DNA of 64,000 nt from Mumia xiangluensis. Its GTDB lineage: Bacteria > Actinomycetota > Actinomycetes > Propionibacteriales > Nocardioidaceae. The translations under genes and the position numbers were made by a program. Shown piece after piece: positions 1 to 64,000 of the stretch; position 1 is the stretch's first letter; the number at the start of each line of letters is the position of its first letter. The notes below the pieces were generated by a model. It made no database searches and was not told the DNA's origin. It saw only the letters and a program-made list of their open reading frames with translations. The stretch spans positions 186,001 to 250,000 of the forward strand of contig NZ_WJYO01000006.1 of the NCBI RefSeq assembly GCF_010994095.1, given 5' to 3'.

Positions 1-959
1 TCGACCCACGGGCGGCGTGCCTCGGGGGTGGCGAGCACGGCACGCTCGTCGACGATGCCGTCGATCGCCCCGGTCGGCCCGTGGACGACGATCGCGCCTG
101 CGCCGGCTTCGCGCGCCTGCTCGATCGCCTGGACGACAGGGGTGGCGCGCGCGACTTCGACCGCGCGGCGGGCGAGGCCCCGGGCGGTGAGCGCGGGCAG
201 CCCGCGGCGGATGCGCGCGGCGACGAGCGCCTGGGTCGCACCCGTCCACAGGAACATGGCGACGACGAATGCGATGACGTAGTCGAGGATCGTGATGTCG
301 AGCCCGATCACCTCGCGCCCGACGAAGGGGAACGCGAGGGCCAGGAGGGCGACGGCGCGGCCGCCGTACGCTGCGGCGACCGAGCCGGCGTACGGGTTGC
401 CCGAGACCTTCCAGACGGCCGCACGGAAGACACGCCCGCCGTCGAGCGGCAGCCCGGGGAGCAGGTTGAGCACGCCGACGACGAGGTTCGCGAGGGCGAG
501 CGCGCGGAACGCGAACGCGATCAGGCCGGTATCCGGGCCGATCAGCGCCGCCACCCACGCGACACCGCCGACCGCGAGCGAGGTCAGCGGCCCGACGACG
601 GCGATCCAGAACTCGCGGCCGGGCGTGTCGGGCTCGCCCTCGATCTCGGTGACGCCACCGAGGAAGTTCAAGGTGACGGAACGCACCTCGTAGCCGAAGG
701 CCTTCGCGACGAGAGCGTGAGAGACCTCGTGCAGGAGCACGGACAGGTAGAGGAGCACGGCGAAGGCCAGGCCCGCGACGTACGTCAGTGCGCCCAGGCC
801 GGGTGCGATCATCTCGATCGTCGGCGCGAGCACGACGGCGATGAGGACAGCGACGACCAGCCAGGACGACCGGACGAGCACGTCGATCCCCCCGATCTCG
901 CCGATGCGGAGGGTCCCCGGCGGGCGGGTACGGGAGGGGGGTGTGGACGAGCCGTTCAC
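1..959 (-). CDS. site-2 protease family membrane metalloprotease (M50), C-terminus cut by window edge
   Basis: Intramembrane zinc metalloprotease of the S2P/M50 family, expected to cut membrane-bound substrates such as anti-sigma factors. The reading frame shows hydrophobic segments, the zinc motif HEVSH near residues 77-81 and the second motif NLLPGLPLDGGR near 165-176, whose Asp is the third zinc ligand. After about residue 245 the chain looks like the start of a CBS domain, and the frame runs off the left edge. I chose GTG at 959 because TACGGT (967-972) ends seven bases before it, which fits a leaderless promoter. An in-frame GTG at 968 is the alternative. It diverges from the RecB-like nuclease. 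In several actinobacteria this neighbourhood lies beside the proteasome genes; that is outside the window and only inferred. Confidence 0.93.
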   Translation of the reverse strand, partial: MNGSSTPPSRTRPPGTLRIGEIGGIDVLVRSSWLVVAVLIAVVLAPTIEMIAPGLGALTYVAGLAFAVLLYLSVLLHEVSHALVAKAFGYEVRSVTLNFLGGVTEIEGEPDTPGREFWIAVVGPLTSLAVGGVAWVAALIGPDTGLIAFAFRALALANLVVGVLNLLPGLPLDGGRVFRAAVWKVSGNPYAGSVAAAYGGRAVALLALAFPFVGREVIGLDITILDYVIAFVVAMFLWTGATQALVAARIRRGLPALTARGLARRAVEVARATPVVQAIEQAREAGAGAIVVHGPTGAIDGIVDERAVLATPEARRPWV

Positions 960-1023
960 GTCGTCCACCGTATCGGGTCGTGGCACGCCCGGAATGTCGG
1001 TCTGCTCGCCTACGCTGACAGGC

Positions 1024-1914
1024 ATGAGGACGCAGACGGTGGAGCGCACGGTGGTCGACGGCGTCTCGGTGATCGGTTCGCTCTCGCCGAGCCGGGCGTC
1101 TGACTTCATGACGTGCCCGCTGCTCTACCGGTTCCGCGTCGTCGACCGCATCCCCGAGACGCCGTCGTCGGACGCCGTGCGCGGCACGCTGGTCCATGCC
1201 GTGCTCGAGGACTTGTTCGACGCGCCTGCCCCAGCGCGCACGCTCGAGCAGGCCCGCTCGATGGTGGCGCCGGCGTGGGACCGGCTCAAGGAGGCCGAGC
1301 CGCAGGTCGAGGAGCTCTTCAAGGACGGCGCCGACCTCGCGCAGTGGCTCGAGAGCGCCGGCGGTCTGCTCGCCTCCTACTTCGCCCTCGAGGACCCGCG
1401 CAGGCTGGAGCCCGCCGAGCGCGAGAAGTACGTCGAGACGGTCATCGACGGCGGGCTGCTCCTGCGCGGCTACGTCGATCGCGTCGATGTCGCCCCGACG
1501 GGCGAGGTCCGTGTCGTCGACTACAAGACCGGCAAGGCGCCACGCGAGTTCTTCGAGGCCAAGGCGCTGTTCCAGATGAAGTTCTACGCCCTGGTCATGT
1601 GGCGCACCACGGGGACGATCCCGACGCTGCTGCAGCTGATGTACCTCGGCAACGAGGAGGTCCTCCGCTACTCCCCCGACGAGCAGGACCTGCTGGCGAC
1701 CGAGCGCAAGCTCCGTGCCCTGTGGACGGCGATCGAGCGCGCGTCCACCACCGGCGAGTGGCGCCCCAACAAGAGCGTGCTGTGCGGCTGGTGCGACCAC
1801 AAGGCTCGCTGTCCCGAGTGGGGCGGCACGCTCCCTCCCCTCCCCGAGCGCGAGACGCTGCCGATCGAGCCTGCGGTGATGTCCCCGGCCGAGAGCCCTG
1901 CCGCTGCCGACTGA
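1024..1914 (+). CDS. RecB-like PD-(D/E)XK nuclease with likely Fe-S cluster
   Basis: Single-domain nuclease of the RecB/AddB-C/Cas4 class, 296 residues. The PD-(D/E)XK core is visible: GTLVHAVLEDL (54-64), the acidic turn GYVDRVD (149-155) and VVDYKTGK (164-171) with the catalytic Asp and Lys. One Cys at about residue 31 (MTCP) and three near the C-terminus (C-x2-C-x5-C in CGWCDHKARCPEW) match the four-Cys arrangement that binds a [4Fe-4S] cluster in AddB and Cas4 proteins. It has no helicase domain. There is no cas gene nearby, so it is not a CRISPR Cas4. The frame stays open upstream, but ATG 1024 follows TACGCT (1011-1016) by seven bases, marking a leaderless start. Its role is presumably DNA repair or processing. 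Confidence 0.9.
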   Translation: MRTQTVERTVVDGVSVIGSLSPSRASDFMTCPLLYRFRVVDRIPETPSSDAVRGTLVHAVLEDLFDAPAPARTLEQARSMVAPAWDRLKEAEPQVEELFKDGADLAQWLESAGGLLASYFALEDPRRLEPAEREKYVETVIDGGLLLRGYVDRVDVAPTGEVRVVDYKTGKAPREFFEAKALFQMKFYALVMWRTTGTIPTLLQLMYLGNEEVLRYSPDEQDLLATERKLRALWTAIERASTTGEWRPNKSVLCGWCDHKARCPEWGGTLPPLPERETLPIEPAVMSPAESPAAAD

Positions 1915-1959
1915 GTCCTGTTGATCGACTCAGCTCCGGGTTGATCGACTGAGCTCCGG
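1911..1959. repeat. 20-bp tandem duplication and small hairpin after the nuclease gene
   Basis: GTTGATCGACT(C/G)AGCTCCGG occurs twice back to back (1920-1939 and 1940-1959) with one mismatch. CTGAGTC (1911-1917, spanning the stop codon) can pair with GACTCAG (1927-1933). This may be a weak terminator of the nuclease gene or a spacer before the ArsR promoter. Confidence 0.6.
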
Positions 1960-1965
1960 AGGATT

Positions 1966-2006
1966 GCAAAGAACCCTTTGCAAAGAACTCTTTGCGGTTC
2001 TACAGT
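1966..2006 (+). promoter_or_regulatory. double palindromic operator and promoter of the arsR-MFS operon
   Basis: Two overlapping palindromes, GCAAAGAACCCTTTGC (1966-1981) and GCAAAGAACTCTTTGC (1980-1995), share two bases and are centred 14 bp apart. They cover a likely -35 (TTTGCA, 1977-1982), 18 bp upstream of a -10 TACAGT (2001-2006). The -10 ends seven bases before the GTG at 2014, so the mRNA is probably leaderless. Repression by the ArsR-family product would block RNA polymerase directly. The autoregulator assignment is inference from position. Confidence 0.8.
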
Positions 2007-2013
2007 AGGTCCC

Positions 2014-2598
2014 GTGACCACCGATCCGAACCACGTCGTCCTCGACTCGTCGACGCTCAAGGCCCTCGCGCACCCTCTCCGGGTGGCGCTCCTCGGCGCC
2101 CTGCGCCGCCACGGACCGTCGACCGCGACGCTCCTCGGGCAACGGCTGGACATCAGCTCGGGGTCCGCCTCGTACCACCTGCGTCAGCTCGAGAAGGCCG
2201 GGCTGGTCACCGACGACGCCGGCCGGGGCAACGCCCGTGACCGTTGGTGGCGGGCCGCCCACCGCATGACGGAGATGGACGACCGCGACTTCGGCGACGG
2301 CGATGCCGAGGTCGTCGACGAGTACCTCCGCTCGATCGCCAGCGCCTACACCCGGCAGCTCGAGCAGACGGTGAACGCGCGCGCGACGATGCAGCCCGAC
2401 TGGCGTCACGTGATGGATCTCAGCGACTACCTCCTGCGCGTCACCCCCGACGAGGCCCGCACGCTCGCGATGCGGCTCCACGCCGTCGTCCGGGAGTTCC
2501 GCTACGACCGACCCGGCAACCCCGCCCCGGCGGGGGCCGAGCCCGTCAGCGTCGTCCTCCAGATCCTCCCCCAGCCGGTCGACGAGGATCCTTCATGA
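2014..2598 (+). CDS. ArsR-family winged-helix transcriptional regulator
   Basis: DNA-binding repressor of 194 residues. The N-terminal half is a classic ArsR-like winged helix: LKALAHPLRVALLGALRRHG, then an HTH with SSGSASYHLRQLEKAGLV and a wing containing GRGNARDRWWR. No metal-binding Cys motif is present, so it is not an arsenic or zinc sensor in the usual sense. The C-terminal helical half may bind a ligand or the partner subunit. GTG 2014 is preferred over an ATG at 1978 because that upstream ATG lies inside the operator. Its stop overlaps the MFS start (ATGA), so the two are translated together. The likely job is control of the MFS gene. Confidence 0.9.
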   Translation: MTTDPNHVVLDSSTLKALAHPLRVALLGALRRHGPSTATLLGQRLDISSGSASYHLRQLEKAGLVTDDAGRGNARDRWWRAAHRMTEMDDRDFGDGDAEVVDEYLRSIASAYTRQLEQTVNARATMQPDWRHVMDLSDYLLRVTPDEARTLAMRLHAVVREFRYDRPGNPAPAGAEPVSVVLQILPQPVDEDPS

Positions 2599-3986
2599 CC
2601 ACCGCTGCGCGCGCGTCCGGATCCGAGCGGCCACGCCCCTCGCGCCGACCGCTCACCGGCCTGCTGCTCGCGATGGCGGTCTCGCTCACCGGCACCCGGA
2701 TCTCGGCCATCGCGTTCCCATGGTTCGTGCTCGCCACCACTGGCAGCGCGACCAAGACAGGGCTCGTTGCGTTCTGCGAGCTCACCCCGTACGTGGTGGT
2801 CAAGGCACTCAGCGGCCCCTGGATCGACCGTGTCGGGGGCCGCCTGGTCTCGTGGAGCACCGATCTCGTGAGCGCCGTCGCGGCGGCCGCCATCCCCCTC
2901 CTGCATCTGGTCGACGCCCTGTCGTTGCCGGTGTTCCTGGCCCTCGTGGCCGTCGTCGGCGCCGCGCGCGGCCCCGGCGACCTCGCGAAGGAGATCATGG
3001 TGCCGGAGGCGGCCGAGCGGGTCGGAGTCCCGCTCGTGCGGGCGACCGGGCTCTCCGGCACGGTCGAGCGCCTCGCCTCCACGGTCGGCCCTGCCGTGGG
3101 AGGCGCCGTCATCGCGCTCATCGGTCCGGTCACGGGTGTCGCCGTGAACGCGGCCTGCTTCGTCCTGGGGGCGCTCCTGGTGGCCGTGGCACTGCCACAC
3201 GGCATGGGCCGTCCCGCTCACCAGGCCGACGCCCAGGACGACGCGGCCCTGAGCGAGCTCGACGAGTCCTCGTACCTCCGCCGACTCGCCGAGGGCTTCG
3301 GCTTCCTGATCCGTGACCCGCTGCTCGTCGCCATCGTCGTCATGGTCGGCATCACGAACCTGCTCGACATGGCCTTCGCGGCGGTCCTCCTGCCGGTGTG
3401 GGCGCACGACTCGGGCGCCGGCGCCGCCGGCATGGGGCTCGCGCTGACCGTGATGAGCGCGGCGGCCGTCGTCGGGAGCCTGCTGGCTTCGGCTCTCGCC
3501 CACCGGATGCGCCGACGACCGGTGTTCTTCGTCGGATTCCTGGTCGCGGGAGCGCCGCGCTTCATCGTGCTGCTGCTCGACGTCCCGCTGCCCGTGGTCC
3601 TCGGCGTGTTCGCCGTCGCAGGACTCGGCTCGGGCTTCCTCAACCCGATCCTCGGCGCGGTCCTCTTCGAGCGCGTCCCGCAGCGCCTGTACGGACGGGT
3701 CGGCGCGCTGACCGACGCCATCGCCTGGGCGGGGATGCCGGTCGGCGGACTCATGGCCGGGGTGGCGGTCACGGCGGTGGGCCTCTCCCCCGTGCTGCTC
3801 GTGTGCGGCGTCGCCTACTTCCTGACCACGACGCTCACGGCGCTGCGGCCGGAGTGGAAGGAGATGGACGCTCCCTCAGACGCCGAGCGCAGCGACGTAC
3901 GCGAGGAGGGCGACCACGCAGAGCAGCGCCCGGGCGTGGTTGCCGAGAGTCCACGGGCGGGAGTACGCAGTCCAGGCGACGTCTGA
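2595..3986 (+). CDS. MFS transporter (multidrug efflux-like)
   Basis: Membrane exporter of 463 residues with about twelve hydrophobic segments in two halves joined by a polar loop near residues 210-235 (rich in Asp and Ala). The first half has the loop GPWIDRVGGR, a version of the MFS motif A region. The start overlaps the arsR stop by four bases, so expression depends on that operon. After TALRPEWKEMD the last 36 or so residues are polar, repeat no MFS feature, and lie antisense to the end of the DUF1772 gene (111-base convergent overlap). The substrate cannot be read from sequence. Partnership with an ArsR-type repressor suggests inducible efflux. Confidence 0.9.
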   Translation: MTTAARASGSERPRPSRRPLTGLLLAMAVSLTGTRISAIAFPWFVLATTGSATKTGLVAFCELTPYVVVKALSGPWIDRVGGRLVSWSTDLVSAVAAAAIPLLHLVDALSLPVFLALVAVVGAARGPGDLAKEIMVPEAAERVGVPLVRATGLSGTVERLASTVGPAVGGAVIALIGPVTGVAVNAACFVLGALLVAVALPHGMGRPAHQADAQDDAALSELDESSYLRRLAEGFGFLIRDPLLVAIVVMVGITNLLDMAFAAVLLPVWAHDSGAGAAGMGLALTVMSAAAVVGSLLASALAHRMRRRPVFFVGFLVAGAPRFIVLLLDVPLPVVLGVFAVAGLGSGFLNPILGAVLFERVPQRLYGRVGALTDAIAWAGMPVGGLMAGVAVTAVGLSPVLLVCGVAYFLTTTLTALRPEWKEMDAPSDAERSDVREEGDHAEQRPGVVAESPRAGVRSPGDV

Positions 3987-4349
3987 CGCCGCGGCATCGG
4001 CCGCATCCACCGCGTCGATCGCGTTGTTGCGCGGGATGTGGAAGCCGCCGGTGACCACGATCGTGAGCAGGTACGCCGCAGAGCCGGTGAGCAGCCAGCC
4101 ACGCGACACGTCGTCGGCCACGAGAGCAAGCACGACGAGCACCACGGCGACGACAGCCGTGCCGGAGAACGCCAGCTGGAAGGCAGGGCGTACGGCGTAG
4201 CGGTTGGTCTCCTGCATGAACGCGACCGCCTCCTGCGGCGGTCGGCGGTCGAGCGACGGCATCACCATGACGGAGAAGGCGACGTAGACGCCCGCCATCA
4301 CGCCCGTGCCGACGACACCGAGCAGCGTGAGGACGGTCGTGGCGGTCAT
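3876..4349 (-). CDS. DUF1772 family membrane protein
   Basis: Small integral membrane protein of 157 residues with four predicted helices. It has the DUF1772 (anthrone oxygenase-like) pattern: an N-terminal helix with MAGVYVAFSVMVMPSL, then FQLAFSGTAVVAVVLV, and the conserved polar stretch GGFHIPRNNAID before the last helix. Family members include fungal anthrone oxygenases, but bacterial members have no settled function. The start ATG (4349) overlaps the stop of the HAD gene by four bases, so the pair is one transcript. The 3' end overlaps the MFS gene on the other strand by 111 bases. Confidence 0.87.
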   Translation of the reverse strand: MTATTVLTLLGVVGTGVMAGVYVAFSVMVMPSLDRRPPQEAVAFMQETNRYAVRPAFQLAFSGTAVVAVVLVVLALVADDVSRGWLLTGSAAYLLTIVVTGGFHIPRNNAIDAVDAADAAASDVAWTAYSRPWTLGNHARALLCVVALLAYVAALGV

Positions 4350-5062
4350 CGCGGCAGGCCCGGTCCAGCGACGAGGGCACCGAGGTCGGCCGGGCCGAGA
4401 CCCGCCAGGGAGTCCACGAGGGTGCGCCGCTCCCCTGCCTCGACCGGGACGAGGTTGGGAACCACGAGGACCTGGCACCCGGCAGCGACGGCCGAGCGCG
4501 TGCCCGTGCCGGAGTCCTCGATCGCGACGCAGCGCGCCGGATCGACGCCCAGGGCCCTCGCCGCGGTGAGGTACGGCTCTGGGTGCGGCTTGCCCTGCGT
4601 GACCCGATCACCCGTGACAACAGCACCGAACGGGTTCGACGCCATCCGCGTGATCAACGCCTCGGCGATCTCCGTGTAGGACATGGTGACCAGCGCCTGC
4701 GGCACACCAGCCGCCGCGAGCCGGTCGATCATCTCGATCGCGCCAGGTCGCCAGACCAGGTCGGCGTGGCGCAGGTGGTCAGCGACCTCTCCGACCATCG
4801 CCGTCACGATCTCCTCGGGCGTCGGCTGGATGCCCATCCGCTCGCGGATGGTGCGCGCCGCATCGAGCAGGTCGCTGCCGATGAGCTCGAGACCGTCCTC
4901 CTCCGTCCACTCGCCGCCGTAGCGACGGGCCAGGGAGAACTCTGCCGCGAGCCAGACGGGCTCGGTGTCGACGATGGTGCCGTCGAGGTCCCAGAGGACG
5001 GCGGCCGGCATCGGGTCGGTCGTACCGGTCTGGGTCGCGCACGCCGAGGTGTCGAGGCTCAT
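4346..5062 (-). CDS. HAD-superfamily hydrolase (beta-phosphoglucomutase-like)
   Basis: Small-molecule phosphatase of the haloacid dehalogenase superfamily, 238 residues. Motif I is DLDGTIVDTE (from residue 25) with both catalytic Asp. The helical cap follows (residues about 40-110). Motif II is the Thr in ALVTMSY, motif III the Lys in GKPHPEPYL, and motif IV the Asp pair region IEDSGTG. Closest in style to the GmhB/beta-PGM subgroup that acts on sugar phosphates. An internal ATG at 5011 starts just before motif I and is a plausible alternative start. The 3' end is coupled to the DUF1772 gene. In many actinobacteria a HAD gene sits next to PAC2 and mshC. Confidence 0.88.
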   Translation of the reverse strand: MSLDTSACATQTGTTDPMPAAVLWDLDGTIVDTEPVWLAAEFSLARRYGGEWTEEDGLELIGSDLLDAARTIRERMGIQPTPEEIVTAMVGEVADHLRHADLVWRPGAIEMIDRLAAAGVPQALVTMSYTEIAEALITRMASNPFGAVVTGDRVTQGKPHPEPYLTAARALGVDPARCVAIEDSGTGTRSAVAAGCQVLVVPNLVPVEAGERRTLVDSLAGLGPADLGALVAGPGLPR

Positions 5063-5155
5063 GGATTCCTAGTTCGTCGTCGGAGGATGCGCAGTGGCGC
5101 AGCCGCGGCCACGTCGAGTCTAGGTCGGCGTGGGGCCCACGGAACCAACTGCGGG

Positions 5156-6013
5156 CTACGTGTCGGTGTCGCGCGACCGACGCTTCAGGTAGCGCTCGAA
5201 CTCCCGGGCGATGGCGTCTCCCGTGGCTTCCGGCAGGTCGGAGGTGTCGCGCGCCTCCTCGAGCGACTCGACGTACGCGGCGATCTCCTCGTCCGAGCTG
5301 GCCAGCTCCTCCACGCCGCGCTCCCACGCCCGTGCGAGGTCGCGCAGGTCACCCAGCGGCAGGCTGATGGCGAGGACGTCCTCGAGATAGCCGAGCAGCG
5401 CGAGCGTGGCCTTCGGGCTCGGCGACTGCGCGACGTAGTGCGGTACGGCGGCCCACAGCGACACGGTGGGGACCCCAGCGTCGGCGCTCGCGACCGAGAA
5501 CACGCCGTTGATGCCGGTCGGGCCCTCGTACTGGGACTCCTCGACGTGAAGGCGTGCCGACAGGCTCGGATCGCTGGTCGTGCCGGTGACGGGGATCGGC
5601 CGCGTGTGGGGGGTGTCGGCGAGAAGCGCGCCGAGCGTCACGATGCCGCGGACCGCGAAGCGGTCGGCCAGGGCGAGCAGCTCGTCGCAGTACGCGAGCC
5701 AGCGCATGTTGGGCTCGATCCCGCGGACCAGGAGCACGTCACGCTCGGAGCCGACCGGACGAGCCAGGAACACCCGCGTCGTCGGCCACGTGACGGTCCG
5801 CTCGCCGGTCTCCTCGTCACGCCCGATGTACGGCCGGTTCACCTGGAAGTCGTAGTAGTCGTCCGGGTCGAGCTCGGCGATCATCTCTGCGTCCCACCAG
5901 TCGATCAGGTGGTCCACGGCGTCGGTCGCCGCTTCTGCCGCGTCGTTCCATCCCTCGAAGGCGACGACCAGCCACGGGTCGACGACGGTGGGGAACTCGT
6001 TCTGCTCGCTCAC
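5156..6013 (-). CDS. PAC2 family protein
   Basis: Cytosolic protein of 285 residues in the PAC2 family (proteasome assembly chaperone-like fold; the family also holds archaeal proteins described as ATP-grasp related). Recognisable elements are PWLVVAFEGWNDAAEAAT at the N-terminus, the hydrophobic VRGIVTLGALLADTPHTRP, and a SVSLWAAVPHYVAQSPSPKAT-like stretch before the C-terminal helices. Bacterial members have no proven function. The context matters: the family travels with mshC in actinobacteria, and these genomes encode proteasomes. GTG 6013 is supported by TAGAGT (6020-6025) six bases upstream, giving its own leaderless promoter just past the mshC stop. Confidence 0.9.
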   Translation of the reverse strand: MSEQNEFPTVVDPWLVVAFEGWNDAAEAATDAVDHLIDWWDAEMIAELDPDDYYDFQVNRPYIGRDEETGERTVTWPTTRVFLARPVGSERDVLLVRGIEPNMRWLAYCDELLALADRFAVRGIVTLGALLADTPHTRPIPVTGTTSDPSLSARLHVEESQYEGPTGINGVFSVASADAGVPTVSLWAAVPHYVAQSPSPKATLALLGYLEDVLAISLPLGDLRDLARAWERGVEELASSDEEIAAYVESLEEARDTSDLPEATGDAIAREFERYLKRRSRDTDT

Positions 6014-6032
6014 ACCCTCACTCTATGACGCG

Positions 6033-7271
6033 TCAGAGCACACCGAGCAGCGCATCGACCGCGGCACGGACGAGCTGACCGCTCCCATGGCCCGCGTCGG
6101 CGTCCCCGGAGCCGGCCAGCGCGGCATCGACCCACGCGTCGACGGCGACGATCGCGCCGGGCGCGTCGAGGTCGTGCGACAAGGCGTGACGCACCGCGGC
6201 GACGACGCCCTCCGGGTCGGGACCGCCACTCGCGAATGCCTCGCGCCAGCGGTCGAGACGCTTGTGGGCGTCGACGATGTCGGAGTCGGCCCACTCCCAC
6301 GGCGTCCGGTAGTGGTGGGCCAGCACGGCCAGTCGGATGGCCATCGGGTCGTGCCCGTCCGCGCGCAGACGGGAGACCAGGACGAGGTTGCCGAGCGACT
6401 TGGACATCTTCTCGCCGTCGTAGGCCACCATCGCCTGGTGGACGTACGCCTTGGCGAAGCGTGCCTCGGTCGCGACCTGCGCCTCGGAGGCCGACATCTC
6501 GTGGTGCGGGAAGATCAGGTCCGTGCCGCCGCCCTGGACGTCGAAGTCGCGGCCGAGTGTCTCCAGCGCGATCGCCGCACACTCGACGTGCCAGCCGGGA
6601 CGACCGCGGCCGAAGGGGCTGTCCCACGACGGCTCGCCGGGTCGCTCGGCCTGCCACAGGAGGCAGTCGAGCGGGTCGCGCTTGCCCGTACGGTCGGGGT
6701 CGCCGCCGCGCTCGCCGAAGAGCCGGAGCATCGTGTCGGTGTCGTAGCCGGACACGCCGCCGAAGTCCTTGTCGGCGCGGACGGAGAAGTAGACGTCGCC
6801 GTCGACCTCGTACGTCGCCCCGGCATCGCGCAGCCGCTCGATCAGCTGCAGCGCGACCGGGATCGACTCGACGGCGCCGATGTAGTGGTCAGGCGGCAGG
6901 ATCCGAAGGGCCGCCATGTCCTCGCGGAACAGGTCGATCTCGCGCTCGGCGAGCGCGGTCCACTCCACACCGGTCGCGTTGGCCCGCTCGAGCAGCGGGT
7001 CGTCGACGTCGGTGATGTTCTGGGTGTAGGTGACGTCCAGGCCACGGTCGCGCCAGACCCGCTGCAGCAGGTCGAACGTCAGGTACGTGGCGGCGTGGCC
7101 GAGGTGGGTGGCGTCGTACGGCGTGATCCCGCACACGTAGAGGCGGGCGTGGTCCTGCGGGTCGATCTCCGCGGCCGCGCCGCGCGCCGTGTCGAACACC
7201 TGGACGGCGGAGCCTCGACCGAGACCCAGGTCGGAGAGGTCGGGGACTTCGGGAGACGTCCAGGCGCGCAT
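6033..7271 (-). CDS. mshC: cysteine:glucosaminyl-inositol ligase (mycothiol biosynthesis)
   Basis: MshC makes the amide bond between L-cysteine and GlcN-Ins in mycothiol synthesis, through a cysteinyl-AMP intermediate. It is 412 residues, the usual family length, and is a relative of cysteinyl-tRNA synthetase. The sequence has the zinc/cysteine-site Cys in [10 protein letters not shown] (44-53), the HIGH-type motif HLGH (56-59), TDVDDP, the zinc region [10 protein letters not shown] and [12 protein letters not shown], and the KMSKS loop near residue 285. It lacks the C-terminal anticodon-binding domain of CysRS, which separates the two. An in-frame extension upstream is only open frame; ATG 7271 gives the standard MRAW start. 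It proves a mycothiol-using actinobacterium. Confidence 0.97.
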
Positions 7272-7294
7272 GCCACGAGGGTATAAGGCCGGGT

Positions 7295-8113
7295 CTACAG
7301 CGGCGGCCACGGGATCGTGGGCCACCGGTCTCCCGGCTCCGGCATGAGCCCTGTCGCCACCAGCTCGTCGATCCGCTCGACGAGTGCCCGGACCTCCGCA
7401 GGCGTCACGAGCGTGTCGAGCTCGTCGCGCAGCGGCCCGGCGTCGACGGCGTCCCGCAGCACGTCCAGCCGTGCACGTTCCTCCCCGTCGAGTGGCTCGC
7501 CCGACCAGCCCCACAGCACGGTGCGGAGCTTGAGCTCGGTGTGGAAGGTCAGCCCGTGGTCGCACCCGACGACGGGGGCGTCGTCCGGGACACCTCGCTC
7601 CGGCAGGATGTGGCTCCCCTTGCGGTCCGCGTTGTTCACGACCGCGTCGAACAGCGCCATCGACCGCAGCGTGGCCGACGCGCGGTGCAGCAGGCGTACG
7701 GGCCTGTCCGCCTCGTCGAACGCGTCCAGCACCGCGAACCACCCCGGCCGGGACTCCCCCGCTGGCAGGACGTCGACCTGAGGCCGCTGCGGGTCGACGT
7801 CGATCCAGCGCTGCACCATCCCGTACCCGAGGGGGCCGTCGCGCAGGACGGTCGGCGGGACCACGTGCCAGCCGGCGGCCTCGGAGACCAGGTACGCAGC
7901 GCGCTCCCGCGCGGCGAGGGTGCCGTCCGGGAAGTCCCACAACGGGCGCTCGCCACGCACCGGCTTGTAGACGCACTCGACGACGTCCTCACCGGAGCGC
8001 ACCTCCCCGAAGAACGTCCCGTTCGACGCGCGTACGAGCCGGCCCGTCACCTCGAGCTCGCCGCCGGTCAGCAGGTCGAGCACGCTCGTCTGCTCGGGTC
8101 GCGGCTCAGTCAC
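7295..8113 (-). CDS. SCO1664 family protein, PI3/4-kinase-like fold
   Basis: 272-residue protein of the actinobacterial SCO1664 family, related to the phosphatidylinositol 3/4-kinase-like and HipA-type fold. The N-terminus carries an ATP-loop-like strand pair (SNGTFFGEV then [17 protein letters not shown], with the Lys as candidate nucleotide ligand). The catalytic-loop equivalent is [15 protein letters not shown] and the metal-binding equivalent CDHGLTFH. These resemble kinase catalytic D-x-x-x-x-N and D-H-G motifs, so activity is plausible but unproven. The start overlaps the DUF3090 stop by eight bases. Conserved linkage with mshC suggests a shared pathway or regulation, not yet established. 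Confidence 0.88.
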
Positions 8114-8633
8114 GCGGGACCCGGCGGAAGCCGTTCGCGCGCGGGCACAGGTGGCCCTCCGGCTCGACGACGCCTCCGCAGAACGGGCAGGTCGGGCGCC
8201 CGGCAGCGACGACGCTGCGGGCGCGCTCGGCGAACTCCAGCGCGACCTCCGGTCGCAGCGTCACGACGAGCACGTCGCTGGCCTCGGTGTCCTCGTCGTC
8301 GGTCACCGCGAACGCCTCGACGACGACCTCACCGTCGTCGGGCTCCCAGGCGAGCGTCATCGCGCCGACGCGGAACTCCTCCTCGATCGGCTGGTCGAGG
8401 GGCTCGAGATCGACCGTACGGCCGGGCGCGGGGCCGCTGCTCGCGGCATCGCCACCGACCTCCACGAGCAGTGCTTCGAGCCGCTCCGCAAGGACCTGCA
8501 CCTGTGTCTTCTCCAGCGCCACGGACGTCACCCGAGCGCCGTCGCTGGCCTGGAGGAAGAAGGTCCGCTCACCGGGCGCGCCGACGGTGCCTGCCACGAA
8601 CCGTCTCGGGCGCTCGTACCGGTGGATCAGCAT
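8106..8633 (-). CDS. DUF3090 family zinc-ribbon protein
   Basis: 175-residue protein of the actinobacterial DUF3090 (repeat-containing YjiC-like annotated) family. It begins MLIHRYERPRRFVAGTVG and has a C-terminal zinc ribbon C-x2-C (PTCPFCGGVVEPEGH) followed by LCPRANGFRR. Function is unknown. It is cotranscribed with the SCO1664 kinase-like gene (8-base overlap). TAGGCT (8641-8646) ends seven bases before the ATG at 8633, so it is probably the leaderless first gene of a short operon that continues toward mshC. Confidence 0.9.
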   Translation of the reverse strand: MLIHRYERPRRFVAGTVGAPGERTFFLQASDGARVTSVALEKTQVQVLAERLEALLVEVGGDAASSGPAPGRTVDLEPLDQPIEEEFRVGAMTLAWEPDDGEVVVEAFAVTDDEDTEASDVLVVTLRPEVALEFAERARSVVAAGRPTCPFCGGVVEPEGHLCPRANGFRRVPRD

Positions 8634-8693
8634 GGGTCCGAGCCTAGACAGGCCGACTCCCGGTGGCGACTCCTGCCCCGGACGACCGCGGCA

Positions 8694-9416
8694 TCAGGAA
8701 CCGCCGCCGACGGGTGCGTCACCACGGGGTACGCCGTCGGCGGAGGCGTCGTCGCCGTCGGACGGGGGTGCCTCGGCCTGCCTCGCGAGCGCAGACAGGT
8801 CCGACCCCAGGTCGTTGACGTGGTGCACCGTCGCCCGGTACATGCCGTACGAGATGACGCTGACCGATCCTGGCGCGACGGAGATCCGCTGGAACAGGTC
8901 GAGATGCAGCCCGAGAGCGTCGGCGATGATCGCCTTGATCACGTCACCGTGGCTCACCGCCGCCCACACCGACCGGGCACCGTGGTTGCGGGCGACCTGA
9001 CGGTCGAAGCGGCGTACGGCGTCGGTGGCCCGCGCCGCCATCTCCGCGAGGCCCTCTCCCCCGGGAAAGATCGCCGCCGAGGGTTGTCGCTGCACGATGG
9101 ACCAGAGCGGCTCCTTCGCGAGGTCGCTCAGCTTGCGACCGGTCCAGCGGCCGTACCCGCACTCGACGAAGCCACCGTCGCGACGGATGGCGACATCGCC
9201 GGCCTGGGCGGCGACGATCTCGCGCGCGGTCTGCGTGGTGCGCAGGAGCGGGCTGCTGACGACCAGGGACAACGGCACTGCTGCCAGCCGCTTGCCGACC
9301 GACTTGGCCTGCTTCTGACCCACGGTGTCGAGGCCGATACCGCGGGTGCGTCCGGCGAGGATGCCGTCGGCGTTGGCTGCGGTACGCCCGTGGCGCACGA
9401 GGATCAGGGTCGGCAC
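8694..9416 (-). CDS. histidine phosphatase (MSMEG_4193-type phosphomutase)
   Basis: Histidine phosphatase/phosphoglycerate mutase-fold protein of 240 residues. The catalytic motif LVRHGRTAAN lies at the N-terminus, a second basic cluster is in SSPLLRTTQTA, the acidic FVECGYGRWTGR follows, and the second catalytic His is in AVSHGDVIKAIIADALG. Actinobacterial members are labelled phosphomutases by homology, but the substrate is not known. The frame is open to an ATG at 9449, but GTG 9416 starts directly before the family's first strand and follows TACGCT (9423-9428) by six bases, so 9416 is chosen. Acidic, Gly-rich C-terminal tail of about 30 residues. Divergent from corA with about 50 bases between. 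Confidence 0.9.
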   Translation of the reverse strand: MPTLILVRHGRTAANADGILAGRTRGIGLDTVGQKQAKSVGKRLAAVPLSLVVSSPLLRTTQTAREIVAAQAGDVAIRRDGGFVECGYGRWTGRKLSDLAKEPLWSIVQRQPSAAIFPGGEGLAEMAARATDAVRRFDRQVARNHGARSVWAAVSHGDVIKAIIADALGLHLDLFQRISVAPGSVSVISYGMYRATVHHVNDLGSDLSALARQAEAPPSDGDDASADGVPRGDAPVGGGS

Positions 9417-9466
9417 GCCACGAGCGTAGTCGGGCTCCGGGCTCCGCAACGGTCCAGAATGGCTTC

Positions 9467-10450
9467 GTGATCGTCGAGTGTGCGGCCTACCGAGACCGGA
9501 GCATCGTGCCGACGGACCCCACCGTCCACGGGTTGAGCGAGATCGCCGGCACCTTGACGGAGCCGGACGACTTCGTGTGGGTGCTGCTCCAGGACCCGAC
9601 GTACGCCGAGTTCAGCGACCTGCAGCGGGTGTTCGGCCTGCATCCGCTCGCCGTCGAGGACGCGGTGACGGCGCGGCAGCGTCCGAAGGTCGACGTCTAC
9701 GACAGCTCGGCGTTCGTCGTGCTGCGCACGCTGAAGTACGACGAGGCCTCCGACACGGTGAAGCTGGGCGAGGTGTCGATGTTCGTCGGGCCGCACTACG
9801 CGATCACGGTCCGCCACGGCGACTGGCCACGGCTCGACGACATCCGGGAGCGGGCCGCCGCCCAGCCGGACCTGCTCGCGTACGGCTCGGTGGCCGCCGC
9901 GTACCACGTCGTCGACACGGTCGTCGACGCCTACCAGGCGATCGCCGACGAGCTGACCGAGGACGTGGAGGAGGTCGAGGACGCGGTGTTCGCGCAGGCG
10001 CCGGCCGAGTCGACGGCGCGCGTCTACCTGCTGAAGCGCGAGCTGGTCGCGTTCCGCAAGGCCGTCGTCCCGATCCACGCGCCGATCCAGGAGCTCCTCT
10101 CCGACCGCTCGAAGTGGCCGGTGCCAGAGGGGCTGCTGCCGTACTTCCGGGACATCGCGGACCACCTCGTCCACGCGCGCGGCACCATCGACACGCTCGA
10201 CCACCTGCTCGACAACGTCATGCAGGCGCGCGCCACGCAGATCTCGGTCCAGCAGAACGACGACATGCGCAAGCTCGCCGCGTACGCCGCGATGGTCGCC
10301 GGTCCGACGCTGGTCGCCGGCGTCTACGGGATGAACTTCGAGCACATGCCCGAGCTGCACTGGGCCGTCGGCTACCCGCTGTCGCTCCTGCTGATGGCCG
10401 TGATCGTGGTCGTGCTCTGGCGCGCGTTCAAACGCTCCGGCTGGCTCTGA
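9467..10450 (+). CDS. corA: CorA family magnesium/cobalt transporter
   Basis: Homopentameric Mg2+ channel of 327 residues. The large N-terminal cytosolic domain covers residues 1 to about 265. It is followed by two membrane helices, the first ending in the signature YGMNF (in VYGMNFEHMPELHW), and the second LLLMAVIVVVLWRAF with a short basic tail. The GMN motif forms the ion filter. Start GTG 9467; a CAGAAT hexamer six bases upstream is a possible -10. It is the divergent partner of the histidine phosphatase, an arrangement seen in other actinobacteria. It ends four bases before the convergent SDR gene. Confidence 0.95.
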   Translation: MIVECAAYRDRSIVPTDPTVHGLSEIAGTLTEPDDFVWVLLQDPTYAEFSDLQRVFGLHPLAVEDAVTARQRPKVDVYDSSAFVVLRTLKYDEASDTVKLGEVSMFVGPHYAITVRHGDWPRLDDIRERAAAQPDLLAYGSVAAAYHVVDTVVDAYQAIADELTEDVEEVEDAVFAQAPAESTARVYLLKRELVAFRKAVVPIHAPIQELLSDRSKWPVPEGLLPYFRDIADHLVHARGTIDTLDHLLDNVMQARATQISVQQNDDMRKLAAYAAMVAGPTLVAGVYGMNFEHMPELHWAVGYPLSLLLMAVIVVVLWRAFKRSGWL

Positions 10451-10454
10451 CCGG

Positions 10455-11183
10455 TCACCATGGCAGCACACCGTCACGGCTGAAGAACGCCCCCGTCGGC
10501 CCGTCCGGCGCCACCGTCGCGGCTCGTACGCTCGCGTCGGCCCCCTCCTCCACGGTCTGCGTCCCTCGGTGGTCGTTGAGGTCTGTCGCGGTGTAGCCGG
10601 GGTCGACGGCATTCACCCGGAGCTCCGGCAACGCCTTCGCGTACATCGTCGTCATCATGTTGAGGGCCGACTTCGACGACGGATAGACGAGGCTGACCAG
10701 GCTCGCCTCGAGGCGGCTCGGGTCGCTCGTCACCCCGAACGACCCCATGCCGCTCGAGACGTTCACGATCCGAGGCTGGTCCGACGCACGCAGCAGCGGC
10801 AGGAAGGCGTTCGTGACCCGGACGGGACCGAGGACGTTCACCCCGTAGACGGCGATGAAGTCTGCAGGCACGGACGCCTCGGGACCCACCCTCCTCCCGG
10901 CGATCCCGGCGTTGTTGACCAGCACGTCGAGTCCGGTGGCGCTCTCCCCGACCGTGGTGACCGCAGCGGCCACCGAGGCGTCGTCGGTCACGTCCAGGGT
11001 GACCGGACGGACGTCGAGGCCGTCCTGCTGAAGCGTCTCGGCCGCCTTCCTCCCGAGCTCGGCGTCGCGCGCCCCCAGCCAGACCGTCCATCCCAGGCCG
11101 GCGAGGCGGCGGACCGTCTCGAGGCCGATTCCCTTGTTCGCCCCGGTGACCAGGGCCGTGGTCGTCTTGGTGGTTGTCGTCAT
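10455..11183 (-). CDS. SDR family oxidoreductase
   Basis: Classical short-chain dehydrogenase of 242 residues using NAD(P)H. It has the cofactor loop TGANKGIG (residues about 14-21), LDVTD, the NNAG motif, the catalytic Ser in NVSSGMGSF and the Y-x3-K pair in YPSSKSALN. Basic residues after strand 2 (GARDAELGRK) hint at NADP(H). Plant carbonyl reductase-like members share this pattern, but the substrate is not readable. It is divergent from the MmyB-type regulator and the promoter region carries a palindrome, so regulation by that neighbour is likely. ATG 11183 is preceded by CAGGCT at six bases. Confidence 0.93.
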   Translation of the reverse strand: MTTTTKTTTALVTGANKGIGLETVRRLAGLGWTVWLGARDAELGRKAAETLQQDGLDVRPVTLDVTDDASVAAAVTTVGESATGLDVLVNNAGIAGRRVGPEASVPADFIAVYGVNVLGPVRVTNAFLPLLRASDQPRIVNVSSGMGSFGVTSDPSRLEASLVSLVYPSSKSALNMMTTMYAKALPELRVNAVDPGYTATDLNDHRGTQTVEEGADASVRAATVAPDGPTGAFFSRDGVLPW

Positions 11184-11230
11184 GCCACGAGCCTGAGCCC
11201 TGCAGCAGCGGCGTTCCAGGACCGTTCCGT

Positions 11231-11251
11231 CCTGGTACGGCCTGTACCAGG
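11231..11251. promoter_or_regulatory. palindromic operator between SDR and MmyB-type regulator
   Basis: A perfect inverted repeat, CCTGGTAC (11231-11238) and GTACCAGG (11244-11251), separated by five bases. It lies in the 111-base gap between the divergent SDR (start 11183) and regulator (start 11295) genes. MmyB-type regulators commonly repress a divergently transcribed SDR, so this is the best candidate operator. Binding is inferred. Confidence 0.75.
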
Positions 11252-11294
11252 CTGTGGCGTGGTGGACCGCGCCCACGCGTGCCATCGTGACGGT

Positions 11295-12143
11295 GTGGAT
11301 CGCCGTGAGCTGGGCCGCCTCCTCGTCCGCGCCCGTGGCCGGGTCACCCCGGCCGACGTCGGGCTCCCCGAGGGACCACGCCGGCGCGTGACCGGTCTCC
11401 GCCGCGAGGAGCTCGCGATCCTGGCGGGCATCAGCGTCGACTACGTGACCCGCATCGAGCAGGGGCGGGGCGCTCGACCCTCGACCTCCGTGCTCGCCGC
11501 GCTGGCGCGTGCGCTGCGGATGAGCGACGACGAGCGCCGCGAGATGTTCGACCTGGCGGACGCGGCCTCGCCGCGCGACGGGCACGTCCCGATGCTGGTC
11601 CGCGCCAGCATCCTCCGGCTGCTCGACCGCCTCGAGGACCAGCCCGTCATCGTGCTCAGCGCCAAGGGCGACGTCCTCGCGTGGAACCCGCTCGCCGCGG
11701 CGCTCATGGGCGACTTCTCGGTGCTCGCCCCGCAGCAGCGCAACATCGTCCGGCAACGGTTCCTGGGCGCGCCGAGCCGCGTCTCGATGTCCGCCGACGA
11801 GGCCGCGGTCACCGCAGCGCAGTCGGTGACGTCGTTGCGTGCGGCGGCCGCGAAGTATCCCGCCGACGCCGACCTCCGACGGCTGGTGGACGAGCTGCGC
11901 GCCCACAGCCCGGAGTTCGCCCGCCTGTGGGACGAGGCGCCGTCGCAGGTGTGGCGCAGCCACCGCAAGACCATCACGCACCCGACGGTCGGCAGCCTCA
12001 AGCTCGACTGCGACGCGTTGGAGGTCGCCGAGACCGACCAGACCGTGATCGTCTACTCGGCCGAACCCGGCTCCCGCGACGCTGAGCTCCTGCAGCTCGT
12101 CAAGGTCGTGGGGACGCAGAGCCTCGGCGCCGAGGTCCGCTGA
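11295..12143 (+). CDS. helix-turn-helix regulator with MmyB-like ligand-binding domain
   Basis: XRE-type transcription factor of 282 residues. The N-terminal HTH contains the family hallmarks DVGLPEGPRRRVTGLRREE and LAGISVDYVTRIEQGRG. The remaining 200 residues match the MmyB-like ligand-binding (PAS-like) domain, with DVLAWNPLAAALMGDFS, LRAAAAKYPADADL and LDCDALEV. Family members sense small hydrophobic ligands and usually control a neighbouring SDR or oxidoreductase. The frame is open far upstream, but GTG 11295 gives the canonical MDRRELG start. No strong RBS is visible. It is divergent from the SDR with a palindromic operator between. Confidence 0.93.
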   Translation: MDRRELGRLLVRARGRVTPADVGLPEGPRRRVTGLRREELAILAGISVDYVTRIEQGRGARPSTSVLAALARALRMSDDERREMFDLADAASPRDGHVPMLVRASILRLLDRLEDQPVIVLSAKGDVLAWNPLAAALMGDFSVLAPQQRNIVRQRFLGAPSRVSMSADEAAVTAAQSVTSLRAAAAKYPADADLRRLVDELRAHSPEFARLWDEAPSQVWRSHRKTITHPTVGSLKLDCDALEVAETDQTVIVYSAEPGSRDAELLQLVKVVGTQSLGAEVR

Positions 12144-12148
12144 GGCGG

Positions 12149-12976
12149 CTACATCGTCGCGGTGATCGCGCCCGTCCCGAGCAGGATCAGCACCAGCGTG
12201 CCCAGGCCGATCCGGTAGATCACGAACGGCGTGTACGAGTGCTTGCTGACGTACTGGAGGAGCCAGTGGATCACCGAGATGCCGACCACGAACGACACGA
12301 CGGTCGCGAGGATCGTCGGACCCACGCCGTACGCGTTCTCACCGCCGGGGATCTCCTTCAGCTCGAACAGGCCCGCACCCACGACCGCCGGGATCGCGAG
12401 CAGGAACGCGTAGCGCGTCGCCGCGGCACGGTCGTACCCGAGCGCCCGTCCCATGCTGATCGTGGCGCCGGACCGCGAGACGCCGGGGATCAGCGCAGCC
12501 GCCTGCGCGAGACCGAACAGGACCGCGTGCTTCGGAGTGAGGTCCTCGATCTGGCGTTCCTGCCGGCCGAGACGGTCGCAGATGCCGAGCACGATGCCCA
12601 TCACGATGAGCATCGTCGCGATGATCCACAGGTTGCGGAAGTCGTTCTCGATGACGTCCTTCAGCGCGATGCCGAGCACGACGATCGGGAGCGAGCCCAC
12701 GATCACGAACCAGCCCATCCGCCACTCGAGCGACTCGCGGGCGTCTCGGTTCACGAGACCGCGCAGCCACCCCGACGCGATGTTCCAGATGTCGCGCCAG
12801 AAGTACAGGACGACGGCGACCTCGGTGCCGATCTGGATGACCGCGGTGAACGCTGCACCCGGGTCCTCCCAGCCGAAGAACTTCGGGAAGATCGCGAGGT
12901 GACCCGAGGAGGAGATCGGCAGGAACTCAGTCAGTCCCTGGATGAGGCCGAGGACCAGCGCTTGGAGCAGATCCAT
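12149..12976 (-). CDS. uppP: undecaprenyl-diphosphatase
   Basis: UppP/BacA dephosphorylates undecaprenyl diphosphate to recycle the lipid carrier of cell-wall synthesis; overexpression gives bacitracin resistance. 275 residues with about eight membrane segments. The two signature motifs are present: QGLTEFLPISSSGH near residues 14-27 (with the catalytic Glu and Ser) and PGVSRSGATIS near 170 with the conserved Arg. The start ATG overlaps the LLM stop (TGATG), so the two are translationally coupled. A uppP gene close to mshC and a histidine phosphatase is conserved in mycobacteria. Confidence 0.97.
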   Translation of the reverse strand: MDLLQALVLGLIQGLTEFLPISSSGHLAIFPKFFGWEDPGAAFTAVIQIGTEVAVVLYFWRDIWNIASGWLRGLVNRDARESLEWRMGWFVIVGSLPIVVLGIALKDVIENDFRNLWIIATMLIVMGIVLGICDRLGRQERQIEDLTPKHAVLFGLAQAAALIPGVSRSGATISMGRALGYDRAAATRYAFLLAIPAVVGAGLFELKEIPGGENAYGVGPTILATVVSFVVGISVIHWLLQYVSKHSYTPFVIYRIGLGTLVLILLGTGAITATM

Positions 12977-14028
12977 CAGGCGCCGACACCTGCGGCGTCG
13001 AAGGCGTCGACGACCGTGCGGAGGACGTGCGCGCGCTCGTCGTGCGTCGAGCCGAACGTCGAGACGGCGAGCGTGGTGACGCCCGCGGCGGCGTACGCCT
13101 GGAGGCGCTCGGCGATGCGCTCCTTCGGGCCGATGAGCGCGGTCTGGTCGATCAGCTCGAACGGGACGGCGGCCGCTGCCTCGGCCTGCTTCTTGTCGAG
13201 GTAGAGGTCCTGGATCTTCTGCGCGGCGTCCTCGAAGCCCATCCGGCGGGCGAGCGCGTTGTAGAAGTTCTGCTTGCGGCTGCCCATACCGCCCACGTAC
13301 AGGGCGGTGTAGGCACGCACCATCTGCGCGCACTCCTCGAGGTCGTCGCCGACCACGACCGGCACTGTCGGCACGATGTCGAAGCCGTCCATCGTCTTGC
13401 CGGCCTTCTCCCGCCCGGCGCGGATGTGGTCGGTGGACACGGCGGCCTGCTCGGGGTTGAAGAAGATCGCGAGCCAGCCGTCAGCGACCTCGCCCGCCAG
13501 CTCCAGGTTCTTGGGGCCGACCGCCGCGAGGTAGATCGGGATGTCCGTGCGGTACGGGTGGAGCATGATCTTCAGAGGCTTGCCCGGGCCGTCGGGAAGC
13601 GGCAGCGTGAAGTGCTCGCCTGCGTAGTTCAGCGGCTCCTCGCGGGCCAGGATCGTCTTGACGATCTCGACGTACTCCCGGGTGCGGGCCAGCGGCTTGT
13701 CGAACTTCACGCCGTGCCAGCCCTCGGACACCTGCGGGCCGGACACGCCGAGACCCAGGCGCACGCGGCCCTCCGACAGGCGGTCGAGCGTCGCCGCGGT
13801 CATCGCGGTCATCGCGGGCGTGCGAGCGGGGATCTGCAGGATCGCGGTGCCGAGCTCGAGGGTCGTGGTCCTCGCGCCGATCCACGACAGCAGCGTCGGG
13901 ACGTCGGACCCGTACGCCTCCGCCGCCCACGCCGACGAGAAGCCGAGCGACTCCGCGTACACGGCAGTCTCGACCCGCTCTGCGACATCCGGTCCGGCGA
14001 CGTATCCGACGTTGATACCGAGCTTCAT
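12976..14028 (-). CDS. LLM class F420-dependent oxidoreductase
   Basis: Luciferase-like TIM-barrel protein of 350 residues, of the F420-binding subgroup. Features include GINVGYVAGPD at the N-terminus, EAYGSDVPTLLSWIGARTTTLELGTAI, RVRLGLGVSGPQVSEGWHG, and the long insertion region PIYLAAVGPKNLELAGEVADGW that binds the cofactor phosphate. The hydride acceptor or donor is unknown. F420 use is inferred from the family, with no F420 synthesis gene in the window. ATG 14028 has an RBS (GGGGAG) nine bases upstream, so unlike many neighbours this mRNA has a leader. Coupled to uppP. Confidence 0.92.
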   Translation of the reverse strand: MKLGINVGYVAGPDVAERVETAVYAESLGFSSAWAAEAYGSDVPTLLSWIGARTTTLELGTAILQIPARTPAMTAMTAATLDRLSEGRVRLGLGVSGPQVSEGWHGVKFDKPLARTREYVEIVKTILAREEPLNYAGEHFTLPLPDGPGKPLKIMLHPYRTDIPIYLAAVGPKNLELAGEVADGWLAIFFNPEQAAVSTDHIRAGREKAGKTMDGFDIVPTVPVVVGDDLEECAQMVRAYTALYVGGMGSRKQNFYNALARRMGFEDAAQKIQDLYLDKKQAEAAAAVPFELIDQTALIGPKERIAERLQAYAAAGVTTLAVSTFGSTHDERAHVLRTVVDAFDAAGVGA

Positions 14029-14151
14029 GGTGTGCTCCCCTCTCGATGGCATGGCGAGCCTAGCGGCACGGGTGCGGCGACCTCGACTAGCCTTCCGACA
14101 GGGCCTTCGGTGAGGCCGCCACGCGTGGAGAACTGTCTCCAGAGGAGAGAG

Positions 14152-15096
14152 ATGCAGGAACGCTTCGTCGGGCACAGCGGGCTGGCTGTGTCGAGGATCG
14201 GGCTCGGCACCGCGTCCTGGGGCCGCGACACCGACGAGCACGAGGCGGCCGAGTTGTTCCGGTTGTTCGTCGACGCAGGCGGCACGCTGATCGACACGGC
14301 AGCGTCGTACGCCGCCGGCGCCAGCGAGTCCGTGCTGGGCGCCCTCGTCTCCGAGGTGCGCCGCGACGAGGTCGTCCTGGTGTCCAAGGCGGGTTCGAGC
14401 GCAGGATCCCGGCGGCCGGGCACGTCGCGTGCCGCCATGCTCGACGGTCTCGACGCGTCGCTCGCCCGGCTCGGCACCGACCACCTCGACCTGTGGCTCG
14501 TCCAGGGCTGGGAGCCCCGCGTCCCGGTCGACGAGACGCTCGACGCCCTGGAGCACGCGGTCGCCACCGGGCGGACCCGCTACGTCGGCGTCGCGAACTA
14601 CACCGGGTGGCAGACGGCGTACGCCCACACCCGGCAGGAGCTCCGGGACTGCGCCGCGCCGATCGTCGCGACCGAGGTCGAGTACTCGTTGCTCGCCCGG
14701 CACGCCGAGCGCGAGGTGCTCCCCGCGGCGGTCGACCTCGGGTTCGGCGTGCTCGCGTGGTCCGCGCTCGGCCGCGGGGTCCTCACCGGCAAGTACCGGT
14801 ACGGCATCCCGTCGGACTCACGCGCGGCGTCCGACCACCTCGCCGGCTTCGTCGACCCGTACCTCGACGAGTCCGCTCGTCAGGTCGTCGAGGCGGTCTG
14901 CCGCGCGGCGGACGGACTGCAGCTCACCCCGCTCGAGGTCGCGCTCGCGTGGGTCCGCGACCGACGCGGTGTCGCAAGTGCACTCATCGGGCCGCGGACG
15001 GCGGCACAATTGAAGGCAGCGCTGTCGGTCGAGGAGGTCTCCCTGCCGGTGGAGATCGCTGACGCGCTCGACGACGTGTCGGTCGAGTCCATCTGA
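14152..15096 (+). CDS. aldo/keto reductase family protein with altered catalytic His
   Basis: TIM-barrel NADPH-dependent reductase relative of 314 residues. The start is fixed by AGAGGAGA at 14141-14148. GLGTASWGRDTD opens the barrel. Three members of the usual Asp-Tyr-Lys-His tetrad are visible: Asp and Tyr in LIDTAASY and Lys in LVSKAG. The His position, normally in a D-L-Y-x-x-H motif, reads DLWLVQGW, so Gln replaces His. The C-terminal cofactor motif is ALIGPRTAAQLKAAL. Family members lacking the His can still reduce some substrates or can be subunits of K+ channels; here the role is open. Divergent from the LLM/uppP operon and 24 bases ahead of the DUF5703 gene. Confidence 0.9.
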   Translation: MQERFVGHSGLAVSRIGLGTASWGRDTDEHEAAELFRLFVDAGGTLIDTAASYAAGASESVLGALVSEVRRDEVVLVSKAGSSAGSRRPGTSRAAMLDGLDASLARLGTDHLDLWLVQGWEPRVPVDETLDALEHAVATGRTRYVGVANYTGWQTAYAHTRQELRDCAAPIVATEVEYSLLARHAEREVLPAAVDLGFGVLAWSALGRGVLTGKYRYGIPSDSRAASDHLAGFVDPYLDESARQVVEAVCRAADGLQLTPLEVALAWVRDRRGVASALIGPRTAAQLKAALSVEEVSLPVEIADALDDVSVESI

Positions 15097-15120
15097 CTAG
15101 GCGGTGTGAGGGAGGCGGTG

Positions 15121-15306
15121 TTGTCCGAGTACGAGTTCCAGAGGTTCTGGCTGCCGCGCACGGAGTCACGACAGGCCGTACGCCGGCTGCTCACCGATGC
15201 GGCCGAGCACCACGGATGGGAGCTCGACCGGCTCCGGCTGTTCCCCGACGGACGGCGGCGCGTCACGCTCCGCCGCCGCGTCATCCGGGTTCGCAGCACG
15301 CTCTGA
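15121..15306 (+). CDS. DUF5703 family small protein
   Basis: Basic protein of 61 residues matching DUF5703, an actinobacterial family with the pattern YEFxRxxLPR, then LL(T/E)xxAEHxxWELDRxRLxPDGxRR. Here it reads SEYEFQRFWLPRTESR and WELDRLRLFPDGRRRV. Function unknown. TTG 15121 is chosen because GGGAGG (15110-15115) sits six bases upstream and the family starts at this point. GTG 15106 and 15118 are in frame but placed before or against the RBS. It probably shares a transcript with the aldo/keto reductase. Confidence 0.82.
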   Translation: MSEYEFQRFWLPRTESRQAVRRLLTDAAEHHGWELDRLRLFPDGRRRVTLRRRVIRVRSTL

Positions 15307-15323
15307 CGTCGCGCTCCCCCCGC

Positions 15324-15350
15324 TGGTCGAGGCGCGAAGCGATCGAGACC
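15324..15350. repeat. solo copy of the 46.3-kb repeat core, inverted
   Basis: These 27 bases are a perfect reverse complement of the right half of the 100-bp unit at 46.3 kb (for example 46386-46412). The piece lies in the 45-base gap between convergent genes (DUF5703 and M20 peptidase), a typical home for REP-like elements that also act as terminators. Confidence 0.8.
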
Positions 15351-15351
15351 C

Positions 15352-16674
15352 CTAGGCCAGGTCGAGCAGCCGGTGGAAAACCCGCGCGCCGAACTCGAGC
15401 GCGTCCGTCGGCACCCGCTCGTCGACCCCGTGGAACAGGGCGGTGAAGTCGAGGTCGGCGGGCAGCCTCAGCGGAGTGAACCCGTACGACCGGATGCCGA
15501 GGCGGTCCCACGCCTTGGCGTCGGTGCCGCCGGACATCAAGAACGGCGCGACGTGCGCATCCGGGTCCTCGCCGTGAAGGGCGACGGTCATCGCGTCGAC
15601 GAGGTCGCCACGGAACGGGTACTCCAGCGCTGGCTGCAGCGTGACGGGATCGACCGACACCGCCTCACCCGCCAGCGCCCGCACCTGCGCGAGGAACGCA
15701 TCCTGCTGGCCCGGCAGGAACCGCCCGTCGACGTGCGCGGTCGCCTCGCCAGGGATCACGTTCACCTTGTAGCCGGCGTCGAGCATCGTCGGGTTGCTGA
15801 TGTTGCGCATGCCCGCGCTGATCATGCGTGCGGCTGGTCCGAACTCCGCGAGAAGCTCCTCGACGGACGCGTCGGCGGCGCCGGTCAGGTCACGCACCTT
15901 TGCCAGCAGCGACTGCATCGACGGACCGGGAGCGTACGGCCAGTCATGCTCGCCGATCGCCGTGATCGCACGCGCGATGGCAGTCACGGCGTTGTTGTCG
16001 CGGACCATCGAGCCGTGCCCCGCCGTGCCCTGGGCGGAGAGCCGCATCCATGCGAGGCCCTTCTCCCCGGACTCCAGCAGGTACAGGCGCTGGCCTCCGA
16101 CGTGCGTCGAGAACCCGCCGACCTCGCCGACCGCCTCGGTGCAGTCGGCGACGAGGTCCGCGTGGTGGTCGACGATCTTGTGCGCACCATGGATCGAGCC
16201 GGCCTCTTCGTCTGCGGTGAACGCCAGCACGATCGTGCGCCGCGGCGGCATCCCGGCACGCTGCCGGGCGCGGACGACCGAGAGGACCATCGCGTCGAAG
16301 TCCTTCATGTCCACCGCGCCACGGCCGTACAGGTAGCCGTCGACGATCTCGCCGGCGAACGGGTCGTACGACCAGTCGGCGGCCTGCGCCGGGACGACGT
16401 CGAGGTGCCCGTGCACCAGCAGGGGCGGCAGTGAAGCGTCGGTGCCCTCCCACCGTGCGATCACGTTCGTACGCCCCGGGGAGACCTCCACGATCTCCGG
16501 CGTGATGCCGACCTCCGACAGCAGCTCCGCGACGTACTCGGCGGCCTTCCGCTCCCCCGGGCCCCGGTCGTCGCCCGTGTTGGTGGTGTCGATCCGGATG
16601 AGGTTCCGGCAGATCTCGACGACCTCGGCTGCGGGGTCGACAGAGGTGCTCGGGGTGGGTGCGTCGGCGGCCAT
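15352..16674 (-). CDS. M20 family metallopeptidase (M20/M25/M40)
   Basis: Dinuclear zinc peptidase or deacylase of 440 residues, ArgE/DapE/carboxypeptidase G2 type. Zinc and catalytic motifs are in order: HGHLDVV (first His and catalytic Asp), YGRGAVDMKDFDA (bridging Asp), FTADEEAGS (general base Glu and ligand Glu), a TAGHGSM dimerisation-domain His, and a C-terminal SGGTDAKAW with a final His in LFHGVDERV. A related mycobacterial gene is named dapE2, but DapE activity cannot be concluded. ATG 16674 follows CAGGAT by six bases and an upstream open frame adds no family residues. Confidence 0.93.
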   Translation of the reverse strand: MAADAPTPSTSVDPAAEVVEICRNLIRIDTTNTGDDRGPGERKAAEYVAELLSEVGITPEIVEVSPGRTNVIARWEGTDASLPPLLVHGHLDVVPAQAADWSYDPFAGEIVDGYLYGRGAVDMKDFDAMVLSVVRARQRAGMPPRRTIVLAFTADEEAGSIHGAHKIVDHHADLVADCTEAVGEVGGFSTHVGGQRLYLLESGEKGLAWMRLSAQGTAGHGSMVRDNNAVTAIARAITAIGEHDWPYAPGPSMQSLLAKVRDLTGAADASVEELLAEFGPAARMISAGMRNISNPTMLDAGYKVNVIPGEATAHVDGRFLPGQQDAFLAQVRALAGEAVSVDPVTLQPALEYPFRGDLVDAMTVALHGEDPDAHVAPFLMSGGTDAKAWDRLGIRSYGFTPLRLPADLDFTALFHGVDERVPTDALEFGARVFHRLLDLA

Positions 16675-16811
16675 CCCCCCATCCTGCCTGGCGGCAGGGC
16701 GTGGCGGCGAACGGGTAGACCCCGGTTTGGGGTTCACCACCGGGGGTTTGCTAGAGTTCTGACGCACGGTGAACGACGCGGTCGGCACGACGCTGAGGCT
16801 CACCAGACCCA

Positions 16812-16897
16812 GTCCGGGTGGCGGAATAGGTAGACGCGCTAGCTTGAGGTGCTAGTGCCCGTATTAGGGCATGGGGGTTCAAGTCCCCCCTCGGACA
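16812..16897 (+). tRNA. tRNA-Leu, anticodon GAG
   Basis: An 86-base type II tRNA. The acceptor stem is GTCCGGG (16812-16818) with CTCGGAC (16890-16896) and discriminator A16897. The anticodon stem-loop is CTAGC-TTGAGGT-GCTAG with GAG at positions 34-36. The long variable arm has a GTGCCCGTATTAGGGCAT stem, and the T arm is GGGGGTTCAAGTCCCCC. A leucine identity follows from the anticodon and long variable arm. CCA is not encoded. Confidence 0.96.
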
Positions 16898-16913
16898 CAG
16901 GTTTCCATCGAGC

Positions 16914-16957
16914 ACGGCCCTTCGACACCGATCGCGGTGACGGAGGGCCGTTGTTCT
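16914..16957 (+). terminator. nested hairpin terminator after tRNA-Leu
   Basis: ACGGCCCT (16914-16921) pairs with AGGGCCGT (16944-16951), enclosing a second stem CACCG/CGGTG (16926-16930 and 16935-16939). It is followed by a T-rich tract TTGTTCT. It sits 16 bases past the tRNA end. Confidence 0.75.
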
Positions 16958-17071
16958 GTCGTGGCGCGAGTCCACGGCGAGGTCGTGTCGCGCAGGCCGA
17001 GCGCCACGGGCGCGTCCCGTGACCTCACGTGGGTCAACCATGGGAGGAGCGATCGAGCTCGGGAGGTCATG

Positions 17072-17314
17072 ATGGAACTCACTCTCTGCCCACAGTGCGG
17101 CGCACCAGCCGAGGTCACGTGGCGCTTCGCCGAGGAGAGCACGGACGGACCCGTGGAGCACGTCCGGGTCAGATGTCTGAACCGCCACTGGTTCATGGGT
17201 CCAGCTGACTCGCTGCTGCCCGCTGACCGGTCCCGCACGGGATCACCCGGCTCGGTGACGCGCCTCGGTCCCCGCCCGGCACACTCGGCGGACCGCTGGG
17301 GCGACGGCGCCTGA
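17072..17314 (+). CDS. small zinc-ribbon protein
   Basis: 80-residue protein that begins with a CPQCGAP zinc knuckle and has a second partial ligand set in VRCLNRHWF. It is followed by a low-complexity basic tail. Proteins like this are common next to tRNA genes in actinobacteria and have no known role. ATG 17072 is chosen because GGGAGG (17061-17066) lies five bases upstream; ATG 17069 would leave only two. It ends one base before the convergent VOC gene. Confidence 0.7.
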   Translation: MELTLCPQCGAPAEVTWRFAEESTDGPVEHVRVRCLNRHWFMGPADSLLPADRSRTGSPGSVTRLGPRPAHSADRWGDGA

Positions 17315-17315
17315 C

Positions 17316-17687
17316 TCAGCCCGCGGCGATCGGCGGCGCCCACCGCGGTCTGCGGATGAGACAGAACGGGTGCCCGGCAGGATCCGCGTACACGTCACCG
17401 CCCAGCGATCTGGCCCCGAGCCGTACGACCTGCTCGCGCGCCGCATCGACGTCGTCGACCATCACGTCCACGTGCATCTGCTGCGGCACCCGTGGGTCGG
17501 GCCAGGTCGCCGCGACGAGCCCGGGCGCCCGCTGGAACGCCATGCCGGACGTCTCCTCGTCGGCGGAGACGACGACGAAGTCACCGTCGTCGAAGGTGAC
17601 CGGGTCGCCCAGCACCGCGGACCAGAACGCGGCGCTCGCCTGCGGGTCCGGAGCGTCGATCACGAGGTGGTGCAGTCGGCCGATCAT
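17316..17687 (-). CDS. VOC family protein (glyoxalase-like)
   Basis: Single-module vicinal-oxygen-chelate protein of 123 residues with the beta-alpha-beta-beta-beta pattern: LHHLVIDAPDPQASAAFWSAVLG, VDVMVDDVDAAREQVVRLGA and YADPAGHPFCLI. Two half-modules make one domain and it probably acts as a dimer. Candidate metal ligands are the His of LHHLVI and MHVDV. Members of this subgroup include bleomycin-resistance-like binders and uncharacterised dioxygenases. Start ATG 17687 overlaps the MFS stop by four bases, so it belongs to the efflux operon. Confidence 0.88.
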   Translation of the reverse strand: MIGRLHHLVIDAPDPQASAAFWSAVLGDPVTFDDGDFVVVSADEETSGMAFQRAPGLVAATWPDPRVPQQMHVDVMVDDVDAAREQVVRLGARSLGGDVYADPAGHPFCLIRRPRWAPPIAAG

Positions 17688-19345
17688 CGCTCCCCCTCCC
17701 TGGCGCCCGTGCCTGGTGGGGCGCGCTCGGGCTCGGTGCCTGCGACGGGGCGCGTCGGCAGCAGGCGCGTGAGGAACAGGGCGATCGCCACGAACAGCGC
17801 GAGCACGACGAGGCTCAGGCGCAGTCCGGCGATCCTCGCCTCCGTGTTCTCCTCGACCACGGCGTCCGCCTGGTCCTCGGGCACTCCGGCGTCGGCGAGG
17901 GACGACTCGAGCTGGGAATCCGACACGAACGGGATCCCGGACGCGAGCTCGACGCCCGCCGAGTCGGCGACCTCGTCCGGGACGGCGGGGTTGTCCTCGA
18001 TCCCGGCGAGGAACGAGACGGTCAGCGCACCGATCAGCACAGACCCGGCGAGCGCCGTACCGAGCGAGGCACCGAGGTTCGTCGCGGTGTTCTGCAGACC
18101 CCCGACCTCGGGGCTCTTCTCGTCCGGCAGCGCCGAGACCGTCACCGCGCCCAGCTGTGAGGCGAGCGCCCCGACACCCAGGCCGGCGAACAGCAGCGGC
18201 ACGGTGACGATCTCGGCTCCGGCGCCGGCCTCGAGGGCGAGCACGAGAGACGCGATGCCGACGAGCAGGGCGCTCAGGCCCCACGACACGACCGTGCGCG
18301 GAGACGCGCGTGGCCAGAGCCGAGGCACGCCCACCGCGGCGGCGAGCAGGGTGATCGAGAGCGGGAGCAGCCGGACGCCGGTCTCCACCGCGCTCAGACC
18401 GAGTGCGACCGAGAGGAACAGCGGGATCGTGAAGAAGAGTCCCGCCTGCACCAGGAACTGGAAGAAGAACATCGTGAGGCCGCCGACGAGCTGCTTGTTG
18501 CGCAGCATCGTCGTGTCCACGAGAGGCTCGCGGCCGGCTGCGCTCACGTGCCCCTCCCAGGAGAGGAAGAGGCGGAGCACGACCAGGCCGGCCAGGATGC
18601 ACCACACGGTCGGCGAGAGACCCACGATCGACGGTCCGCCCTCGTTGGGGCGTACCCACCCCCACACCCCCGACCGCAGCACGCCGTACACCACCAGCGC
18701 CAGCCCGACCGCCGACAGCACTGCCCCGACCACGTCCAGCGAAGTCCTCCCGGCGGGCCGCTCGTCATGCATGCGTCGCGCGAGGAAGAGGATCCCGATG
18801 ACCACGACGACCTCGCCGGCGAAGACGAGACGCCACGTCAGGTACGTCGTCATCGCCCCGCCGATCAGCGGGCCTGCGGCGACCGCGATCGCGCCTGCCG
18901 ACGCGACCAGCCCGTACGCCCGAGGGCGCTGGTCGGGAGCGAAGTTGGTGGCGACCAGGGCCACGATCGCCGGCATGATCAGGGCGGCGCCCAGACCCTC
19001 GAGCAGCGACCAGCCGAGGAGGAGCACCGCGAGGTTGGGAGCGATCGCCGTCGTGAACGATCCGACCCCGTAGACGACGCATCCGATCGCGAATGCGCGC
19101 CGGCGCCCGATCATGCTGCCGATCTTGCCGCCGGTGATCATCGTGGCAGCCATCACCAGCGTGTAGAGAGTGATCGCGGTCTGGATGCCCGTGACGGTGG
19201 TGTCCAGGTCGGAGGCGACCTGCGCGATCGACACGTTCATCACGGAGCTGTCGAGCGTCATCAAGAACTGGCCGGAGGCAAGCGTCAGCAAGACGATCCC
19301 GCCGGCGCTGGTCGCACTTCGGTCCGTCGTGCCCTCACCTGCCAT
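17684..19345 (-). CDS. DHA2 family MFS drug exporter
   Basis: Proton-driven multidrug exporter with fourteen predicted helices, 553 residues. The DHA2 signatures are GQFLMTLDSSVMNVSIAQVA in helix 1 (with the conserved Asp), GGKIGSMIGRRRAF (motif A) and GLVASAGAIAVAAGPLIGG (motif C). A long polar extracytoplasmic loop near residues 460-510 separates the last two helices. ATG 19345 is supported by CACACT six bases upstream, while GTG 19351 is also in frame. It is coupled to the VOC protein, an association typical of antibiotic resistance or detoxification pairs; the substrate is unknown. Confidence 0.92.
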   Translation of the reverse strand: MAGEGTTDRSATSAGGIVLLTLASGQFLMTLDSSVMNVSIAQVASDLDTTVTGIQTAITLYTLVMAATMITGGKIGSMIGRRRAFAIGCVVYGVGSFTTAIAPNLAVLLLGWSLLEGLGAALIMPAIVALVATNFAPDQRPRAYGLVASAGAIAVAAGPLIGGAMTTYLTWRLVFAGEVVVVIGILFLARRMHDERPAGRTSLDVVGAVLSAVGLALVVYGVLRSGVWGWVRPNEGGPSIVGLSPTVWCILAGLVVLRLFLSWEGHVSAAGREPLVDTTMLRNKQLVGGLTMFFFQFLVQAGLFFTIPLFLSVALGLSAVETGVRLLPLSITLLAAAVGVPRLWPRASPRTVVSWGLSALLVGIASLVLALEAGAGAEIVTVPLLFAGLGVGALASQLGAVTVSALPDEKSPEVGGLQNTATNLGASLGTALAGSVLIGALTVSFLAGIEDNPAVPDEVADSAGVELASGIPFVSDSQLESSLADAGVPEDQADAVVEENTEARIAGLRLSLVVLALFVAIALFLTRLLPTRPVAGTEPERAPPGTGAREGER

Positions 19346-19399
19346 GCCCACAGTGTGGCGGCGCGTCGAGCCTCCCGCTCGGGCTATTTCACGGCAGAC

Positions 19400-19436
19400 G
19401 TCGGCCCCGCGACCCGAACCGGGTCACGGGGCCGAC
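19400..19436 (-). terminator. strong hairpin after the Pro/Gln-rich membrane protein gene
   Basis: GTCGGCCCCG (19400-19409) pairs perfectly with CGGGGCCGAC (19427-19436), extended by GACCC/GGGTC around a GAACC loop with one mismatched pair. It stands 35 bases beyond the stop at 19472. There is no T tract, as is common in high-GC actinobacteria. Confidence 0.75.
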
Positions 19437-19471
19437 ATCGCCTGCATCTCAGCCTCGTCGAGGCCCCGGCG

Positions 19472-20320
19472 TCACGGGGTCGCGGACGGGATGTCCAGGT
19501 CGTCGAGGTCCGGCAGGTCGGGCGCGTCGACGGCACCGAAGTCGTCGACCTTCCAGCCGCCACCCTGCTTCTCGAGCTCGACCTCCTGGTCGACCGTGGT
19601 GCCGAGCATCTCGAGCGACAAGGTGACGGTCGCCTCGTCGCCGTCCACCTTGGAGTCCTTGATGGTGAAATCGGCGTCGCGCAGGGCCTTCAGCATGCCG
19701 GCGCCGCCGTCCTCGCCCTCCAGCGACTCCTTGCACTTGTCGGCGCCCTCACCGTTGCGGAAATCGTCGGTGGTGACCTCGACCAGCGCGTCGCAGTCGC
19801 CGTCCTGGACGGCGTCGATGAACTGCTGGGTCGCATCCTCCGGGGATCCGGCACCGCTGCCGCCGCTGCTGCCGAACAGGAAGACCGCAGCGAGGACGAC
19901 GAGCACCAGCGCGACGAGCGCGGCGCCGATGATCGCGATGAGCTTGCCGGGACCGCCCTTGCTGCCGTCGCCGGGTGCGTTCGGCGGCAGGTACTGCGGC
20001 TGCTGGCCGTACTGGGGCTGACCGTACTGCTGCTGGGGATAGCCCTGCTGGGGCGGCTGCTGGCCGTACGGCGGCTGCTGCTGGTAGCCCTGCTGGGGCG
20101 GCTGCTGGCCGTACTGCTGCCCGTACGGCGGCTGCTGCGGGTAGCCCTGCTGCGGCGGCTGCTGCCCGTACGGCGGCTGCTGGGGCTGCTGCGGGTAGCC
20201 CTGCTGCGGCGGCTGCTGCCCGTACGGCGGCTGCTGGGGCTGCTGCGGCGGCTGACCCGAGCGCGGCTGCGGGTCCTGCGGGTCGTCGTTGGACGGCTGA
20301 TCGGGCGTCTGATCGCTCAC
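19472..20320 (-). CDS. Pro/Gln/Tyr-rich N-terminal, single-pass membrane protein
   Basis: 282 residues in three parts. Residues 1 to about 115 are low-complexity repeats of [14 protein letters not shown]. One membrane helix follows ([23 protein letters not shown], about 127-149). A 120-residue outer domain beginning [18 protein letters not shown] has the layout of small lipoprotein-like DUF4878 or NTF2-type folds with two Cys likely paired. The disordered cytosolic tail resembles those of many actinobacterial surface proteins. GTG 20320 follows TACCGT (20327-20332) by six bases. Function unknown. Confidence 0.85.
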
Positions 20321-20390
20321 AGGCGTACGGTACGCGACCGGAGGGGCAGGTGTCGCGCCGTGCTGCTGCCCCTCGTGGCGTGGCGCACCG

Positions 20391-21878
20391 TCACCGGGAG
20401 CGCATCAGGGCGGGCAAGCCACCGAGTGCCGCGACGCCGAGCGCCGAGCGCGGCTCGTAGCCGACGCGCCAGAGTCCGCCGTGCGCCGCGTTCTCCGCGA
20501 ACAGCTCCTCCGGGTTGTCGCGGGTGGGCGGCGTCCGGTGCAGGTCGTGGACGAGGAGCGCGGCCATCAGCGCGCGCGTCGTGGCCGGTTGGAAGATCTC
20601 GACGCCGAAGTACTTCGCGCCGCCGTACGCGGCCGCGAGGACACGGTTCTTCGTCACGGACCGCGTCCAGGTCGCCGGTGCGACGTTGAACGAGACCCGC
20701 TGGCCCGCGTCCTCGGCGACGACGCCGCGCCAGCGCTGGAGCCGCTTCGCCATGGCGTAGTTGGGTCCCTGCTGCGGGACGAGGATGTCGGCGACGCCGG
20801 TCCCGTCGGGCAGCACCGTCGCGTAGTTCGGGACGAAAAGCCGCCCGCGGCTCACGGCACGCAGCGGTGCCTGGAGGAGGCGTACGGCGCCGCGCTCGCC
20901 GTACGCACGCTGGCTGGCCTCGACGACGTTGCCCGGGACCACGAACGCATCCGTCGGGGTAGCGAGGTAGGCGATCGCCGTGTTGCGCCCGCTAGCGGTC
21001 ATCCGCTCGGCGATGACGTCGGCCGCGGCGGTGACCCGCACGTGGGCGCCGCCGTCGGCGTAGGCGTACATGCCGACGACGACGTCGTGCGCGGCGGTGT
21101 CCCGGAGCCAGCGGACGACGTCGCCGGTCCGGGTGACGAGGTCGGCGCCGGGCGTGCCGTCGGGGGCCACGGGGTACGAGGTGGTGCCGGCGCCGCTCTC
21201 CGCGAGGGTGCGGATGCGGTCCCAGATCTGGGGGGACGGCACGTCGACGGCGAGGACGTCGGCGCCCCACGAGGTGAGCGAGCCGAACGGGCTCATCTCC
21301 GCAGCAGCGCCGAGGAGCACGACCGTCCGGCCGGGGACCGCGAGCCACTCCGGGTGGTCGATCACGGACTCGATGGCCGTGACGAACGACCGCTCGACGA
21401 CGCCGGCGTCCTCCCACCGGTGCAGCTGCTCGCGGAGGGCCTCACCGCGCAGCGTCGCGCCGCCGTACGGCACGGTGAGCTCGCGCTCCGGGACGGAGGT
21501 GCCGTGGACGACCTCCGTGGCGAACCCGGCGGCGGTGTCCTCGGGGACCCAGCCGGCGAGCGGGACGTCGCCGTCCGGGGTCGCGGCGACCATGCGGGCC
21601 CGCATGGACGCGACGCCGTTCTCCGCGAGGGCCAGAGCGGCCTTCGGCGACTCAGCCGACGCGGCAGTCACGCGGCCGATGAGCGGGACGTAGTCGGAGC
21701 GCCACTGGGGTGCCGTCTCGATGTCAGCGGCGAGGTTCGGGTCGACGTCGCGGGTGGCGTCGACGAGTATCCCCCGCACGGTGGGCGTCGAGGACCGACG
21801 GTCGTCAACGGTCGGGAAGGCGATCGTGGTCTGGTCCGATGGCTGCTGCACCCCTCCAGTATCCGAGGTTCCCCTCAT
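20391..21878 (-). CDS. conserved hypothetical protein with a Rossmann-like core
   Basis: 495-residue protein I cannot assign. It has a nucleotide- or SAM-binding-looking strand-loop-helix ([15 protein letters not shown]) ending in a second strand LAVDVPS whose Asp would bind a ribose. A conserved-looking N-terminal block reads [23 protein letters not shown], followed by a region rich in Asp. No membrane helix or signal peptide is visible. Its ATG overlaps the MocR regulator stop by four bases, so it sits in that regulator's operon and is the obvious candidate target. It ends 70 bases from the Pro/Gln-rich gene. Confidence 0.6.
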
Positions 21879-23392
21879 GTTTTGTCCAGCGCCCCCGGGA
21901 TGACGTCGGCGATCAGGCCGATTCCCTCGGCCACGACCCCCGGCGTGTGAGCGGCGTACCCCAGCACCAGACCTGGCTCACCCGGCACCTGACGGTGCAG
22001 GGACAGCGGGTGCACCTTGACGCCGCGCTCGAGGGCGTGCCGCGCGACAGCGGTGTCGTCGGTCCCCGGCGGCAGCGTGACGACGAGGTGGAGGCCAGCC
22101 GCCGCGCCGCGCACCGTGGCAGCAGGCAGGCGCGACGCTAGCGCGCTCACCATCGCGTCGCGCCGAGCACGGTGGCGACCGCGCAGCGCCCGCAGGTGCC
22201 GCTCCATCGCCCCGGAGTCCATCAGGTGGGCCAGCACGAGCTGTGGGAGAGCCGGGTTGCCGAGGTCCACGTCCCGCTTGAGGCGCAGCACCGGTGCCCG
22301 CAGGCGTGGAGGGGCGATCAGCCAGCCGGTCCGCAGGGCGGGAGCGAGCAGCTTCGAGACACTGCCGACGTACGCGACCGCGTCGCCGAGCGTCGCGCGC
22401 AGCGCGGGCACGGGGGCTCGGTCGTACCGGTGCTCGGCGTCGTAGTCGTCCTCGAGGACCAGTCCCCCACCCTCGACCCAGGACCCGAGCTCGCGGCGCC
22501 GCGCCCCGCTGAGGACGACCCCGGTCGGGAACTGGTGCGCCGGGGTCGTCATCACGACGCGTGTGCCGCTCGAACGGAGGGCGTCGACCCGCAGCCCATC
22601 GTCGTCGACGGCCACCGGTACGGGGTCCAGCCCGACCCGCCGCAGCTGCTGGCGCGCGCCGAACGACCCGGGGTCCTCCATGCCGACCCGGGTCGTTCCC
22701 GCGTCGCGCAGCACGTGGGCGAGGAGGAAGAACGCCTGCGCGGCGCCCGCGACCACGAGGACGTCGTCGGGGTCGACCCTGATCCCCCGGCTGCGCGCGA
22801 CCCACCGTGACACTGCCGCCCGGAACGCGGGAGCGCCTCGCGGGTCGCCGTAGCCCAGCTCAGCCGCCGCCCGTGCGCCGATCACCTCCCGCTCCGCCCG
22901 GAGCCACGCCGCGCGCGGGAACGCGGTCAGGTCAGGGACACCGGGCGAGAGATCGATGCGTGCCGGCGCGGCGCGGAGCCGGTCGACCACGTCGTCGGCG
23001 GAGAGATCGTCGAAGATGCCAGGCGCGACCGTCGTCGGCAGGGAGGACGGCGGGCGGTACGACGGAGCCGCCCCGGGCGGCTGGACCGGACGCGACACGA
23101 CGATCGTGCCGCCGCGCCCCTGCCCGACGACGTGTCCCTCGTCGGCCAGGCGCTGGTACGCCTCGGTGACCACGCCGCGCGAGACCCCGACCTCGGCGGC
23201 GAGCGTACGAGTGGGCGGGAGGTGGTCGCCCACGCCCAGCGTGCCGCTGACGATCGCCTCCCGGATGCGTGTGGTGAGCCAGGTCGTACGCCCGCCTGGC
23301 GGGACGTCGCCCAGCCAGAGTGCGAGGAAGTCCGATCCAGCACCCGGCTGGGCTTTGGACCTGGCGAGTGGTTGCTGATTGGCACTGTCCAC
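21875..23392 (-). CDS. MocR/PdxR-type regulator (GntR HTH fused to aminotransferase domain)
   Basis: Chimeric transcription factor of 505 residues. The N-terminal GntR winged helix spans about residues 35-100 (GDHLPPTRTLAAEVGVSRGVVTEAYQRL), joined by a linker to a fold-type I PLP aminotransferase domain. The Schiff-base Lys is in GSVSKLLAPALRTGW. Upstream motifs include LEDDYDAEHRYD and VVAGAAQAFFLL. Family members such as PdxR and GabR sense PLP or amino-PLP adducts and control vitamin B6, GABA or taurine genes. No PLP synthesis gene is present here, so the sensor target is unclear. It overlaps the unknown gene 20391-21878 and diverges from an EamA exporter. Confidence 0.93.
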   Translation of the reverse strand: MDSANQQPLARSKAQPGAGSDFLALWLGDVPPGGRTTWLTTRIREAIVSGTLGVGDHLPPTRTLAAEVGVSRGVVTEAYQRLADEGHVVGQGRGGTIVVSRPVQPPGAAPSYRPPSSLPTTVAPGIFDDLSADDVVDRLRAAPARIDLSPGVPDLTAFPRAAWLRAEREVIGARAAAELGYGDPRGAPAFRAAVSRWVARSRGIRVDPDDVLVVAGAAQAFFLLAHVLRDAGTTRVGMEDPGSFGARQQLRRVGLDPVPVAVDDDGLRVDALRSSGTRVVMTTPAHQFPTGVVLSGARRRELGSWVEGGGLVLEDDYDAEHRYDRAPVPALRATLGDAVAYVGSVSKLLAPALRTGWLIAPPRLRAPVLRLKRDVDLGNPALPQLVLAHLMDSGAMERHLRALRGRHRARRDAMVSALASRLPAATVRGAAAGLHLVVTLPPGTDDTAVARHALERGVKVHPLSLHRQVPGEPGLVLGYAAHTPGVVAEGIGLIADVIPGALDKT

Positions 23393-23421
23393 GGGTCCAT
23401 CCTGGCAACAGGGTGGGTCAC

Positions 23422-24399
23422 ATGCACCGTGAACCTCACCGCTCCGCTCCCGCCGGCACTCATCCGGCCTACTACGTCCCCGGCGCCGTCGGCATGGCCC
23501 TCGTCGGTGGCAGCGTCGCCGTCTCCCACGTGCTCGTGGACGCGCCGTTGATGACGGCGCAGGCGATCCGGTACGCCGCAGCCGCCGCCGTGCTCATCCT
23601 CTGCGCACGCATCCTCGGACGTGCCGTTCCCATGCCGCGGCGACGCGACTGGCCGTTGCTCGTCCTGCTCGCCGGATCGGGCCTGGTGCTCTTCAACGTC
23701 GCCCTCGTCCGAGGTGCTGAGCATGCCGAACCCGCGGCGATCGCCGTCGCGGTGGCGTCGGTTCCCGTCGTCCTCGGGCTCCTCGGACCACTTCTCGAGA
23801 GCAGCTCCCCGTCGCGCCGCCTGCTGGCTGCCGCTGCGACGGTCACTGCTGGGAGCGTGCTGGTCCAGGGCTTCGGACGCACCGACGCGTACGGCGTGGG
23901 CTGGGCCGCCGTCGCCCTGGCGTGCGAGGCGGCATTCACCCTCCTCGCGGTCCCGCTCCTGCCACGGCTCGGCGCCTGGGGCGTGTCCGTCCACTCGGTC
24001 CTGGTCGGGACGGCCATGTTCGCGGTCCTCGCGCTGCTCACCGAAGGCCCGACCGCCGCAGCACGCATCCAGCGGGACCAGTGGGTGGCCATCGCCTACC
24101 TCGCCATCCTCGTCACGGCCGTCGCTTTCGTGCTCTGGTACGCCACGGTCGCCCGGGTCGGCGCAGCATCAGCGGGTCTGTTGACCGGGGTCGCACCGGT
24201 CGCTGCCGCCGGGGTCGGCATCGTCGTGACGGGCGACGTCCCGGGCGCAGGTGTCTGGGTCGGCGTCGCCGTCGTCGCCGCCGGACTCGCGCTCGGGCTC
24301 GGGCGTCGCCGCACGACCGCGCCGGCGCAGCGCGACCCACAGATGCGTACGGGCGTGGGCGGTCCGACGCCCGCGTCTACGGCTGCTTCCGACGGCTGA
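23422..24399 (+). CDS. EamA family DMT transporter
   Basis: Drug/metabolite transporter of 325 residues with ten predicted helices in two EamA repeats; the second begins GVGWAAVALACEAAFTLL. Typical EamA patterns include ALVRGAEHAEPAAIAVAVASVP and AASAGLLTGVAPVAAAG. Possible substrates are amino acids or small metabolites. Its promoter shares a 29-base gap with the MocR gene, whose family often controls a divergent transporter. An upstream in-frame GTG (23320) lies inside the regulator gene and is not used. CAGGGT ends seven bases before ATG 23422. It overlaps the convergent FUSC gene by 23 bases. Confidence 0.9.
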   Translation: MHREPHRSAPAGTHPAYYVPGAVGMALVGGSVAVSHVLVDAPLMTAQAIRYAAAAAVLILCARILGRAVPMPRRRDWPLLVLLAGSGLVLFNVALVRGAEHAEPAAIAVAVASVPVVLGLLGPLLESSSPSRRLLAAAATVTAGSVLVQGFGRTDAYGVGWAAVALACEAAFTLLAVPLLPRLGAWGVSVHSVLVGTAMFAVLALLTEGPTAAARIQRDQWVAIAYLAILVTAVAFVLWYATVARVGAASAGLLTGVAPVAAAGVGIVVTGDVPGAGVWVGVAVVAAGLALGLGRRRTTAPAQRDPQMRTGVGGPTPASTAASDG

Positions 24400-25513
24400 C
24401 GCGTGGCGGCCAGGACGGGTCCCGCAACGGCGTGATCGGGGGTCCGATGTCGTCACTGTCGCCGGTCGGCAGCACGCCGAGGATCCGCCGGAGACTCACG
24501 ACGACCGCTGCGCCGGGGAAGGACTCCTCACCGTTCCCCACGGTGTCCCTGACCAGTGCCGAGAGCTGCTCGACGCCGACTGACAGCGCCCTGACGTCGT
24601 CCGCGCCGAGCGGCTCGTCGCCGACGAGCCGTCGTACGACCGAGGCGAGCTCGTCGAGGACGTCGGCGACGGTCTGCGCAGCGTCACCGCCCACACGGAG
24701 CCACGGGCGCGGCGACGACTGGACCTCACCGAGCATGTACGTGAGGTTCTCGACCAGCGCGGCGACCCGCTCGATCACGTCGGCCTCCGCGCGCCTCCTC
24801 CCGACCTGGTCACGCCAGCGCGAGGCGCGCAGGTTGCCGCGCAGGGAGTCGTCGAGGGTCGCGAAGCTCTCGCGCAGACGCAACGCGTCCGGGAGCACCT
24901 CCCGCGCGACGTCGAGCCACGCCGCTCCCGGGTCGTCGGTCCGTCCGCGGAGGACCTCCGCCATGCCTTCGAGCTGGTCGGCGACCTGGGCAGACACGGC
25001 GTCGAGGCGGCGCCGCGCGACCCGAGCCGGGATCGGCGGCAGCAGGAGAGTCAGCGTGATCCCGATCACCGCCCCGAGACTGACCTGCCCGACCAGACCG
25101 GCCACGAAGTCGGACGTGTCGATGTTGCCGAGGATGTAGGTGAACAGGGCAGCGGTGATCACCCAGCTGCGCTCGTCGCCGAGGCGGTCCCAGCCGGCGA
25201 GGATCACCGCGGAGAGGACGAGGAGTCCGACGCCTGCCCATCCCGGCAGAGGAAGCGCGTGGAAGAAGGCGCCGACGGCCGCGCCCATGACCAGCGCCAC
25301 GAAGATCTGGAGGGATCCTCGGAGCGAACCGGCCACGCTGGGGTGGACGGCAAGCACGGCACCCATCGGCGCGTAGTACGCGTAGTCGCCCAGCGGGCTC
25401 GGCATGAGGTTGCCGACCTGCCAGGCGACCGCGGCTGCGATCGCCGCCTTCACCGCGATGTGGAGGCGCGATCCGAGCAGCGGGTCGGTGCTCGCCGTCG
25501 AGCGCATGAGCAT
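24377..25513 (-). CDS. FUSC family / aromatic acid exporter-like membrane protein
   Basis: 378 residues: about six hydrophobic segments in the first 170 residues, then a long cytosolic helical domain with coiled-coil character. The membrane half fits the FUSC/ArAE family: SRLHIAVKAAIAAAVAWQVG, YYAPMGAVLAVHPSVAGSLRGSLQ and the LGAVIGITLTLLLPP turn. Members export aromatic acids or are half-size relatives of such exporters. ATG 25513 follows TAGCGT (25521-25526) by seven bases, supporting this start over GTG 25522. The 3' end overlaps the EamA gene antisense by 23 bases. Confidence 0.85.
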   Translation of the reverse strand: MLMRSTASTDPLLGSRLHIAVKAAIAAAVAWQVGNLMPSPLGDYAYYAPMGAVLAVHPSVAGSLRGSLQIFVALVMGAAVGAFFHALPLPGWAGVGLLVLSAVILAGWDRLGDERSWVITAALFTYILGNIDTSDFVAGLVGQVSLGAVIGITLTLLLPPIPARVARRRLDAVSAQVADQLEGMAEVLRGRTDDPGAAWLDVAREVLPDALRLRESFATLDDSLRGNLRASRWRDQVGRRRAEADVIERVAALVENLTYMLGEVQSSPRPWLRVGGDAAQTVADVLDELASVVRRLVGDEPLGADDVRALSVGVEQLSALVRDTVGNGEESFPGAAVVVSLRRILGVLPTGDSDDIGPPITPLRDPSWPPRVSRRKQP

Positions 25514-25587
25514 GCTGTTCACGCTAGTGCGGGCTGCGCTCGAAAGCCGATCGTTCGGAAGCCGACGCGGTCGGCGGGCGGCAGCGC

Positions 25588-26013
25588 TCAGCGCGCGCGG
25601 TGCTCGGCGGCCCCGGCGAACGTGGCGGCCTCGCGGTCGACCAGCGCACGGTAGTGCGTCCCCCCGATCGCCCCCGTCATGCCCGCGAGAAGGCCGGTCT
25701 GCTCCAGGACAAGCTCGAAGCGGGCTCCCGTCTCCCGCGCGACCACCCGGTGCGAGGCCTCCGTACGCACGCCGAGGACTGTCGCGCGCCAGGTGAAGCC
25801 CACGCCTTCCTCGACCTCGGTCACCCGCCACGACATCGCTCGCATGGACGGCTGCCTGACCACGTAGCGCTGGCCGACGACGAGTCCGCCGGCACCCTTC
25901 GGCGTCACCTTGATGAAGCTGTCGGTGATCAACGGCCACTCGGACGGGTCCGCGAGCACCGACCAGGCGACCTCGGCCGGCGCGGCGACATCGACCTGCA
26001 CCTCGTACCTCAT
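25588..26013 (-). CDS. SRPBCC family protein
   Basis: 141-residue START/Bet v1-like (SRPBCC) fold protein. It shows the helix-grip pattern: VDVAAPAEVAWSVLADPSEWPLIT at the start, YVVRQPSMRAMSWRVTEVEEG in the strands and a long C-terminal helix YRALVDREAATFAGAAEHRAR. These bind hydrophobic ligands or act as polyketide cyclase-like proteins. An RBS (GAGGA) lies upstream of ATG 26013. It follows the DoxX gene by 24 bases and may be cotranscribed with the CGNR-DoxX pair. Confidence 0.85.
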   Translation of the reverse strand: MRYEVQVDVAAPAEVAWSVLADPSEWPLITDSFIKVTPKGAGGLVVGQRYVVRQPSMRAMSWRVTEVEEGVGFTWRATVLGVRTEASHRVVARETGARFELVLEQTGLLAGMTGAIGGTHYRALVDREAATFAGAAEHRAR

Positions 26014-26037
26014 CGGCGTGTCCTCACAGAAGCGTCC

Positions 26038-26394
26038 TCATGCGAAGCTCACCCAGGCGACGCCGACGCAGATCACCAGCATCCCGATCGCGTTCATGAA
26101 CAGGTTGCGTCCGAGGTCGCGTGCGCGCAGGTGCGCGCCGATCGCGACCAGGAAGTAGGCGATGAGCGCGAAGGTCGTCACGAGTCCGAGGTACGGGACC
26201 CAGATCCCGGCGACGAGGCCGGCTGCCGCGGCGAGCTTGAGCGGAGTGAGGACGGGCCACCAGCGACGCGGAAAACGCACATCGGTCAGGCACTCCCGGA
26301 CGAACGCCAGCGGCTTCACGCAGAACACCGCGTCCGCGAGCTGGATCACGGCCAGCACCAGGACTGGCCAGACAGGATCGGGGAGGCTGCTCAC
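26038..26394 (-). CDS. DoxX-like family membrane protein
   Basis: 118 residues with four predicted membrane helices (PVLVLAVIQLADAVFCV, LKLAAAAGLVAGIWV, YLGLVTTFALIAYFLVAIGA and FMNAIGMLVICVGVAWV). The pattern around LTPLKLAAAAGLV fits the DoxX_2/DoxX-like family. Function is unsettled; some members act in thiosulfate or quinone redox. GTG 26394 overlaps the CGNR stop by four bases, so the two are one operon. Confidence 0.85.
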   Translation of the reverse strand: MSSLPDPVWPVLVLAVIQLADAVFCVKPLAFVRECLTDVRFPRRWWPVLTPLKLAAAAGLVAGIWVPYLGLVTTFALIAYFLVAIGAHLRARDLGRNLFMNAIGMLVICVGVAWVSFA

Positions 26395-26912
26395 GGGCGT
26401 TCCTCTCGTCGGCGTCGGCGGAAAGCGGTCACGCGTGCGCGCCCCGAGCAGGTGTCGGAGCAGTAGCGCCGCGGGCGCCCGCGGGGCCGGTCGATCCACA
26501 CGTCGACGCAGGCGTCCGCGTCGCAGGTGCCGATCGCGTCGAGACCCCGCTCCACGAGCATGTCATGGAGCGTCCGCAGTGCGGCGACGAGGAGGGAGTC
26601 GGACCGGTCTGCCGGCCTCCACTCCGCTGTCACCTGATCGTCGGCCAGCGCCAGGCGGACCGTCGTACCCGCTCGGGCGAGCAGGTCGTCCATGAGGCGT
26701 ACTCGTTCGGCGCTCGACGGCGCGGCGAACACGGGATGCAGAAGGTCGGCGATGCCCGTCAGTGCGGCGTCGTCGAACCGCACGGTGTCGGGGGGAACCA
26801 CGAGGCTGACCGGCGGGTATGCCTGGGCGGCCTCCCCCGCCTCGACCCTGGGCGCAGTCCCCCACTCGTTGACGAGGACCACGACGTCGTCGGGCTCGAG
26901 GGGAAGAAGCAT
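26391..26912 (-). CDS. CGNR zinc-finger (ABATE) protein with altered CGNR motif
   Basis: 173-residue putative transcription factor of the CGNR/ABATE family. The N-terminal ABATE-like domain has VLVNEWGTAPR and TGIADLLHPVFAAPS. The C-terminal finger keeps a C-x4-C pair (CDADACVDVWIDRPRGRPRRYC) and SDTC. The eponymous Cys-Gly-Asn-Arg is replaced by CSGR. Basic residues RARVTAFRRRRREE end the chain. ATG 26912 follows TACACT (26920-26925) by seven bases, indicating a leaderless mRNA. It controls, presumably, itself, the DoxX gene, and possibly the divergent LysE gene through the dyad next to it. Confidence 0.85.
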   Translation of the reverse strand: MLLPLEPDDVVVLVNEWGTAPRVEAGEAAQAYPPVSLVVPPDTVRFDDAALTGIADLLHPVFAAPSSAERVRLMDDLLARAGTTVRLALADDQVTAEWRPADRSDSLLVAALRTLHDMLVERGLDAIGTCDADACVDVWIDRPRGRPRRYCSDTCSGRARVTAFRRRRREERP

Positions 26913-26919
26913 GGGAGAG

Positions 26920-26956
26920 AGTGTAACAGTAAATGTCGGCGAGTGGCGTTACTGTT
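26920..26956. promoter_or_regulatory. shared divergent promoter with AACAGTAA/TTACTGTT dyad
   Basis: An 8-bp inverted repeat, AACAGTAA (26925-26932) and TTACTGTT (26949-26956), with a 16-base spacer. The right arm contains the LysE -10 (TACTGT, 26950-26955), six bases before ATG 26962. On the other strand TACACT (26920-26925) is the CGNR -10, seven bases before its ATG, and touches the left arm. A protein bound to the dyad would hit both leaderless promoters. The likely ligand is the CGNR protein (inference). Confidence 0.75.
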
Positions 26957-26961
26957 GACCG

Positions 26962-27597
26962 ATGGTCGATCCGTCGGTCCTCCCCGCATTCGTCGCCGCA
27001 GTGCTCGCGGTGACGATCGCTCCTGGACCCGACAACACCTACATCGCCGCGGTGGCCCTCCGGTACGGTCCGCGGGCGGGCGTCGTCTCTGCGCTCGGGA
27101 TGGCGATCGGCATGGTCGTCCACGTCGCCGCGGCCACCGCCGGGCTCGCCGTCCTCCTCTCGGTCAACCCCGCGCTGATCGTCGCGGTGCAGGTGGTCGG
27201 CGCCGGATACCTCGGCTGGCTCGCGGCTGCCACGGTCCGCGAGCTCGGCCGGCCGGTCGCTGCCGCAGAGAGCCCTCGCTCACGCGACGTGCTGCTGCGG
27301 GCGGTCGTCACGAACCTGACCAACCCGAAGGTGATCCTGTTCTTCGCCGCGTTCCTGCCGGGCTTCGTCGACGCCGACAACGGCGCGCCGGCGCTCCAGA
27401 TGCTCACCCTCGGCACGCTCTTCCTGCTCGTCGGGCTCGCGTGCGACGCCACGATCGGCGTCGCCGCAGGGCGCCTAGGACGCACGCTCGACACTCGCGG
27501 GCGGGCGGGCACCGCGCTCACGCTGCTCGCCGCCGCCGTGTACGCCGCCCTGGCGGTCCTGCTCCTCGTCGAGGCTCTCCGTACGATCGCGGGGTGA
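26962..27597 (+). CDS. LysE family translocator (RhtB-type)
   Basis: 211-residue amino-acid exporter with six predicted helices. Family signatures are APGPDNTYIAAVALRYG at the N-terminus, LGWLAAATVREL, and the central NLTNPKVILFFAAFLPGF motif. Likely exports an amino acid or homoserine-like compound. Its stop overlaps the GrpB start (GTGA), so the two are coupled. Leaderless promoter described separately; divergent from the CGNR gene. Confidence 0.93.
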   Translation: MVDPSVLPAFVAAVLAVTIAPGPDNTYIAAVALRYGPRAGVVSALGMAIGMVVHVAAATAGLAVLLSVNPALIVAVQVVGAGYLGWLAAATVRELGRPVAAAESPRSRDVLLRAVVTNLTNPKVILFFAAFLPGFVDADNGAPALQMLTLGTLFLLVGLACDATIGVAAGRLGRTLDTRGRAGTALTLLAAAVYAALAVLLLVEALRTIAG

Positions 27598-28226
27598 GCG
27601 TCCATCCCCTCTGGCGTCCGTTCGAGACGCCCACCCAGGAGCAGACCGACAGCGCTTTCGTCTCGGGCACCGAGCCGCGCGTCGTCGGCGGTCGCGTCGC
27701 GGTCGTCGCGTACGACCCTGCCTGGCCGGCGGCGTACGCACGCATCGCCGACGCGATCCATGAGGCCCTCGACGGCCGCGCCATCGCCGTCGCGCACACC
27801 GGATCCACGTCCGTGCCGGGCCTGGCGGCGAAGCCGATCATCGACGTCGACCTGATCGTGGCCGACCCTGCCGACGAGCCGTCGTACGTCCCTCCGCTGG
27901 AGCGCCTCGGCTACGTCCTGCGGATCCGCGAGCCGTGGTGGGAGCAGCACCGGATGCTGCGGCTCGACGACCCGCTGCAGGTGAACCTCCACGTGTTCGG
28001 GCCGGACGCCGCGGAGCCGCGGCGGCACCTGCTGTTCCGCGAACGGCTGCTTGCCGACGACGCCGACCGGACGGCGTACGCGCGTCTCAAGGAGGAGCTC
28101 GCGACGAGAGAGTTCGGCACCGTGATGGCGTACAACGCGGCGAAGGCGAGGCTGATCTACGAGATCTACGAGCACGCGTTCGCCGCCGATCCCGACCATC
28201 CGCACGATCCGCAGCCGATCGACTAG
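27594..28226 (+). CDS. GrpB family nucleotidyltransferase-like protein (UPF0157)
   Basis: 210-residue protein of the GrpB/UPF0157 family, with a minimal nucleotidyltransferase fold. The core is AVAHTGSTSVPGLAAKPIID then VDLIV, i.e. the G-S motif and a D-x-D acidic pair. Residues after VNLHVFGPDAAEPRRHLLFRERL complete the domain. An N-terminal extension of about 30 residues precedes the usual start. The family also appears fused to dephospho-CoA kinase. Substrate unknown. Coupled to LysE by a four-base overlap. Confidence 0.92.
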   Translation: MSVHPLWRPFETPTQEQTDSAFVSGTEPRVVGGRVAVVAYDPAWPAAYARIADAIHEALDGRAIAVAHTGSTSVPGLAAKPIIDVDLIVADPADEPSYVPPLERLGYVLRIREPWWEQHRMLRLDDPLQVNLHVFGPDAAEPRRHLLFRERLLADDADRTAYARLKEELATREFGTVMAYNAAKARLIYEIYEHAFAADPDHPHDPQPID

Positions 28227-28246
28227 CACCTCGAGCGCGCCGCGGC

Positions 28247-29677
28247 TCAGACCGGCAGGAGCCGCCCGACGACCCCGGAGAGCTGATCGACCGTGCGGCA
28301 CTCGTGCATGTCGACGATCTGCGCGTACGCCGGTGCGACCGAGTCGCCGAGCCCCCATCGGCTCTCGTGCTCGGGGTTGAGCCAGAACGTGCGCCGTGCG
28401 CGGCCCACGATGTCGCGCAGCGCGTCCAGGTCGGGATCGAGGTGGTTCGCGCGGGCGTCCCCGAGGATCAGGACGCTCGTGCGGGGCCCGATCACGGCGC
28501 CGTACCGGGTGACGAAGGACCGCAGCGCGCGACCATAGTCGCTCGACGCGTGCCAGGGCGCGACGTTCGCGTTCGCCGCGATGCGCTCTGCCAGCGCCGC
28601 CGGGTCGGCCTCGCCGCCGGTGACGAGCTCGGTGACCTCGTCGGTGTGGTTCACGAAGGCGAACACCCGCACCTTGCTGAACTGGTCGCGCAGCGCCTGG
28701 ACGAGCAGCATCGTGAACCCCGCGAATCCTGCGACGGACCCCGACGTGTCGCACAGCAGCACCAGCTCGGGCCTGGCCTTGCGGCGATGCTCGAAGACCG
28801 GGTTCAACGGCACGCCGCCGTACGACATGGAGCGCCGCAGCGTCCGCCGGATGTCGACCTGGCCGCGGTTGCGCCGACGCCGTCGTGCGGACAGGCGGGT
28901 CGCGAGACGGCGCGCCAGCGGCTGCACCGTGCGCCGCAGCTCCAGCACCTGCTCCCGGCTCGCGGCGAGGAACTCGACCTGGCTCGCGTCCGGGCGGACG
29001 GCGTACTTCGCGACACGGTCGCGCCCACGCACCTCCGCCGTACGGCGGCTGGCCTCGGTCTGCACGAGCTCGCGGAACCGCTCGACGTCGCGACGCACCT
29101 CGTCACGATCGAGGCGCTCACCGAATCCCGCGGTGCTCCCCCGCTGCGCCAGCGCCCGGACGATCGCGGTCTGGGGGCGCAGCTGCTCGAGGGTCTGCCG
29201 TGCCGACCAGCCCGCGCCCGCCGCGCCCGGACCGGAGCCCGCCTGGATCGCGCCGAGCGCATCGACCGCGGCAGCAGCGACGTCCTCGAGCGCCTCGCGC
29301 CCGCCCTGCGCCAGCGCCTCGACGAGGTCGTCGCGGACGTCGTCCACACCCCGCGGTCGCGCGGTGGGCGACGCCGTACCGTCGTCGGCGCCGTCCTCGC
29401 GGACCGACGTACGGGCGCCGACGGCAGCCGGGAAGTACACGTCGAAGACGGCGTCGAACACCCGGCGCTGCCCCGTACGGCGGATCAGCGCAGCGGCCAG
29501 CCCCTCGCGTAGCAGATCACGGTCGGCGAGCGTCAGGACGCCCATGACCTGGGCAGCGTCGACCGTCTCGCTCGTGCCGACGACCATCCCGTGCCCGCGC
29601 AGCGCCTCGACCATCGCGACGAGGCGACCCGGGAGCGACCCCGCGCCGCTGTCGCTCGTCGAGACCCTGTCCGTCAT
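28247..29677 (-). CDS. von Willebrand A domain protein, CoxE-like
   Basis: 476-residue protein with a C-terminal VWA/CoxE-like domain. The MIDAS metal motif is in LLCDTSGSVAGFA (D-x-S-x-S), and a later acidic ILGDARANHLDPD likely completes it. The N-terminal half is helical and begins with a disordered stretch and GRLVAMVEALRGHGM. These proteins pair with MoxR ATPases as metal-insertion or assembly chaperones. The start overlaps the MoxR stop by four bases. No carbon-monoxide dehydrogenase or obvious client gene is in the window. Confidence 0.92.
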   Translation of the reverse strand: MTDRVSTSDSGAGSLPGRLVAMVEALRGHGMVVGTSETVDAAQVMGVLTLADRDLLREGLAAALIRRTGQRRVFDAVFDVYFPAAVGARTSVREDGADDGTASPTARPRGVDDVRDDLVEALAQGGREALEDVAAAAVDALGAIQAGSGPGAAGAGWSARQTLEQLRPQTAIVRALAQRGSTAGFGERLDRDEVRRDVERFRELVQTEASRRTAEVRGRDRVAKYAVRPDASQVEFLAASREQVLELRRTVQPLARRLATRLSARRRRRNRGQVDIRRTLRRSMSYGGVPLNPVFEHRRKARPELVLLCDTSGSVAGFAGFTMLLVQALRDQFSKVRVFAFVNHTDEVTELVTGGEADPAALAERIAANANVAPWHASSDYGRALRSFVTRYGAVIGPRTSVLILGDARANHLDPDLDALRDIVGRARRTFWLNPEHESRWGLGDSVAPAYAQIVDMHECRTVDQLSGVVGRLLPV

Positions 29678-30552
29678 CGACGGACGTCCGCCTCGTCGAG
29701 CTGCAGGTGCTTGCGTGCTCGGGCCACGTCGTCGGTGTGCTTGAGGAGTACGCCGAGGGTCTCGTCGACGACGGCCTCGTCGAGCGACTCGGCGCCGAGC
29801 GCGAGGAGCGTACGAGCCCAGTCGATGCTCTCGGACACCGACGGCGCCTTGCGCAGATCGATGCGGCGCAGCGCGTTGACGACGCGGACCAGCGAGGTCG
29901 CCAGGGTGTCGTCCACGCCCGGGACGCGCGAGCGTACGATCCGCTCCTCGAGGTCCGGCTCCGGGAAGTCGATGTGCAGGAACAGGCAGCGCCGGCGCAG
30001 CGCCTCGCTCAGCTCGCGGGTGGCGTTCGAGGTGAGCACCGTGAACGGCGCGTGGCGCGCCGTCAGCGTGCCGAGCTCCGGGACCGTGATCGCGTAGTCG
30101 CTCAGCACCTCGAGCAGGAGGCCCTCGATCTCGAGGTCGGCCTTGTCGACCTCGTCGATCAGGAGGGTGCTCGGGTCCTCGGATCGGATCGCCTGCAGCA
30201 GCGGGCGGGCGAGGAGGAACTCGTCGGTGAAGATGTCGTCACGCGTCGCGTCCCACGTCTCGCCGCGGCCCGAGGTGATGCGCAGGAGCTGCTTGGCGTG
30301 GTTCCACTCGTACAGCGCACGTGCCTCGTCGACGCCCTCGTAGCACTGGAGCCGGACGAGCCCGGCGCCCGTCGCCTGCGCCACGGCACGGGCGAGCTCG
30401 GTCTTTCCGACGCCCGCGGGTCCCTCGACGAGCAGCGGCTTGTCGAGCCGGTCGGCCAGGAACACCGTGGTCGCGACAGACGGTGATGCCAGGTATCCCT
30501 GGGCCGCCAGCTGGTCGGTGACGTCCTCGACGGAGGCGAATCGCTCACTCAC
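29674..30552 (-). CDS. MoxR family AAA+ ATPase
   Basis: 292-residue chaperone-type ATPase. Walker A GPAGVGKTEL, Walker B LLIDEVDKAD, sensor 1 VLTSNATRELSEALRRRC, and the FPEPDLEERIV C-terminal lid are all present. MoxR proteins work with VWA partners to activate or assemble complexes. GTG 30552 follows TAGGGT (30560-30565) by seven bases; the open frame reaches 30585 but has no support. Forms a two-gene operon with the VWA gene, a widely conserved pair. Confidence 0.94.
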   Translation of the reverse strand: MSERFASVEDVTDQLAAQGYLASPSVATTVFLADRLDKPLLVEGPAGVGKTELARAVAQATGAGLVRLQCYEGVDEARALYEWNHAKQLLRITSGRGETWDATRDDIFTDEFLLARPLLQAIRSEDPSTLLIDEVDKADLEIEGLLLEVLSDYAITVPELGTLTARHAPFTVLTSNATRELSEALRRRCLFLHIDFPEPDLEERIVRSRVPGVDDTLATSLVRVVNALRRIDLRKAPSVSESIDWARTLLALGAESLDEAVVDETLGVLLKHTDDVARARKHLQLDEADVRR

Positions 30553-30618
30553 GCGCCCCACCCTACGCGGGCGCCGATCACCCACGGGGCGGACGGGGAG
30601 GCGGATCTGGAGGGGCGG

Positions 30619-31893
30619 TCAGAGGAGGTGCGAGAAGGCGTGGATCGTGACGCCCGCGAGCGCGCCGACCACCGTGCCGTTGATCCGGATGAACTGGAGG
30701 TCGCGTCCCACGTGCAGCTCGATGCGCCGCGACGCCTCGCGCCCGTCCCACCGGTTCACGGTCTCGGAGATGACCGTGGCGATCTCGCTGCCGTAGTTCG
30801 TGACGACGAACGCCGCCGTGTCGCTCGCCATGCGGTCCAGGCGCACCTGCAGCTCTGGCTCGGCGACGATCCGCTCCCCCGTCTCGCACAGGATCGCGAC
30901 CAGCCGGGTACGGAGCATCCCTGCGGACTCGTCGAGCGAGTCCAAGAGGGCGTGGCGCAGTCCGTTCCACAGCGCGATCGCGACGTCGACGACCTGCGGC
31001 TGGGACAGCACCCGCTCCTTGAGCGCCTCTGCCCGTGCCTGCGTCGCAGGATCGTGCTGGAGATCGTCGGCGAGCGTCACCAGGAACGCGTCGAGCGACT
31101 GGCGCACCTGGTGCTCGGGATCGGCGCGTACGTCGTCGACCCACGCGAGCGCCTCGCGGTAGAGCCGCGACGAGATCCGGCCGTCGACCCAGTGCGGCGT
31201 CCACCACGGAGCCCGGTCGGCGACCATCTCCTCGACCGACTCCTGGTTCTCGAGGAGCCACCGATGGAGCTCCTCGACGCCGATGTCGACCAGGCCGTGG
31301 TGTGCGCCGTCGCGGACGATCTCGCCGAGCGCCTGCCCCGCAGCGGGGCTGAGCTCCTCGGCCTTGAGCCGCGGCACGACGACCTCGCGGACGATCGCCG
31401 CCACGTCCTCGTCGCTGATCCGCGAGAGGCCGTCGCGCAGGACGCGCGAGCCGATGTCGACGACCCGGCGGGCGTGCGCAGGATCGGCGATCCAGCGGCC
31501 GATCCGCAGGCTGATCCTGGCGGACTCCACGCGCTCGCGGACGACGGCCTCGTTGAGGAAGTTGTCGGTCACGAACTCCTGGAGACTCACGCCGAGCGCG
31601 TCCTTGCGCTTCGGGATCAGCGCCGTGTGCGGGATCGGCAGGCCCAGCGGGTGCTTGAAGATCGCGGTCACGGCGAACCAGTCGGCGAGGGCACCGACCA
31701 TCGCGGCCTCGGCGCCGGCGTTGACGTAGCCGAGCGCGCCGCTCTCGCCGTACGTGAGTGCGTACACGATGGCCGCGATGACCAGCAGTCCCGACGCGAG
31801 GGTACGCATCTGCCGCAGGCCGCGTCGTCGTACGGCGTCCGAACCACCGAGGGACTCCGGAACGGTGAAGCCGATGGTCCGCAACTCGCTCAC
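30619..31893 (-). CDS. DUF445 family membrane protein
   Basis: 424 residues. The signature region is GYVNAGAEAAMVGALADWFAVTAIFKHPLGLPIPHTALIP followed by a long helical, probably extracytoplasmic or cytosolic domain and a C-terminal membrane helix (INGTVVGALAGVTIHAFSHLL). One N-terminal helix (TLASGLLVIAAIVYAL) precedes it. The family is conserved in bacteria without a settled function. GTG 31893 follows TAGGCT (31900-31905) by six bases. Divergent from the ypfJ-like metallopeptidase. Confidence 0.92.
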   Translation of the reverse strand: MSELRTIGFTVPESLGGSDAVRRRGLRQMRTLASGLLVIAAIVYALTYGESGALGYVNAGAEAAMVGALADWFAVTAIFKHPLGLPIPHTALIPKRKDALGVSLQEFVTDNFLNEAVVRERVESARISLRIGRWIADPAHARRVVDIGSRVLRDGLSRISDEDVAAIVREVVVPRLKAEELSPAAGQALGEIVRDGAHHGLVDIGVEELHRWLLENQESVEEMVADRAPWWTPHWVDGRISSRLYREALAWVDDVRADPEHQVRQSLDAFLVTLADDLQHDPATQARAEALKERVLSQPQVVDVAIALWNGLRHALLDSLDESAGMLRTRLVAILCETGERIVAEPELQVRLDRMASDTAAFVVTNYGSEIATVISETVNRWDGREASRRIELHVGRDLQFIRINGTVVGALAGVTIHAFSHLL

Positions 31894-31956
31894 GCGGGAA
31901 GCCTAGCGGGACGATGGCGGGCAGTCCGGAGGCCGCGATCGCCCTAGACTCCGACC

Positions 31957-32856
31957 ATGACCTTCAACGAGGGGGCGGACCTCGACACGAGCCAGGTCCG
32001 CAGCGGTGGTTCCAGTCGCACGGGTGTCGCGATCGGCGGCGGTGCCGGCGGCATCATCCTGCTCATCATCGGCCTCCTCCTCGGGGTCAACCCGTTCGAG
32101 CAGGGAGGGACGTCGAGCGCGTTCGACCCCTCGCAGATCCAGCAGGCCGGCACGAGCGAGCTCGACCTCTCGCAGTGCAAGACCGGCGCCGACGCCAACC
32201 GGGACGACGTCTGCCGCGTGGTCGGCACCGTGAACAGCGTCCAGGACTACTGGCGCGAGGCGCTCCCGGCCGACGCGAACCGCCAGTACCGCGACGCGTA
32301 CACGGTGATCTACTCCGGCCAGACCCAGTCGGCCTGCGGCACGGCGAGCAACGCGGTCGGCCCGTTCTACTGCCCGACCGACGAGCAGGTCTACATCGAC
32401 GCGTCCTTCTTCGACGACCTGACGAGCCGGTACGGCGCGGACGGCGGCGCGCTCGCCCAGATGTACGTGGTCGCCCACGAGTACGGCCACCACGTCCAGA
32501 ACATCCTCGGCGTCCTCCAGTACGCGCAGCAGGACCGCCAGGGTGCGACGTCCGGCGCGGTCCGGGTCGAGCTGATGGCGGACTGCCTTGCCGGTGTGTG
32601 GGCGAACCACGCCTCGACGACCGAGGACGCGGACGGCACGACGCTGATCCAGCCGCTCACCGAAGCCGACATCGAGTCGGCGCTGTCGGCGGCGGCCGCG
32701 GTCGGCGACGACCGCATCCAGGAGTCGACGACCGGTCGCGTGAATCCCGAGAGCTGGACGCACGGGTCGTCGGAGCAGCGGCAGCGGTGGTTCATGACCG
32801 GTTACGAGTCGGGCAACCTGAACTCCTGCGACACGCTGTCCGCCCAGCAGCTCTGA
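31957..32856 (+). CDS. neutral zinc metallopeptidase, YpfJ/KPN_02809 family
   Basis: 299-residue membrane-anchored metallopeptidase. A single N-terminal helix (GVAIGGGAGGIILLIIGLLLGV) is followed by the peptidase domain with zinc motif VVAHEYGHHVQ near residues 170-180 (HEYGH) and a downstream ligand region RVELMADCLAGVWA. Four Cys probably form disulfides outside the membrane. ATG 31957 follows TAGACT (31945-31950) by six bases, so leaderless. Two bases of gap separate it from the CPBP gene. Confidence 0.94.
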   Translation: MTFNEGADLDTSQVRSGGSSRTGVAIGGGAGGIILLIIGLLLGVNPFEQGGTSSAFDPSQIQQAGTSELDLSQCKTGADANRDDVCRVVGTVNSVQDYWREALPADANRQYRDAYTVIYSGQTQSACGTASNAVGPFYCPTDEQVYIDASFFDDLTSRYGADGGALAQMYVVAHEYGHHVQNILGVLQYAQQDRQGATSGAVRVELMADCLAGVWANHASTTEDADGTTLIQPLTEADIESALSAAAAVGDDRIQESTTGRVNPESWTHGSSEQRQRWFMTGYESGNLNSCDTLSAQQL

Positions 32857-32858
32857 TC

Positions 32859-33653
32859 GTGAGAGTCGCGTTCCCCGGCCCGCTGGTCCCTGCGCCGTCG
32901 CCGGTCGCCGCCCCTCAGCGCCGCCTGCTCGGCGTCGAGGTCTGGATCGTCCTCCTGATCTCGCTGCTTCAGTCGGCGATCTACGCGTCGGTCTCCCTGG
33001 TCGCGAAGCTCACCCGGGGTCCGCTCTCGGACCAGACCGCGACGCTCAACGCCTCGCGCAGCGACAGGTCGTGGCTCGACCTGACCTACCAGCTCCTCGG
33101 TATCGGGTTCGCACTGATGCCTGTCGTGCTGGTGCTCTACCTCCTCGTCCGGTCGAGCGACGCGCCGCGCCGGGTGCTCGGTATCGGGCGCGGCTCAGCC
33201 GTGGGCGACGCGGGCTGGGGCATCGGCCTCGCGGCGCTCATCGGGCTTCCGGGTCTGGCGTTCTACTTCATCGGCCGCGCCCTCGGCATCACGGCCACGA
33301 TCGTCCCGAGCGCCCTCGACGACCACTGGTGGCGCGTGCCCGTCCTCATCGCCTCGGCCCTGATGAACTCGGTCCTCGAGGAGGTCATCGTCGTCGGCTA
33401 CCTCATGTGGAGGCTGACGCAGCTCGGCTGGGGACGCTGGCACGTCCTGGCGGCGAGCGCGGCGCTGCGTGGATCGTACCACCTCTACCAGGGGATCGGC
33501 CCGGCGATCGGCAACGCGGTGATGGGTATCGTGTTCGGGTACTTCTACCAGCGGACAGGGCGCATCGTGCCGCTGGTGATCGCCCACGCGATCCTCGACA
33601 TCGTCGCGTTCGTCGGGTACGCCCTGCTCAAGGATGCGCTCAACCTGCCTTAG
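32859..33653 (+). CDS. CPBP family intramembrane metalloprotease
   Basis: 264-residue membrane protein with the Abi/CPBP layout. Motif 1 is NSVLEEVIVVGYLMWRL, where the usual E-E-x-x-x-R has lost the Arg. Motif 2 is ALRGSYHLYQG with the His, and motif 3 is VIAHAILDIVAF (H-x-x-x-D). GTG 32859 sits in the stop region of the preceding metallopeptidase, giving a compact two-gene unit. Ten bases separate it from hrpA. Some CPBP members are prenyl endopeptidase relatives; the substrate is unknown. Confidence 0.87.
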   Translation: MRVAFPGPLVPAPSPVAAPQRRLLGVEVWIVLLISLLQSAIYASVSLVAKLTRGPLSDQTATLNASRSDRSWLDLTYQLLGIGFALMPVVLVLYLLVRSSDAPRRVLGIGRGSAVGDAGWGIGLAALIGLPGLAFYFIGRALGITATIVPSALDDHWWRVPVLIASALMNSVLEEVIVVGYLMWRLTQLGWGRWHVLAASAALRGSYHLYQGIGPAIGNAVMGIVFGYFYQRTGRIVPLVIAHAILDIVAFVGYALLKDALNLP

Positions 33654-33663
33654 GGGTTCTCGG

Positions 33664-36600
33664 ATGACGGTCGGCGACCTGCGTACGCGCCTGCGTGAGG
33701 TGACGCTGCGCGACGAGAGTCGGCTGCGCCGGAGCCTGGACCGGGCAGCGTCCCAACGCGACGCCGCACACCGCGCCGCGCAGCTGACCGACGTCGAGAA
33801 GCAGATCGTCGCAGCAGAAGCCCGGGTGGCACGTCGTACGGCGTCGGTGCCGGCGCTCGAGTACCCGCCGGAGCTGCCGGTCTCGGAACGCCGCGACGAC
33901 ATCGCCGCCGCGCTCGCCGAGCACCAGGTGATCGTGGTCGCCGGCGAGACCGGCTCCGGCAAGACGACGCAGCTGCCGAAGATCGCCCTCGGCCTCGGCC
34001 GCGGCGTGCGCGGGACCATCGCCCACACGCAGCCGCGGCGCATCGCGGCCCGCAGCGTCGCGGCCCGGGTCGCCGAGGAGACGAAGACGACGCTCGGCGA
34101 GGCGGTCGGCTACGCCGTACGGTTCGACGACCGCTCCAGCCGCGACACGCTCGTGCGGGTGATGACGGACGGCGTGCTCCTCGCGGAGATCCACGACGAC
34201 CCGCTGCTGCTGCGCTACGACACGGTGATCGTCGACGAGGCGCACGAGCGGTCGCTGACGATCGACTTCCTGCTCGGCTACCTCCGTAGGCTCCTCCCCC
34301 GTCGCCCCGACCTCAAGGTCGTGATCACGTCGGCGACGATCGACCCGGAGCGCTTCGCCGAGCACTTCGCCGACGCCGACGGGCGACCCGCGCCGATCAT
34401 CGAGGTCAGCGGGCGGACGTACCCGGTCGAGGTCCGCTACCGGCCGCTCACCGAGCGGGCTGACGGCGACGTCCTCGCGGCGATCGGGGACGCCGTCGAC
34501 GAGCTCGGGCGCGAGTCCGACGGGGACGTGCTCGTGTTCCTGTCCGGCGAGCGCGAGATCCGCGACACGGCCGACATGCTGCGGGACCGCAAGCTCAGAC
34601 GGACCGAGATCCTCCCCCTGTACGGGCGGCTGTCCGCGGCCGAGCAGCACAAGGTCTTCGAGGCGCACACGGGCCGGCGCGTCGTCCTCGCGACGAACGT
34701 CGCCGAGACCTCGCTGACGGTCCCCGGGATCCGCTACGTCGTCGACCCGGGCACTGCTCGCATCTCGCGCTACAGCCAGCGCCTGAAGGTCCAGAGACTC
34801 CCCATCGAGCCGATCTCGCAGGCGAGCGCGAACCAGCGGGCCGGCCGCTCCGGCCGTACGTCCGACGGCATCTGCATCCGCCTCTACGCCGAGGACGACT
34901 ACGACGCGCGGCCGGAGTTCACCGACCCGGAGATCCTCCGCACCAACCTCGCGTCGGTGATGCTCCAGATGGCGTCGCTCGACCTCGGGCCGGTCGAGGA
35001 CTTCCCGTTCCTGGACCCGCCGGACCAGCGGGCGGTCCGCGACGGGGTCGGGCTGCTCGAAGAGCTCGGCGCACTCACCGCGGGCGCGAAGGGCATGCGC
35101 AGCTCCCTCACCGAGGTCGGGCGCCAGGTCGCCGCGTTCCCGCTCGACCCACGGCTCGCCCGGATGCTCGTCGCGGCGTCGTCGTACGGTGTGCTCCGCG
35201 AGATGCTCGTGATCGTCTCCGCGCTGTCGATCCAGGACCCGCGCGAGCGCCCGCTCGAGGCGCAGCAGCAGGCCGACGCGAAGCACGCGCGGTTCACCGA
35301 CCCGACGTCTGACTTTCTCGCCTACCTCAACCTGTGGAACTTCCTCCGCGAGCAGCGCCGCGAGCTGTCCGGCAACGCGTTCCGGCGGATGGTCCGCGAG
35401 GACTACCTGCACTTCCTGCGGATCCGCGAGTGGCAGGACGTGCACGCGATGCTGCGCGACCAGTGCAAGGGGATGGGCCTGGACCTCAACAGCACGCCCG
35501 CGGACCCGGACCGCATCCACGCGGCGGCGCTCGCCGGACTGCTGTCGCACATCGGCCTGCGCGAGGGCGAGACCCGTGACTACCTCGGCGCGCGCGGCGC
35601 ACGGTTCGCGATCTTCCCCGGCTCGGGTCTCGCCAAGAAGCCGCCGCAGTGGGTCGTCGCCGCCGAGCTCGTCGAGACCTCTCGTCTCTGGGCGCGCACG
35701 GCCGCGAAGGTCGAGCCCGCGTGGATCGAGCAGGAGGCCGCACACCTGCTCAAGCGCAGCTACTCGGAGCCGCACTGGTCACGGCGCCGCGGCGCGGTGA
35801 TGGCGCACGAGCGGGTCACCCTGTACGGCGTCCCCGTGGTTGCCGACCGCCTCGTGTCCTACGGCAAAGTCGACGTCGAGGTCGCCCGTGAGATCTTCAT
35901 CCGGCACGCGCTCGTGCAGGGCGAGTGGAGCACCCACCACCCGTTCTGGAAGCGCAACGCCGACGTCATCGCCGAGATCGAACAGCTCGAGGACAAGGTC
36001 CGCCGCCGCGACATCCGCGTCGACGACGAGGCACTCTTCGCGTTCTACGACGAGCGGGTCGGCCCGGGTGTGGTCTCCGTACGCCACTTCGACTCGTGGT
36101 GGAAGAAGGCGCGCCACCGCACGCCCGACCTCCTCGACCTCACCCCCGACGACCTCGTCCGCGACGACGCCGGCGACGTCGCGCTCGAGGCGTACCCGAC
36201 GACGTGGGAGTCCGCGGGACTCGAGCTCCCGCTCTCGTACGCCTTCGAGCCCGACAGCGAGGTCGACGGCGTGACCGTCGACGTCCCGCTCGAACGCCTC
36301 GCCGACCTCGACGAGACGGCCTTCCTGTGGGGCGTGCCCGGCTATCGCGAAGAGCTCGTCACCGCACTGCTGCGCGGGCTGCCGAAGCAGGTCAGGCGGA
36401 GCTTCGTGCCCGCCCCGGACGTCGCCCGCCGCCTTCTCGCACTGCCGCTGGACAGCTCCAAGCCGGTCGTGGACGCCATGTCCGAGGGACTGCGCGCGCT
36501 GACCGGGCACGTCGTGAAGCCGGAGACCTTCGACCTCGCGGGCGTGCCCAAGCACCTCCGCGTGACCTTCCGCGTCCTCGACGGCGATGCCGAGGTGGCA

Positions 36601-37530
36601 CGCGGCAAGGACCTCGACAGTCTTCGCACCGAGCTGCGCCCCCGCCTCGGACGAACCATCGCCGCCGCGTCGAGCAGCATCGAGCGCGACGGCATCATGA
36701 CGTGGGACGTCGGGACGATCCCCACCGAGGTCACGTCGATGAGCCGCGGGCACGAGGTCACCGCCTACCCGGCCCTCGTCGACCGCGGCACCCACGTCGA
36801 CCTGCGCGTGTTCGCGTCGCCGCTGCACGCGGAGATCGCGTCGCGTGAGGGCGTACGGCGGTTGCTGGCGCTCAACGTGCCCTCCCCAGGTGCCCAGGTC
36901 GCCAAGGACCTCGGCACCCGTGCGCTGCTCGTGCTCGCCGGCGCTCCGTACCCGAGCACGTCGCTGCTCATGCTCGACTGCGTCCTCGCCGGCATCGACG
37001 CCGTCACCGGCCGTGCGCCGGTGCGTGACGCGGAGACCTTCGGGCGGCTCCGCGAGAAGGTCCGGGCCGAGCTGTACACACAGACCTTCGCCGTCGCCCG
37101 CGAGGTCGAGCGGGTCATCGCCGACCTCGGCAGCCTCCGCAGCGACCTCGACCGCTACCGAGGAAGCAAGCCGGAGATCGTGCGCGACATCGAGGTCCAG
37201 CTGTCGTGGCTGGTCTACGACGGGTTCGTCTCCGAGACCGGGCTCGACCAGCTGCGGCACCTGCCGCGCTACCTCCGCGCGGCGTCGCACCGGCTCCAGC
37301 ACGGAGACGACCGGACCGAGGCCGAGCAGCGTCACACGGTGCAGGACCTGGAGGCGCGCTTCTACGAGGTCGTCGAGCAGCTCCCCGACGTCGAGCGACG
37401 CTCGGACGCTGTCGTCGAGGCCCGGTGGGCGCTCGAGGAGCTTCGCGTCGGCACGTTCGCGCAGCGGCTCCGCACCGCGGTGTCCGTCTCGCCCAAGCGC
37501 GTCACGAAGCTGATCGACGCGATCGGCTAG
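33664..37530 (+). CDS. hrpA: ATP-dependent RNA helicase HrpA
   Basis: DEAH-box helicase of 1288 residues, the expected HrpA length. Motif I is GETGSGKTTQ (near 96), motif Ia THTQPRRIAARSVA-like (reads AHTQPRRIAARS), motif II DEAH, motif III SATID, and motif VI QRAGRSGRT. After the helicase core come the HA2/OB domains, then a C-terminal domain found in HrpA (DUF3418), here from about residue 680 onward. HrpA rescues stalled or collided ribosomes by acting on mRNA. ATG 33664 is preceded by GGGGTTCTCGG; an ATG at 33634 lies inside the CPBP gene. A very large gene with no break. Confidence 0.96.
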   Translation: MTVGDLRTRLREVTLRDESRLRRSLDRAASQRDAAHRAAQLTDVEKQIVAAEARVARRTASVPALEYPPELPVSERRDDIAAALAEHQVIVVAGETGSGKTTQLPKIALGLGRGVRGTIAHTQPRRIAARSVAARVAEETKTTLGEAVGYAVRFDDRSSRDTLVRVMTDGVLLAEIHDDPLLLRYDTVIVDEAHERSLTIDFLLGYLRRLLPRRPDLKVVITSATIDPERFAEHFADADGRPAPIIEVSGRTYPVEVRYRPLTERADGDVLAAIGDAVDELGRESDGDVLVFLSGEREIRDTADMLRDRKLRRTEILPLYGRLSAAEQHKVFEAHTGRRVVLATNVAETSLTVPGIRYVVDPGTARISRYSQRLKVQRLPIEPISQASANQRAGRSGRTSDGICIRLYAEDDYDARPEFTDPEILRTNLASVMLQMASLDLGPVEDFPFLDPPDQRAVRDGVGLLEELGALTAGAKGMRSSLTEVGRQVAAFPLDPRLARMLVAASSYGVLREMLVIVSALSIQDPRERPLEAQQQADAKHARFTDPTSDFLAYLNLWNFLREQRRELSGNAFRRMVREDYLHFLRIREWQDVHAMLRDQCKGMGLDLNSTPADPDRIHAAALAGLLSHIGLREGETRDYLGARGARFAIFPGSGLAKKPPQWVVAAELVETSRLWARTAAKVEPAWIEQEAAHLLKRSYSEPHWSRRRGAVMAHERVTLYGVPVVADRLVSYGKVDVEVAREIFIRHALVQGEWSTHHPFWKRNADVIAEIEQLEDKVRRRDIRVDDEALFAFYDERVGPGVVSVRHFDSWWKKARHRTPDLLDLTPDDLVRDDAGDVALEAYPTTWESAGLELPLSYAFEPDSEVDGVTVDVPLERLADLDETAFLWGVPGYREELVTALLRGLPKQVRRSFVPAPDVARRLLALPLDSSKPVVDAMSEGLRALTGHVVKPETFDLAGVPKHLRVTFRVLDGDAEVARGKDLDSLRTELRPRLGRTIAAASSSIERDGIMTWDVGTIPTEVTSMSRGHEVTAYPALVDRGTHVDLRVFASPLHAEIASREGVRRLLALNVPSPGAQVAKDLGTRALLVLAGAPYPSTSLLMLDCVLAGIDAVTGRAPVRDAETFGRLREKVRAELYTQTFAVAREVERVIADLGSLRSDLDRYRGSKPEIVRDIEVQLSWLVYDGFVSETGLDQLRHLPRYLRAASHRLQHGDDRTEAEQRHTVQDLEARFYEVVEQLPDVERRSDAVVEARWALEELRVGTFAQRLRTAVSVSPKRVTKLIDAIG

Positions 37531-37538
37531 CTGTCTGG

Positions 37539-37742
37539 CCGGTTGAGCGTGCGCAGCCCGAGTCGAAGCCCCTCGACGGGGCGCAGCGCCTTCCGGTGGT
37601 TTCGACTCGCTGCGCTCGCTCAACCAGCGGGAGAAAAGAGCGCTCGCTCAACCAGCGGGAGCGGGAGAAGACCGCTCGCTCAACCAGCGGGAGCGGGAGA
37701 AGAACGCTCGCTCAACCAGCGGGAGAAGACCGCTCTCGCTCC
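37539..37742. repeat. long inverted repeat plus four-copy direct repeat after hrpA
   Basis: Arms of about 28 bases (37541-37570 and 37598-37625, both carrying GGTTGAGCG/CGCTCAACC) can form a long hairpin, a likely hrpA terminator. Overlapping its right arm, CGCTCGCTCAACCAGCGG recurs at 37613, 37641, 37673 and 37705, spaced 28, 32 and 32 bp. The sequence between copies is GGGAGCGGGAGAAGA-like, so there are no unique spacers and it is not CRISPR. Confidence 0.85.
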
Positions 37743-37752
37743 CGGATCGGGC

Positions 37753-38229
37753 TCAGCCGATCTCGATCGACTCCTTCGAGTACGCGGACGCGACCGGCTG
37801 CGCGTCACCCAGCGGGCGGGCGAGCGGGACCGACGTCTTCGCGGCGACGACCGCACCAGGCTCGCAGCCCTCCTGCTGACCGATCACGATGGTGACGCGC
37901 ACCTCGTCCTCGTCACGCTGCGACGCGTAGCCGGCGAGGGCCTCGCAGGCGGCGTCGCTCGCCTCGAAGGCGACGTCCACCGCGCGTGCGTCGGGCCGGC
38001 CGGTGACCTCGGTGACCTTCGCCGTACGGAACTCCTCCCACGACGTGTCGATCATCGTGAGGCCGTCCAGCTCTCCGAGGCTGCTCAACGACGGCGGCGC
38101 CGCCGTGGTCGGGCCGGACGACGGTGAGTCGTCATCTCCGGAGCAGCCGGACAGGGTGAGCAGCACGGCGATCGCACCGCCCAACGCCGGGGCAGCACGG
38201 AGAGGAGAACGTCCCGAGAAGATGCTCAT
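37753..38229 (-). CDS. putative lipoprotein
   Basis: 158 residues. A signal peptide ends in the lipobox LTLSGC, so the mature chain starts at Cys near residue 28 (SGCSGDDDSPSS). The rest is a soluble outer-surface domain with two Cys in EASDAACEALAG and GQQEGCEPGAV that may form a disulfide. No recognised domain. ATG 38229 gives the signal peptide; the open frame to 38289 does not. Convergent with hrpA across the repeats. Confidence 0.82.
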   Translation of the reverse strand: MSIFSGRSPLRAAPALGGAIAVLLTLSGCSGDDDSPSSGPTTAAPPSLSSLGELDGLTMIDTSWEEFRTAKVTEVTGRPDARAVDVAFEASDAACEALAGYASQRDEDEVRVTIVIGQQEGCEPGAVVAAKTSVPLARPLGDAQPVASAYSKESIEIG

Positions 38230-38297
38230 CGCCTCCCACCGTACCGGCGGACCCCTCAGAACCCTGTGACACCGCCGGGTCGGACGCATACTGGACC

Positions 38298-39128
38298 ATG
38301 GCCATCTGGGTACGCGAGGCCAACGCCGCCTCGATGTCGGAGCTGCGTGTGCACCGAGTCCCGCAGCGGGTGCGCGCGTCGGTGGACGGTGCGACGATCG
38401 TTGACACGACGTCGGCGGTGCTCGTCTGGGAGCCGCGGCGCGTGGTCGCCTCGTACGCGGTTCCCGTCAGCGACCTCGCGGCGTCGCTCGAGCCGCCGAG
38501 CAGCCACGAGGCGCACGAGCACGCGGTGCGCATGGACGCGGGTATGCCGCCCGTCCTCGACCCGAGCAGCGGGTTCGGCGTCCACACGACCGCCGGCTCC
38601 GCGTACGACGTACGGACCGCTTCGCGCAGCCTTCCCGGCGCGGCGTTCGCGCCGGACGACCCCGCGCTGCGTGACCACGTCGTCCTCGACTGGGCAGCGT
38701 TCGACGCCTGGTTCGAGGAGGACGAGGAGATGGTCGGGCACCCGCACGACCCGTTCTCCAGGATCGACTGCCTGCGCAGCTCACGGCACGTCGTGATCTC
38801 CGTGGACGGGCAGGTGCTCGCCGACAGCCGGCGGCCGGTGATGCTGCTGGAGACGTGGCTGCCCGTCCGCTACTACCTGCCGTGGGAGGACGTGAGCCAG
38901 GATCTGCTGACGCCGACGGAGACGACGTCGGTCTGCGCCTACAAGGGCACCGCTGCGTACTGGTCCGCCACGACCGAGGCCAAGACCCATCGCAACATCG
39001 CGTGGTCGTACGCCGAGCCCCGCCACGACGCACTGCCTGTCCGGGACCTGGTCGCGTTCTTCGACGAGCGTGTCGACCGCGTCGTCGACGGCGTGCCGCT
39101 GGACCGGCCGGTCACGCCGTGGTCCTGA
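38298..39128 (+). CDS. tandem DUF427 domain protein
   Basis: 276 residues holding two copies of the DUF427 fold. The first half has RVRASVDGATIVDTTSAVLVWEP. The second has HVVISVDGQVLADSRRPVMLLET, followed by the typical LPVRYYLPWEDV and CAYKGTAAYWSA. DUF427 proteins are widespread and uncharacterised. The start is either ATG 38298 (CATACT five bases upstream) or ATG 38334; I favour 38298 because of the promoter spacing. Confidence 0.9.
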   Translation: MAIWVREANAASMSELRVHRVPQRVRASVDGATIVDTTSAVLVWEPRRVVASYAVPVSDLAASLEPPSSHEAHEHAVRMDAGMPPVLDPSSGFGVHTTAGSAYDVRTASRSLPGAAFAPDDPALRDHVVLDWAAFDAWFEEDEEMVGHPHDPFSRIDCLRSSRHVVISVDGQVLADSRRPVMLLETWLPVRYYLPWEDVSQDLLTPTETTSVCAYKGTAAYWSATTEAKTHRNIAWSYAEPRHDALPVRDLVAFFDERVDRVVDGVPLDRPVTPWS

Positions 39129-39171
39129 CCGGGCGCCGCACGGGCACCCGGTCAGGTTCGGAGACGGCGGG

Positions 39172-39540
39172 TCAGCCGACGCCCAGCAGGTCGATGACGA
39201 AGATCAGCGGCTCGCCCGAGAGGGGGTGACCGCCACCGGGAGGGCCATAGGCCTTGTGGGGCGCGATGTTGAGCTGGCGCCGGCCCCCGACCTTCATGCC
39301 GGGAATCCCTTCCTGCCATCCCTGGATCAGCCCCTGCAGCGGGAACCGGATCGACTCGCCGCGGTTCCAGGAGGCGTCGAACTCGGCTCCGTCACGGAAC
39401 TTGACGCCGACGTAGTGGACGGTCACATAGTCGCCCGGCTTGGCTTCCTCGCCGGTGCCCACCACGATGTCGAGGATGTCGAGATCCGCGGGCTCGTCGC
39501 CCTCGGGGAACTCGATGACTGGCTTCTCGAGATTGCTCAT
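39172..39540 (-). CDS. FKBP-type peptidyl-prolyl cis-trans isomerase
   Basis: 122-residue cytosolic prolyl isomerase. It has the FKBP fold with DYVTVHYVGVKFRDGAEFDASW, RFPLQGLIQGWQEGIPGMKVGGRR and the C-terminal LIFVIDLLGVG. Drug-pocket residues (Tyr, Asp, Phe, Trp, Tyr) are present. ATG 39540 lies four bases after the MarR stop, so it may be the last gene of the YhgE operon, or start its own leaderless mRNA from GATGGT six bases upstream. Confidence 0.93.
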   Translation of the reverse strand: MSNLEKPVIEFPEGDEPADLDILDIVVGTGEEAKPGDYVTVHYVGVKFRDGAEFDASWNRGESIRFPLQGLIQGWQEGIPGMKVGGRRQLNIAPHKAYGPPGGGHPLSGEPLIFVIDLLGVG

Positions 39541-39544
39541 GCCC

Positions 39545-40054
39545 CTACCATCCCAGATCCTTGCCGGACCGCGTGTCGACGCTGGGCCGCTCGAGACCGG
39601 CGTTCAGGCGGCCGAGGAGCGACGCGAGAGTGTCGAGGTCTTCCACGGTCCAGTCCTCGACCGCCTGGGCGAGCTTGGCGCGCCGCATCGCCCTGACCTC
39701 GCTCAGGCGTTCGCGTGCGATCGCGGTCAGCGAGATCAACCGGGCGCGCCCGTCGGTCGGGTCCGGGTCGCGCTCCACCAGGCCGAGCCGCTCGAGCTGC
39801 GCGACGCTGCGGCTCACCGTCGACTTGTGGACGCTGATCGTCTCGGCGAGGTCGGACCCGCGGATGCCCTGCGCGAGACCCGGTCGTGCGTCGACGATGG
39901 CGATCAGCAGGAGGTACGAGGCGAAGTCGAGGTCGGGGTGGATGTGCGAGATCGTGCCCAGACCGCGGAGCCGCGAGCGCCGCAGGAGTCGCGTGATCTC
40001 GTACTCGACGTCTTGGTCGACGTCCGAGGACGGCTGCTGGGGCGTGGTCGTCAT
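39545..40054 (-). CDS. MarR family transcriptional regulator
   Basis: 169-residue winged-helix repressor. The helix-turn-helix is in RGSDLAETISVHKSTVSRSVAQLERLG, followed by the wing VERDPDPTDGRARLI, all standard MarR. The first 30 residues are extended. The start overlaps the YhgE stop by four bases, so the repressor is made last from its own operon. It probably controls the degenerate ABC/YhgE genes by autoregulation. Confidence 0.93.
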   Translation of the reverse strand: MTTTPQQPSSDVDQDVEYEITRLLRRSRLRGLGTISHIHPDLDFASYLLLIAIVDARPGLAQGIRGSDLAETISVHKSTVSRSVAQLERLGLVERDPDPTDGRARLISLTAIARERLSEVRAMRRAKLAQAVEDWTVEDLDTLASLLGRLNAGLERPSVDTRSGKDLGW

Positions 40055-42123
40055 AGGGCCAGCTCCGGTTCGATACGGGAAGGGGTCCACGTCCGTTGGA
40101 CGCGGGCTGCCCACGCGGTCAGGGCAAGACTAGCGAGCAGATAGCCCCCGAGTACGGCGACATCACCAGGGACCGGCCCGAGCGACGCCCCGTACATCAG
40201 ATGTCGCATGCCCTCGATCGCGTAGCTCATCGGCATCAGGTGGTGCACCACCTGCAGCGGCTCGGGCAGCGTCTGCCACGGGAAGGTCCCGCCCGCGCTG
40301 ACCAGCTGGACGACCAGGAGCACGAGACCGATCAGCTGCCCGACCGCGCCGAGCCACACGTTGAGCGCGTGGACGATCGCGACGAAGCACGCCCCCACGA
40401 GCAGGAGGAACAGCGCGACCTTCAAGGCGTTCACGAAGTCGATCCCGACCGCGAGCCGGATGATGCCGAGCATGACGAGGACCTGGAACGCGCTCAGCAA
40501 CGCGGGCGTGAACCATCCCGCGAGCGCCACGAGGGCCGGGGACCGTCGCGCTGCCAGCCCGCGACGGGACAGCGGGCGGACGATCAGGAACATCACGTAC
40601 GCCCCGATCCAGGCCGCCAGGCCCATGAAGAACGGTGCGAGCCCACCGCCGTACGACCCCGCGTCCGCCTGCGACACGTTCTTCGTCGTCACGGGCGACG
40701 CGAGCGTCTGCGCCATGTCCTCGCGGTCGTCGTCGGCGAGATCAGGCACCTGGCCGAGCCCCGAGCGGAGGCCGTCCGCGAGGCTCTTCGCGCCGTCGTG
40801 CGCCTCATCGATCCCGGTCGCCAGAGTCCCGGACCCTTCCTCGAGCTGCGAGGCGCCGCGCGCCGCTGTGCGCTGCGCCTCGACCAGCCGGCTGCTCCCG
40901 CTGCGGGCGGCATCGAGGCCGCCTGCGAGCGTACGAGTCCCGTCGCGCAGCTCGACGCTGCCGTCGTGCGCCTCGGTGATGCCTCGGACCAGTGGCCGCG
41001 ACGCCTGGTGGAGGCGACGCGCCCCGTCCGCGACCTGGTCGGAGCCGTCTCGAAGGCGATCGAGGTCACGCACGACGCCGTCGATCTGGTCGTGCGCGTC
41101 CTCGAGCGGCTCGCGCAACGTGTCGAGGTTCGCGATCACCTCCTGCTGCTGCGCGGGGGTCAGCCCGAGGGCAGGGTCGGCCAGCTGGGTCACGATCTCG
41201 GCGCGCACGGTGTCGAGGCTGTCCTCGAGGTCGTCGGCGACGTCACCGACCTCGTCACCGACCTCGGCGAGCCGGGCGTTCCCGTCCGCCACCTGACGAG
41301 CGCCCTGCGAGAGCGCCTTCGTCTGCGACGGGAGGGCGGTCGTGCGCGACTCGAGCGTCCCGAGACCCGACGCGAGCGTCGCGGCACCGGTCGCGAGCCG
41401 CCCGGCACCCGCGTCGGCCTCGGCGACGCCGTCGGCGAGCTCCTCCTGACCGTTGACCAGGCTCCGTTCGCCGCTGGCGAGCCGGGCGGCCCCGTCGTGC
41501 AGCGTGTCGGCCCCCGACGCGGCCTCGGACAGCCCGTTCGTCAGCTCGGTGACGCCGTCCGCTGCGCGCTTCAGCTGGTCGTGCAGGGTGGAGTAGCCGA
41601 GCAGGAAGGTCGACGCAGCCTGCTCGCTCACCCGCTCGGCGATGGAGCCGCTGACCCGGAGGAGGAGCTGGTCCGCGATCGTGTGCGCGAGATAGTTGTT
41701 GGCGTCGTTCGTCGTCAGGACGAGGGTTCCGCGCTCGGGCTCGAAGTCCGAGGTGGAGGCGAGTGCTGACGAGAAGTCCTCCGTGATGGTCAACGAGAAG
41801 CTGTAGGTGCCGTCCCTGACCCCCGCCTCGGCCTCGGCGTCGCTGACGCGGTGCCAGGTGAACGTCCCGTCCGCCACGAGGTCGTCCGCTACCTCGTTGC
41901 CGACGTCGATCGTCTCTCCCTGCGCGGTCTTCGCCGGACGGTCGTCGACGACGAGCGCTGCGTCGAGCGACGCCAGCCGTGCGTACGGGTCGTGGTTCGC
42001 CCACAGGTAGAAGCCGGCGTACAGCGACGGGATCAGCACGAGCGCGAGGATCGCCAGCCGCGGTAGGCGACCGGTGGTGAGGCGGCGGACCTCGGTCCAC
42101 GCCATCCGGAGCGCGGCGGTCAT
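40051..42123 (-). CDS. YhgE/Pip family exporter-like membrane protein
   Basis: 690 residues. One N-terminal helix (RLAILALVLIPSLYAGFYLW) leads to a very large extracytoplasmic region, then about five C-terminal helices from residue 510 on, ending AARVQRTWTPSR. The outer region holds a long heptad-rich coiled-coil of repeats such as ADGVTELTNGLSEAASGADTL and LRDGTRTLAGGL. This is the YhgE/Pip (phage infection protein) and ABC-2-like permease layout, related to ESX- and lipid-export systems. ATG 42123 overlaps the ABC gene stop. Confidence 0.92.
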   Translation of the reverse strand: MTAALRMAWTEVRRLTTGRLPRLAILALVLIPSLYAGFYLWANHDPYARLASLDAALVVDDRPAKTAQGETIDVGNEVADDLVADGTFTWHRVSDAEAEAGVRDGTYSFSLTITEDFSSALASTSDFEPERGTLVLTTNDANNYLAHTIADQLLLRVSGSIAERVSEQAASTFLLGYSTLHDQLKRAADGVTELTNGLSEAASGADTLHDGAARLASGERSLVNGQEELADGVAEADAGAGRLATGAATLASGLGTLESRTTALPSQTKALSQGARQVADGNARLAEVGDEVGDVADDLEDSLDTVRAEIVTQLADPALGLTPAQQQEVIANLDTLREPLEDAHDQIDGVVRDLDRLRDGSDQVADGARRLHQASRPLVRGITEAHDGSVELRDGTRTLAGGLDAARSGSSRLVEAQRTAARGASQLEEGSGTLATGIDEAHDGAKSLADGLRSGLGQVPDLADDDREDMAQTLASPVTTKNVSQADAGSYGGGLAPFFMGLAAWIGAYVMFLIVRPLSRRGLAARRSPALVALAGWFTPALLSAFQVLVMLGIIRLAVGIDFVNALKVALFLLLVGACFVAIVHALNVWLGAVGQLIGLVLLVVQLVSAGGTFPWQTLPEPLQVVHHLMPMSYAIEGMRHLMYGASLGPVPGDVAVLGGYLLASLALTAWAARVQRTWTPSRIEPELAL

Positions 42124-42734
42124 GCCACCCCCATCCGGGCCGTCTCCACGTCCAGGCCCATCGCCGTGTTCCCCATCAGCTGGAGAACCACGGCGTACCC
42201 GGCCTCGGCCAGGCTGTCGGCGACATCGGAGCAGTGGCGCGCGGTGGCGCCGTACCGGTCCGGGCACACCAGCACGAGCCCTTCGACACCGGGCCTGATG
42301 GCGGCGAGTTCGGCGAAGAGGCTGATCCGGATGTCACCGGGCACCTCGGCGACCCGGGTCTGCGCCAGGTGCGAGACACCGCGCGAGTGCAGGTAGCGAG
42401 TGATGGCCCGGGGCGTGTTCGACGCGTGCGCGTACGCCAGCTCCTCCCCCACCGCCGTCCCGAGCGGGACGGCCTCCTCGGGCTCGGAGACGCCGGGGCA
42501 GTCCACGACTGCGACGACCTCCGGGATCCGATCCGGTCGGGACTCGCCGTCGAGCCGCACGCGCCCGGTCGTCGGCACGAGCCGCCCGGCGAGGACCAGC
42601 GCGAGCGCCACGTGCCCCGATCCCGGCGGCCCCGCGACCACCGTCACCTCTCCCGAGCGCGCCGTCACCGACGTCGGCTCGAGCATCATCCCGTGCGTGG
42701 CCCTGACCGCCACGCCACGTGCCTCCAGCTCCAC
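42120..42734 (-). CDS. degenerate ABC ATPase-like protein partnered with YhgE
   Basis: 204 residues with an ABC-ATPase outline but broken motifs. The Walker A position reads GPPGSGHVALALVLAG, lacking the nucleotide-binding Lys and Thr/Ser. There is no LSGGQ (the equivalent reads EVPGDIRISLFAELAAI), and Walker B ends LVLVCPD without the catalytic Glu. It therefore probably cannot hydrolyse ATP. Gene order ABC-YhgE-MarR resembles an ABC-2 exporter unit, so it could be a structural or regulatory subunit. GTG 42734 has GGAGG eight bases upstream; GTG 42743 is also in frame. Confidence 0.75.
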   Translation of the reverse strand: MELEARGVAVRATHGMMLEPTSVTARSGEVTVVAGPPGSGHVALALVLAGRLVPTTGRVRLDGESRPDRIPEVVAVVDCPGVSEPEEAVPLGTAVGEELAYAHASNTPRAITRYLHSRGVSHLAQTRVAEVPGDIRISLFAELAAIRPGVEGLVLVCPDRYGATARHCSDVADSLAEAGYAVVLQLMGNTAMGLDVETARMGVA

Positions 42735-42741
42735 CCAGACC

Positions 42742-42774
42742 ACCTCCGGTGTACGTCCGCGTACCTCCGGTATA
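42742..42774 (-). promoter_or_regulatory. direct repeat upstream of the ABC-like gene, candidate MarR site
   Basis: ACCTCCGGTGTA (42742-42753) and ACCTCCGGTATA (42763-42774) match at 11 of 12 positions and are 21 bp apart, two helical turns. One copy contains the ribosome-binding sequence of the ABC-like gene. A candidate operator for the MarR protein encoded last in this operon. Inferred only. Confidence 0.5.
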
Positions 42775-42846
42775 GGTGATCACGGCACCGACCGCCGGGA
42801 GGACCGGTGCCGCACGACGCAAGGGTTTCCGTGGCGGCGCACACAG

Positions 42847-42879
42847 CGAACAGCCCCGGCGGGAGGCCGGGGCTGTTCG
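42847..42879 (-). terminator. perfect 14-bp hairpin terminator after acyl-CoA dehydrogenase
   Basis: CGAACAGCCCCGGC (42847-42860) pairs perfectly with GCCGGGGCTGTTCG (42866-42879) around a GGGAG loop. It sits about 90 bases beyond the 42968 stop of the acyl-CoA dehydrogenase operon. Confidence 0.85.
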
Positions 42880-42967
42880 TTGCCACCTGTCGTGGCACCC
42901 GTGTCGAGAGCCGGGGGCGGGGTCTCGACACGGAGTCACCGCGTCGTCGAGCGTGGTCCGCGGGACG

Positions 42968-44176
42968 TCAGCGCAGCTCCGCCGACGTGAGACCGAGGAC
43001 CCGGCGCGCGACGATCAGCTGCTGGATCTGCTGAGTGCCCTCGAAGATGTCGAGGATCTTGGAGTCGCGCGCCCACTTCTCGAGGAGCTCGTCCTCGCCG
43101 TACCCGAGCGTCCCGGCGAGCTCGACGCACCGCAGCGTGATCTGGTTGCCGACGCGGCCGGCCTTGGCCTTCGCCATCGACGCCTCGAGGGAGTTGGGGA
43201 GGCGGTTGTCCGCCATCCAGGCGGCCTCGAGGGTGAGCAGCTGTGCTGCCTCCCAGTCGGCCTCCATCTGCAGGAACGTCGCCGCCGCTGCGGACTGCGC
43301 CAGGATCGGCCGGTCGTAGTCGATCTCGACGCCGGCCTCCTCGAGGAGCTCGCGGGTCCGGTCGAGCGCGGCGCGGGCACAGCCGACGGCCATCGCGGCC
43401 ACCAGCGGCCGCGTGTTGTCGAAGGTCTGCATCACGCCGGCGAACCCCTTGTCGGCGTGGACCTCCGGGTCGCCGAGGAGGTTCTCGGCGGGGACCCTGC
43501 AGTTGTCGAGCACGATCGTCGCCGTGTCCGACGACTTGATGCCGAGCTTGTGCTCGAGCCGCTCGACACGGATCCCGGGGAGCGACTTCGGGACGACGAA
43601 CGACTTGATCGCAGCACGCCCGAGGGCCTTGTCGAGGGTCGCCCACACCACCACCGCATCACTGCGGTCACCGGAGGTGACGAAGATCTTCTCGCCGTTG
43701 AGGACGTACTCGTCACCGTCCTTGACCGCCGTGGTCGTGATCGCGGCCGAGTCCGACCCGCAGTCGGGCTCGGTGATCGCCATCGACGCCCACATGCCCT
43801 TGAAGCGCTGGAGCTGCTCGTCGGTCGCCACCGAGGCGATCGCGGAGTTGCCGAGGCCCTGGCGCGGCATCGAGAGCGTGAGCCCCACGTCGCCCCAGCA
43901 GGTCTCGATCACCGACAGCACCGACGACATGTTGGAGCCGTTGCGGACTCCCTCGCCGTCGTCGGACGAACGGCGTACGCCGGTGGCGCCGGCCCCCTGC
44001 CCCTCCCCTGAGTCGCTCATGCCGTCGACGACGGCGGCGAGCATGTCGAGCTCCTTCGGGTACGCGTGCTCGGCGAGGTCGTACTTGCGGGAGTTGGCCC
44101 GCAGGAACTCCGTCGCGACGCGGTTCGCCTGCTCGACGAACGTCCTGAACTTCTTCGGCGTCTCGAGATTGATCAT
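42968..44176 (-). CDS. acyl-CoA dehydrogenase (FadE24-like)
   Basis: FAD-dependent dehydrogenase of 402 residues that oxidises acyl-CoA thioesters. It shows MAITEPDCGSDSA (substrate/FAD loop), VLNGEKIFVTSGDRSD and the ETF-facing C-terminal GTLGYGEDELLEKWARDSKILDIFEGTQQIQ. An inserted acidic and Gly-rich stretch near residues 52-80 (DSGEGQGAGATG) is unusual. Together with the next gene it matches the mycobacterial fadE23-fadE24 pair. ATG 44176 has RBS GGAGGAG nearby. Probably transcribed with the upstream dehydrogenase. Confidence 0.92.
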   Translation of the reverse strand: MINLETPKKFRTFVEQANRVATEFLRANSRKYDLAEHAYPKELDMLAAVVDGMSDSGEGQGAGATGVRRSSDDGEGVRNGSNMSSVLSVIETCWGDVGLTLSMPRQGLGNSAIASVATDEQLQRFKGMWASMAITEPDCGSDSAAITTTAVKDGDEYVLNGEKIFVTSGDRSDAVVVWATLDKALGRAAIKSFVVPKSLPGIRVERLEHKLGIKSSDTATIVLDNCRVPAENLLGDPEVHADKGFAGVMQTFDNTRPLVAAMAVGCARAALDRTRELLEEAGVEIDYDRPILAQSAAAATFLQMEADWEAAQLLTLEAAWMADNRLPNSLEASMAKAKAGRVGNQITLRCVELAGTLGYGEDELLEKWARDSKILDIFEGTQQIQQLIVARRVLGLTSAELR

Positions 44177-44202
44177 GAGTGCTCTCTCCTCCTGCAGCCT
44201 CC

Positions 44203-45525
44203 TCAGACGAGGAGGCCGCCCTCCATGACGCCGACGGCCCGCAGGTCCCTGTACCAGCGCTCGACGGGGTGCTCCTTGGTGAACCCGTGCCCGCCGAGAA
44301 GCTGGACGCCGTCCGTGCCGGCCTTCATGCCGTACTCGGAGCACAGGCGTCGCGCCAGCGCAGACTCCCGGGCGAACGACTTGCCGAGATCCGCTCGCGA
44401 GGCGGCGCGCAGCGTCGCGAGCCGCGCACCCTCGAGCTCGATCGCCATGTCGGCCACGGTGAACGCCACGCTCTGGCGGTACGCGACGGGCTCGCCGAAC
44501 GCCTTGCGCTCCTTCACGTAGGGCGTGACGTAGTCGAGGACCGCCCGCATCGCGCCGAGCGACAGGCTGCTCCAGGCGATCCTGGCCAGCCGGACGCTGT
44601 CGGCGTAGCCGTCGACGCTCTCGGGCAGCAGCGCCTCGGGAGCGACCGAGACGCCGTCCAGGACGAGGCGCGACAAGGCGGCGGAGCGCAGACCCATCGA
44701 CGAGTCGACCTCGATCGCGAGGCCCGCGGTGTTCGACTCCAGGACGAAGAGCCCCGGCCGGCCGTCGTCGAGGCGCGCCGCGACGACGAACAGCTCGGCA
44801 GACGTGCCCCGGATGACGCCGGACTTCACCCCGTCGAGGACGTAGCCCCCGGGGACCTTGCGCGCGGTCGTCCGCAGCGCGAACGGGTCGAACAAGGGGT
44901 GCGGCTCGGCGACGGCGAGCGCGGCCGCCGGCACGTCGGAGCCCGTGAACGCGGGGACGTACGTCGCCTGCTGGGCGCTGTCGCCCCACAGCGCGATCGC
45001 GGTGGCGACCGACCCGGGCGCGAGCAGCGCGGCGGCGATGCCCATGTCACCGCGGCCGAGGGCCTCGGCGACCAGGGCGCCGGTCGTCGCCGAGCGCTCC
45101 GCGTCCAGGCCACCGAGCTCCTCGGGGAGACCCGTGAGCGTCAGCCCCAGCTCGTATGCCTGGGCGAACAGCTCGGTCGGCGTCTCCAGGACCTCCTCGG
45201 CCTTCTCGACCGCCGGGCGGACGACGTCGGCGGCGAAGTCGGAGACGACCGCGACCATCATCTGCTGGTCCTCGGTCGGCGTCAGGTCGAACACCCCGGT
45301 CGCGGAGACCGGCGCCGGGCGCACGGCGGTGCCGCGGCCGGGCATCCGCTTGAAGCCTCGGCTCACGGCGGCCGCCGTACGGAAGCCGACGCGCGCGCCG
45401 TGGTAGGCGACGCTCTCGGAGGGCCCCCGCAGGTTGAGTCGATCGAGAACCGGCATCGAGGCGATGCGGTTGAGGACGGCGAGACCCTTGCTCATCGGGT
45501 CTCGCCGCGCAGAGTGCGCTGTCAC
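44203..45525 (-). CDS. acyl-CoA dehydrogenase (FadE23-like)
   Basis: 440-residue second acyl-CoA dehydrogenase. N-terminal 60 residues are basic and unusual (RIASMPVLDRLNLRGPSES). The core has DFAADVVRPAVEKAEEV, GLPEELGGLDAERSATTGALVAEAL, and near the C-terminus RLCSEYGMKAGTDGVQLLGGHGFTKEHPVERWYRDLR. Several canonical active-site features are weak, so it may act as a heterotetramer with its neighbour, as is known for paired FadE subunits. GTG 45525 has GAGGAG five bases upstream and adds 10 residues before ATG 45495. Confidence 0.88.
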   Translation of the reverse strand: MTAHSARRDPMSKGLAVLNRIASMPVLDRLNLRGPSESVAYHGARVGFRTAAAVSRGFKRMPGRGTAVRPAPVSATGVFDLTPTEDQQMMVAVVSDFAADVVRPAVEKAEEVLETPTELFAQAYELGLTLTGLPEELGGLDAERSATTGALVAEALGRGDMGIAAALLAPGSVATAIALWGDSAQQATYVPAFTGSDVPAAALAVAEPHPLFDPFALRTTARKVPGGYVLDGVKSGVIRGTSAELFVVAARLDDGRPGLFVLESNTAGLAIEVDSSMGLRSAALSRLVLDGVSVAPEALLPESVDGYADSVRLARIAWSSLSLGAMRAVLDYVTPYVKERKAFGEPVAYRQSVAFTVADMAIELEGARLATLRAASRADLGKSFARESALARRLCSEYGMKAGTDGVQLLGGHGFTKEHPVERWYRDLRAVGVMEGGLLV

Positions 45526-45549
45526 AGCGTCTCCTCGTGGTCGTGGAAA

Positions 45550-45569
45550 ACAGTACCTGCTCCTACTGT
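45550..45569 (-). promoter_or_regulatory. inverted repeat in the fadE-def promoter gap
   Basis: ACAGTA (45550-45555) and TACTGT (45564-45569) form a short dyad with an 8-base centre. It lies 25 bases upstream of the FadE23-like GTG, and its promoter may overlap (TACAGT on the minus strand is TANNNT-like). The gap of 145 bases to def also contains this gene's promoter. Operator role inferred. Confidence 0.5.
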
Positions 45570-45670
45570 AACTGGGAGTTGCACTCTTGGGCACCCATCG
45601 GGCGAAAACAGTGTCGGATACCCTTCGAAGCAGCGATCGTCGGCCGACAAAGCGCTTGAAGGAGCCCCTT

Positions 45671-46264
45671 TTGTCCGTCTCCATGCCCTCCGGAGGAAAC
45701 GCACGCCCGATCACCCGCTGGGGTGAGCCGGTCATGCACCGCAAGCTCCAGCCCGTGACGGAGTACGACGCCGACCTCGAGGCGCTCGTCGCGGACATGT
45801 TCGCCACGATGTACGCCGCCGACGGCGCCGGGCTCGCCGCCAACCAGATCGGGGTCGACCTCCAGGTCTTCGTGTTCGACTGCACGGACGGTGACAACAA
45901 GCGGGTCGCGGGAGTCGTCTGCAACCCCGTGCTCACCCTCCCGGTGACCGGCGACCGGAACCTCGACGACAGCGAGGAGGGCTGCCTCTCGCTCCCCGGC
46001 GCCTACACGTGGTGCGCGCGCCCCGACTGGGCGCGCGTCGACGGCACCGACCACACGGGTGCCCCGGTGACCTACGTCGGCGAGGGCGGCACGCTCGCGC
46101 GTTGCCTGCAGCACGAGACCGACCACCTGATGGGCACCGTCTTCGGCGACCGCGTCCCAGCCCGCGCTCGCAAGAAGCTCTACAAGCAGGCCGAGGCCAT
46201 CGCCGAGGACTACCCGAGCGACTGGCCCGCCGTCGCGCGCATCAGCTCCGCGCACGACCTCTGA
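45671..46264 (+). CDS. def: peptide deformylase
   Basis: Removes the N-formyl group from nascent proteins with a metal ion, 197 residues. Motif 1 is GAGLAANQIG, motif 2 EGCLSLPG with the metal Cys, and motif 3 QHETDHL with both His and the catalytic Glu. TTG 45671 is chosen: GGAG (45661-45664) lies six bases upstream. ATG 45683 is too far from this RBS, and ATG 45587 adds residues with no match. Its antisense strand carries long but meaningless frames. Confidence 0.95.
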   Translation: MSVSMPSGGNARPITRWGEPVMHRKLQPVTEYDADLEALVADMFATMYAADGAGLAANQIGVDLQVFVFDCTDGDNKRVAGVVCNPVLTLPVTGDRNLDDSEEGCLSLPGAYTWCARPDWARVDGTDHTGAPVTYVGEGGTLARCLQHETDHLMGTVFGDRVPARARKKLYKQAEAIAEDYPSDWPAVARISSAHDL

Positions 46265-46274
46265 GCGCCTGCTG

Positions 46275-46845
46275 CTGGTCGAGCAGCCCGAGCCGCGTCA
46301 CCCACCGCTGGTCGAGTAGCCCGAGCCGCGTCACCCGCCGCTGGTCGAGTAGCCCGAGCCCCTGGGCGAGGGCGTATCGAGACCCGGTCTCGATCGCTTC
46401 GCGCCTCGACCACCGGGCGAAACCGCCCCGTCACCCACCGCTGATCGAGCAGCCCGAGCCCCCGGGCGAGGGCGTATCGAGACCCGGTCTCGATCGCTTC
46501 GCGCCTCGACCACCGGGGGACACCGCCGCGTCACCCACCGCTGGTCGAGTAGCCCGAGCCCCCGGGCGAGGGCGTATCGAGACCCGGTCTCGATCGCTTC
46601 GCGCCTCGACCACCGGGGGACACCGCCGCGTCACCCGCCGCTGGTCGAGTAGCCCGAGCCCCCGGGCGAGGGCGTATCGAGACCCGGTCTCGATCGCTTC
46701 GCGCCTCGACGACCGGGCGAAACCGCCCCGTCACCCGCCGCTGATCGAGCAGCCCGAGCCCCCGGGCGAGGGCGTATCGAGACCCGGTCTCGATCGCATC
46801 GCGCCTCGACCACCGGGCGAAACCGCCGCGGCCGCCGGGCGGGTC
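46275..46845. repeat. tandem repeat array: two 33-bp subunits and five 100-bp units, REP-like
   Basis: CTGGTCGAG starts 33-bp partial units at 46275 and 46308, then five units exactly 100 bp apart begin at 46341, 46441, 46541, 46641 and 46741. Each unit has a central palindrome ATCGAGACC-C-GGTCTCGAT and outer arms GGTCGAG and CTCGACC, so it can fold into one long hairpin. Units differ by few bases (CTGGTCGAGTAG versus CTGATCGAGCAG). This fills 581 bases with no gene between def and TrmH. Apparent frames here translate only the repeat. Confidence 0.93.
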
Positions 46846-47670
46846 TCAGCCGCCCAGCGCCCAGCACGCCACCGCAGTCGCGGCCGCGACGTTGAGGGAG
46901 TCGATGTCGGCCGCCATCGGGATGGTCACGCGAACGTCGGCGCTGCGGCTCCAGTGCGGCGACAGACCGTGCCCCTCGGCGCCGACCATCAGCGCGACCT
47001 TCTCCCCCAGGTCAGGCGTGCCCGCGAGCTCACGCAGGTCGCGGGCGTCCTCGGACAGGGTCATCGCGAGGCTCGTCCAGCCGTGCTCCCGGAGCAGCTC
47101 CGGGAACGCGTACCAGTCGTCGACACGGGCGTACGGCAACCAGAAGACCGACCCCATCGACACCTTGATCGCCCGCCTGTAGAGCGGGTCGGCGCACCGC
47201 GGCGACAGGATCACCGCGTCGAACCCGAGCGCGGCGACGCTGCGGAAGACGGCCCCGACGTTGGTGTGGTCCATCAGATCCTCGGCGACGACGATCCGGC
47301 GAGCGCGGTCGAGCACCTCGGCGACCGTCGGGACCGGCGCGCGGTAGAGGCTCGCGAGCGCCCCGCGGTGCACGTGGAACCCGGTGACGCTCTCGATCTC
47401 GGACTCCGGCATCACGTAGACGGGCGCGTCCGTCCCCTCCAGGACGTCGGCGAGCGTCTCGAGCCACCGCGGCGCCATCAGGAACGACCGAGCCCGATGA
47501 CCGGACTCGAGCGCGCGGCGCACGACCTTCTCGCCCTCGGCGATGAAGACGCCGCGCTCGGCCTCGAGGAGCTTGCGCAGCTGGACATCGCGGAGGTCGA
47601 CGTAGTCGCGCAGACGAGGGTCCGCCGCATCGTTGATCGAGACCGTGTCGATCGGGACGACCTCAGCCAT
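46846..47670 (-). CDS. TrmH-family (SpoU) RNA methyltransferase
   Basis: SAM-dependent 2'-O-ribose RNA methyltransferase of 274 residues, SPOUT class. Motif 1 is DHTNVGAVFRSVAALGFD with the Asn and Arg, motif 2 MVGAEGHGLS, and motif 3 IPMAADIDSLNVAAATAV. The N-terminal 100 residues form the RNA-binding-like region. Target RNA (tRNA or 23S rRNA) is not predictable. ATG 47670 overlaps the siroheme-synthase-like gene by eight bases, an unusual pairing. Confidence 0.93.
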   Translation of the reverse strand: MAEVVPIDTVSINDAADPRLRDYVDLRDVQLRKLLEAERGVFIAEGEKVVRRALESGHRARSFLMAPRWLETLADVLEGTDAPVYVMPESEIESVTGFHVHRGALASLYRAPVPTVAEVLDRARRIVVAEDLMDHTNVGAVFRSVAALGFDAVILSPRCADPLYRRAIKVSMGSVFWLPYARVDDWYAFPELLREHGWTSLAMTLSEDARDLRELAGTPDLGEKVALMVGAEGHGLSPHWSRSADVRVTIPMAADIDSLNVAAATAVACWALGG

Positions 47671-48145
47671 CGATCGGCGACCGTAGCGCCTCGAGCAGCC
47701 GGTCACGGGTGCGGCGGGACCGCTCCGGGTCACGGTTGGCGAGCACGGCCACCGTGGTCTCCTGGTGGTGTCCGACTGCGGGAGTCCAGGCCGTACCGAG
47801 CGGGGCGTCGTCTGCGCGGACGCAGAAGATGCGCGCCGCGGTGGCCTCCTCGAGCACGGCAGCGTTGACGGCGGGGCGGTCCGTGGACGCCATCGCGTAC
47901 CAGGCGGCGGACAGGTCCCCCGGGGCGTACTCGCGCTCGAGCAGGGTCACCGTGCCGGCGTTCGCCGCCTCGCGGACCGCCGGATCGACCTCGGGCGACA
48001 CGACCGTCACGGCCGCGCCGGCGTCGATGAACGCCTGCAGGCGGCGGGCGGCGACCCGGCCGCCCCCGACGATCACCACGCGGCGGCCGGCGAGGATCAG
48101 GCCGGACGGGTACGGCGGGTGCGACAGTCCGGGTCCGTGGTTCAC
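47663..48145 (-). CDS. precorrin-2 dehydrogenase/siroheme synthase N-terminal domain protein
   Basis: 160-residue stand-alone first domain of CysG-type siroheme synthase. The NAD-binding Rossmann motif VVIVGGGRVAARRL (about residues 23-36) leads to VSPEVDPAVRE, and the dehydrogenase-specific ASTDRPAVNAAV and NRDPERSRRTRDRL. No uroporphyrinogen methyltransferase domain is attached or adjacent, so it may oxidise precorrin-2 or be a shortened relative. GTG 48145 follows TAGCAT (48152-48157) by six bases. Confidence 0.85.
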   Translation of the reverse strand: MNHGPGLSHPPYPSGLILAGRRVVIVGGGRVAARRLQAFIDAGAAVTVVSPEVDPAVREAANAGTVTLLEREYAPGDLSAAWYAMASTDRPAVNAAVLEEATAARIFCVRADDAPLGTAWTPAVGHHQETTVAVLANRDPERSRRTRDRLLEALRSPIDG

Positions 48146-48212
48146 GACTCGATGCTAGCGCCGCCGCGCGGTACCGTCGGTCCCCACCGGTCAACCCCGC
48201 GAAGGAGCCTCG

Positions 48213-48737
48213 ATGACCCTCGAACGACGGACCGCCCCCAACCCGTACGACTACCTGCCGCCCGTGCCGTCCTTCACGCTCACGAGCACCGACGTCACCG
48301 ACGGCGCTCCGCTGGGTGACGCGCAGGTCCACGCGAAGGGCAACACCTCGCCCCAGCTGTCGTGGGAGGGCTTCCCCGAGGAGACGAAGAGCTTCGTGGT
48401 GACGTGCTTCGATCCCGACGCGCCCACGCCGTCGGGCTTCTGGCACTGGGTCCTCGTCGACGTCCCCGCCGACGTGACCTCGCTGGACGCCGGCGCAGGC
48501 TCAGGCACCGACCTGCCAGGCAAAGCGTTCCACGTCCGCACCGACTTCGGCACCGCCGACTTCGGCGGCGCAGCACCGCCGGAGGGCGACGTGCCGCACC
48601 GGTACTACTTCGTGGTGCACGCCGTCGGCGAAGACACCCTGGGCGTCGACGAGAGCGTCAGCCCTGCCGTGGTCTCGTTCAACCTCGCGTTCAAGACACT
48701 GGCGCGGGCGACACTTCTCGGGACGTACCAGCACTGA
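48213..48737 (+). CDS. YbhB/YbcL family PEBP-like protein
   Basis: 174-residue phosphatidylethanolamine-binding-protein (Raf kinase inhibitor-like) fold. The signature runs [23 protein letters not shown], with the pocket sequence [16 protein letters not shown] and [11 protein letters not shown]. Mycobacterial homologues exist (Rv2140c). Ligand unknown. RBS GAAGGAG lies upstream of ATG 48213. Its 3' end overlaps the convergent unknown gene by 47 bases. Confidence 0.92.
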
Positions 48738-49356
48738 TCAGCAGCTCGCAGTCGTCGATGGCGTCGGCAAGCATCTGGTGAAGCACCGTGTCCGAGTCGG
48801 TGCACACGGAGCGTACGACGCCGTCGACGCTGTTGAGCACGATCCGCGGCGCTGCCCGGCGCGCGAAGTGCTTCGGGTGCGTCGTGAGCCCTCGACGGAA
48901 GCCGCGCGCCCACTGCTCGGCGGCGGGTGCCTGGGCGAACGCGTCACCGATCAGCGGCTCGAACTCCTCCGGGAGCGTGAGCTCGTTGTCCTCCAGATAG
49001 CGCTCGACGGCCAGCAGACCCACGGCGAGCGCACGTTGGTGAGCACGTGGCGACAGCGGCAGCGCGATCGTCGCCGTACGGATGCAGATGGCAGCGTGGA
49101 TGCGCGGGTCCGGGCTGTTGAGCCCGACCACCCGCGGCACCAGCTCGACCATCGACCGTCGCGTCACGTCGCTGACGTTGTCGTTCACCAGCCGCGCAAG
49201 GCCGGCGAGGAGCGGATGGGTGCAGGCAGGCTGGTCACTCCATCGCTCACCGGCGAGATACGACGCGAACTCCATGAAGCACGCCCCCTTGCGGGGGTTG
49301 CGGTGCTTCCCGGGCGAGAGCACGGGGACGAGCTCGGGGACGCTGCTAGACCTCAT
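48691..49356 (-). CDS. hypothetical protein, helical, actinobacterial-type
   Basis: 221-residue protein that I do not recognise. Starts [18 protein letters not shown] with an RBS AGGAGG six bases upstream of ATG 49356. The middle is helical ([38 protein letters not shown]), with one Cys near TATIALPLS and two Cys downstream. No membrane helix. Reads antisense over the last 47 bases of the PEBP gene. An ActinoHeader-like role cannot be supported. Confidence 0.6.
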
Positions 49357-49422
49357 GGCGGCCTCCTGGGGAGGGCTGGGCTATGACCTTCCCCTCAGTG
49401 TGCGCCGGATCAGCCGACGGCG

Positions 49423-50628
49423 CTACTGGTGAGGCGGAGTCGGGGGCTGACCCTCGTCCCACAGGCGGGTCGTGTCGTCCTCCCAGCGCTCCGGCGGCGT
49501 CTCCGTGTCGTCGTCCCCTGCGGCGGGGTCGAGCGGACCGGAGATCGCCGGCTGGTCGGACGCGGCAGCGGCGACCGACGAGGGCACGTCCGGCCTGGCA
49601 GCCGCCTTCGCCGCCTCCAGCGCCTCGTCGACAGCCCGGTGGGCAGCAGCCAGGTCCGGCTCCCCGACGTCTCCGCCGATCGGCGGTGCGTCGTACGAGA
49701 TGCGCTGGCGCGGGCCGTCGACCGACGACGGGATCTGCCCGATGGCGGCGCCGAGCCCCTTGAGCGCGTCGCCGACCTCGCTCGGGATGATCCAGAGCTT
49801 GTTGGCGTCGCCTTGGGCGATCTCCGGCAGCATCTGGAGGTACTGGTAGGCGAGCAGCGACTGGTCGGGCTGACCGTCGTGGATCGCCTGGAAGACGGTC
49901 GCGATCGCCTGGGCCTCGCCCTGCGCGGTGAGGATCTGCGACTCGCGCTTGGCCTGCGCGCTGAGGATCTGAGCCTCGCGGTCACCCTCGGCACGCAGGA
50001 TCTGCGACTGCTTCTCGCCCTCGGCCGTCAGGATCGCGGCCTGTCGGGAACCCTCCGCCTGCAGGATGGCGGCGCGCTTGTCGCGGTCGGCGCGCATCTG
50101 CTTCTCCATCGAGTCCTTGATCGAGGGCGGCGGATCGACACCCTTGAGCTCGACGCGGTTGACGCGGATGCCCCACTTGCCCGTGGCCTCGTCGAGCACG
50201 CCGCGCAGCTTCGAGTTGATCTCGTCGCGGCTCGTCAGCGTCTGCTCGAGCGTCATGCCACCGATGATGTTGCGCAGCGTCGTCATCGTGAGCTGCTCGA
50301 TCGCCTGGATGTAGTTGGAGATCTCGTACGTCGCGGCGACCGGGTTGGTGACCTGGAAGTAGATGACCGTGTCGATCGAGACGACCAGGTTGTCCTCGGT
50401 GATCACCGGCTGCGGCGGGAACGAGACGACCTGCTCGCGGAGGTCGATCTTGAAGGAGACCTTGTCGACGAACGGTGTGATGACGTTGAGCCCCGCTGAC
50501 AGGGTCGTGCGGTACTTCCCGAAGCGCTCGACGATCCCGGCACGAGCCTGAGGCACGATCTGGACCGACTTCGCCAGGACCACGACGACGGCGAGAGCGA
50601 GCAGAGCCAGGATGATGAGTGCTGCCAT
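49423..50628 (-). CDS. SPFH/Band 7 (stomatin/QmcA-like) protein
   Basis: 401-residue membrane-scaffold protein. One N-terminal helix (IILALLALAVVVVLAKSV), then the Band 7 domain (ARAGIVERFGKYRTTLSAGLNVITPFVDKV to about 210). After it comes an 11-residue tandem repeat run five times (AAILQAEGSRQ, AAILTAEGEKQ, SQILRAEGDRE, AQILSAQAKRE, SQILTAQGEAQ), a helical stalk, and a disordered acidic tail. These assemble into membrane microdomains. It pairs with the NfeD gene 71 bases upstream, a conserved stomatin-NfeD operon. Confidence 0.94.
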   Translation of the reverse strand: MAALIILALLALAVVVVLAKSVQIVPQARAGIVERFGKYRTTLSAGLNVITPFVDKVSFKIDLREQVVSFPPQPVITEDNLVVSIDTVIYFQVTNPVAATYEISNYIQAIEQLTMTTLRNIIGGMTLEQTLTSRDEINSKLRGVLDEATGKWGIRVNRVELKGVDPPPSIKDSMEKQMRADRDKRAAILQAEGSRQAAILTAEGEKQSQILRAEGDREAQILSAQAKRESQILTAQGEAQAIATVFQAIHDGQPDQSLLAYQYLQMLPEIAQGDANKLWIIPSEVGDALKGLGAAIGQIPSSVDGPRQRISYDAPPIGGDVGEPDLAAAHRAVDEALEAAKAAARPDVPSSVAAAASDQPAISGPLDPAAGDDDTETPPERWEDDTTRLWDEGQPPTPPHQ

Positions 50629-50699
50629 GGAGATCCTCGATCCTCGGGGGCGGTGCCTCGGACACTAACGCACCGGCAGGTCGCGCGGAACGCGGCCTC

Positions 50700-51146
50700 T
50701 CAGCCTTCGGGGTAGACGACGGCCGTCGCTCCGTCGATCTCGAACACCGAGACCTTCGCGCCCGCCTCGATGGTGACCGACGGGTCGTACGACCGTGCCG
50801 ACCACGTCTCGCCTCCGAGCTTCACCTGGCCCTGGTTCGCGTCGACGGTCGTCAGTGCGACCGCCGAGCTGCCGATCAGCGCCGTCGTGCCGGACACCAG
50901 GTCCGGACCGCGGTGGAGGCGCTTGACCATCGACGGCCGCGCGAGGAACAGCATGAGCAGCGAGACGACGCTCGCGACCAGGGCGGAGACGGCGAAGGAT
51001 CCACCGAGCGCGGCCGTGCCTGCGCCGGCGAAGGCGCCGACCGCCAGCATCAGGAGGACGAGGTCGAGACTCATCAGCTCGGCAGTCGCGAGCAGCAGCC
51101 CGGCGGCGACCCAGCCGGCCCACGCGTTGTCCGAAAGCCACCCCAT
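50700..51146 (-). CDS. NfeD family protein
   Basis: 148 residues with two to three membrane helices at the N-terminus (AAGLLLATAELMSLDLVLLMLAV) and a C-terminal OB-fold (LGGETWSARSY, KVSVFEIDGATAVV). NfeD acts with its stomatin-like partner. ATG 51146 follows TAGAGT (51153-51158) by six bases, so it is the leaderless first gene of the NfeD-SPFH operon. Confidence 0.93.
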   Translation of the reverse strand: MGWLSDNAWAGWVAAGLLLATAELMSLDLVLLMLAVGAFAGAGTAALGGSFAVSALVASVVSLLMLFLARPSMVKRLHRGPDLVSGTTALIGSSAVALTTVDANQGQVKLGGETWSARSYDPSVTIEAGAKVSVFEIDGATAVVYPEG

Positions 51147-51225
51147 AGCGAGACTCTAGGCGACCGGACGGTCAGATGGCGCCGTATGCCGGCGGACCCG
51201 CCGAGCGTCCTGCGAACGCATCGTC

Positions 51226-52014
51226 TCAGCGCGGCGCCCGGCGGGCGGCGTACCGTCCGTCGCGGTGCTCGAGGATGAGCGGCATGTGGAAGGTGATCGC
51301 GAGGTTCTGCGCCGTGAGCGTGTCCTCGATCGGCCCGGCCGCGGTGATCTTGCCGTCGCGGAGCATCAGCACGTGGGTGAAGCCGGGCGGGACCTCCTCG
51401 ACGTGGTGCGAGACGAGGATCAGCACCGGTGCGTCGGGGTCGCGTGCGAGCTTGCCGAGGTTGGAGACGAGGTCCTCCCGTCCGCCCAGGTCGAGGCCGG
51501 CGGCCGGCTCGTCGAGGAGCAGCAGCTCGGGGTCGGTCATCAGGGCGCGCGCGATCAGGACGCGCTTGCGCTCCCCCTCGCTGAGAGTGCCGAAGGTGCG
51601 GTCCGTGAGGTCGTCGACGCCCATCAGCCTCAGGAGGAGGTGGGCCTGCGCCTCGTCGAACTCCTCGTACTCCTCGCGCCAGCGGCCCGTCACGCCGTAC
51701 GACGCCGTCAGGACCACGTCGAGGACGCGCTCACGGCGCGGGATGCGCTCAGCGACTGCGGCACTCGTGTAGCCGATGCGGTGACGCAGGTCGAAGACGT
51801 CCACGGCGCCGAGGACCTCTTCGAGCACGGTCGCCGTGCCCGACGACGGATGCATCTGCGTCGCCGCGATCTGGAGCATGGTGGTCTTGCCGGCGCCGTT
51901 GGGTCCGAGAACCACCCAGCGTTCCCCCTCGTTGACGGTCACAGTGACCTCGTCGAGCAAGGTGGCCTTGCCGCGTCGTACGGTGACGTCGGCGAGCTCG
52001 AGCACGGGCGCCAT
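51226..52014 (-). CDS. ABC transporter ATP-binding protein
   Basis: 262-residue ABC ATPase with complete motifs: Walker A GPNGAGKTTM, the Q-loop region IGYTSAAVAER, signature LSEGERKRV, Walker B LLLDEPAAGLD and the H-loop SHHVEE. Closest in layout to ModF-like or mobilisation-type ATPases with a SEGE variant. No permease gene lies next to it, so its partner is elsewhere or it is a non-transport ABC protein. RBS AGGAG precedes ATG 52014. Confidence 0.9.
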   Translation of the reverse strand: MAPVLELADVTVRRGKATLLDEVTVTVNEGERWVVLGPNGAGKTTMLQIAATQMHPSSGTATVLEEVLGAVDVFDLRHRIGYTSAAVAERIPRRERVLDVVLTASYGVTGRWREEYEEFDEAQAHLLLRLMGVDDLTDRTFGTLSEGERKRVLIARALMTDPELLLLDEPAAGLDLGGREDLVSNLGKLARDPDAPVLILVSHHVEEVPPGFTHVLMLRDGKITAAGPIEDTLTAQNLAITFHMPLILEHRDGRYAARRAPR

Positions 52015-52128
52015 GCACTACTCCTGCGCTTTCGGGGTGGGCGTCACAAACCTACGGCACCGTGTGTTCGCCCGCCTGACGCGGGTCGACCAAGACGCTG
52101 CGGCGCCTGACGACCTAGGCTCGTCGTC

Positions 52129-52860
52129 GTGCCTACCCTGACCCGCTCCGCACGATGGGTGGCGTGGTTCAACGCCTGGCTCGCCGACACCGCGCCGCTC
52201 GAGACCGCCACCGACGCCGTACGCGGTGACGATGCCGCACACCACGTCCTGGTCGCCCTCGACGGAGACCGGTCCGCGCAGTCCCTCGTCCTGACGTGGG
52301 GTGCGTTGCGGCGTGCAGGGGCGACCGGCGCGACGCTGGCGCTGCCCGAGCCCGGGGACCCGTACGGGCTGGCCGGTCCCGCGACGTTCACCGCCGCCGC
52401 CACCGACGCCGGAGAGGCGGTCGTCATCGACGGCGCCGGCATCGGCCTGATCCCGGAGGTCGTCGGCCGCGGAGTCTTCTGGCACCGGTACGAGGCGCGT
52501 CCCGTCGCCCCCGGCGTCGGCCTCGGCGAGGCGTCGCGCGAGCTGCGTACGGAGCTTGCCGTCACCGCCGAGGCGCTGCTGAAGCTCGACGTCGCCCGCT
52601 GGCAGCCCGAGGTGCGGGAGGCCCTGGCGGGCATCCGTGATGCCACGGGACCGCTGCTCGCGCCCGGGTACGACCCGCGTGCCGAGCAGCTCGCCGCCAC
52701 CGCGCTCCGCTGCCTGGCGATCGCCGAGCTCGCCGACGAGGTCGAGTCGGGCGCGGTGACGGCGTGGGAGACCGACACGCGCTCGTCGCACCTGCGGACG
52801 CTGGCCCGTACGGCACGGCACGCGCTCGTCGTCGCAGCAGACGCGGGTCGGCCACGCTGA
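52129..52860 (+). CDS. conserved hypothetical protein, actinobacterial
   Basis: 243 residues with no recognised domain. Begins RSARWVAWFNAWLADTAPLE, continues with short strand-like VLVALDGD and helices, no Cys-rich or membrane segments; a central VIDGAGIGLIPEVV may be a small loop. Directly upstream of serB and likely cotranscribed or sharing control. GTG 52129 follows TAGGCT (52116-52121) by seven bases. Function unknown. Confidence 0.7.
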   Translation: MPTLTRSARWVAWFNAWLADTAPLETATDAVRGDDAAHHVLVALDGDRSAQSLVLTWGALRRAGATGATLALPEPGDPYGLAGPATFTAAATDAGEAVVIDGAGIGLIPEVVGRGVFWHRYEARPVAPGVGLGEASRELRTELAVTAEALLKLDVARWQPEVREALAGIRDATGPLLAPGYDPRAEQLAATALRCLAIAELADEVESGAVTAWETDTRSSHLRTLARTARHALVVAADAGRPR

Positions 52861-52890
52861 ACCCGGCGGCGATGGCCTAATCTCGGACCC

Positions 52891-54105
52891 GTGAACGCGC
52901 CCGTGCCGACGCCGACCGCTCCTCTCGACGCACCGACCGTCTCCGTGACCCTGCTCGGGCGCGACCACGCCGGTGTCACGGCGCGTCTCTTCGAGGCCTT
53001 CACCCCGCACGCCGTCGAGGTGATCGACGTGGAGCAGATCGTGCTGCGCGGTCGCCTCGTGCTCGCCGTGCTGCTCACCGCGCCGAGCGACCCTGCAGCG
53101 TTCGAGGCGACGGTCGTCAGGGTGGCCGCTGAGCTCGGCATGGAGCAGGAGGTCGCGTACGGGCGCGGTGACAACCGCGGTCGTCGGCGCGGACGCAGCC
53201 ACGTCACCGTTCTGGGCGCGCCGCTGCTCACCCGGCAGTTCGCCGCGATCACCGCGAAGGTCGCCGAGGCCGGCGGCAACATCGACCGCATCGTCCGGAT
53301 GGCCCGCTACCCCGTGACCGCGATCGACCTCGACGTGTCCGGCGCCGACCCCGACGTCCTGCGGCGCGCGCTCGCGCTCGAGGCCGCGGCCCAGGGCATC
53401 GACGTGGCGGTCCAGGCGCTCGGCATCCACCAGCACGCGCAGCGCCTCGTCGTCATGGACGTGGACTCGACGCTCATCCAGGGCGAGGTGATCGAGATGA
53501 TCGCGGCCCACGCCGGCTACGAGAAGGAGGTCGCCGACGTCACGGCGGCGGCGATGCGCGGCGAGCTCGACTTCGCGGAGTCGCTCCAGGAGCGTGTCGC
53601 CCTGCTCGCCGGGGTGCCCGAGTCGGCTCTCGACGAGGTCCACGCCTCGATCCAGCTCGCCCCCGGCGCCCGCACGATGATCCGGACGCTGAAGCGCCTC
53701 GGATACCGCTTCGCGCTGGTCTCGGGCGGCTTCACGCAGATCATCGACAAGCTCGCGGCCGAGCTGGACATCGACTACTGGGCGGCCAACACCCTCGAGG
53801 TCGTGGACGGCCACCTCACCGGTCGCGTCACCGGCCAGGTGGTCGACCGCGCGGGCAAGGCCGCGGCGCTGCGGCGGTTCGCCGACGAGGCCGGCATCGC
53901 CCTCGCGAACACGGTGGCGATCGGCGACGGCGCCAACGACCTCGACATGCTGGACGCAGCCGGCCTCGGCGTCGCGTTCAACGCCAAGCCCGCCGTACGC
54001 GATGCCGCCGACACCTCGCTGTCCGTCCCGTACCTCGACGCGATCGTGTTCCTCCTCGGCATCACCCGCGAGGAGGTCGAGGCGGCGGACGCCGTCGTCG
54101 ACTGA
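52891..54105 (+). CDS. serB: phosphoserine phosphatase with ACT domains
   Basis: Final enzyme of serine synthesis, 404 residues, SerB2-type. Two N-terminal ACT regions (VSVTLLGRDHAGVTARLF and a second near residues 105-180) bind serine. The HAD catalytic domain begins VVMDVDSTLIQGEVIE (motif I), continues with ALVSGGF, the Lys in RAGKAAALRRF and motif IV IGDGANDLDML. GTG 52891 follows TAATCT (52878-52883) by seven bases, giving a leaderless start separate from the upstream unknown gene. Confidence 0.95.
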   Translation: MNAPVPTPTAPLDAPTVSVTLLGRDHAGVTARLFEAFTPHAVEVIDVEQIVLRGRLVLAVLLTAPSDPAAFEATVVRVAAELGMEQEVAYGRGDNRGRRRGRSHVTVLGAPLLTRQFAAITAKVAEAGGNIDRIVRMARYPVTAIDLDVSGADPDVLRRALALEAAAQGIDVAVQALGIHQHAQRLVVMDVDSTLIQGEVIEMIAAHAGYEKEVADVTAAAMRGELDFAESLQERVALLAGVPESALDEVHASIQLAPGARTMIRTLKRLGYRFALVSGGFTQIIDKLAAELDIDYWAANTLEVVDGHLTGRVTGQVVDRAGKAAALRRFADEAGIALANTVAIGDGANDLDMLDAAGLGVAFNAKPAVRDAADTSLSVPYLDAIVFLLGITREEVEAADAVVD

Positions 54106-54161
54106 CACCGGGTGCGTCGTACGGGTCCGACCTCCGTCGCGCGCCCTCGGCCCTGGCGGGC

Positions 54162-54671
54162 TCAGCGGGGCGGCGGCGCGACGAAGTCCTCGAGCCGCAT
54201 CGCGCGCGGATCGATGTCGAACCAGTCGCCGTCGTACGTCAGGACGGCCGCTGCCGACGTCGGGAAGCCGCGGTCGCTGTACGCCTTCCAGGCACCGTTG
54301 TGGGTCCCGTCGTGCAGCATCCACACGAGATCCCCCATCGCGGGGTTGTGGCCGACCACGAGCACCGTGCTCGGCTCGCCCTCGACCATCCGCACCTCCT
54401 GGAGGACGCCGTGGGCGGTCGCGGCGTACAGTCCCGCAGGGTGCGCCACCTCGCTGGGCTCGAGCCCCAAGGTGGTGTTGAGCTCGTCGAAGGTCTCCCG
54501 GGTGCGCACGGCCGGCGAGACCAGCGCCTTCGCCGTCCCTGTCATGTAGACGGCCAGCTGCTCCCCCCGCAGGCGCGCGTCCGCGCGCCCACGCGAGGTC
54601 AGCGCCCGGGCGGCGTCCGACGGCGCGGACGGTTCGGCCTTGGCGTGCCGGACGACGACGAGCTGCTTCAC
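54162..54671 (-). CDS. SixA-like histidine phosphatase
   Basis: 169 residues. Catalytic RHG-type motif VVRHAKAE at the start, basic SPAVRTRETF, and the second His in VVGHNPAMGD. Matches SixA (phosphohistidine phosphatase) and its actinobacterial relatives. Target unknown. Starts three bases after the dodecin stop, so in its operon. Confidence 0.9.
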   Translation of the reverse strand: MKQLVVVRHAKAEPSAPSDAARALTSRGRADARLRGEQLAVYMTGTAKALVSPAVRTRETFDELNTTLGLEPSEVAHPAGLYAATAHGVLQEVRMVEGEPSTVLVVGHNPAMGDLVWMLHDGTHNGAWKAYSDRGFPTSAAAVLTYDGDWFDIDPRAMRLEDFVAPPPR

Positions 54672-54674
54672 CGG

Positions 54675-54887
54675 CTAGTCGTCCTCGAGCCGGAAGCCGA
54701 TCTTGAGGGTCACCTGGTAGTGCTCCACGCTGTCGCCCTCGATGTGGCCGCGGATCCCTTCGACCTCGAACCAGTCGAGGTGGCGCAGCGTCTGGGACGC
54801 CCGCTTGATGCCGTTGGTGATGGCCTCGGTGACGCCGTCGCTGGAGGTGCCGACGATCTCGGTGATGCGGTAGGTACGGTTCGTCAT
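54675..54887 (-). CDS. dodecin family protein
   Basis: 70-residue flavin-binding protein that forms a hollow dodecamer in the cytosol. The pattern is YRITEIVGTSSDGVTEAITNGI, then LDWFEVEGIRGHIE with the flavin-stacking Trp, and YQVTLKIGFRLED. Length is standard. CATGAT lies six bases before ATG 54887. First gene of a pair with the SixA-like phosphatase. Confidence 0.95.
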   Translation of the reverse strand: MTNRTYRITEIVGTSSDGVTEAITNGIKRASQTLRHLDWFEVEGIRGHIEGDSVEHYQVTLKIGFRLEDD

Positions 54888-54928
54888 GCGCCCATCATGC
54901 CGCTGATCGGCTGGCGTACCGTGGGGGG

Positions 54929-55270
54929 ATGGACGATCGTCACGACGACCCGGTCGCGATCACGACCGCGCAGGTCGGTCGAAGCGAGGAGCTGCGGCAC
55001 CGGCAGAACCGCTACCTGGTGTCGATGCTGATCCGTACGGTCTGCTTCATCCTGGCGGTCGTCGTCGACGGGTGGGCCCGCTGGTTCTTCATCGTGGGGG
55101 CGCTGTTCCTGCCCTACGTCGCCGTGGTGTTCGCCAACACGGCGCGCCGCAAGCCTTTGCCGCAGGCCGATGTCGTCCACCCGGAGCCGATCGGCCAGCT
55201 CGGCACCGGACCGACGGTGAAGCCCGACCCCCCGAAACCCTCCACGGCAGGATCCGATGACCCAGAGTGA
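54929..55270 (+). CDS. DUF3099 family membrane protein
   Basis: 113 residues, actinobacterial DUF3099. A short cytosolic start (AITTAQVGRSEELRHRQNRYL) is followed by two close membrane helices (LIRTVCFILAVVV, WARWFFIVGALFLPYVAVV) and a polar tail. Function unknown. TACCGT (54917-54922) ends six bases before ATG 54929. The 3' end overlaps the next gene by 14 bases. Confidence 0.9.
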   Translation: MDDRHDDPVAITTAQVGRSEELRHRQNRYLVSMLIRTVCFILAVVVDGWARWFFIVGALFLPYVAVVFANTARRKPLPQADVVHPEPIGQLGTGPTVKPDPPKPSTAGSDDPE

Positions 55271-55487
55271 CCCCGCAGACCAGGCTCCGCTGATCTGCTC
55301 CTCCAAGGGCTGCGACGCGCCCGCGAAGCACGCCGTGCTGTGGAACAACCCCAAGATCCACACCCCGGACCGGCGCAAGACCTGGCTCGCGTGCGACGAG
55401 CACGAGCCCTCGCTGCGCCAGTTCCTGTCGGCGCGCGGGTTCTGGAAGGAGACGCAGCCGGTCTCCGACCTTCCCCCCGCGCGGTGA
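55257..55487 (+). CDS. small Cys-containing protein (often labelled acetone carboxylase)
   Basis: 76 residues with a zinc-ribbon-like set: ICSSKGCDAPAKHAVLWNNP and, after 30 residues, WLACDEHEPSLRQFL. Such proteins occur beside DUF3099 in actinobacteria and are sometimes named acetone carboxylase, which has no basis in sequence. ATG 55257 overlaps the DUF3099 gene by 14 bases. Function unknown. Confidence 0.78.
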   Translation: MTQSDPADQAPLICSSKGCDAPAKHAVLWNNPKIHTPDRRKTWLACDEHEPSLRQFLSARGFWKETQPVSDLPPAR

Positions 55488-55490
55488 CCC

Positions 55491-55522
55491 TGGTCCCACC
55501 ACCCGCACCCCACGTGGGACCA
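55491..55522. terminator. hairpin between convergent small gene and moaA
   Basis: TGGTCCCAC (55491-55499) pairs with GTGGGACCA (55514-55522) around a 14-base loop, just past the stop at 55487 and before the convergent moaA end at 55577. It could serve both directions. Confidence 0.7.
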
Positions 55523-55576
55523 CACTCACCGCCAGGCCCGCACGAACGGCGCGGGAGCGGTCGGCGTACGCCCGTG

Positions 55577-56608
55577 CTAGCCGCCGATCGCGGACATCGG
55601 CCGGCTCGGCTGCAGGAAGCCCACGTCGTCGATGCCGTGACCCGGGAGCTTCGTCCACATCGCGGCGCGCCAGCGGTCGGCGATCTCGTCGTCGGACGCT
55701 CCCCCGCGCAGCGCAGCCCGCAGGTCTGACTCCTCGCGGGCGAACAGGCAGTTGCGCACCTGGCCGTCGGCCGTGAGCCGGACGCGGTCGCAGTCGCCGC
55801 AGAACGGGCGCGTGACGGACGCGATGATCCCGACGGTCGCCGGACCGCCGTCGACGAGGAACTCCTCGGCCGGCGCCGACCCTCGCGCACGGTCGGCCGG
55901 CGTCAGCTCGACGTGCGGGGCGAGCTTCTCGAAGATCTCGTCGGCCGTCACCATCGACCCGCGGTCCCAGCCGTGCTGGGCGTCCAGCGGCATCTGCTCG
56001 ATGAAGCGCAACCGGTAGCCGCGCTCGATGCACCAGTCGAGCAGCTCCGGAGCCTGGTCGTCGTTGATCCCCCGCAGCAGGACGGCGTTGACCTTCACCG
56101 GCTCGATCCCCGCAGCCTGCGCCGCCTCGAGCCCGGCGACGACGTCGGCGTGCCGGTCGCGGCGGGTGATCTGCTCGAAGGTGTTGGGCCGGATCGTGTC
56201 GAGACTGATGTTCACGCGGTCCAGACCGGCCTCGGCGAGCGCTTGGGCGGTGTGCTTGAGGCCGAGCCCGTTGGAGGTCAGCGAGACGGTCGGCGACGGC
56301 GTGAGTGCCTTCGTCGCGGCGACGATCCCGGCCAGCCCTCGCCGCAGGAGCGGCTCCCCGCCCGTGAACCGGACGTCGGTGATGCCGAGCTTCTCGACGC
56401 CGATCGTGACCAGGCGGACGACCTCGTCGTCGGTGAGGGTCTGCTCGGTGGGCATCCAGTCGAGCCCCTCCGCCGGCATGCAGTACTGGCAGCGCAGGTT
56501 GCAGCGGTCGGTCAGCGACACACGCAGGTCGGTCGCCGTCCGCCCGTGGCGGTCGACGAGCCGCGTCGCGTGCGGGGAAGCGAGAGGCACGACGGCTTCG
56601 GCTGTCAT
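55577..56608 (-). CDS. moaA: GTP 3',8-cyclase
   Basis: Radical-SAM enzyme of 343 residues for the first step of molybdenum cofactor synthesis. The first [4Fe-4S] motif is CNLRCQYCMP (C-x3-C-x2-C), and the C-terminal cluster is CGDCDRVRLTADG with the downstream Cys in VRNCLF. The chain ends in Gly-Gly, the functional tail of MoaA. ATG 56608 follows TAGACT (56615-56620) by six bases. No other moa gene is nearby. Confidence 0.97.
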   Translation of the reverse strand: MTAEAVVPLASPHATRLVDRHGRTATDLRVSLTDRCNLRCQYCMPAEGLDWMPTEQTLTDDEVVRLVTIGVEKLGITDVRFTGGEPLLRRGLAGIVAATKALTPSPTVSLTSNGLGLKHTAQALAEAGLDRVNISLDTIRPNTFEQITRRDRHADVVAGLEAAQAAGIEPVKVNAVLLRGINDDQAPELLDWCIERGYRLRFIEQMPLDAQHGWDRGSMVTADEIFEKLAPHVELTPADRARGSAPAEEFLVDGGPATVGIIASVTRPFCGDCDRVRLTADGQVRNCLFAREESDLRAALRGGASDDEIADRWRAAMWTKLPGHGIDDVGFLQPSRPMSAIGG

Positions 56609-56673
56609 GTCGTCAGTCTAGGTGTCGCGCCCTGCCCGTCGAGTGGTGTGGAGCGGTTCGCTACCGTCGAGTC

Positions 56674-57558
56674 GTGTACCGGTTCCTGCTGACGCGTCGT
56701 TGGGTCGCGTTCGCGCTGTTCGTCGCGCTCCTGGCCGGCGTGTGCATCTGGCTGGGTTTCTGGCAGTTCGGACGCCTCGACCAGCGCCTCGCTCGCAACG
56801 ACGTGGCCCGCGCGAACCTCGCCGCTGCGCCGGTGGCGGTCGCCGAGGTCGCCACCGCGGATAGCGATCAGTCCGAGCAGAACGAGTGGATCCAGGTCGA
56901 GGTCACGGGCACGTACGACACCGCGGGCCAGGTCGTCGTGAAGTACCAGACCCGCGAGGCCGGTCCCGGCGTCGAGGTGGTCACTCCCCTGCGTACGGCG
57001 GACGGCACCGCCGTGCTTGTGGATCGCGGGTGGATGCCGTCGGCCAACACCACCAACGCCACGCTCGACATCCCGGAGCCCCCGACCGGTGAGGTCACCG
57101 TCGTCGGGTCGTGGCGTGCGAACGACCACGTCCCGCTCCACGCGACCCAGCCCGACGACGGCCAGGTGCGGGCGATCTCGACGCTGGGGATGGCACCGGC
57201 GCTCGACTACCCCCTGTACGAGGGTGGCTACCTGGCGCTCGAGGAGCAGGATCCCGCGGCGACCGGGCTCACCCTCCCCGACGGTCCTGAGCTGGGCCAG
57301 GGACCGCACTTCTTCTACGGCCTCCAGTGGTGGTTCTTCGCGGCTCTCGCCCTGGTGGGATTCGGTTGGTTCGCGTGGACCGAGGCGCACCCGCGTGGCC
57401 CGCGCAAGGCCGGCCACGCCCGTCCCGGTCAACGCTCCGTGCCGGCTGCGCGAGCCGCTGCAGAGCGTGCCACGTCCGTGCGCGCCACCTCACAGGCCCC
57501 GGATCGCCCCGCCGTCGACCGGGAGCATCGTCCCGGTGATGTACGCGGCGGCAGGTGA
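56674..57558 (+). CDS. SURF1 family protein
   Basis: Haem-copper oxidase assembly factor of 294 residues. The N-terminal helix (FALFVALLAGVCIWLGFWQFGRL) with the WLGFWQ-type motif and the second helix (FFYGLQWWFFAALALVGFGWFAW) flank an outer domain with VKYQTREAGPGVEVVTPLRT and VDRGWMPS. GTG 56674 follows TACCGT (56662-56667) by six bases. The last roughly 23 codons (57490-57558) read antisense over the SDR gene and show no family feature. Confidence 0.92.
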   Translation: MYRFLLTRRWVAFALFVALLAGVCIWLGFWQFGRLDQRLARNDVARANLAAAPVAVAEVATADSDQSEQNEWIQVEVTGTYDTAGQVVVKYQTREAGPGVEVVTPLRTADGTAVLVDRGWMPSANTTNATLDIPEPPTGEVTVVGSWRANDHVPLHATQPDDGQVRAISTLGMAPALDYPLYEGGYLALEEQDPAATGLTLPDGPELGQGPHFFYGLQWWFFAALALVGFGWFAWTEAHPRGPRKAGHARPGQRSVPAARAAAERATSVRATSQAPDRPAVDREHRPGDVRGGR

Positions 57559-58254
57559 CAGCAGGAACGCTGCGGCTGCGCCGAACTCCTCCGGACGGCC
57601 GTAGCGTCCGAGCGGGATCGACCGCTCGTTGGTCGCCCGCTGCGCCGCAGCGTCGCCGGAGAGGCCGTCGAGGTAACGCACCCGCTCGGTGTCGATCCGC
57701 GCCGGCAGCAGGGCATTGATGCGGATCCCCCGCGGCCCGAGGTCGTCGGCGAGGTCCTTGACGAGCATCGCGAGCCCCGGCCGCAGCCCGTTGCTGATGG
57801 CGAGGCCGCCGATCGGCGCGCGTACCGACGACGACAGCACGAGCGCGATCGAGCCGCCCTCGCCGAGCTCAGGCGCGATCTCGCGGACGATGCGTACGGC
57901 GCCGAGGAAGACCGCGTCGAACGCGTCCCTCCACTGGTCGTCGGTCACGTCGCCCACCCGTCCACCCGGCGGGCCCCCGACGCTGACGAGCAGGCCGTCG
58001 ATGCCACCGAAGTGCTCCCGGGCTGCGGCGACCATCGCCCGCGGCGCGTCGGGGTCCGCGTTGTCCGCGGCGACTCCGACCGCGTGCTCGGCACCGAGCT
58101 GCTCGACCGCCACGTCCAGCGCGGCGCGGTCGCGACCCGTCACGACGACGTTGGCCCCGAGGCCTACGAGCACCTCGGCGGTCGCGAACCCGAGGCCCTT
58201 GCTCGACCCGGTGAGGACGTAGGTGCGGCCGCTCAGGTCGTACGGCGTGCTCAT
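57490..58254 (-). CDS. SDR family oxidoreductase with missing catalytic Tyr-Lys
   Basis: 254-residue short-chain dehydrogenase relative. The cofactor loop is TGSSKGLGFATA and SVGGPPGG replaces NNAG. At the active site the Ser pair SSSVRAP is followed by ISNGLRPGLAML where the usual Y-x3-K should be, so the Tyr and Lys are lost (a known subgroup with S-N-x-x-R). C-terminal TGTMLPVDGGAIRGL is canonical, confirming the 57490 stop. Start overlaps the enoyl-CoA hydratase stop by four bases. Confidence 0.9.
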   Translation of the reverse strand: MSTPYDLSGRTYVLTGSSKGLGFATAEVLVGLGANVVVTGRDRAALDVAVEQLGAEHAVGVAADNADPDAPRAMVAAAREHFGGIDGLLVSVGGPPGGRVGDVTDDQWRDAFDAVFLGAVRIVREIAPELGEGGSIALVLSSSVRAPIGGLAISNGLRPGLAMLVKDLADDLGPRGIRINALLPARIDTERVRYLDGLSGDAAAQRATNERSIPLGRYGRPEEFGAAAAFLLSPAAAYITGTMLPVDGGAIRGL

Positions 58255-59042
58255 CGCGCGCTCATCAGGTCGACGAACCGGCCGCGTTGCGCCGCGCGCT
58301 CGGCCGACGACTGCTCGGTGAGGTCGAGGTCACCGGCGGACTGGAGCAGCGCCTTCGTGGCGCTGACCGCGCCGTGCGGTGCTGCCGTCAACGCGGACAC
58401 CAGCGCCGCGACGTGGTCGTCGAGGTCGCCGTGACCGACGAGCGACTGCCCGAGCCCGAGCGCGTACGCCTCCTCGGCCTGCACCCATCGTGCTGTCGCG
58501 CAGATCTCGAGCGCTCGCGCGTAGCCGACCGCGTCGACCAACGGCTTCGTGCCGGTGAGGTCCGGGACGAGGCCGAGCGCCGGCTCCTTCATGCACAGCT
58601 GCGCATCGTCGGCGAGCACGCGCAGGTCGCACGCGAGCGCCAGCTGGAACCCGGCACCCACGGCGTGACCCTGGACGACCGCGACGGAGACGAACTGCGG
58701 GTTGCGCAGCCACGTGAAGCCCGCCTGGTACGACGCGACCGTCGCATCGAACTCGGCCTCCGGAGCCGCCGCCATCTGAGGGAACGACACCTCACCCTCG
58801 ATGCCGCCGGGCGAGAGCATCGACCGGTCGAGACCGGCGGAGAACGATGCACCCGCGCCGCGGAGGACGACCACGCGGACGTCGGCAGGGACCGCGGCAC
58901 CGATCGCGGCGAGCCCGCGCCACATCGCAGGCGTCTGCGCGTTGCGGACGTCCGGTCGGTTGAGGGTGACGGTCAGGACCGCGCCGTCGACCGCGATCGC
59001 GAGGCCGGCAGCAGCCAGCTCGTCGGTGGAGGGATAGCTCAT
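58251..59042 (-). CDS. enoyl-CoA hydratase/isomerase family protein
   Basis: Crotonase-fold enzyme of 263 residues acting on acyl-CoA. The oxyanion-hole elements are GASFSAGLD and GHAVGAGFQLALACDLRV. Catalytic acidic residues occur in MKEPALGLVPDLTGT. ATG 59042 follows TAGCCT (59050-59055) by seven bases and is preferred over the open-frame start at 59063. Leads an operon with the SDR (four-base overlap), suggesting joint acyl metabolism. Confidence 0.92.
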   Translation of the reverse strand: MSYPSTDELAAAGLAIAVDGAVLTVTLNRPDVRNAQTPAMWRGLAAIGAAVPADVRVVVLRGAGASFSAGLDRSMLSPGGIEGEVSFPQMAAAPEAEFDATVASYQAGFTWLRNPQFVSVAVVQGHAVGAGFQLALACDLRVLADDAQLCMKEPALGLVPDLTGTKPLVDAVGYARALEICATARWVQAEEAYALGLGQSLVGHGDLDDHVAALVSALTAAPHGAVSATKALLQSAGDLDLTEQSSAERAAQRGRFVDLMSAR

Positions 59043-59075
59043 GCACCCGAGGCTATCGGGCACGCCGGACAGCGC

Positions 59076-60677
<1,602 letters not shown>

Positions 60678-60785
60678 GGCGCAGTGCTCCCGGGAGTCGG
60701 CGAAGGGTGGGTCGTGCGGACGTGGGCGTGACGACGTCCGAGGACGACCGGGATCCGGTCGCCTCGCCCAGTGTACGGAGGTGCG

Positions 60786-61400
60786 TCAGTCGGCGACGAC
60801 GACGGACTCGATCACGACCGGCTCGAGCGGCTTGTCGGTCGCGTCGGTCGGCACTGCCGAGATGGCGTCCACGACCGCCTTGCTCTCGTCGTCGGCCACG
60901 ACACCGAAGATCGTGTGGAGCCCGTCGAGGTGCGGCGTGGGCACCGTCGTGATGAAGAACTGCGAGCCGTTCGTGTCGGGTCCGGAGTTGGCCATCGCGA
61001 GCTGGTACGGCTCGTCGAAGGTGAGGGCGGTGTCGATCTCGTCCTCGAACTCGTAGCCCGGGCCGCCCATGCCCGTGCCGAGGGGGTCGCCGCCCTGGAT
61101 CATGAAGCCAGAGATGACCCGGTGGAACGTCGTGCCGTCGTACAGCGGGTCGCTCGACTTCTCGCCCGTCTCAGGGTCGGTCCACTCCTTGTCGCCGGTC
61201 GCGAGACCGACGAAGTTGGCGACTGTCTCTGGAGCCTCGTCGGCGTAGAGATCGACCGTGATGTCGCCCATGGTCGTCTTGAGCGTGGCCTGCTGAGCGG
61301 TCACCCCCGCGCCGTCGCTGTCGCCGTTGCCGGAGTCACCTCCGCACGCGGTCGCGACGAACAGGAGGGCGACGGCCGAGACGAGCATGCGCAGGCGCAC
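60786..61400 (-). CDS. cyclophilin-type peptidyl-prolyl isomerase lipoprotein
   Basis: 204 residues. A lipobox (FVATAC) gives an acylated Cys near residue 19, so it is anchored on the outer face. The cyclophilin domain has [15 protein letters not shown], the catalytic Arg in that segment, and [16 protein letters not shown]. Helps fold exported proteins. GTG 61400 is chosen because AAAGGAA lies seven bases upstream; ATG 61388 is in frame. Confidence 0.93.
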
Positions 61401-61459
61401 GGGAGTTCCTTTCAGTGGATCCGACGGACGGAACCGTACCGGGAGGGGGCGGCCTCGCC

Positions 61460-64000
61460 TCAGGCGACACCGCGCCGGTAGCCCGGGAGCAGCTCCTCCA
61501 CGAGTGCGTGAGTGCGCGAGGTTGCTCCGAGCGGCGAGCCGTGGGCGGCGATCGCGGCGTACATCTGGTCCGCCACCACGGTCGCGTCTGCGCGTCCGCT
61601 GAAGCGGACCGCCAGACGCATCGCGGCACACCACAGCGTCTCGCTGGCGGGAAGCGCGGCGAGTCCCGCGAGCAGCGCGTCCCTCGCTCCGTTGGCGTCG
61701 TCGACGGCCGTGCACTCGGTGGCCAGCGCTGCGGACGTCATCTCGACCGCGAGGGCGACGTCCTCCTCGACGCCGAGGTGCGCCAGCCACGCGTAGCGCC
61801 CCTGCGGCACACCGGTGAAGGCCGTGCCGCGGACCAGCGACATCGCTGTGCGGAGCGCGGGCACCCGGGCGCGGCTGGTGACGGCGCGGTTGAGCGCTGC
61901 GCGGAACCGATCCCAGTCACAGGCGACCGCGCTGCGGCGCAGAGCCCACACGCCCGCGTCGGACGTGAGGACGGGCTCGCCGGCGCCGGTCGTGCCGACC
62001 CACTCGGCGACCGCACTCATCGTGGCGTCGCGCGTCTCAGGGTCGACGCCGCGCGGCCAGATCGCAGCCGTGAGGACGTTGACGTGCACGCCGTCCGGGT
62101 GGACCGCGAGGTACGCGACGATCTCGGTGAACAGGTCGCGGCGTGCCTCGTCGATCGGACCAGGAGCCCGCACGACCACCGGGCCGAGCAGGTCGACCGA
62201 GACCACCACGGGCTCGTCGTCCCCCGTCGCGAGGACCGCCTCCTCGACGACCAGCGCCTCGGCGAGCTCCTCGATCGACATCGACGCGGGCTCGGTCGGC
62301 AGCGTGAACAGGTCTGCGAGGCCGCGGCAGGCCTCGGGCGAGAGCTCTTGCGCGAGGACGTCGATCGCGTGCGGGGCGCTGACGAGACGCCCGTCCTCGG
62401 TCGCAGTGAGCCTCGCGGCGGCGTCCGGGCAGTCGCCGACCACGACGACAGCGACGGCGACCATCGGGTCGGCCGCCCACGCGTGGAGCCGGGCGAGCGC
62501 CGCCGGGTCCGGGACGCCGGAGCAGACGACGAGCTGGAGCCGCACCCGACCTGGGTCGTCGCTCACCTGGCGGAGCTGCGGGACCGAGTCGACCGCGTAC
62601 GCCCGGCAGGCTGCCCGGTGGTCGTGGGCGACGTTGTCGAGGGCGTCGAGCGCACGCCCGATGTCGCTGACGGCCTCGACGTTGCCGATGGCCGAGACGT
62701 CGTCGGCGAACCCGACCAACGTCACCACCGGGCTGTCTGCCCACGGGTGCGTCGCGGTCTCGACGGCGAGGCTCATCGCGACGCCACGGGCGACGACCGG
62801 ATCGCCGCCGAGCGACACGACGCCGTCGTACGACTCGAGGTCCAGGAGCAGCACGGCACCGTCGTCGCGGGTGCCGGCGCACACCAGTGCGGGAAGCGGC
62901 GAGAGCGCGCCGGACATCGTCGCCGCCTCACGCGGGAGCATCCAGGTCCTGGCGTCGCTCGTGCTCGCCCAGCCGTCGGGCAATGCGGTCGACGGCTCCG
63001 ACCGGAACGCAGCGACCAGCCCGTCCGACGACAGGGCCGCGCGGGCCAGCGGTGGGAGGGCCGTGGCGTGAAGACCGCGTACGGCGCCGGCGAGCCACTC
63101 GGCATCCGCGGGGGCTGCCTCGTCCCGCAGACCCGCCTCGACGCGTGCCGCGACGTCGATCTGCGACGAGGACTTCGCCGACGAGCCCTTGGGGCGGTCG
63201 GGGCCACCGCCGGGATTCGACGCGCGGCGACGCCGCAGGCCGACCAGCGCACCGGCCAGCGCGAGGCCGCCGGCGACACCGAAGACCGGCGCCCACTCGC
63301 CGATGGACGACGAGGAGGCCGCACGGGCCTCGACCACGCCACCCACACCGCCGCCGACCTCGGCCCCGCCGCTCTCTCCCCCGCTGACTGCCGCGTCATC
63401 AGCAGCGCTGCTCCCCGCGGCGCCAGGGGTGCCGGTGTTCGAGCTGGGGGAAGCCAGGTCGTCGCGAGCCGCCTCGACGACCTTGAGGCCCGGGCCGCGG
63501 GCATCGTTTGGCATCTTCATGACCCAGCCCGGGTGGATCAGGTCGGGGTTGCTGAGGGTGCGGCCGTCCGGCTGGACGACGTTGCGGTTCATCGCATAGA
63601 TCTCCTTGTAGCGGAACCCGTCTCCCAGGTACCGCTCGGCGATGTCCCACAGCGTGTCGTAGTTGCGGTTGTTCGGCGGCTTCACGTCGTAGTACGTCGT
63701 GAGGTCTCCGCCGCGCTGCTCGGCGCGCGTCGCCCGCGAGAGCTCACTCACGGCCGGGCGCTCGGCATCGGCGACCTTGGTGGCCTGCTGCGTGGTCTGG
63801 GCTTCGACGGAACGCTCGGCACTGCCGACGACCCGCTCGATGCCCACCGGGCGGTGCTCGGGTGCGGGCACGGCGGCGGTTGCTGCAGGCGCCGCGATCG
63901 ACGCCGTCCCCACCAGCAGGACGATGGTCGTCACGAGCTTGCGGGCGAGCGCCTGGGTGCCGATGCCACCGCCGGGAATCCGCGGCGCGAGACCGCGAGC
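61460..64000 (-). CDS. LysM / transmembrane / winged-helix (BTAD-type) protein, N-terminus cut by window edge
   Basis: At least 846 residues; the frame is open to the right edge. Numbers count from the internal GTG at 63934. Order: hydrophobic N-terminal segment, a LysM domain (about 79-142: [23 protein letters not shown], ending PGWVMKMP) that should bind peptidoglycan, an acidic Gly/Ser linker, one membrane helix ([17 protein letters not shown]) followed by RRRRAS, a long central domain, and at about 580 onward a winged-helix of the SARP/BTAD type (VDLLGPVVV, then [21 protein letters not shown]) with the helical BTAD-like tail. Basic residues after the helix place the C-terminal part in the cytosol. 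A transmembrane regulator is inferred. Confidence 0.85.

Follow-up and report, generated by a model that had tools for sequence, protein, structure and literature searches.

Gene, domain layout and operon

The gene under study lies at the end of the window, which is the whole stretch of 64,000 nucleotides of Mumia xiangluensis DNA that was analyzed (contig NZ_WJYO01000006.1, positions 186,001 to 250,000). Neighboring DNA (L003, G000:C6:246000-264000) was used to recover the whole gene past the window edge. The complete gene (G000:C6:247460-250297, minus strand) encodes 945 amino acids from an ATG start at L003 4298. From the N- to the C-terminus, the protein contains three transmembrane (TM) helices, a LysM domain, a TM helix followed by RRRR, an FtsK/EccC-like domain, a SARP-type winged helix, and a BTAD domain (Table 1). 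Hydropathy places the first two TM segments at residues 27-45 and 66-84, beyond the window edge, the third at 116-134, and the fourth as given in the table.

Table 1 Features of the gene under study and its operon. Positions are those of the window unless marked L003.
Feature	Position	Strand	Remark
Other Tad/Flp operon genes	L003 4336-12640	minus	beyond the window edge; gene under study last
Gene under study	61460..64000	minus	final 846 of 945 codons; ORF open at window edge
TM3	63878..63952	minus	residues about 116-140; hydropathy and AF2 helix 116-140 in M. quercus orthologue
LysM domain	63503..63697	minus	residues 201-265; outside (predicted); most conserved domain
TM4	63236..63292	minus	residues 336-354; hydropathy
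RRRR	63224..63235	minus	residues 355-358; inner side predicted
FtsK/TcpA/EccC-like fold	62297..63163	minus	residues about 379-667; cytoplasmic, without Walker A
SARP-type winged helix	61910..62203	minus	residues 699-796; structure match and hhalign
Recognition helix	61994..62029	minus	residues 757-768
BTAD (TPR-like) domain	61463..61909	minus	residues 797-945

An earlier note on this DNA, made from the window alone, had proposed the same order of domains from the first LysM-flanking helix onward, with LysM outside and the winged helix inside the cell. The order was borne out by Pfam scans, AF2 fold matches, hhalign, and hydropathy, and the recovered 945-aa protein adds two more TM helices. The topology agrees with the prediction made here from hydropathy and charge. 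Charge favors LysM outside and the C-terminus inside, chiefly through the RRRR after TM4 (5 Lys/Arg vs 1 acidic residue in a 15-residue stretch); the signal is less clear at the other segments.

The LysM domain was matched at residues 214-263 with 20.5 bits in hmmscan, against a cut-off of 20.9, and with 25.4 bits, above the cut-off, as a genome-wide match. The BTAD domain reached 18.8 bits in hmmscan, against a Pfam cut-off of 22.1, and 22.3 bits, barely above it, as a genome match. For the M. quercus orthologue, AF2 modeled the N-terminal region with the four helices and a LysM unit of beta-alpha-alpha-beta form (pLDDT 55, pTM 0.28), and the LysM blocks reach a pLDDT of 70-90 despite the low overall confidence. 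The best Foldseek matches of the LysM model were weak: GINKO1 (7vcm; E 0.012, prob 1.00) and the phiCD508 needle protein (E 0.06), both of which we take to contain LysM.

At E<=1, the curated models on the protein were LysM, BTAD, and Ycf9 in Pfam and two LysM-type models in NCBIfam, and no NCBIfam model was above its own cut-off. Neither scan, to E 1, gave a match to a named Tad protein (TadA-G, RcpA-C/CpaA-F) or a FimV row; NCBIfam contains FimV models. A PDB sequence search with the single protein gave no matches, and a PDB search with the 11-row profile gave two weak rows alone, neither of them SARP nor FtsK. A phage origin was considered and rejected, as the ten best of the 81 matching phage records span 5-10% of the query, at LysM.

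The operon is ordered CpaB-TadZ-TadA-TadB-TadC-Flp-TadE-TadE-TadG, followed by two ORFs and then the gene under study, all on the same strand. Pfam identified SAF/CpaB, the TadA ATPase (T2SSE, 1.7e-32), two T2SSF proteins as TadB and TadC, and TadG (PF13400). The ORF at the TadZ position is MinD-like by eye, without a Pfam match. The Flp prepilin between TadC and TadE contains EVGASAVEWAIISAIVV and is followed by a first TadE-like ORF and then TadE, before TadG. The 1.7 kb between TadG and the gene hold a lipoprotein-like 241-aa ORF (LAGC box; L003 5391-6113) and a 350-aa ORF, both without a Pfam match. The one A24 prepilin peptidase match in the genome is on a different contig. No match to secretin (Pfam PF00263) was found in the present genome, and 6 of the 14 control genomes, Caulobacter among them, were positive.

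Upstream of cpaB, at L003 about 12640-12760 (minus), a block of about 100 bases is near-identical between two Mumia genomes, and two others retain part of it; it is perhaps the promoter or leader of the tad operon. A type VII (ESX-like) locus adjoins the operon at L003 13133-18001, with MinD/CbiA-like, EccD/YukD, and divergent FtsK/EccC-type ATPase proteins. The central domain of the protein under study shares the EccC-like fold with this ATPase type. Directly downstream of the gene, at window positions 60786-61409 on the minus strand, a cyclophilin-type peptidyl-prolyl isomerase is encoded.

Fold of the cytoplasmic part and its recognition helix

The AF2 model of the cytoplasmic part (11 sequences, 574 aa) has two units, with a pLDDT of 76 and a pTM of 0.53. 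The central domain resembles the motor folds of FtsK, TcpA, and EccC/EssC (VIA Z up to 15.7; Foldseek E 5.5e-7 to 4.3e-4). The Walker A motif GxxxxGK[ST] is absent anywhere in 52/52 aligned rows, the protein itself included, and GK[ST] occurs in the matching strand region of the central domain in 0/52. Because no row has a Walker A, the central domain is termed here a pseudo-ATPase, the loss of nucleotide binding being only predicted.

The OmpR-type winged helix and the BTAD fold of SARP activators are present in the protein, as found by Foldseek/VIA and hhalign. Residues about 691-940 of the AF2 model resemble AfsR (8hvr; Foldseek E 3.5e-8, Z 13.9) and EmbR (2fez; Z 13.6). The protein family was compared by hhalign with an alignment of 28 SARPs from this and related genomes plus AfsR, which gave 99.5% at E 4.4e-22. 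The 28 came from 31 SARP control loci, with L100 and L138 under threshold (divergent) and L137 too short. The SARP/BTAD-type C-terminal fold in the earlier note is confirmed by these matches.

According to PMC10936776, the recognition helix of AfsR contacts phosphates through R87, R94, K95, and S91 and bases through R92 and T88. In the alignment, AfsR R87/R92/R94/K95 correspond to D757/A762/A764/E765 of the window protein, which has S at S91 and A at T88. At the four basic positions, the window protein has 0 basic residues, compared with a mean of 2.2 in the SARPs and 1.4 in the family. The net charge of the winged helix is -6 in the window protein, -3 in the family, and -1 as the SARP median (Mann-Whitney p 3e-5, for rows that are not independent).

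These substitutions (R87D, R92A, R94A, K95E) bear on the proposal of a cell-wall sensing regulator in the earlier note. As far as sequence can show, they match the case that the note itself named as refuting its proposal, a C-terminal domain lacking a DNA-binding surface. With the contacts reading D/A/A/E, the regulator role has little support for this protein. The gene also closes a Tad pilus operon and does not stand alone, and the operon leader lacks SARP-type repeats. In the 189-base stretch upstream of cpaB, scanned in one genome with simple base shuffles, no heptamer repeats at 11/22 nt stood above the shuffles (best 5 of 7, shuffle mean 5.3).

R94 is R in 29/29 aligned SARPs (28 controls and AfsR). 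The unaligned control L100 has P at this position by eye, so the invariance holds among the aligned controls alone. Within the family, R94 is kept in 34/52 rows and in 18/18 further rows, nine plasmid copies included, which gives 52/70; among the 18, the alignment of L140 is gapped at the recognition helix. The R94 state was placed on a quick tree of the 52 rows, built without the winged helix and rooted for drawing only. It takes 4 changes, and 500 shuffles gave a mean of 15 and none as low. R94 is lost in all 12 rows of the clade of the window protein (SH-aLRT 98) and in 16/20 rows of the next larger clade. Two scattered rows outside the branch, L087 and L089, are also without it. This pattern indicates that the loss belongs to the Mumia/Aeromicrobium branch together with L087 and L089, and not to the whole family.

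The same-genus genomes G002 and G003 carry a Kribbella-like type with R94 kept. Canonical-looking recognition helices (SRLRNWLG, SKLRTWLG, SRTRSWLA) occur in many relatives, plasmid copies included. Since R94 is kept in 52 of the 70 relatives, DNA binding elsewhere in the family is possible, and the count suggests that in the ancestor R94 served to bind DNA or else had a structural purpose.

Operon linkage, distribution and selective constraint

The loci were picked by similarity to the protein under study and not by Tad genes. In 54 of the 57 Actinomycetota loci having upstream DNA, both TadA and TadB precede the gene, and many actinobacteria share the operon. Three loci depart from this: L097 has TadG and a weak TadE alone, L149 shows no Tad gene over the preceding 11 kb, and L152 holds pieces of the gene and no Tad gene. 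Ten further loci, fetched via a match to the central-domain profile, gave TadA and TadB in 7 of the 9 testable; L145 has no CpaB and TadZ matches and L151 no separate TadC match, and both are within the 54. One duplicate locus, L036, was dropped, and L021, L095, and L147 were untestable, their contigs running out within the gene or at its edge.

TadA, TadB, and TadC are upstream on the same strand in 47/48 non-duplicate loci having upstream DNA. All of CpaB, TadZ, TadA, TadB, and TadC are on the strand of the gene in 45/50 non-duplicate loci. Of the remaining five loci, L021 and L095 sit on contigs that start within the gene, the slice of L034 stops short of CpaB, L091 gave no TadZ match, and L097 has none of the five proteins. 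The nearest Tad ORF lies <1.9 kb away from the gene, with L079 (6.5 kb) as the one exception. A crude motif scan found the Flp prepilin in 31/47 non-duplicate loci scanned; one more match, the 32nd, in L091, seems fortuitous.

Several loci differ in arrangement. Tandem copies of the gene stand behind one tad operon in L034 (2803-5922 and 8741-11452) and in L035 (9855-12743 and 15498-18197), with R94 lost in both copies of each. L019 and L020 have an additional TadA-profile match downstream of the gene. In L097, the ORF immediately upstream encodes a histidine-kinase-type ATPase domain, which was considered as a possible kinase partner. The relative at L149 11617-14964, with no Tad gene in the 11 kb upstream, has the canonical-looking recognition helix SALTKLRKILG and is a candidate free-standing regulator.

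In the sampled genomes, TadA was found at E<=1e-40 in 225/296. The protein under study was matched in 30/296, some by LysM only, and the central-domain profile in 25/296. Judged by these profile counts (225/296 against 30/296), Tad systems in general can do without the protein. In the phylum sample, the 13 best TadA places after its own, spread over 12 genomes, all fall in genomes that the protein under study matches as well. Tad operons including the gene are also carried by large actinobacterial plasmids: tblastn matched 211 of 72,556 plasmid records, 136 of them Streptomyces, the weakest rows being LysM alone. Nine annotated plasmid regions (L106-L109, L139-L143) were taken; four were among the best-scoring rows, and the other five came from a set of fourteen "spread" rows. 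The tad genes are upstream in 9/9, with TadA, TadB, and TadC confirmed by profile in each. In three plasmid regions (Micrococcus luteus and two Curtobacterium), a prepilin peptidase directly follows the gene.

Orthologues 77-86% identical are found in three of five same-genus genomes, and G002 and G003 have a 37% identical type. The dN/dS is <1 in every domain in three Mumia comparisons (0.00-0.62). By domain, it is 0.00-0.05 for LysM, 0.04-0.13 for BTAD, 0.08-0.19 for TM1-3, 0.16-0.24 for the pseudo-ATPase, and 0.11-0.27 for the winged helix. Compared with the three close orthologues from Mumia, identity is 96% in LysM, 87% in BTAD, 82% in TM1-3, 80% in the pseudo-ATPase, 78% in the winged helix, and 58% in the linkers. 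On this level of conservation, the gene is evidently more than a chance reading frame. The winged helix is 53% identical to the Aeromicrobium type (vs 51% for BTAD) and 46% to the Kribbella/Nocardioides type, where BTAD has 32% and the pseudo-ATPase 30%. The better conservation of the winged helix than of BTAD at greater distance indicates that the winged helix is under real constraint, for DNA binding or otherwise.

Proposed role and known systems

Diderm Tad machines cross the outer membrane via a secretin complex. On balance, we lean toward the protein being a peptidoglycan-anchored membrane hub of the actinobacterial (monoderm) Tad/type IVc pilus machine, one that more likely helps build or place the pilus than switches genes. 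LysM would hold the protein to peptidoglycan, and its TM helices, three N-terminal ones and TM4, would keep it in the membrane. Cytoplasmic proteins, most likely TadZ, TadA, and TadB/C, would dock on the pseudo-FtsK/EccC domain and on the winged-helix/BTAD(TPR) module of SARP origin. The pilus base would thereby be sited at the wall and braced against it. Such a hub would work like FimV/HubP and fill the job proposed for CpaD in the diderm Tad machine. It is favored because of the operon linkage, the co-occurrence of the protein with its 13 best TadA places, the strongest constraint falling on LysM, the lost contacts and negative charge of the winged helix, the missing Walker A, the FimV/HubP layout, and the precedent of CpaD together with the missing secretin here. 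Against it stand R94, kept in 52/70, the constrained winged helix, the copies apart from a full Tad operon (L149, L097, L152), the many Tad systems without the protein, and the absence of a FimV match in the Pfam and NCBIfam scans.

Some weight goes to the idea of the earlier note, a membrane-tethered SARP regulator, in which LysM and the TM part would sense the state of the wall or pilus and the winged helix would activate the tad operon or other genes. The AfsR/EmbR fold of the C-terminus, the canonical-looking recognition helix in many relatives, R94 in 18/18 further rows, and the 46% identity of the winged helix to the Kribbella type, above that of BTAD, all fit it, and the operon position would suit autoregulation. 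For the window protein it is nevertheless unlikely. None of the 4 basic contacts is left and two positions are acidic, R94 is lost in 16/20 rows of the wider clade and 12/12 of the inner, and the cpaB leader is without the 11/22-nt heptamer repeats (best 5 of 7, shuffles 5.3). A membrane protein held at the wall would also need to find its promoter at the membrane.

A division of two functions may be imagined, in which an ancestral pilus hub also bound DNA and the Mumia/Aeromicrobium branch retained the hub function alone. The 4 tree changes of R94 and its loss throughout the 12-row clade at an unchanged operon position agree with this, but R94 may be kept for folding and DNA binding by the other members is a prediction, and we hold it to be quite improbable. 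That LysM and the TM parts matter alone, as a passive wall anchor with the cytoplasmic domains as relics, is hardly credible. LysM is indeed the most conserved domain, but the cytoplasmic domains are under purifying selection in the Mumia copies (dN/dS 0.04-0.27) and are aligned in 52/52 rows. More tentatively than the membrane hub, we may picture an activator turned pilus part: a SARP joined to a dead FtsK/EccC-like ATPase, tethered to peptidoglycan and serving the Tad machine, also on plasmids. Some branches might still bind DNA and report the state of the pilus or wall to transcription, with Mumia/Aeromicrobium purely a hub.

The protein is a widely conserved, probably wall-binding candidate for siting or bracing monoderm Tad machines, with a fixed place in the operon. 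The system may be described as a Tad machine with a component of SARP origin that is probably tethered to peptidoglycan. The database name "BTAD domain-containing putative transcriptional regulator", used for one member, may mislead. The natural split in R94 offers a ready comparison on whether DNA binding matters.

A single earlier record of LysM and BTAD in the same Tad protein was found, as a row in a table. PAGK_2369, in the Tad locus of the Propionibacterium acnes plasmid pIMPLE-HL096PA1, is given the Pfam entry "LysM, BTAD" at E 3.1e-10 and is labeled TadB (PMC3666418, Table 2). It shares LysM, BTAD, and the Tad locus with the protein, as compared by table labels only, and no discussion of its function was found in the available part of that paper. 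LysM and BTAD near eCIS loci are given as separate domains in the excerpt of PMC8213781. The chromosomal tad clusters of Micrococcus luteus are the subject of PMC8467076, in whose accessible part no LysM-BTAD protein is named. Among the matches listed from the open-license PMC literature, there was no functional study of a LysM-BTAD Tad protein.

AfsR and EmbR share the winged helix and BTAD fold with the protein (Z 13.6-13.9; hhalign 99.5%). Unlike them, it is membrane-anchored, has a pseudo-ATPase before the winged helix, and has lost the recognition-helix contacts in its branch. The FtsK/TcpA/EccC (HerA-FtsK) ATPases share the fold of its central domain (Z up to 15.7), while Walker A is missing in the family (0/52).

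According to the excerpt of PMC13170226, the predicted task of CpaD in the Tad machine of Caulobacter is to tie the secretin to peptidoglycan. CpaD is thus, like the present protein, a proposed peptidoglycan anchor of a Tad machine. Unlike it, CpaD is an OmpA-like outer-membrane lipoprotein, without LysM and not in the cytoplasmic membrane. The anchoring in Caulobacter is attributed to this outer-membrane protein; a monoderm would need another solution, and the present protein could supply one. FimV/HubP has the layout LysM - TM - cytoplasm - TPR, with a TPR end thought to bind clients, and FimV serves type IV pili (excerpt of PMC12918733). The extracytoplasmic LysM, TM, and cytoplasmic TPR-type end are shared with the protein in its predicted topology. 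It differs from FimV/HubP, whose cytoplasmic part is acidic, in its extra TM helices, its pseudo-FtsK/EccC domain, its SARP winged helix, and its setting in a monoderm Tad operon.
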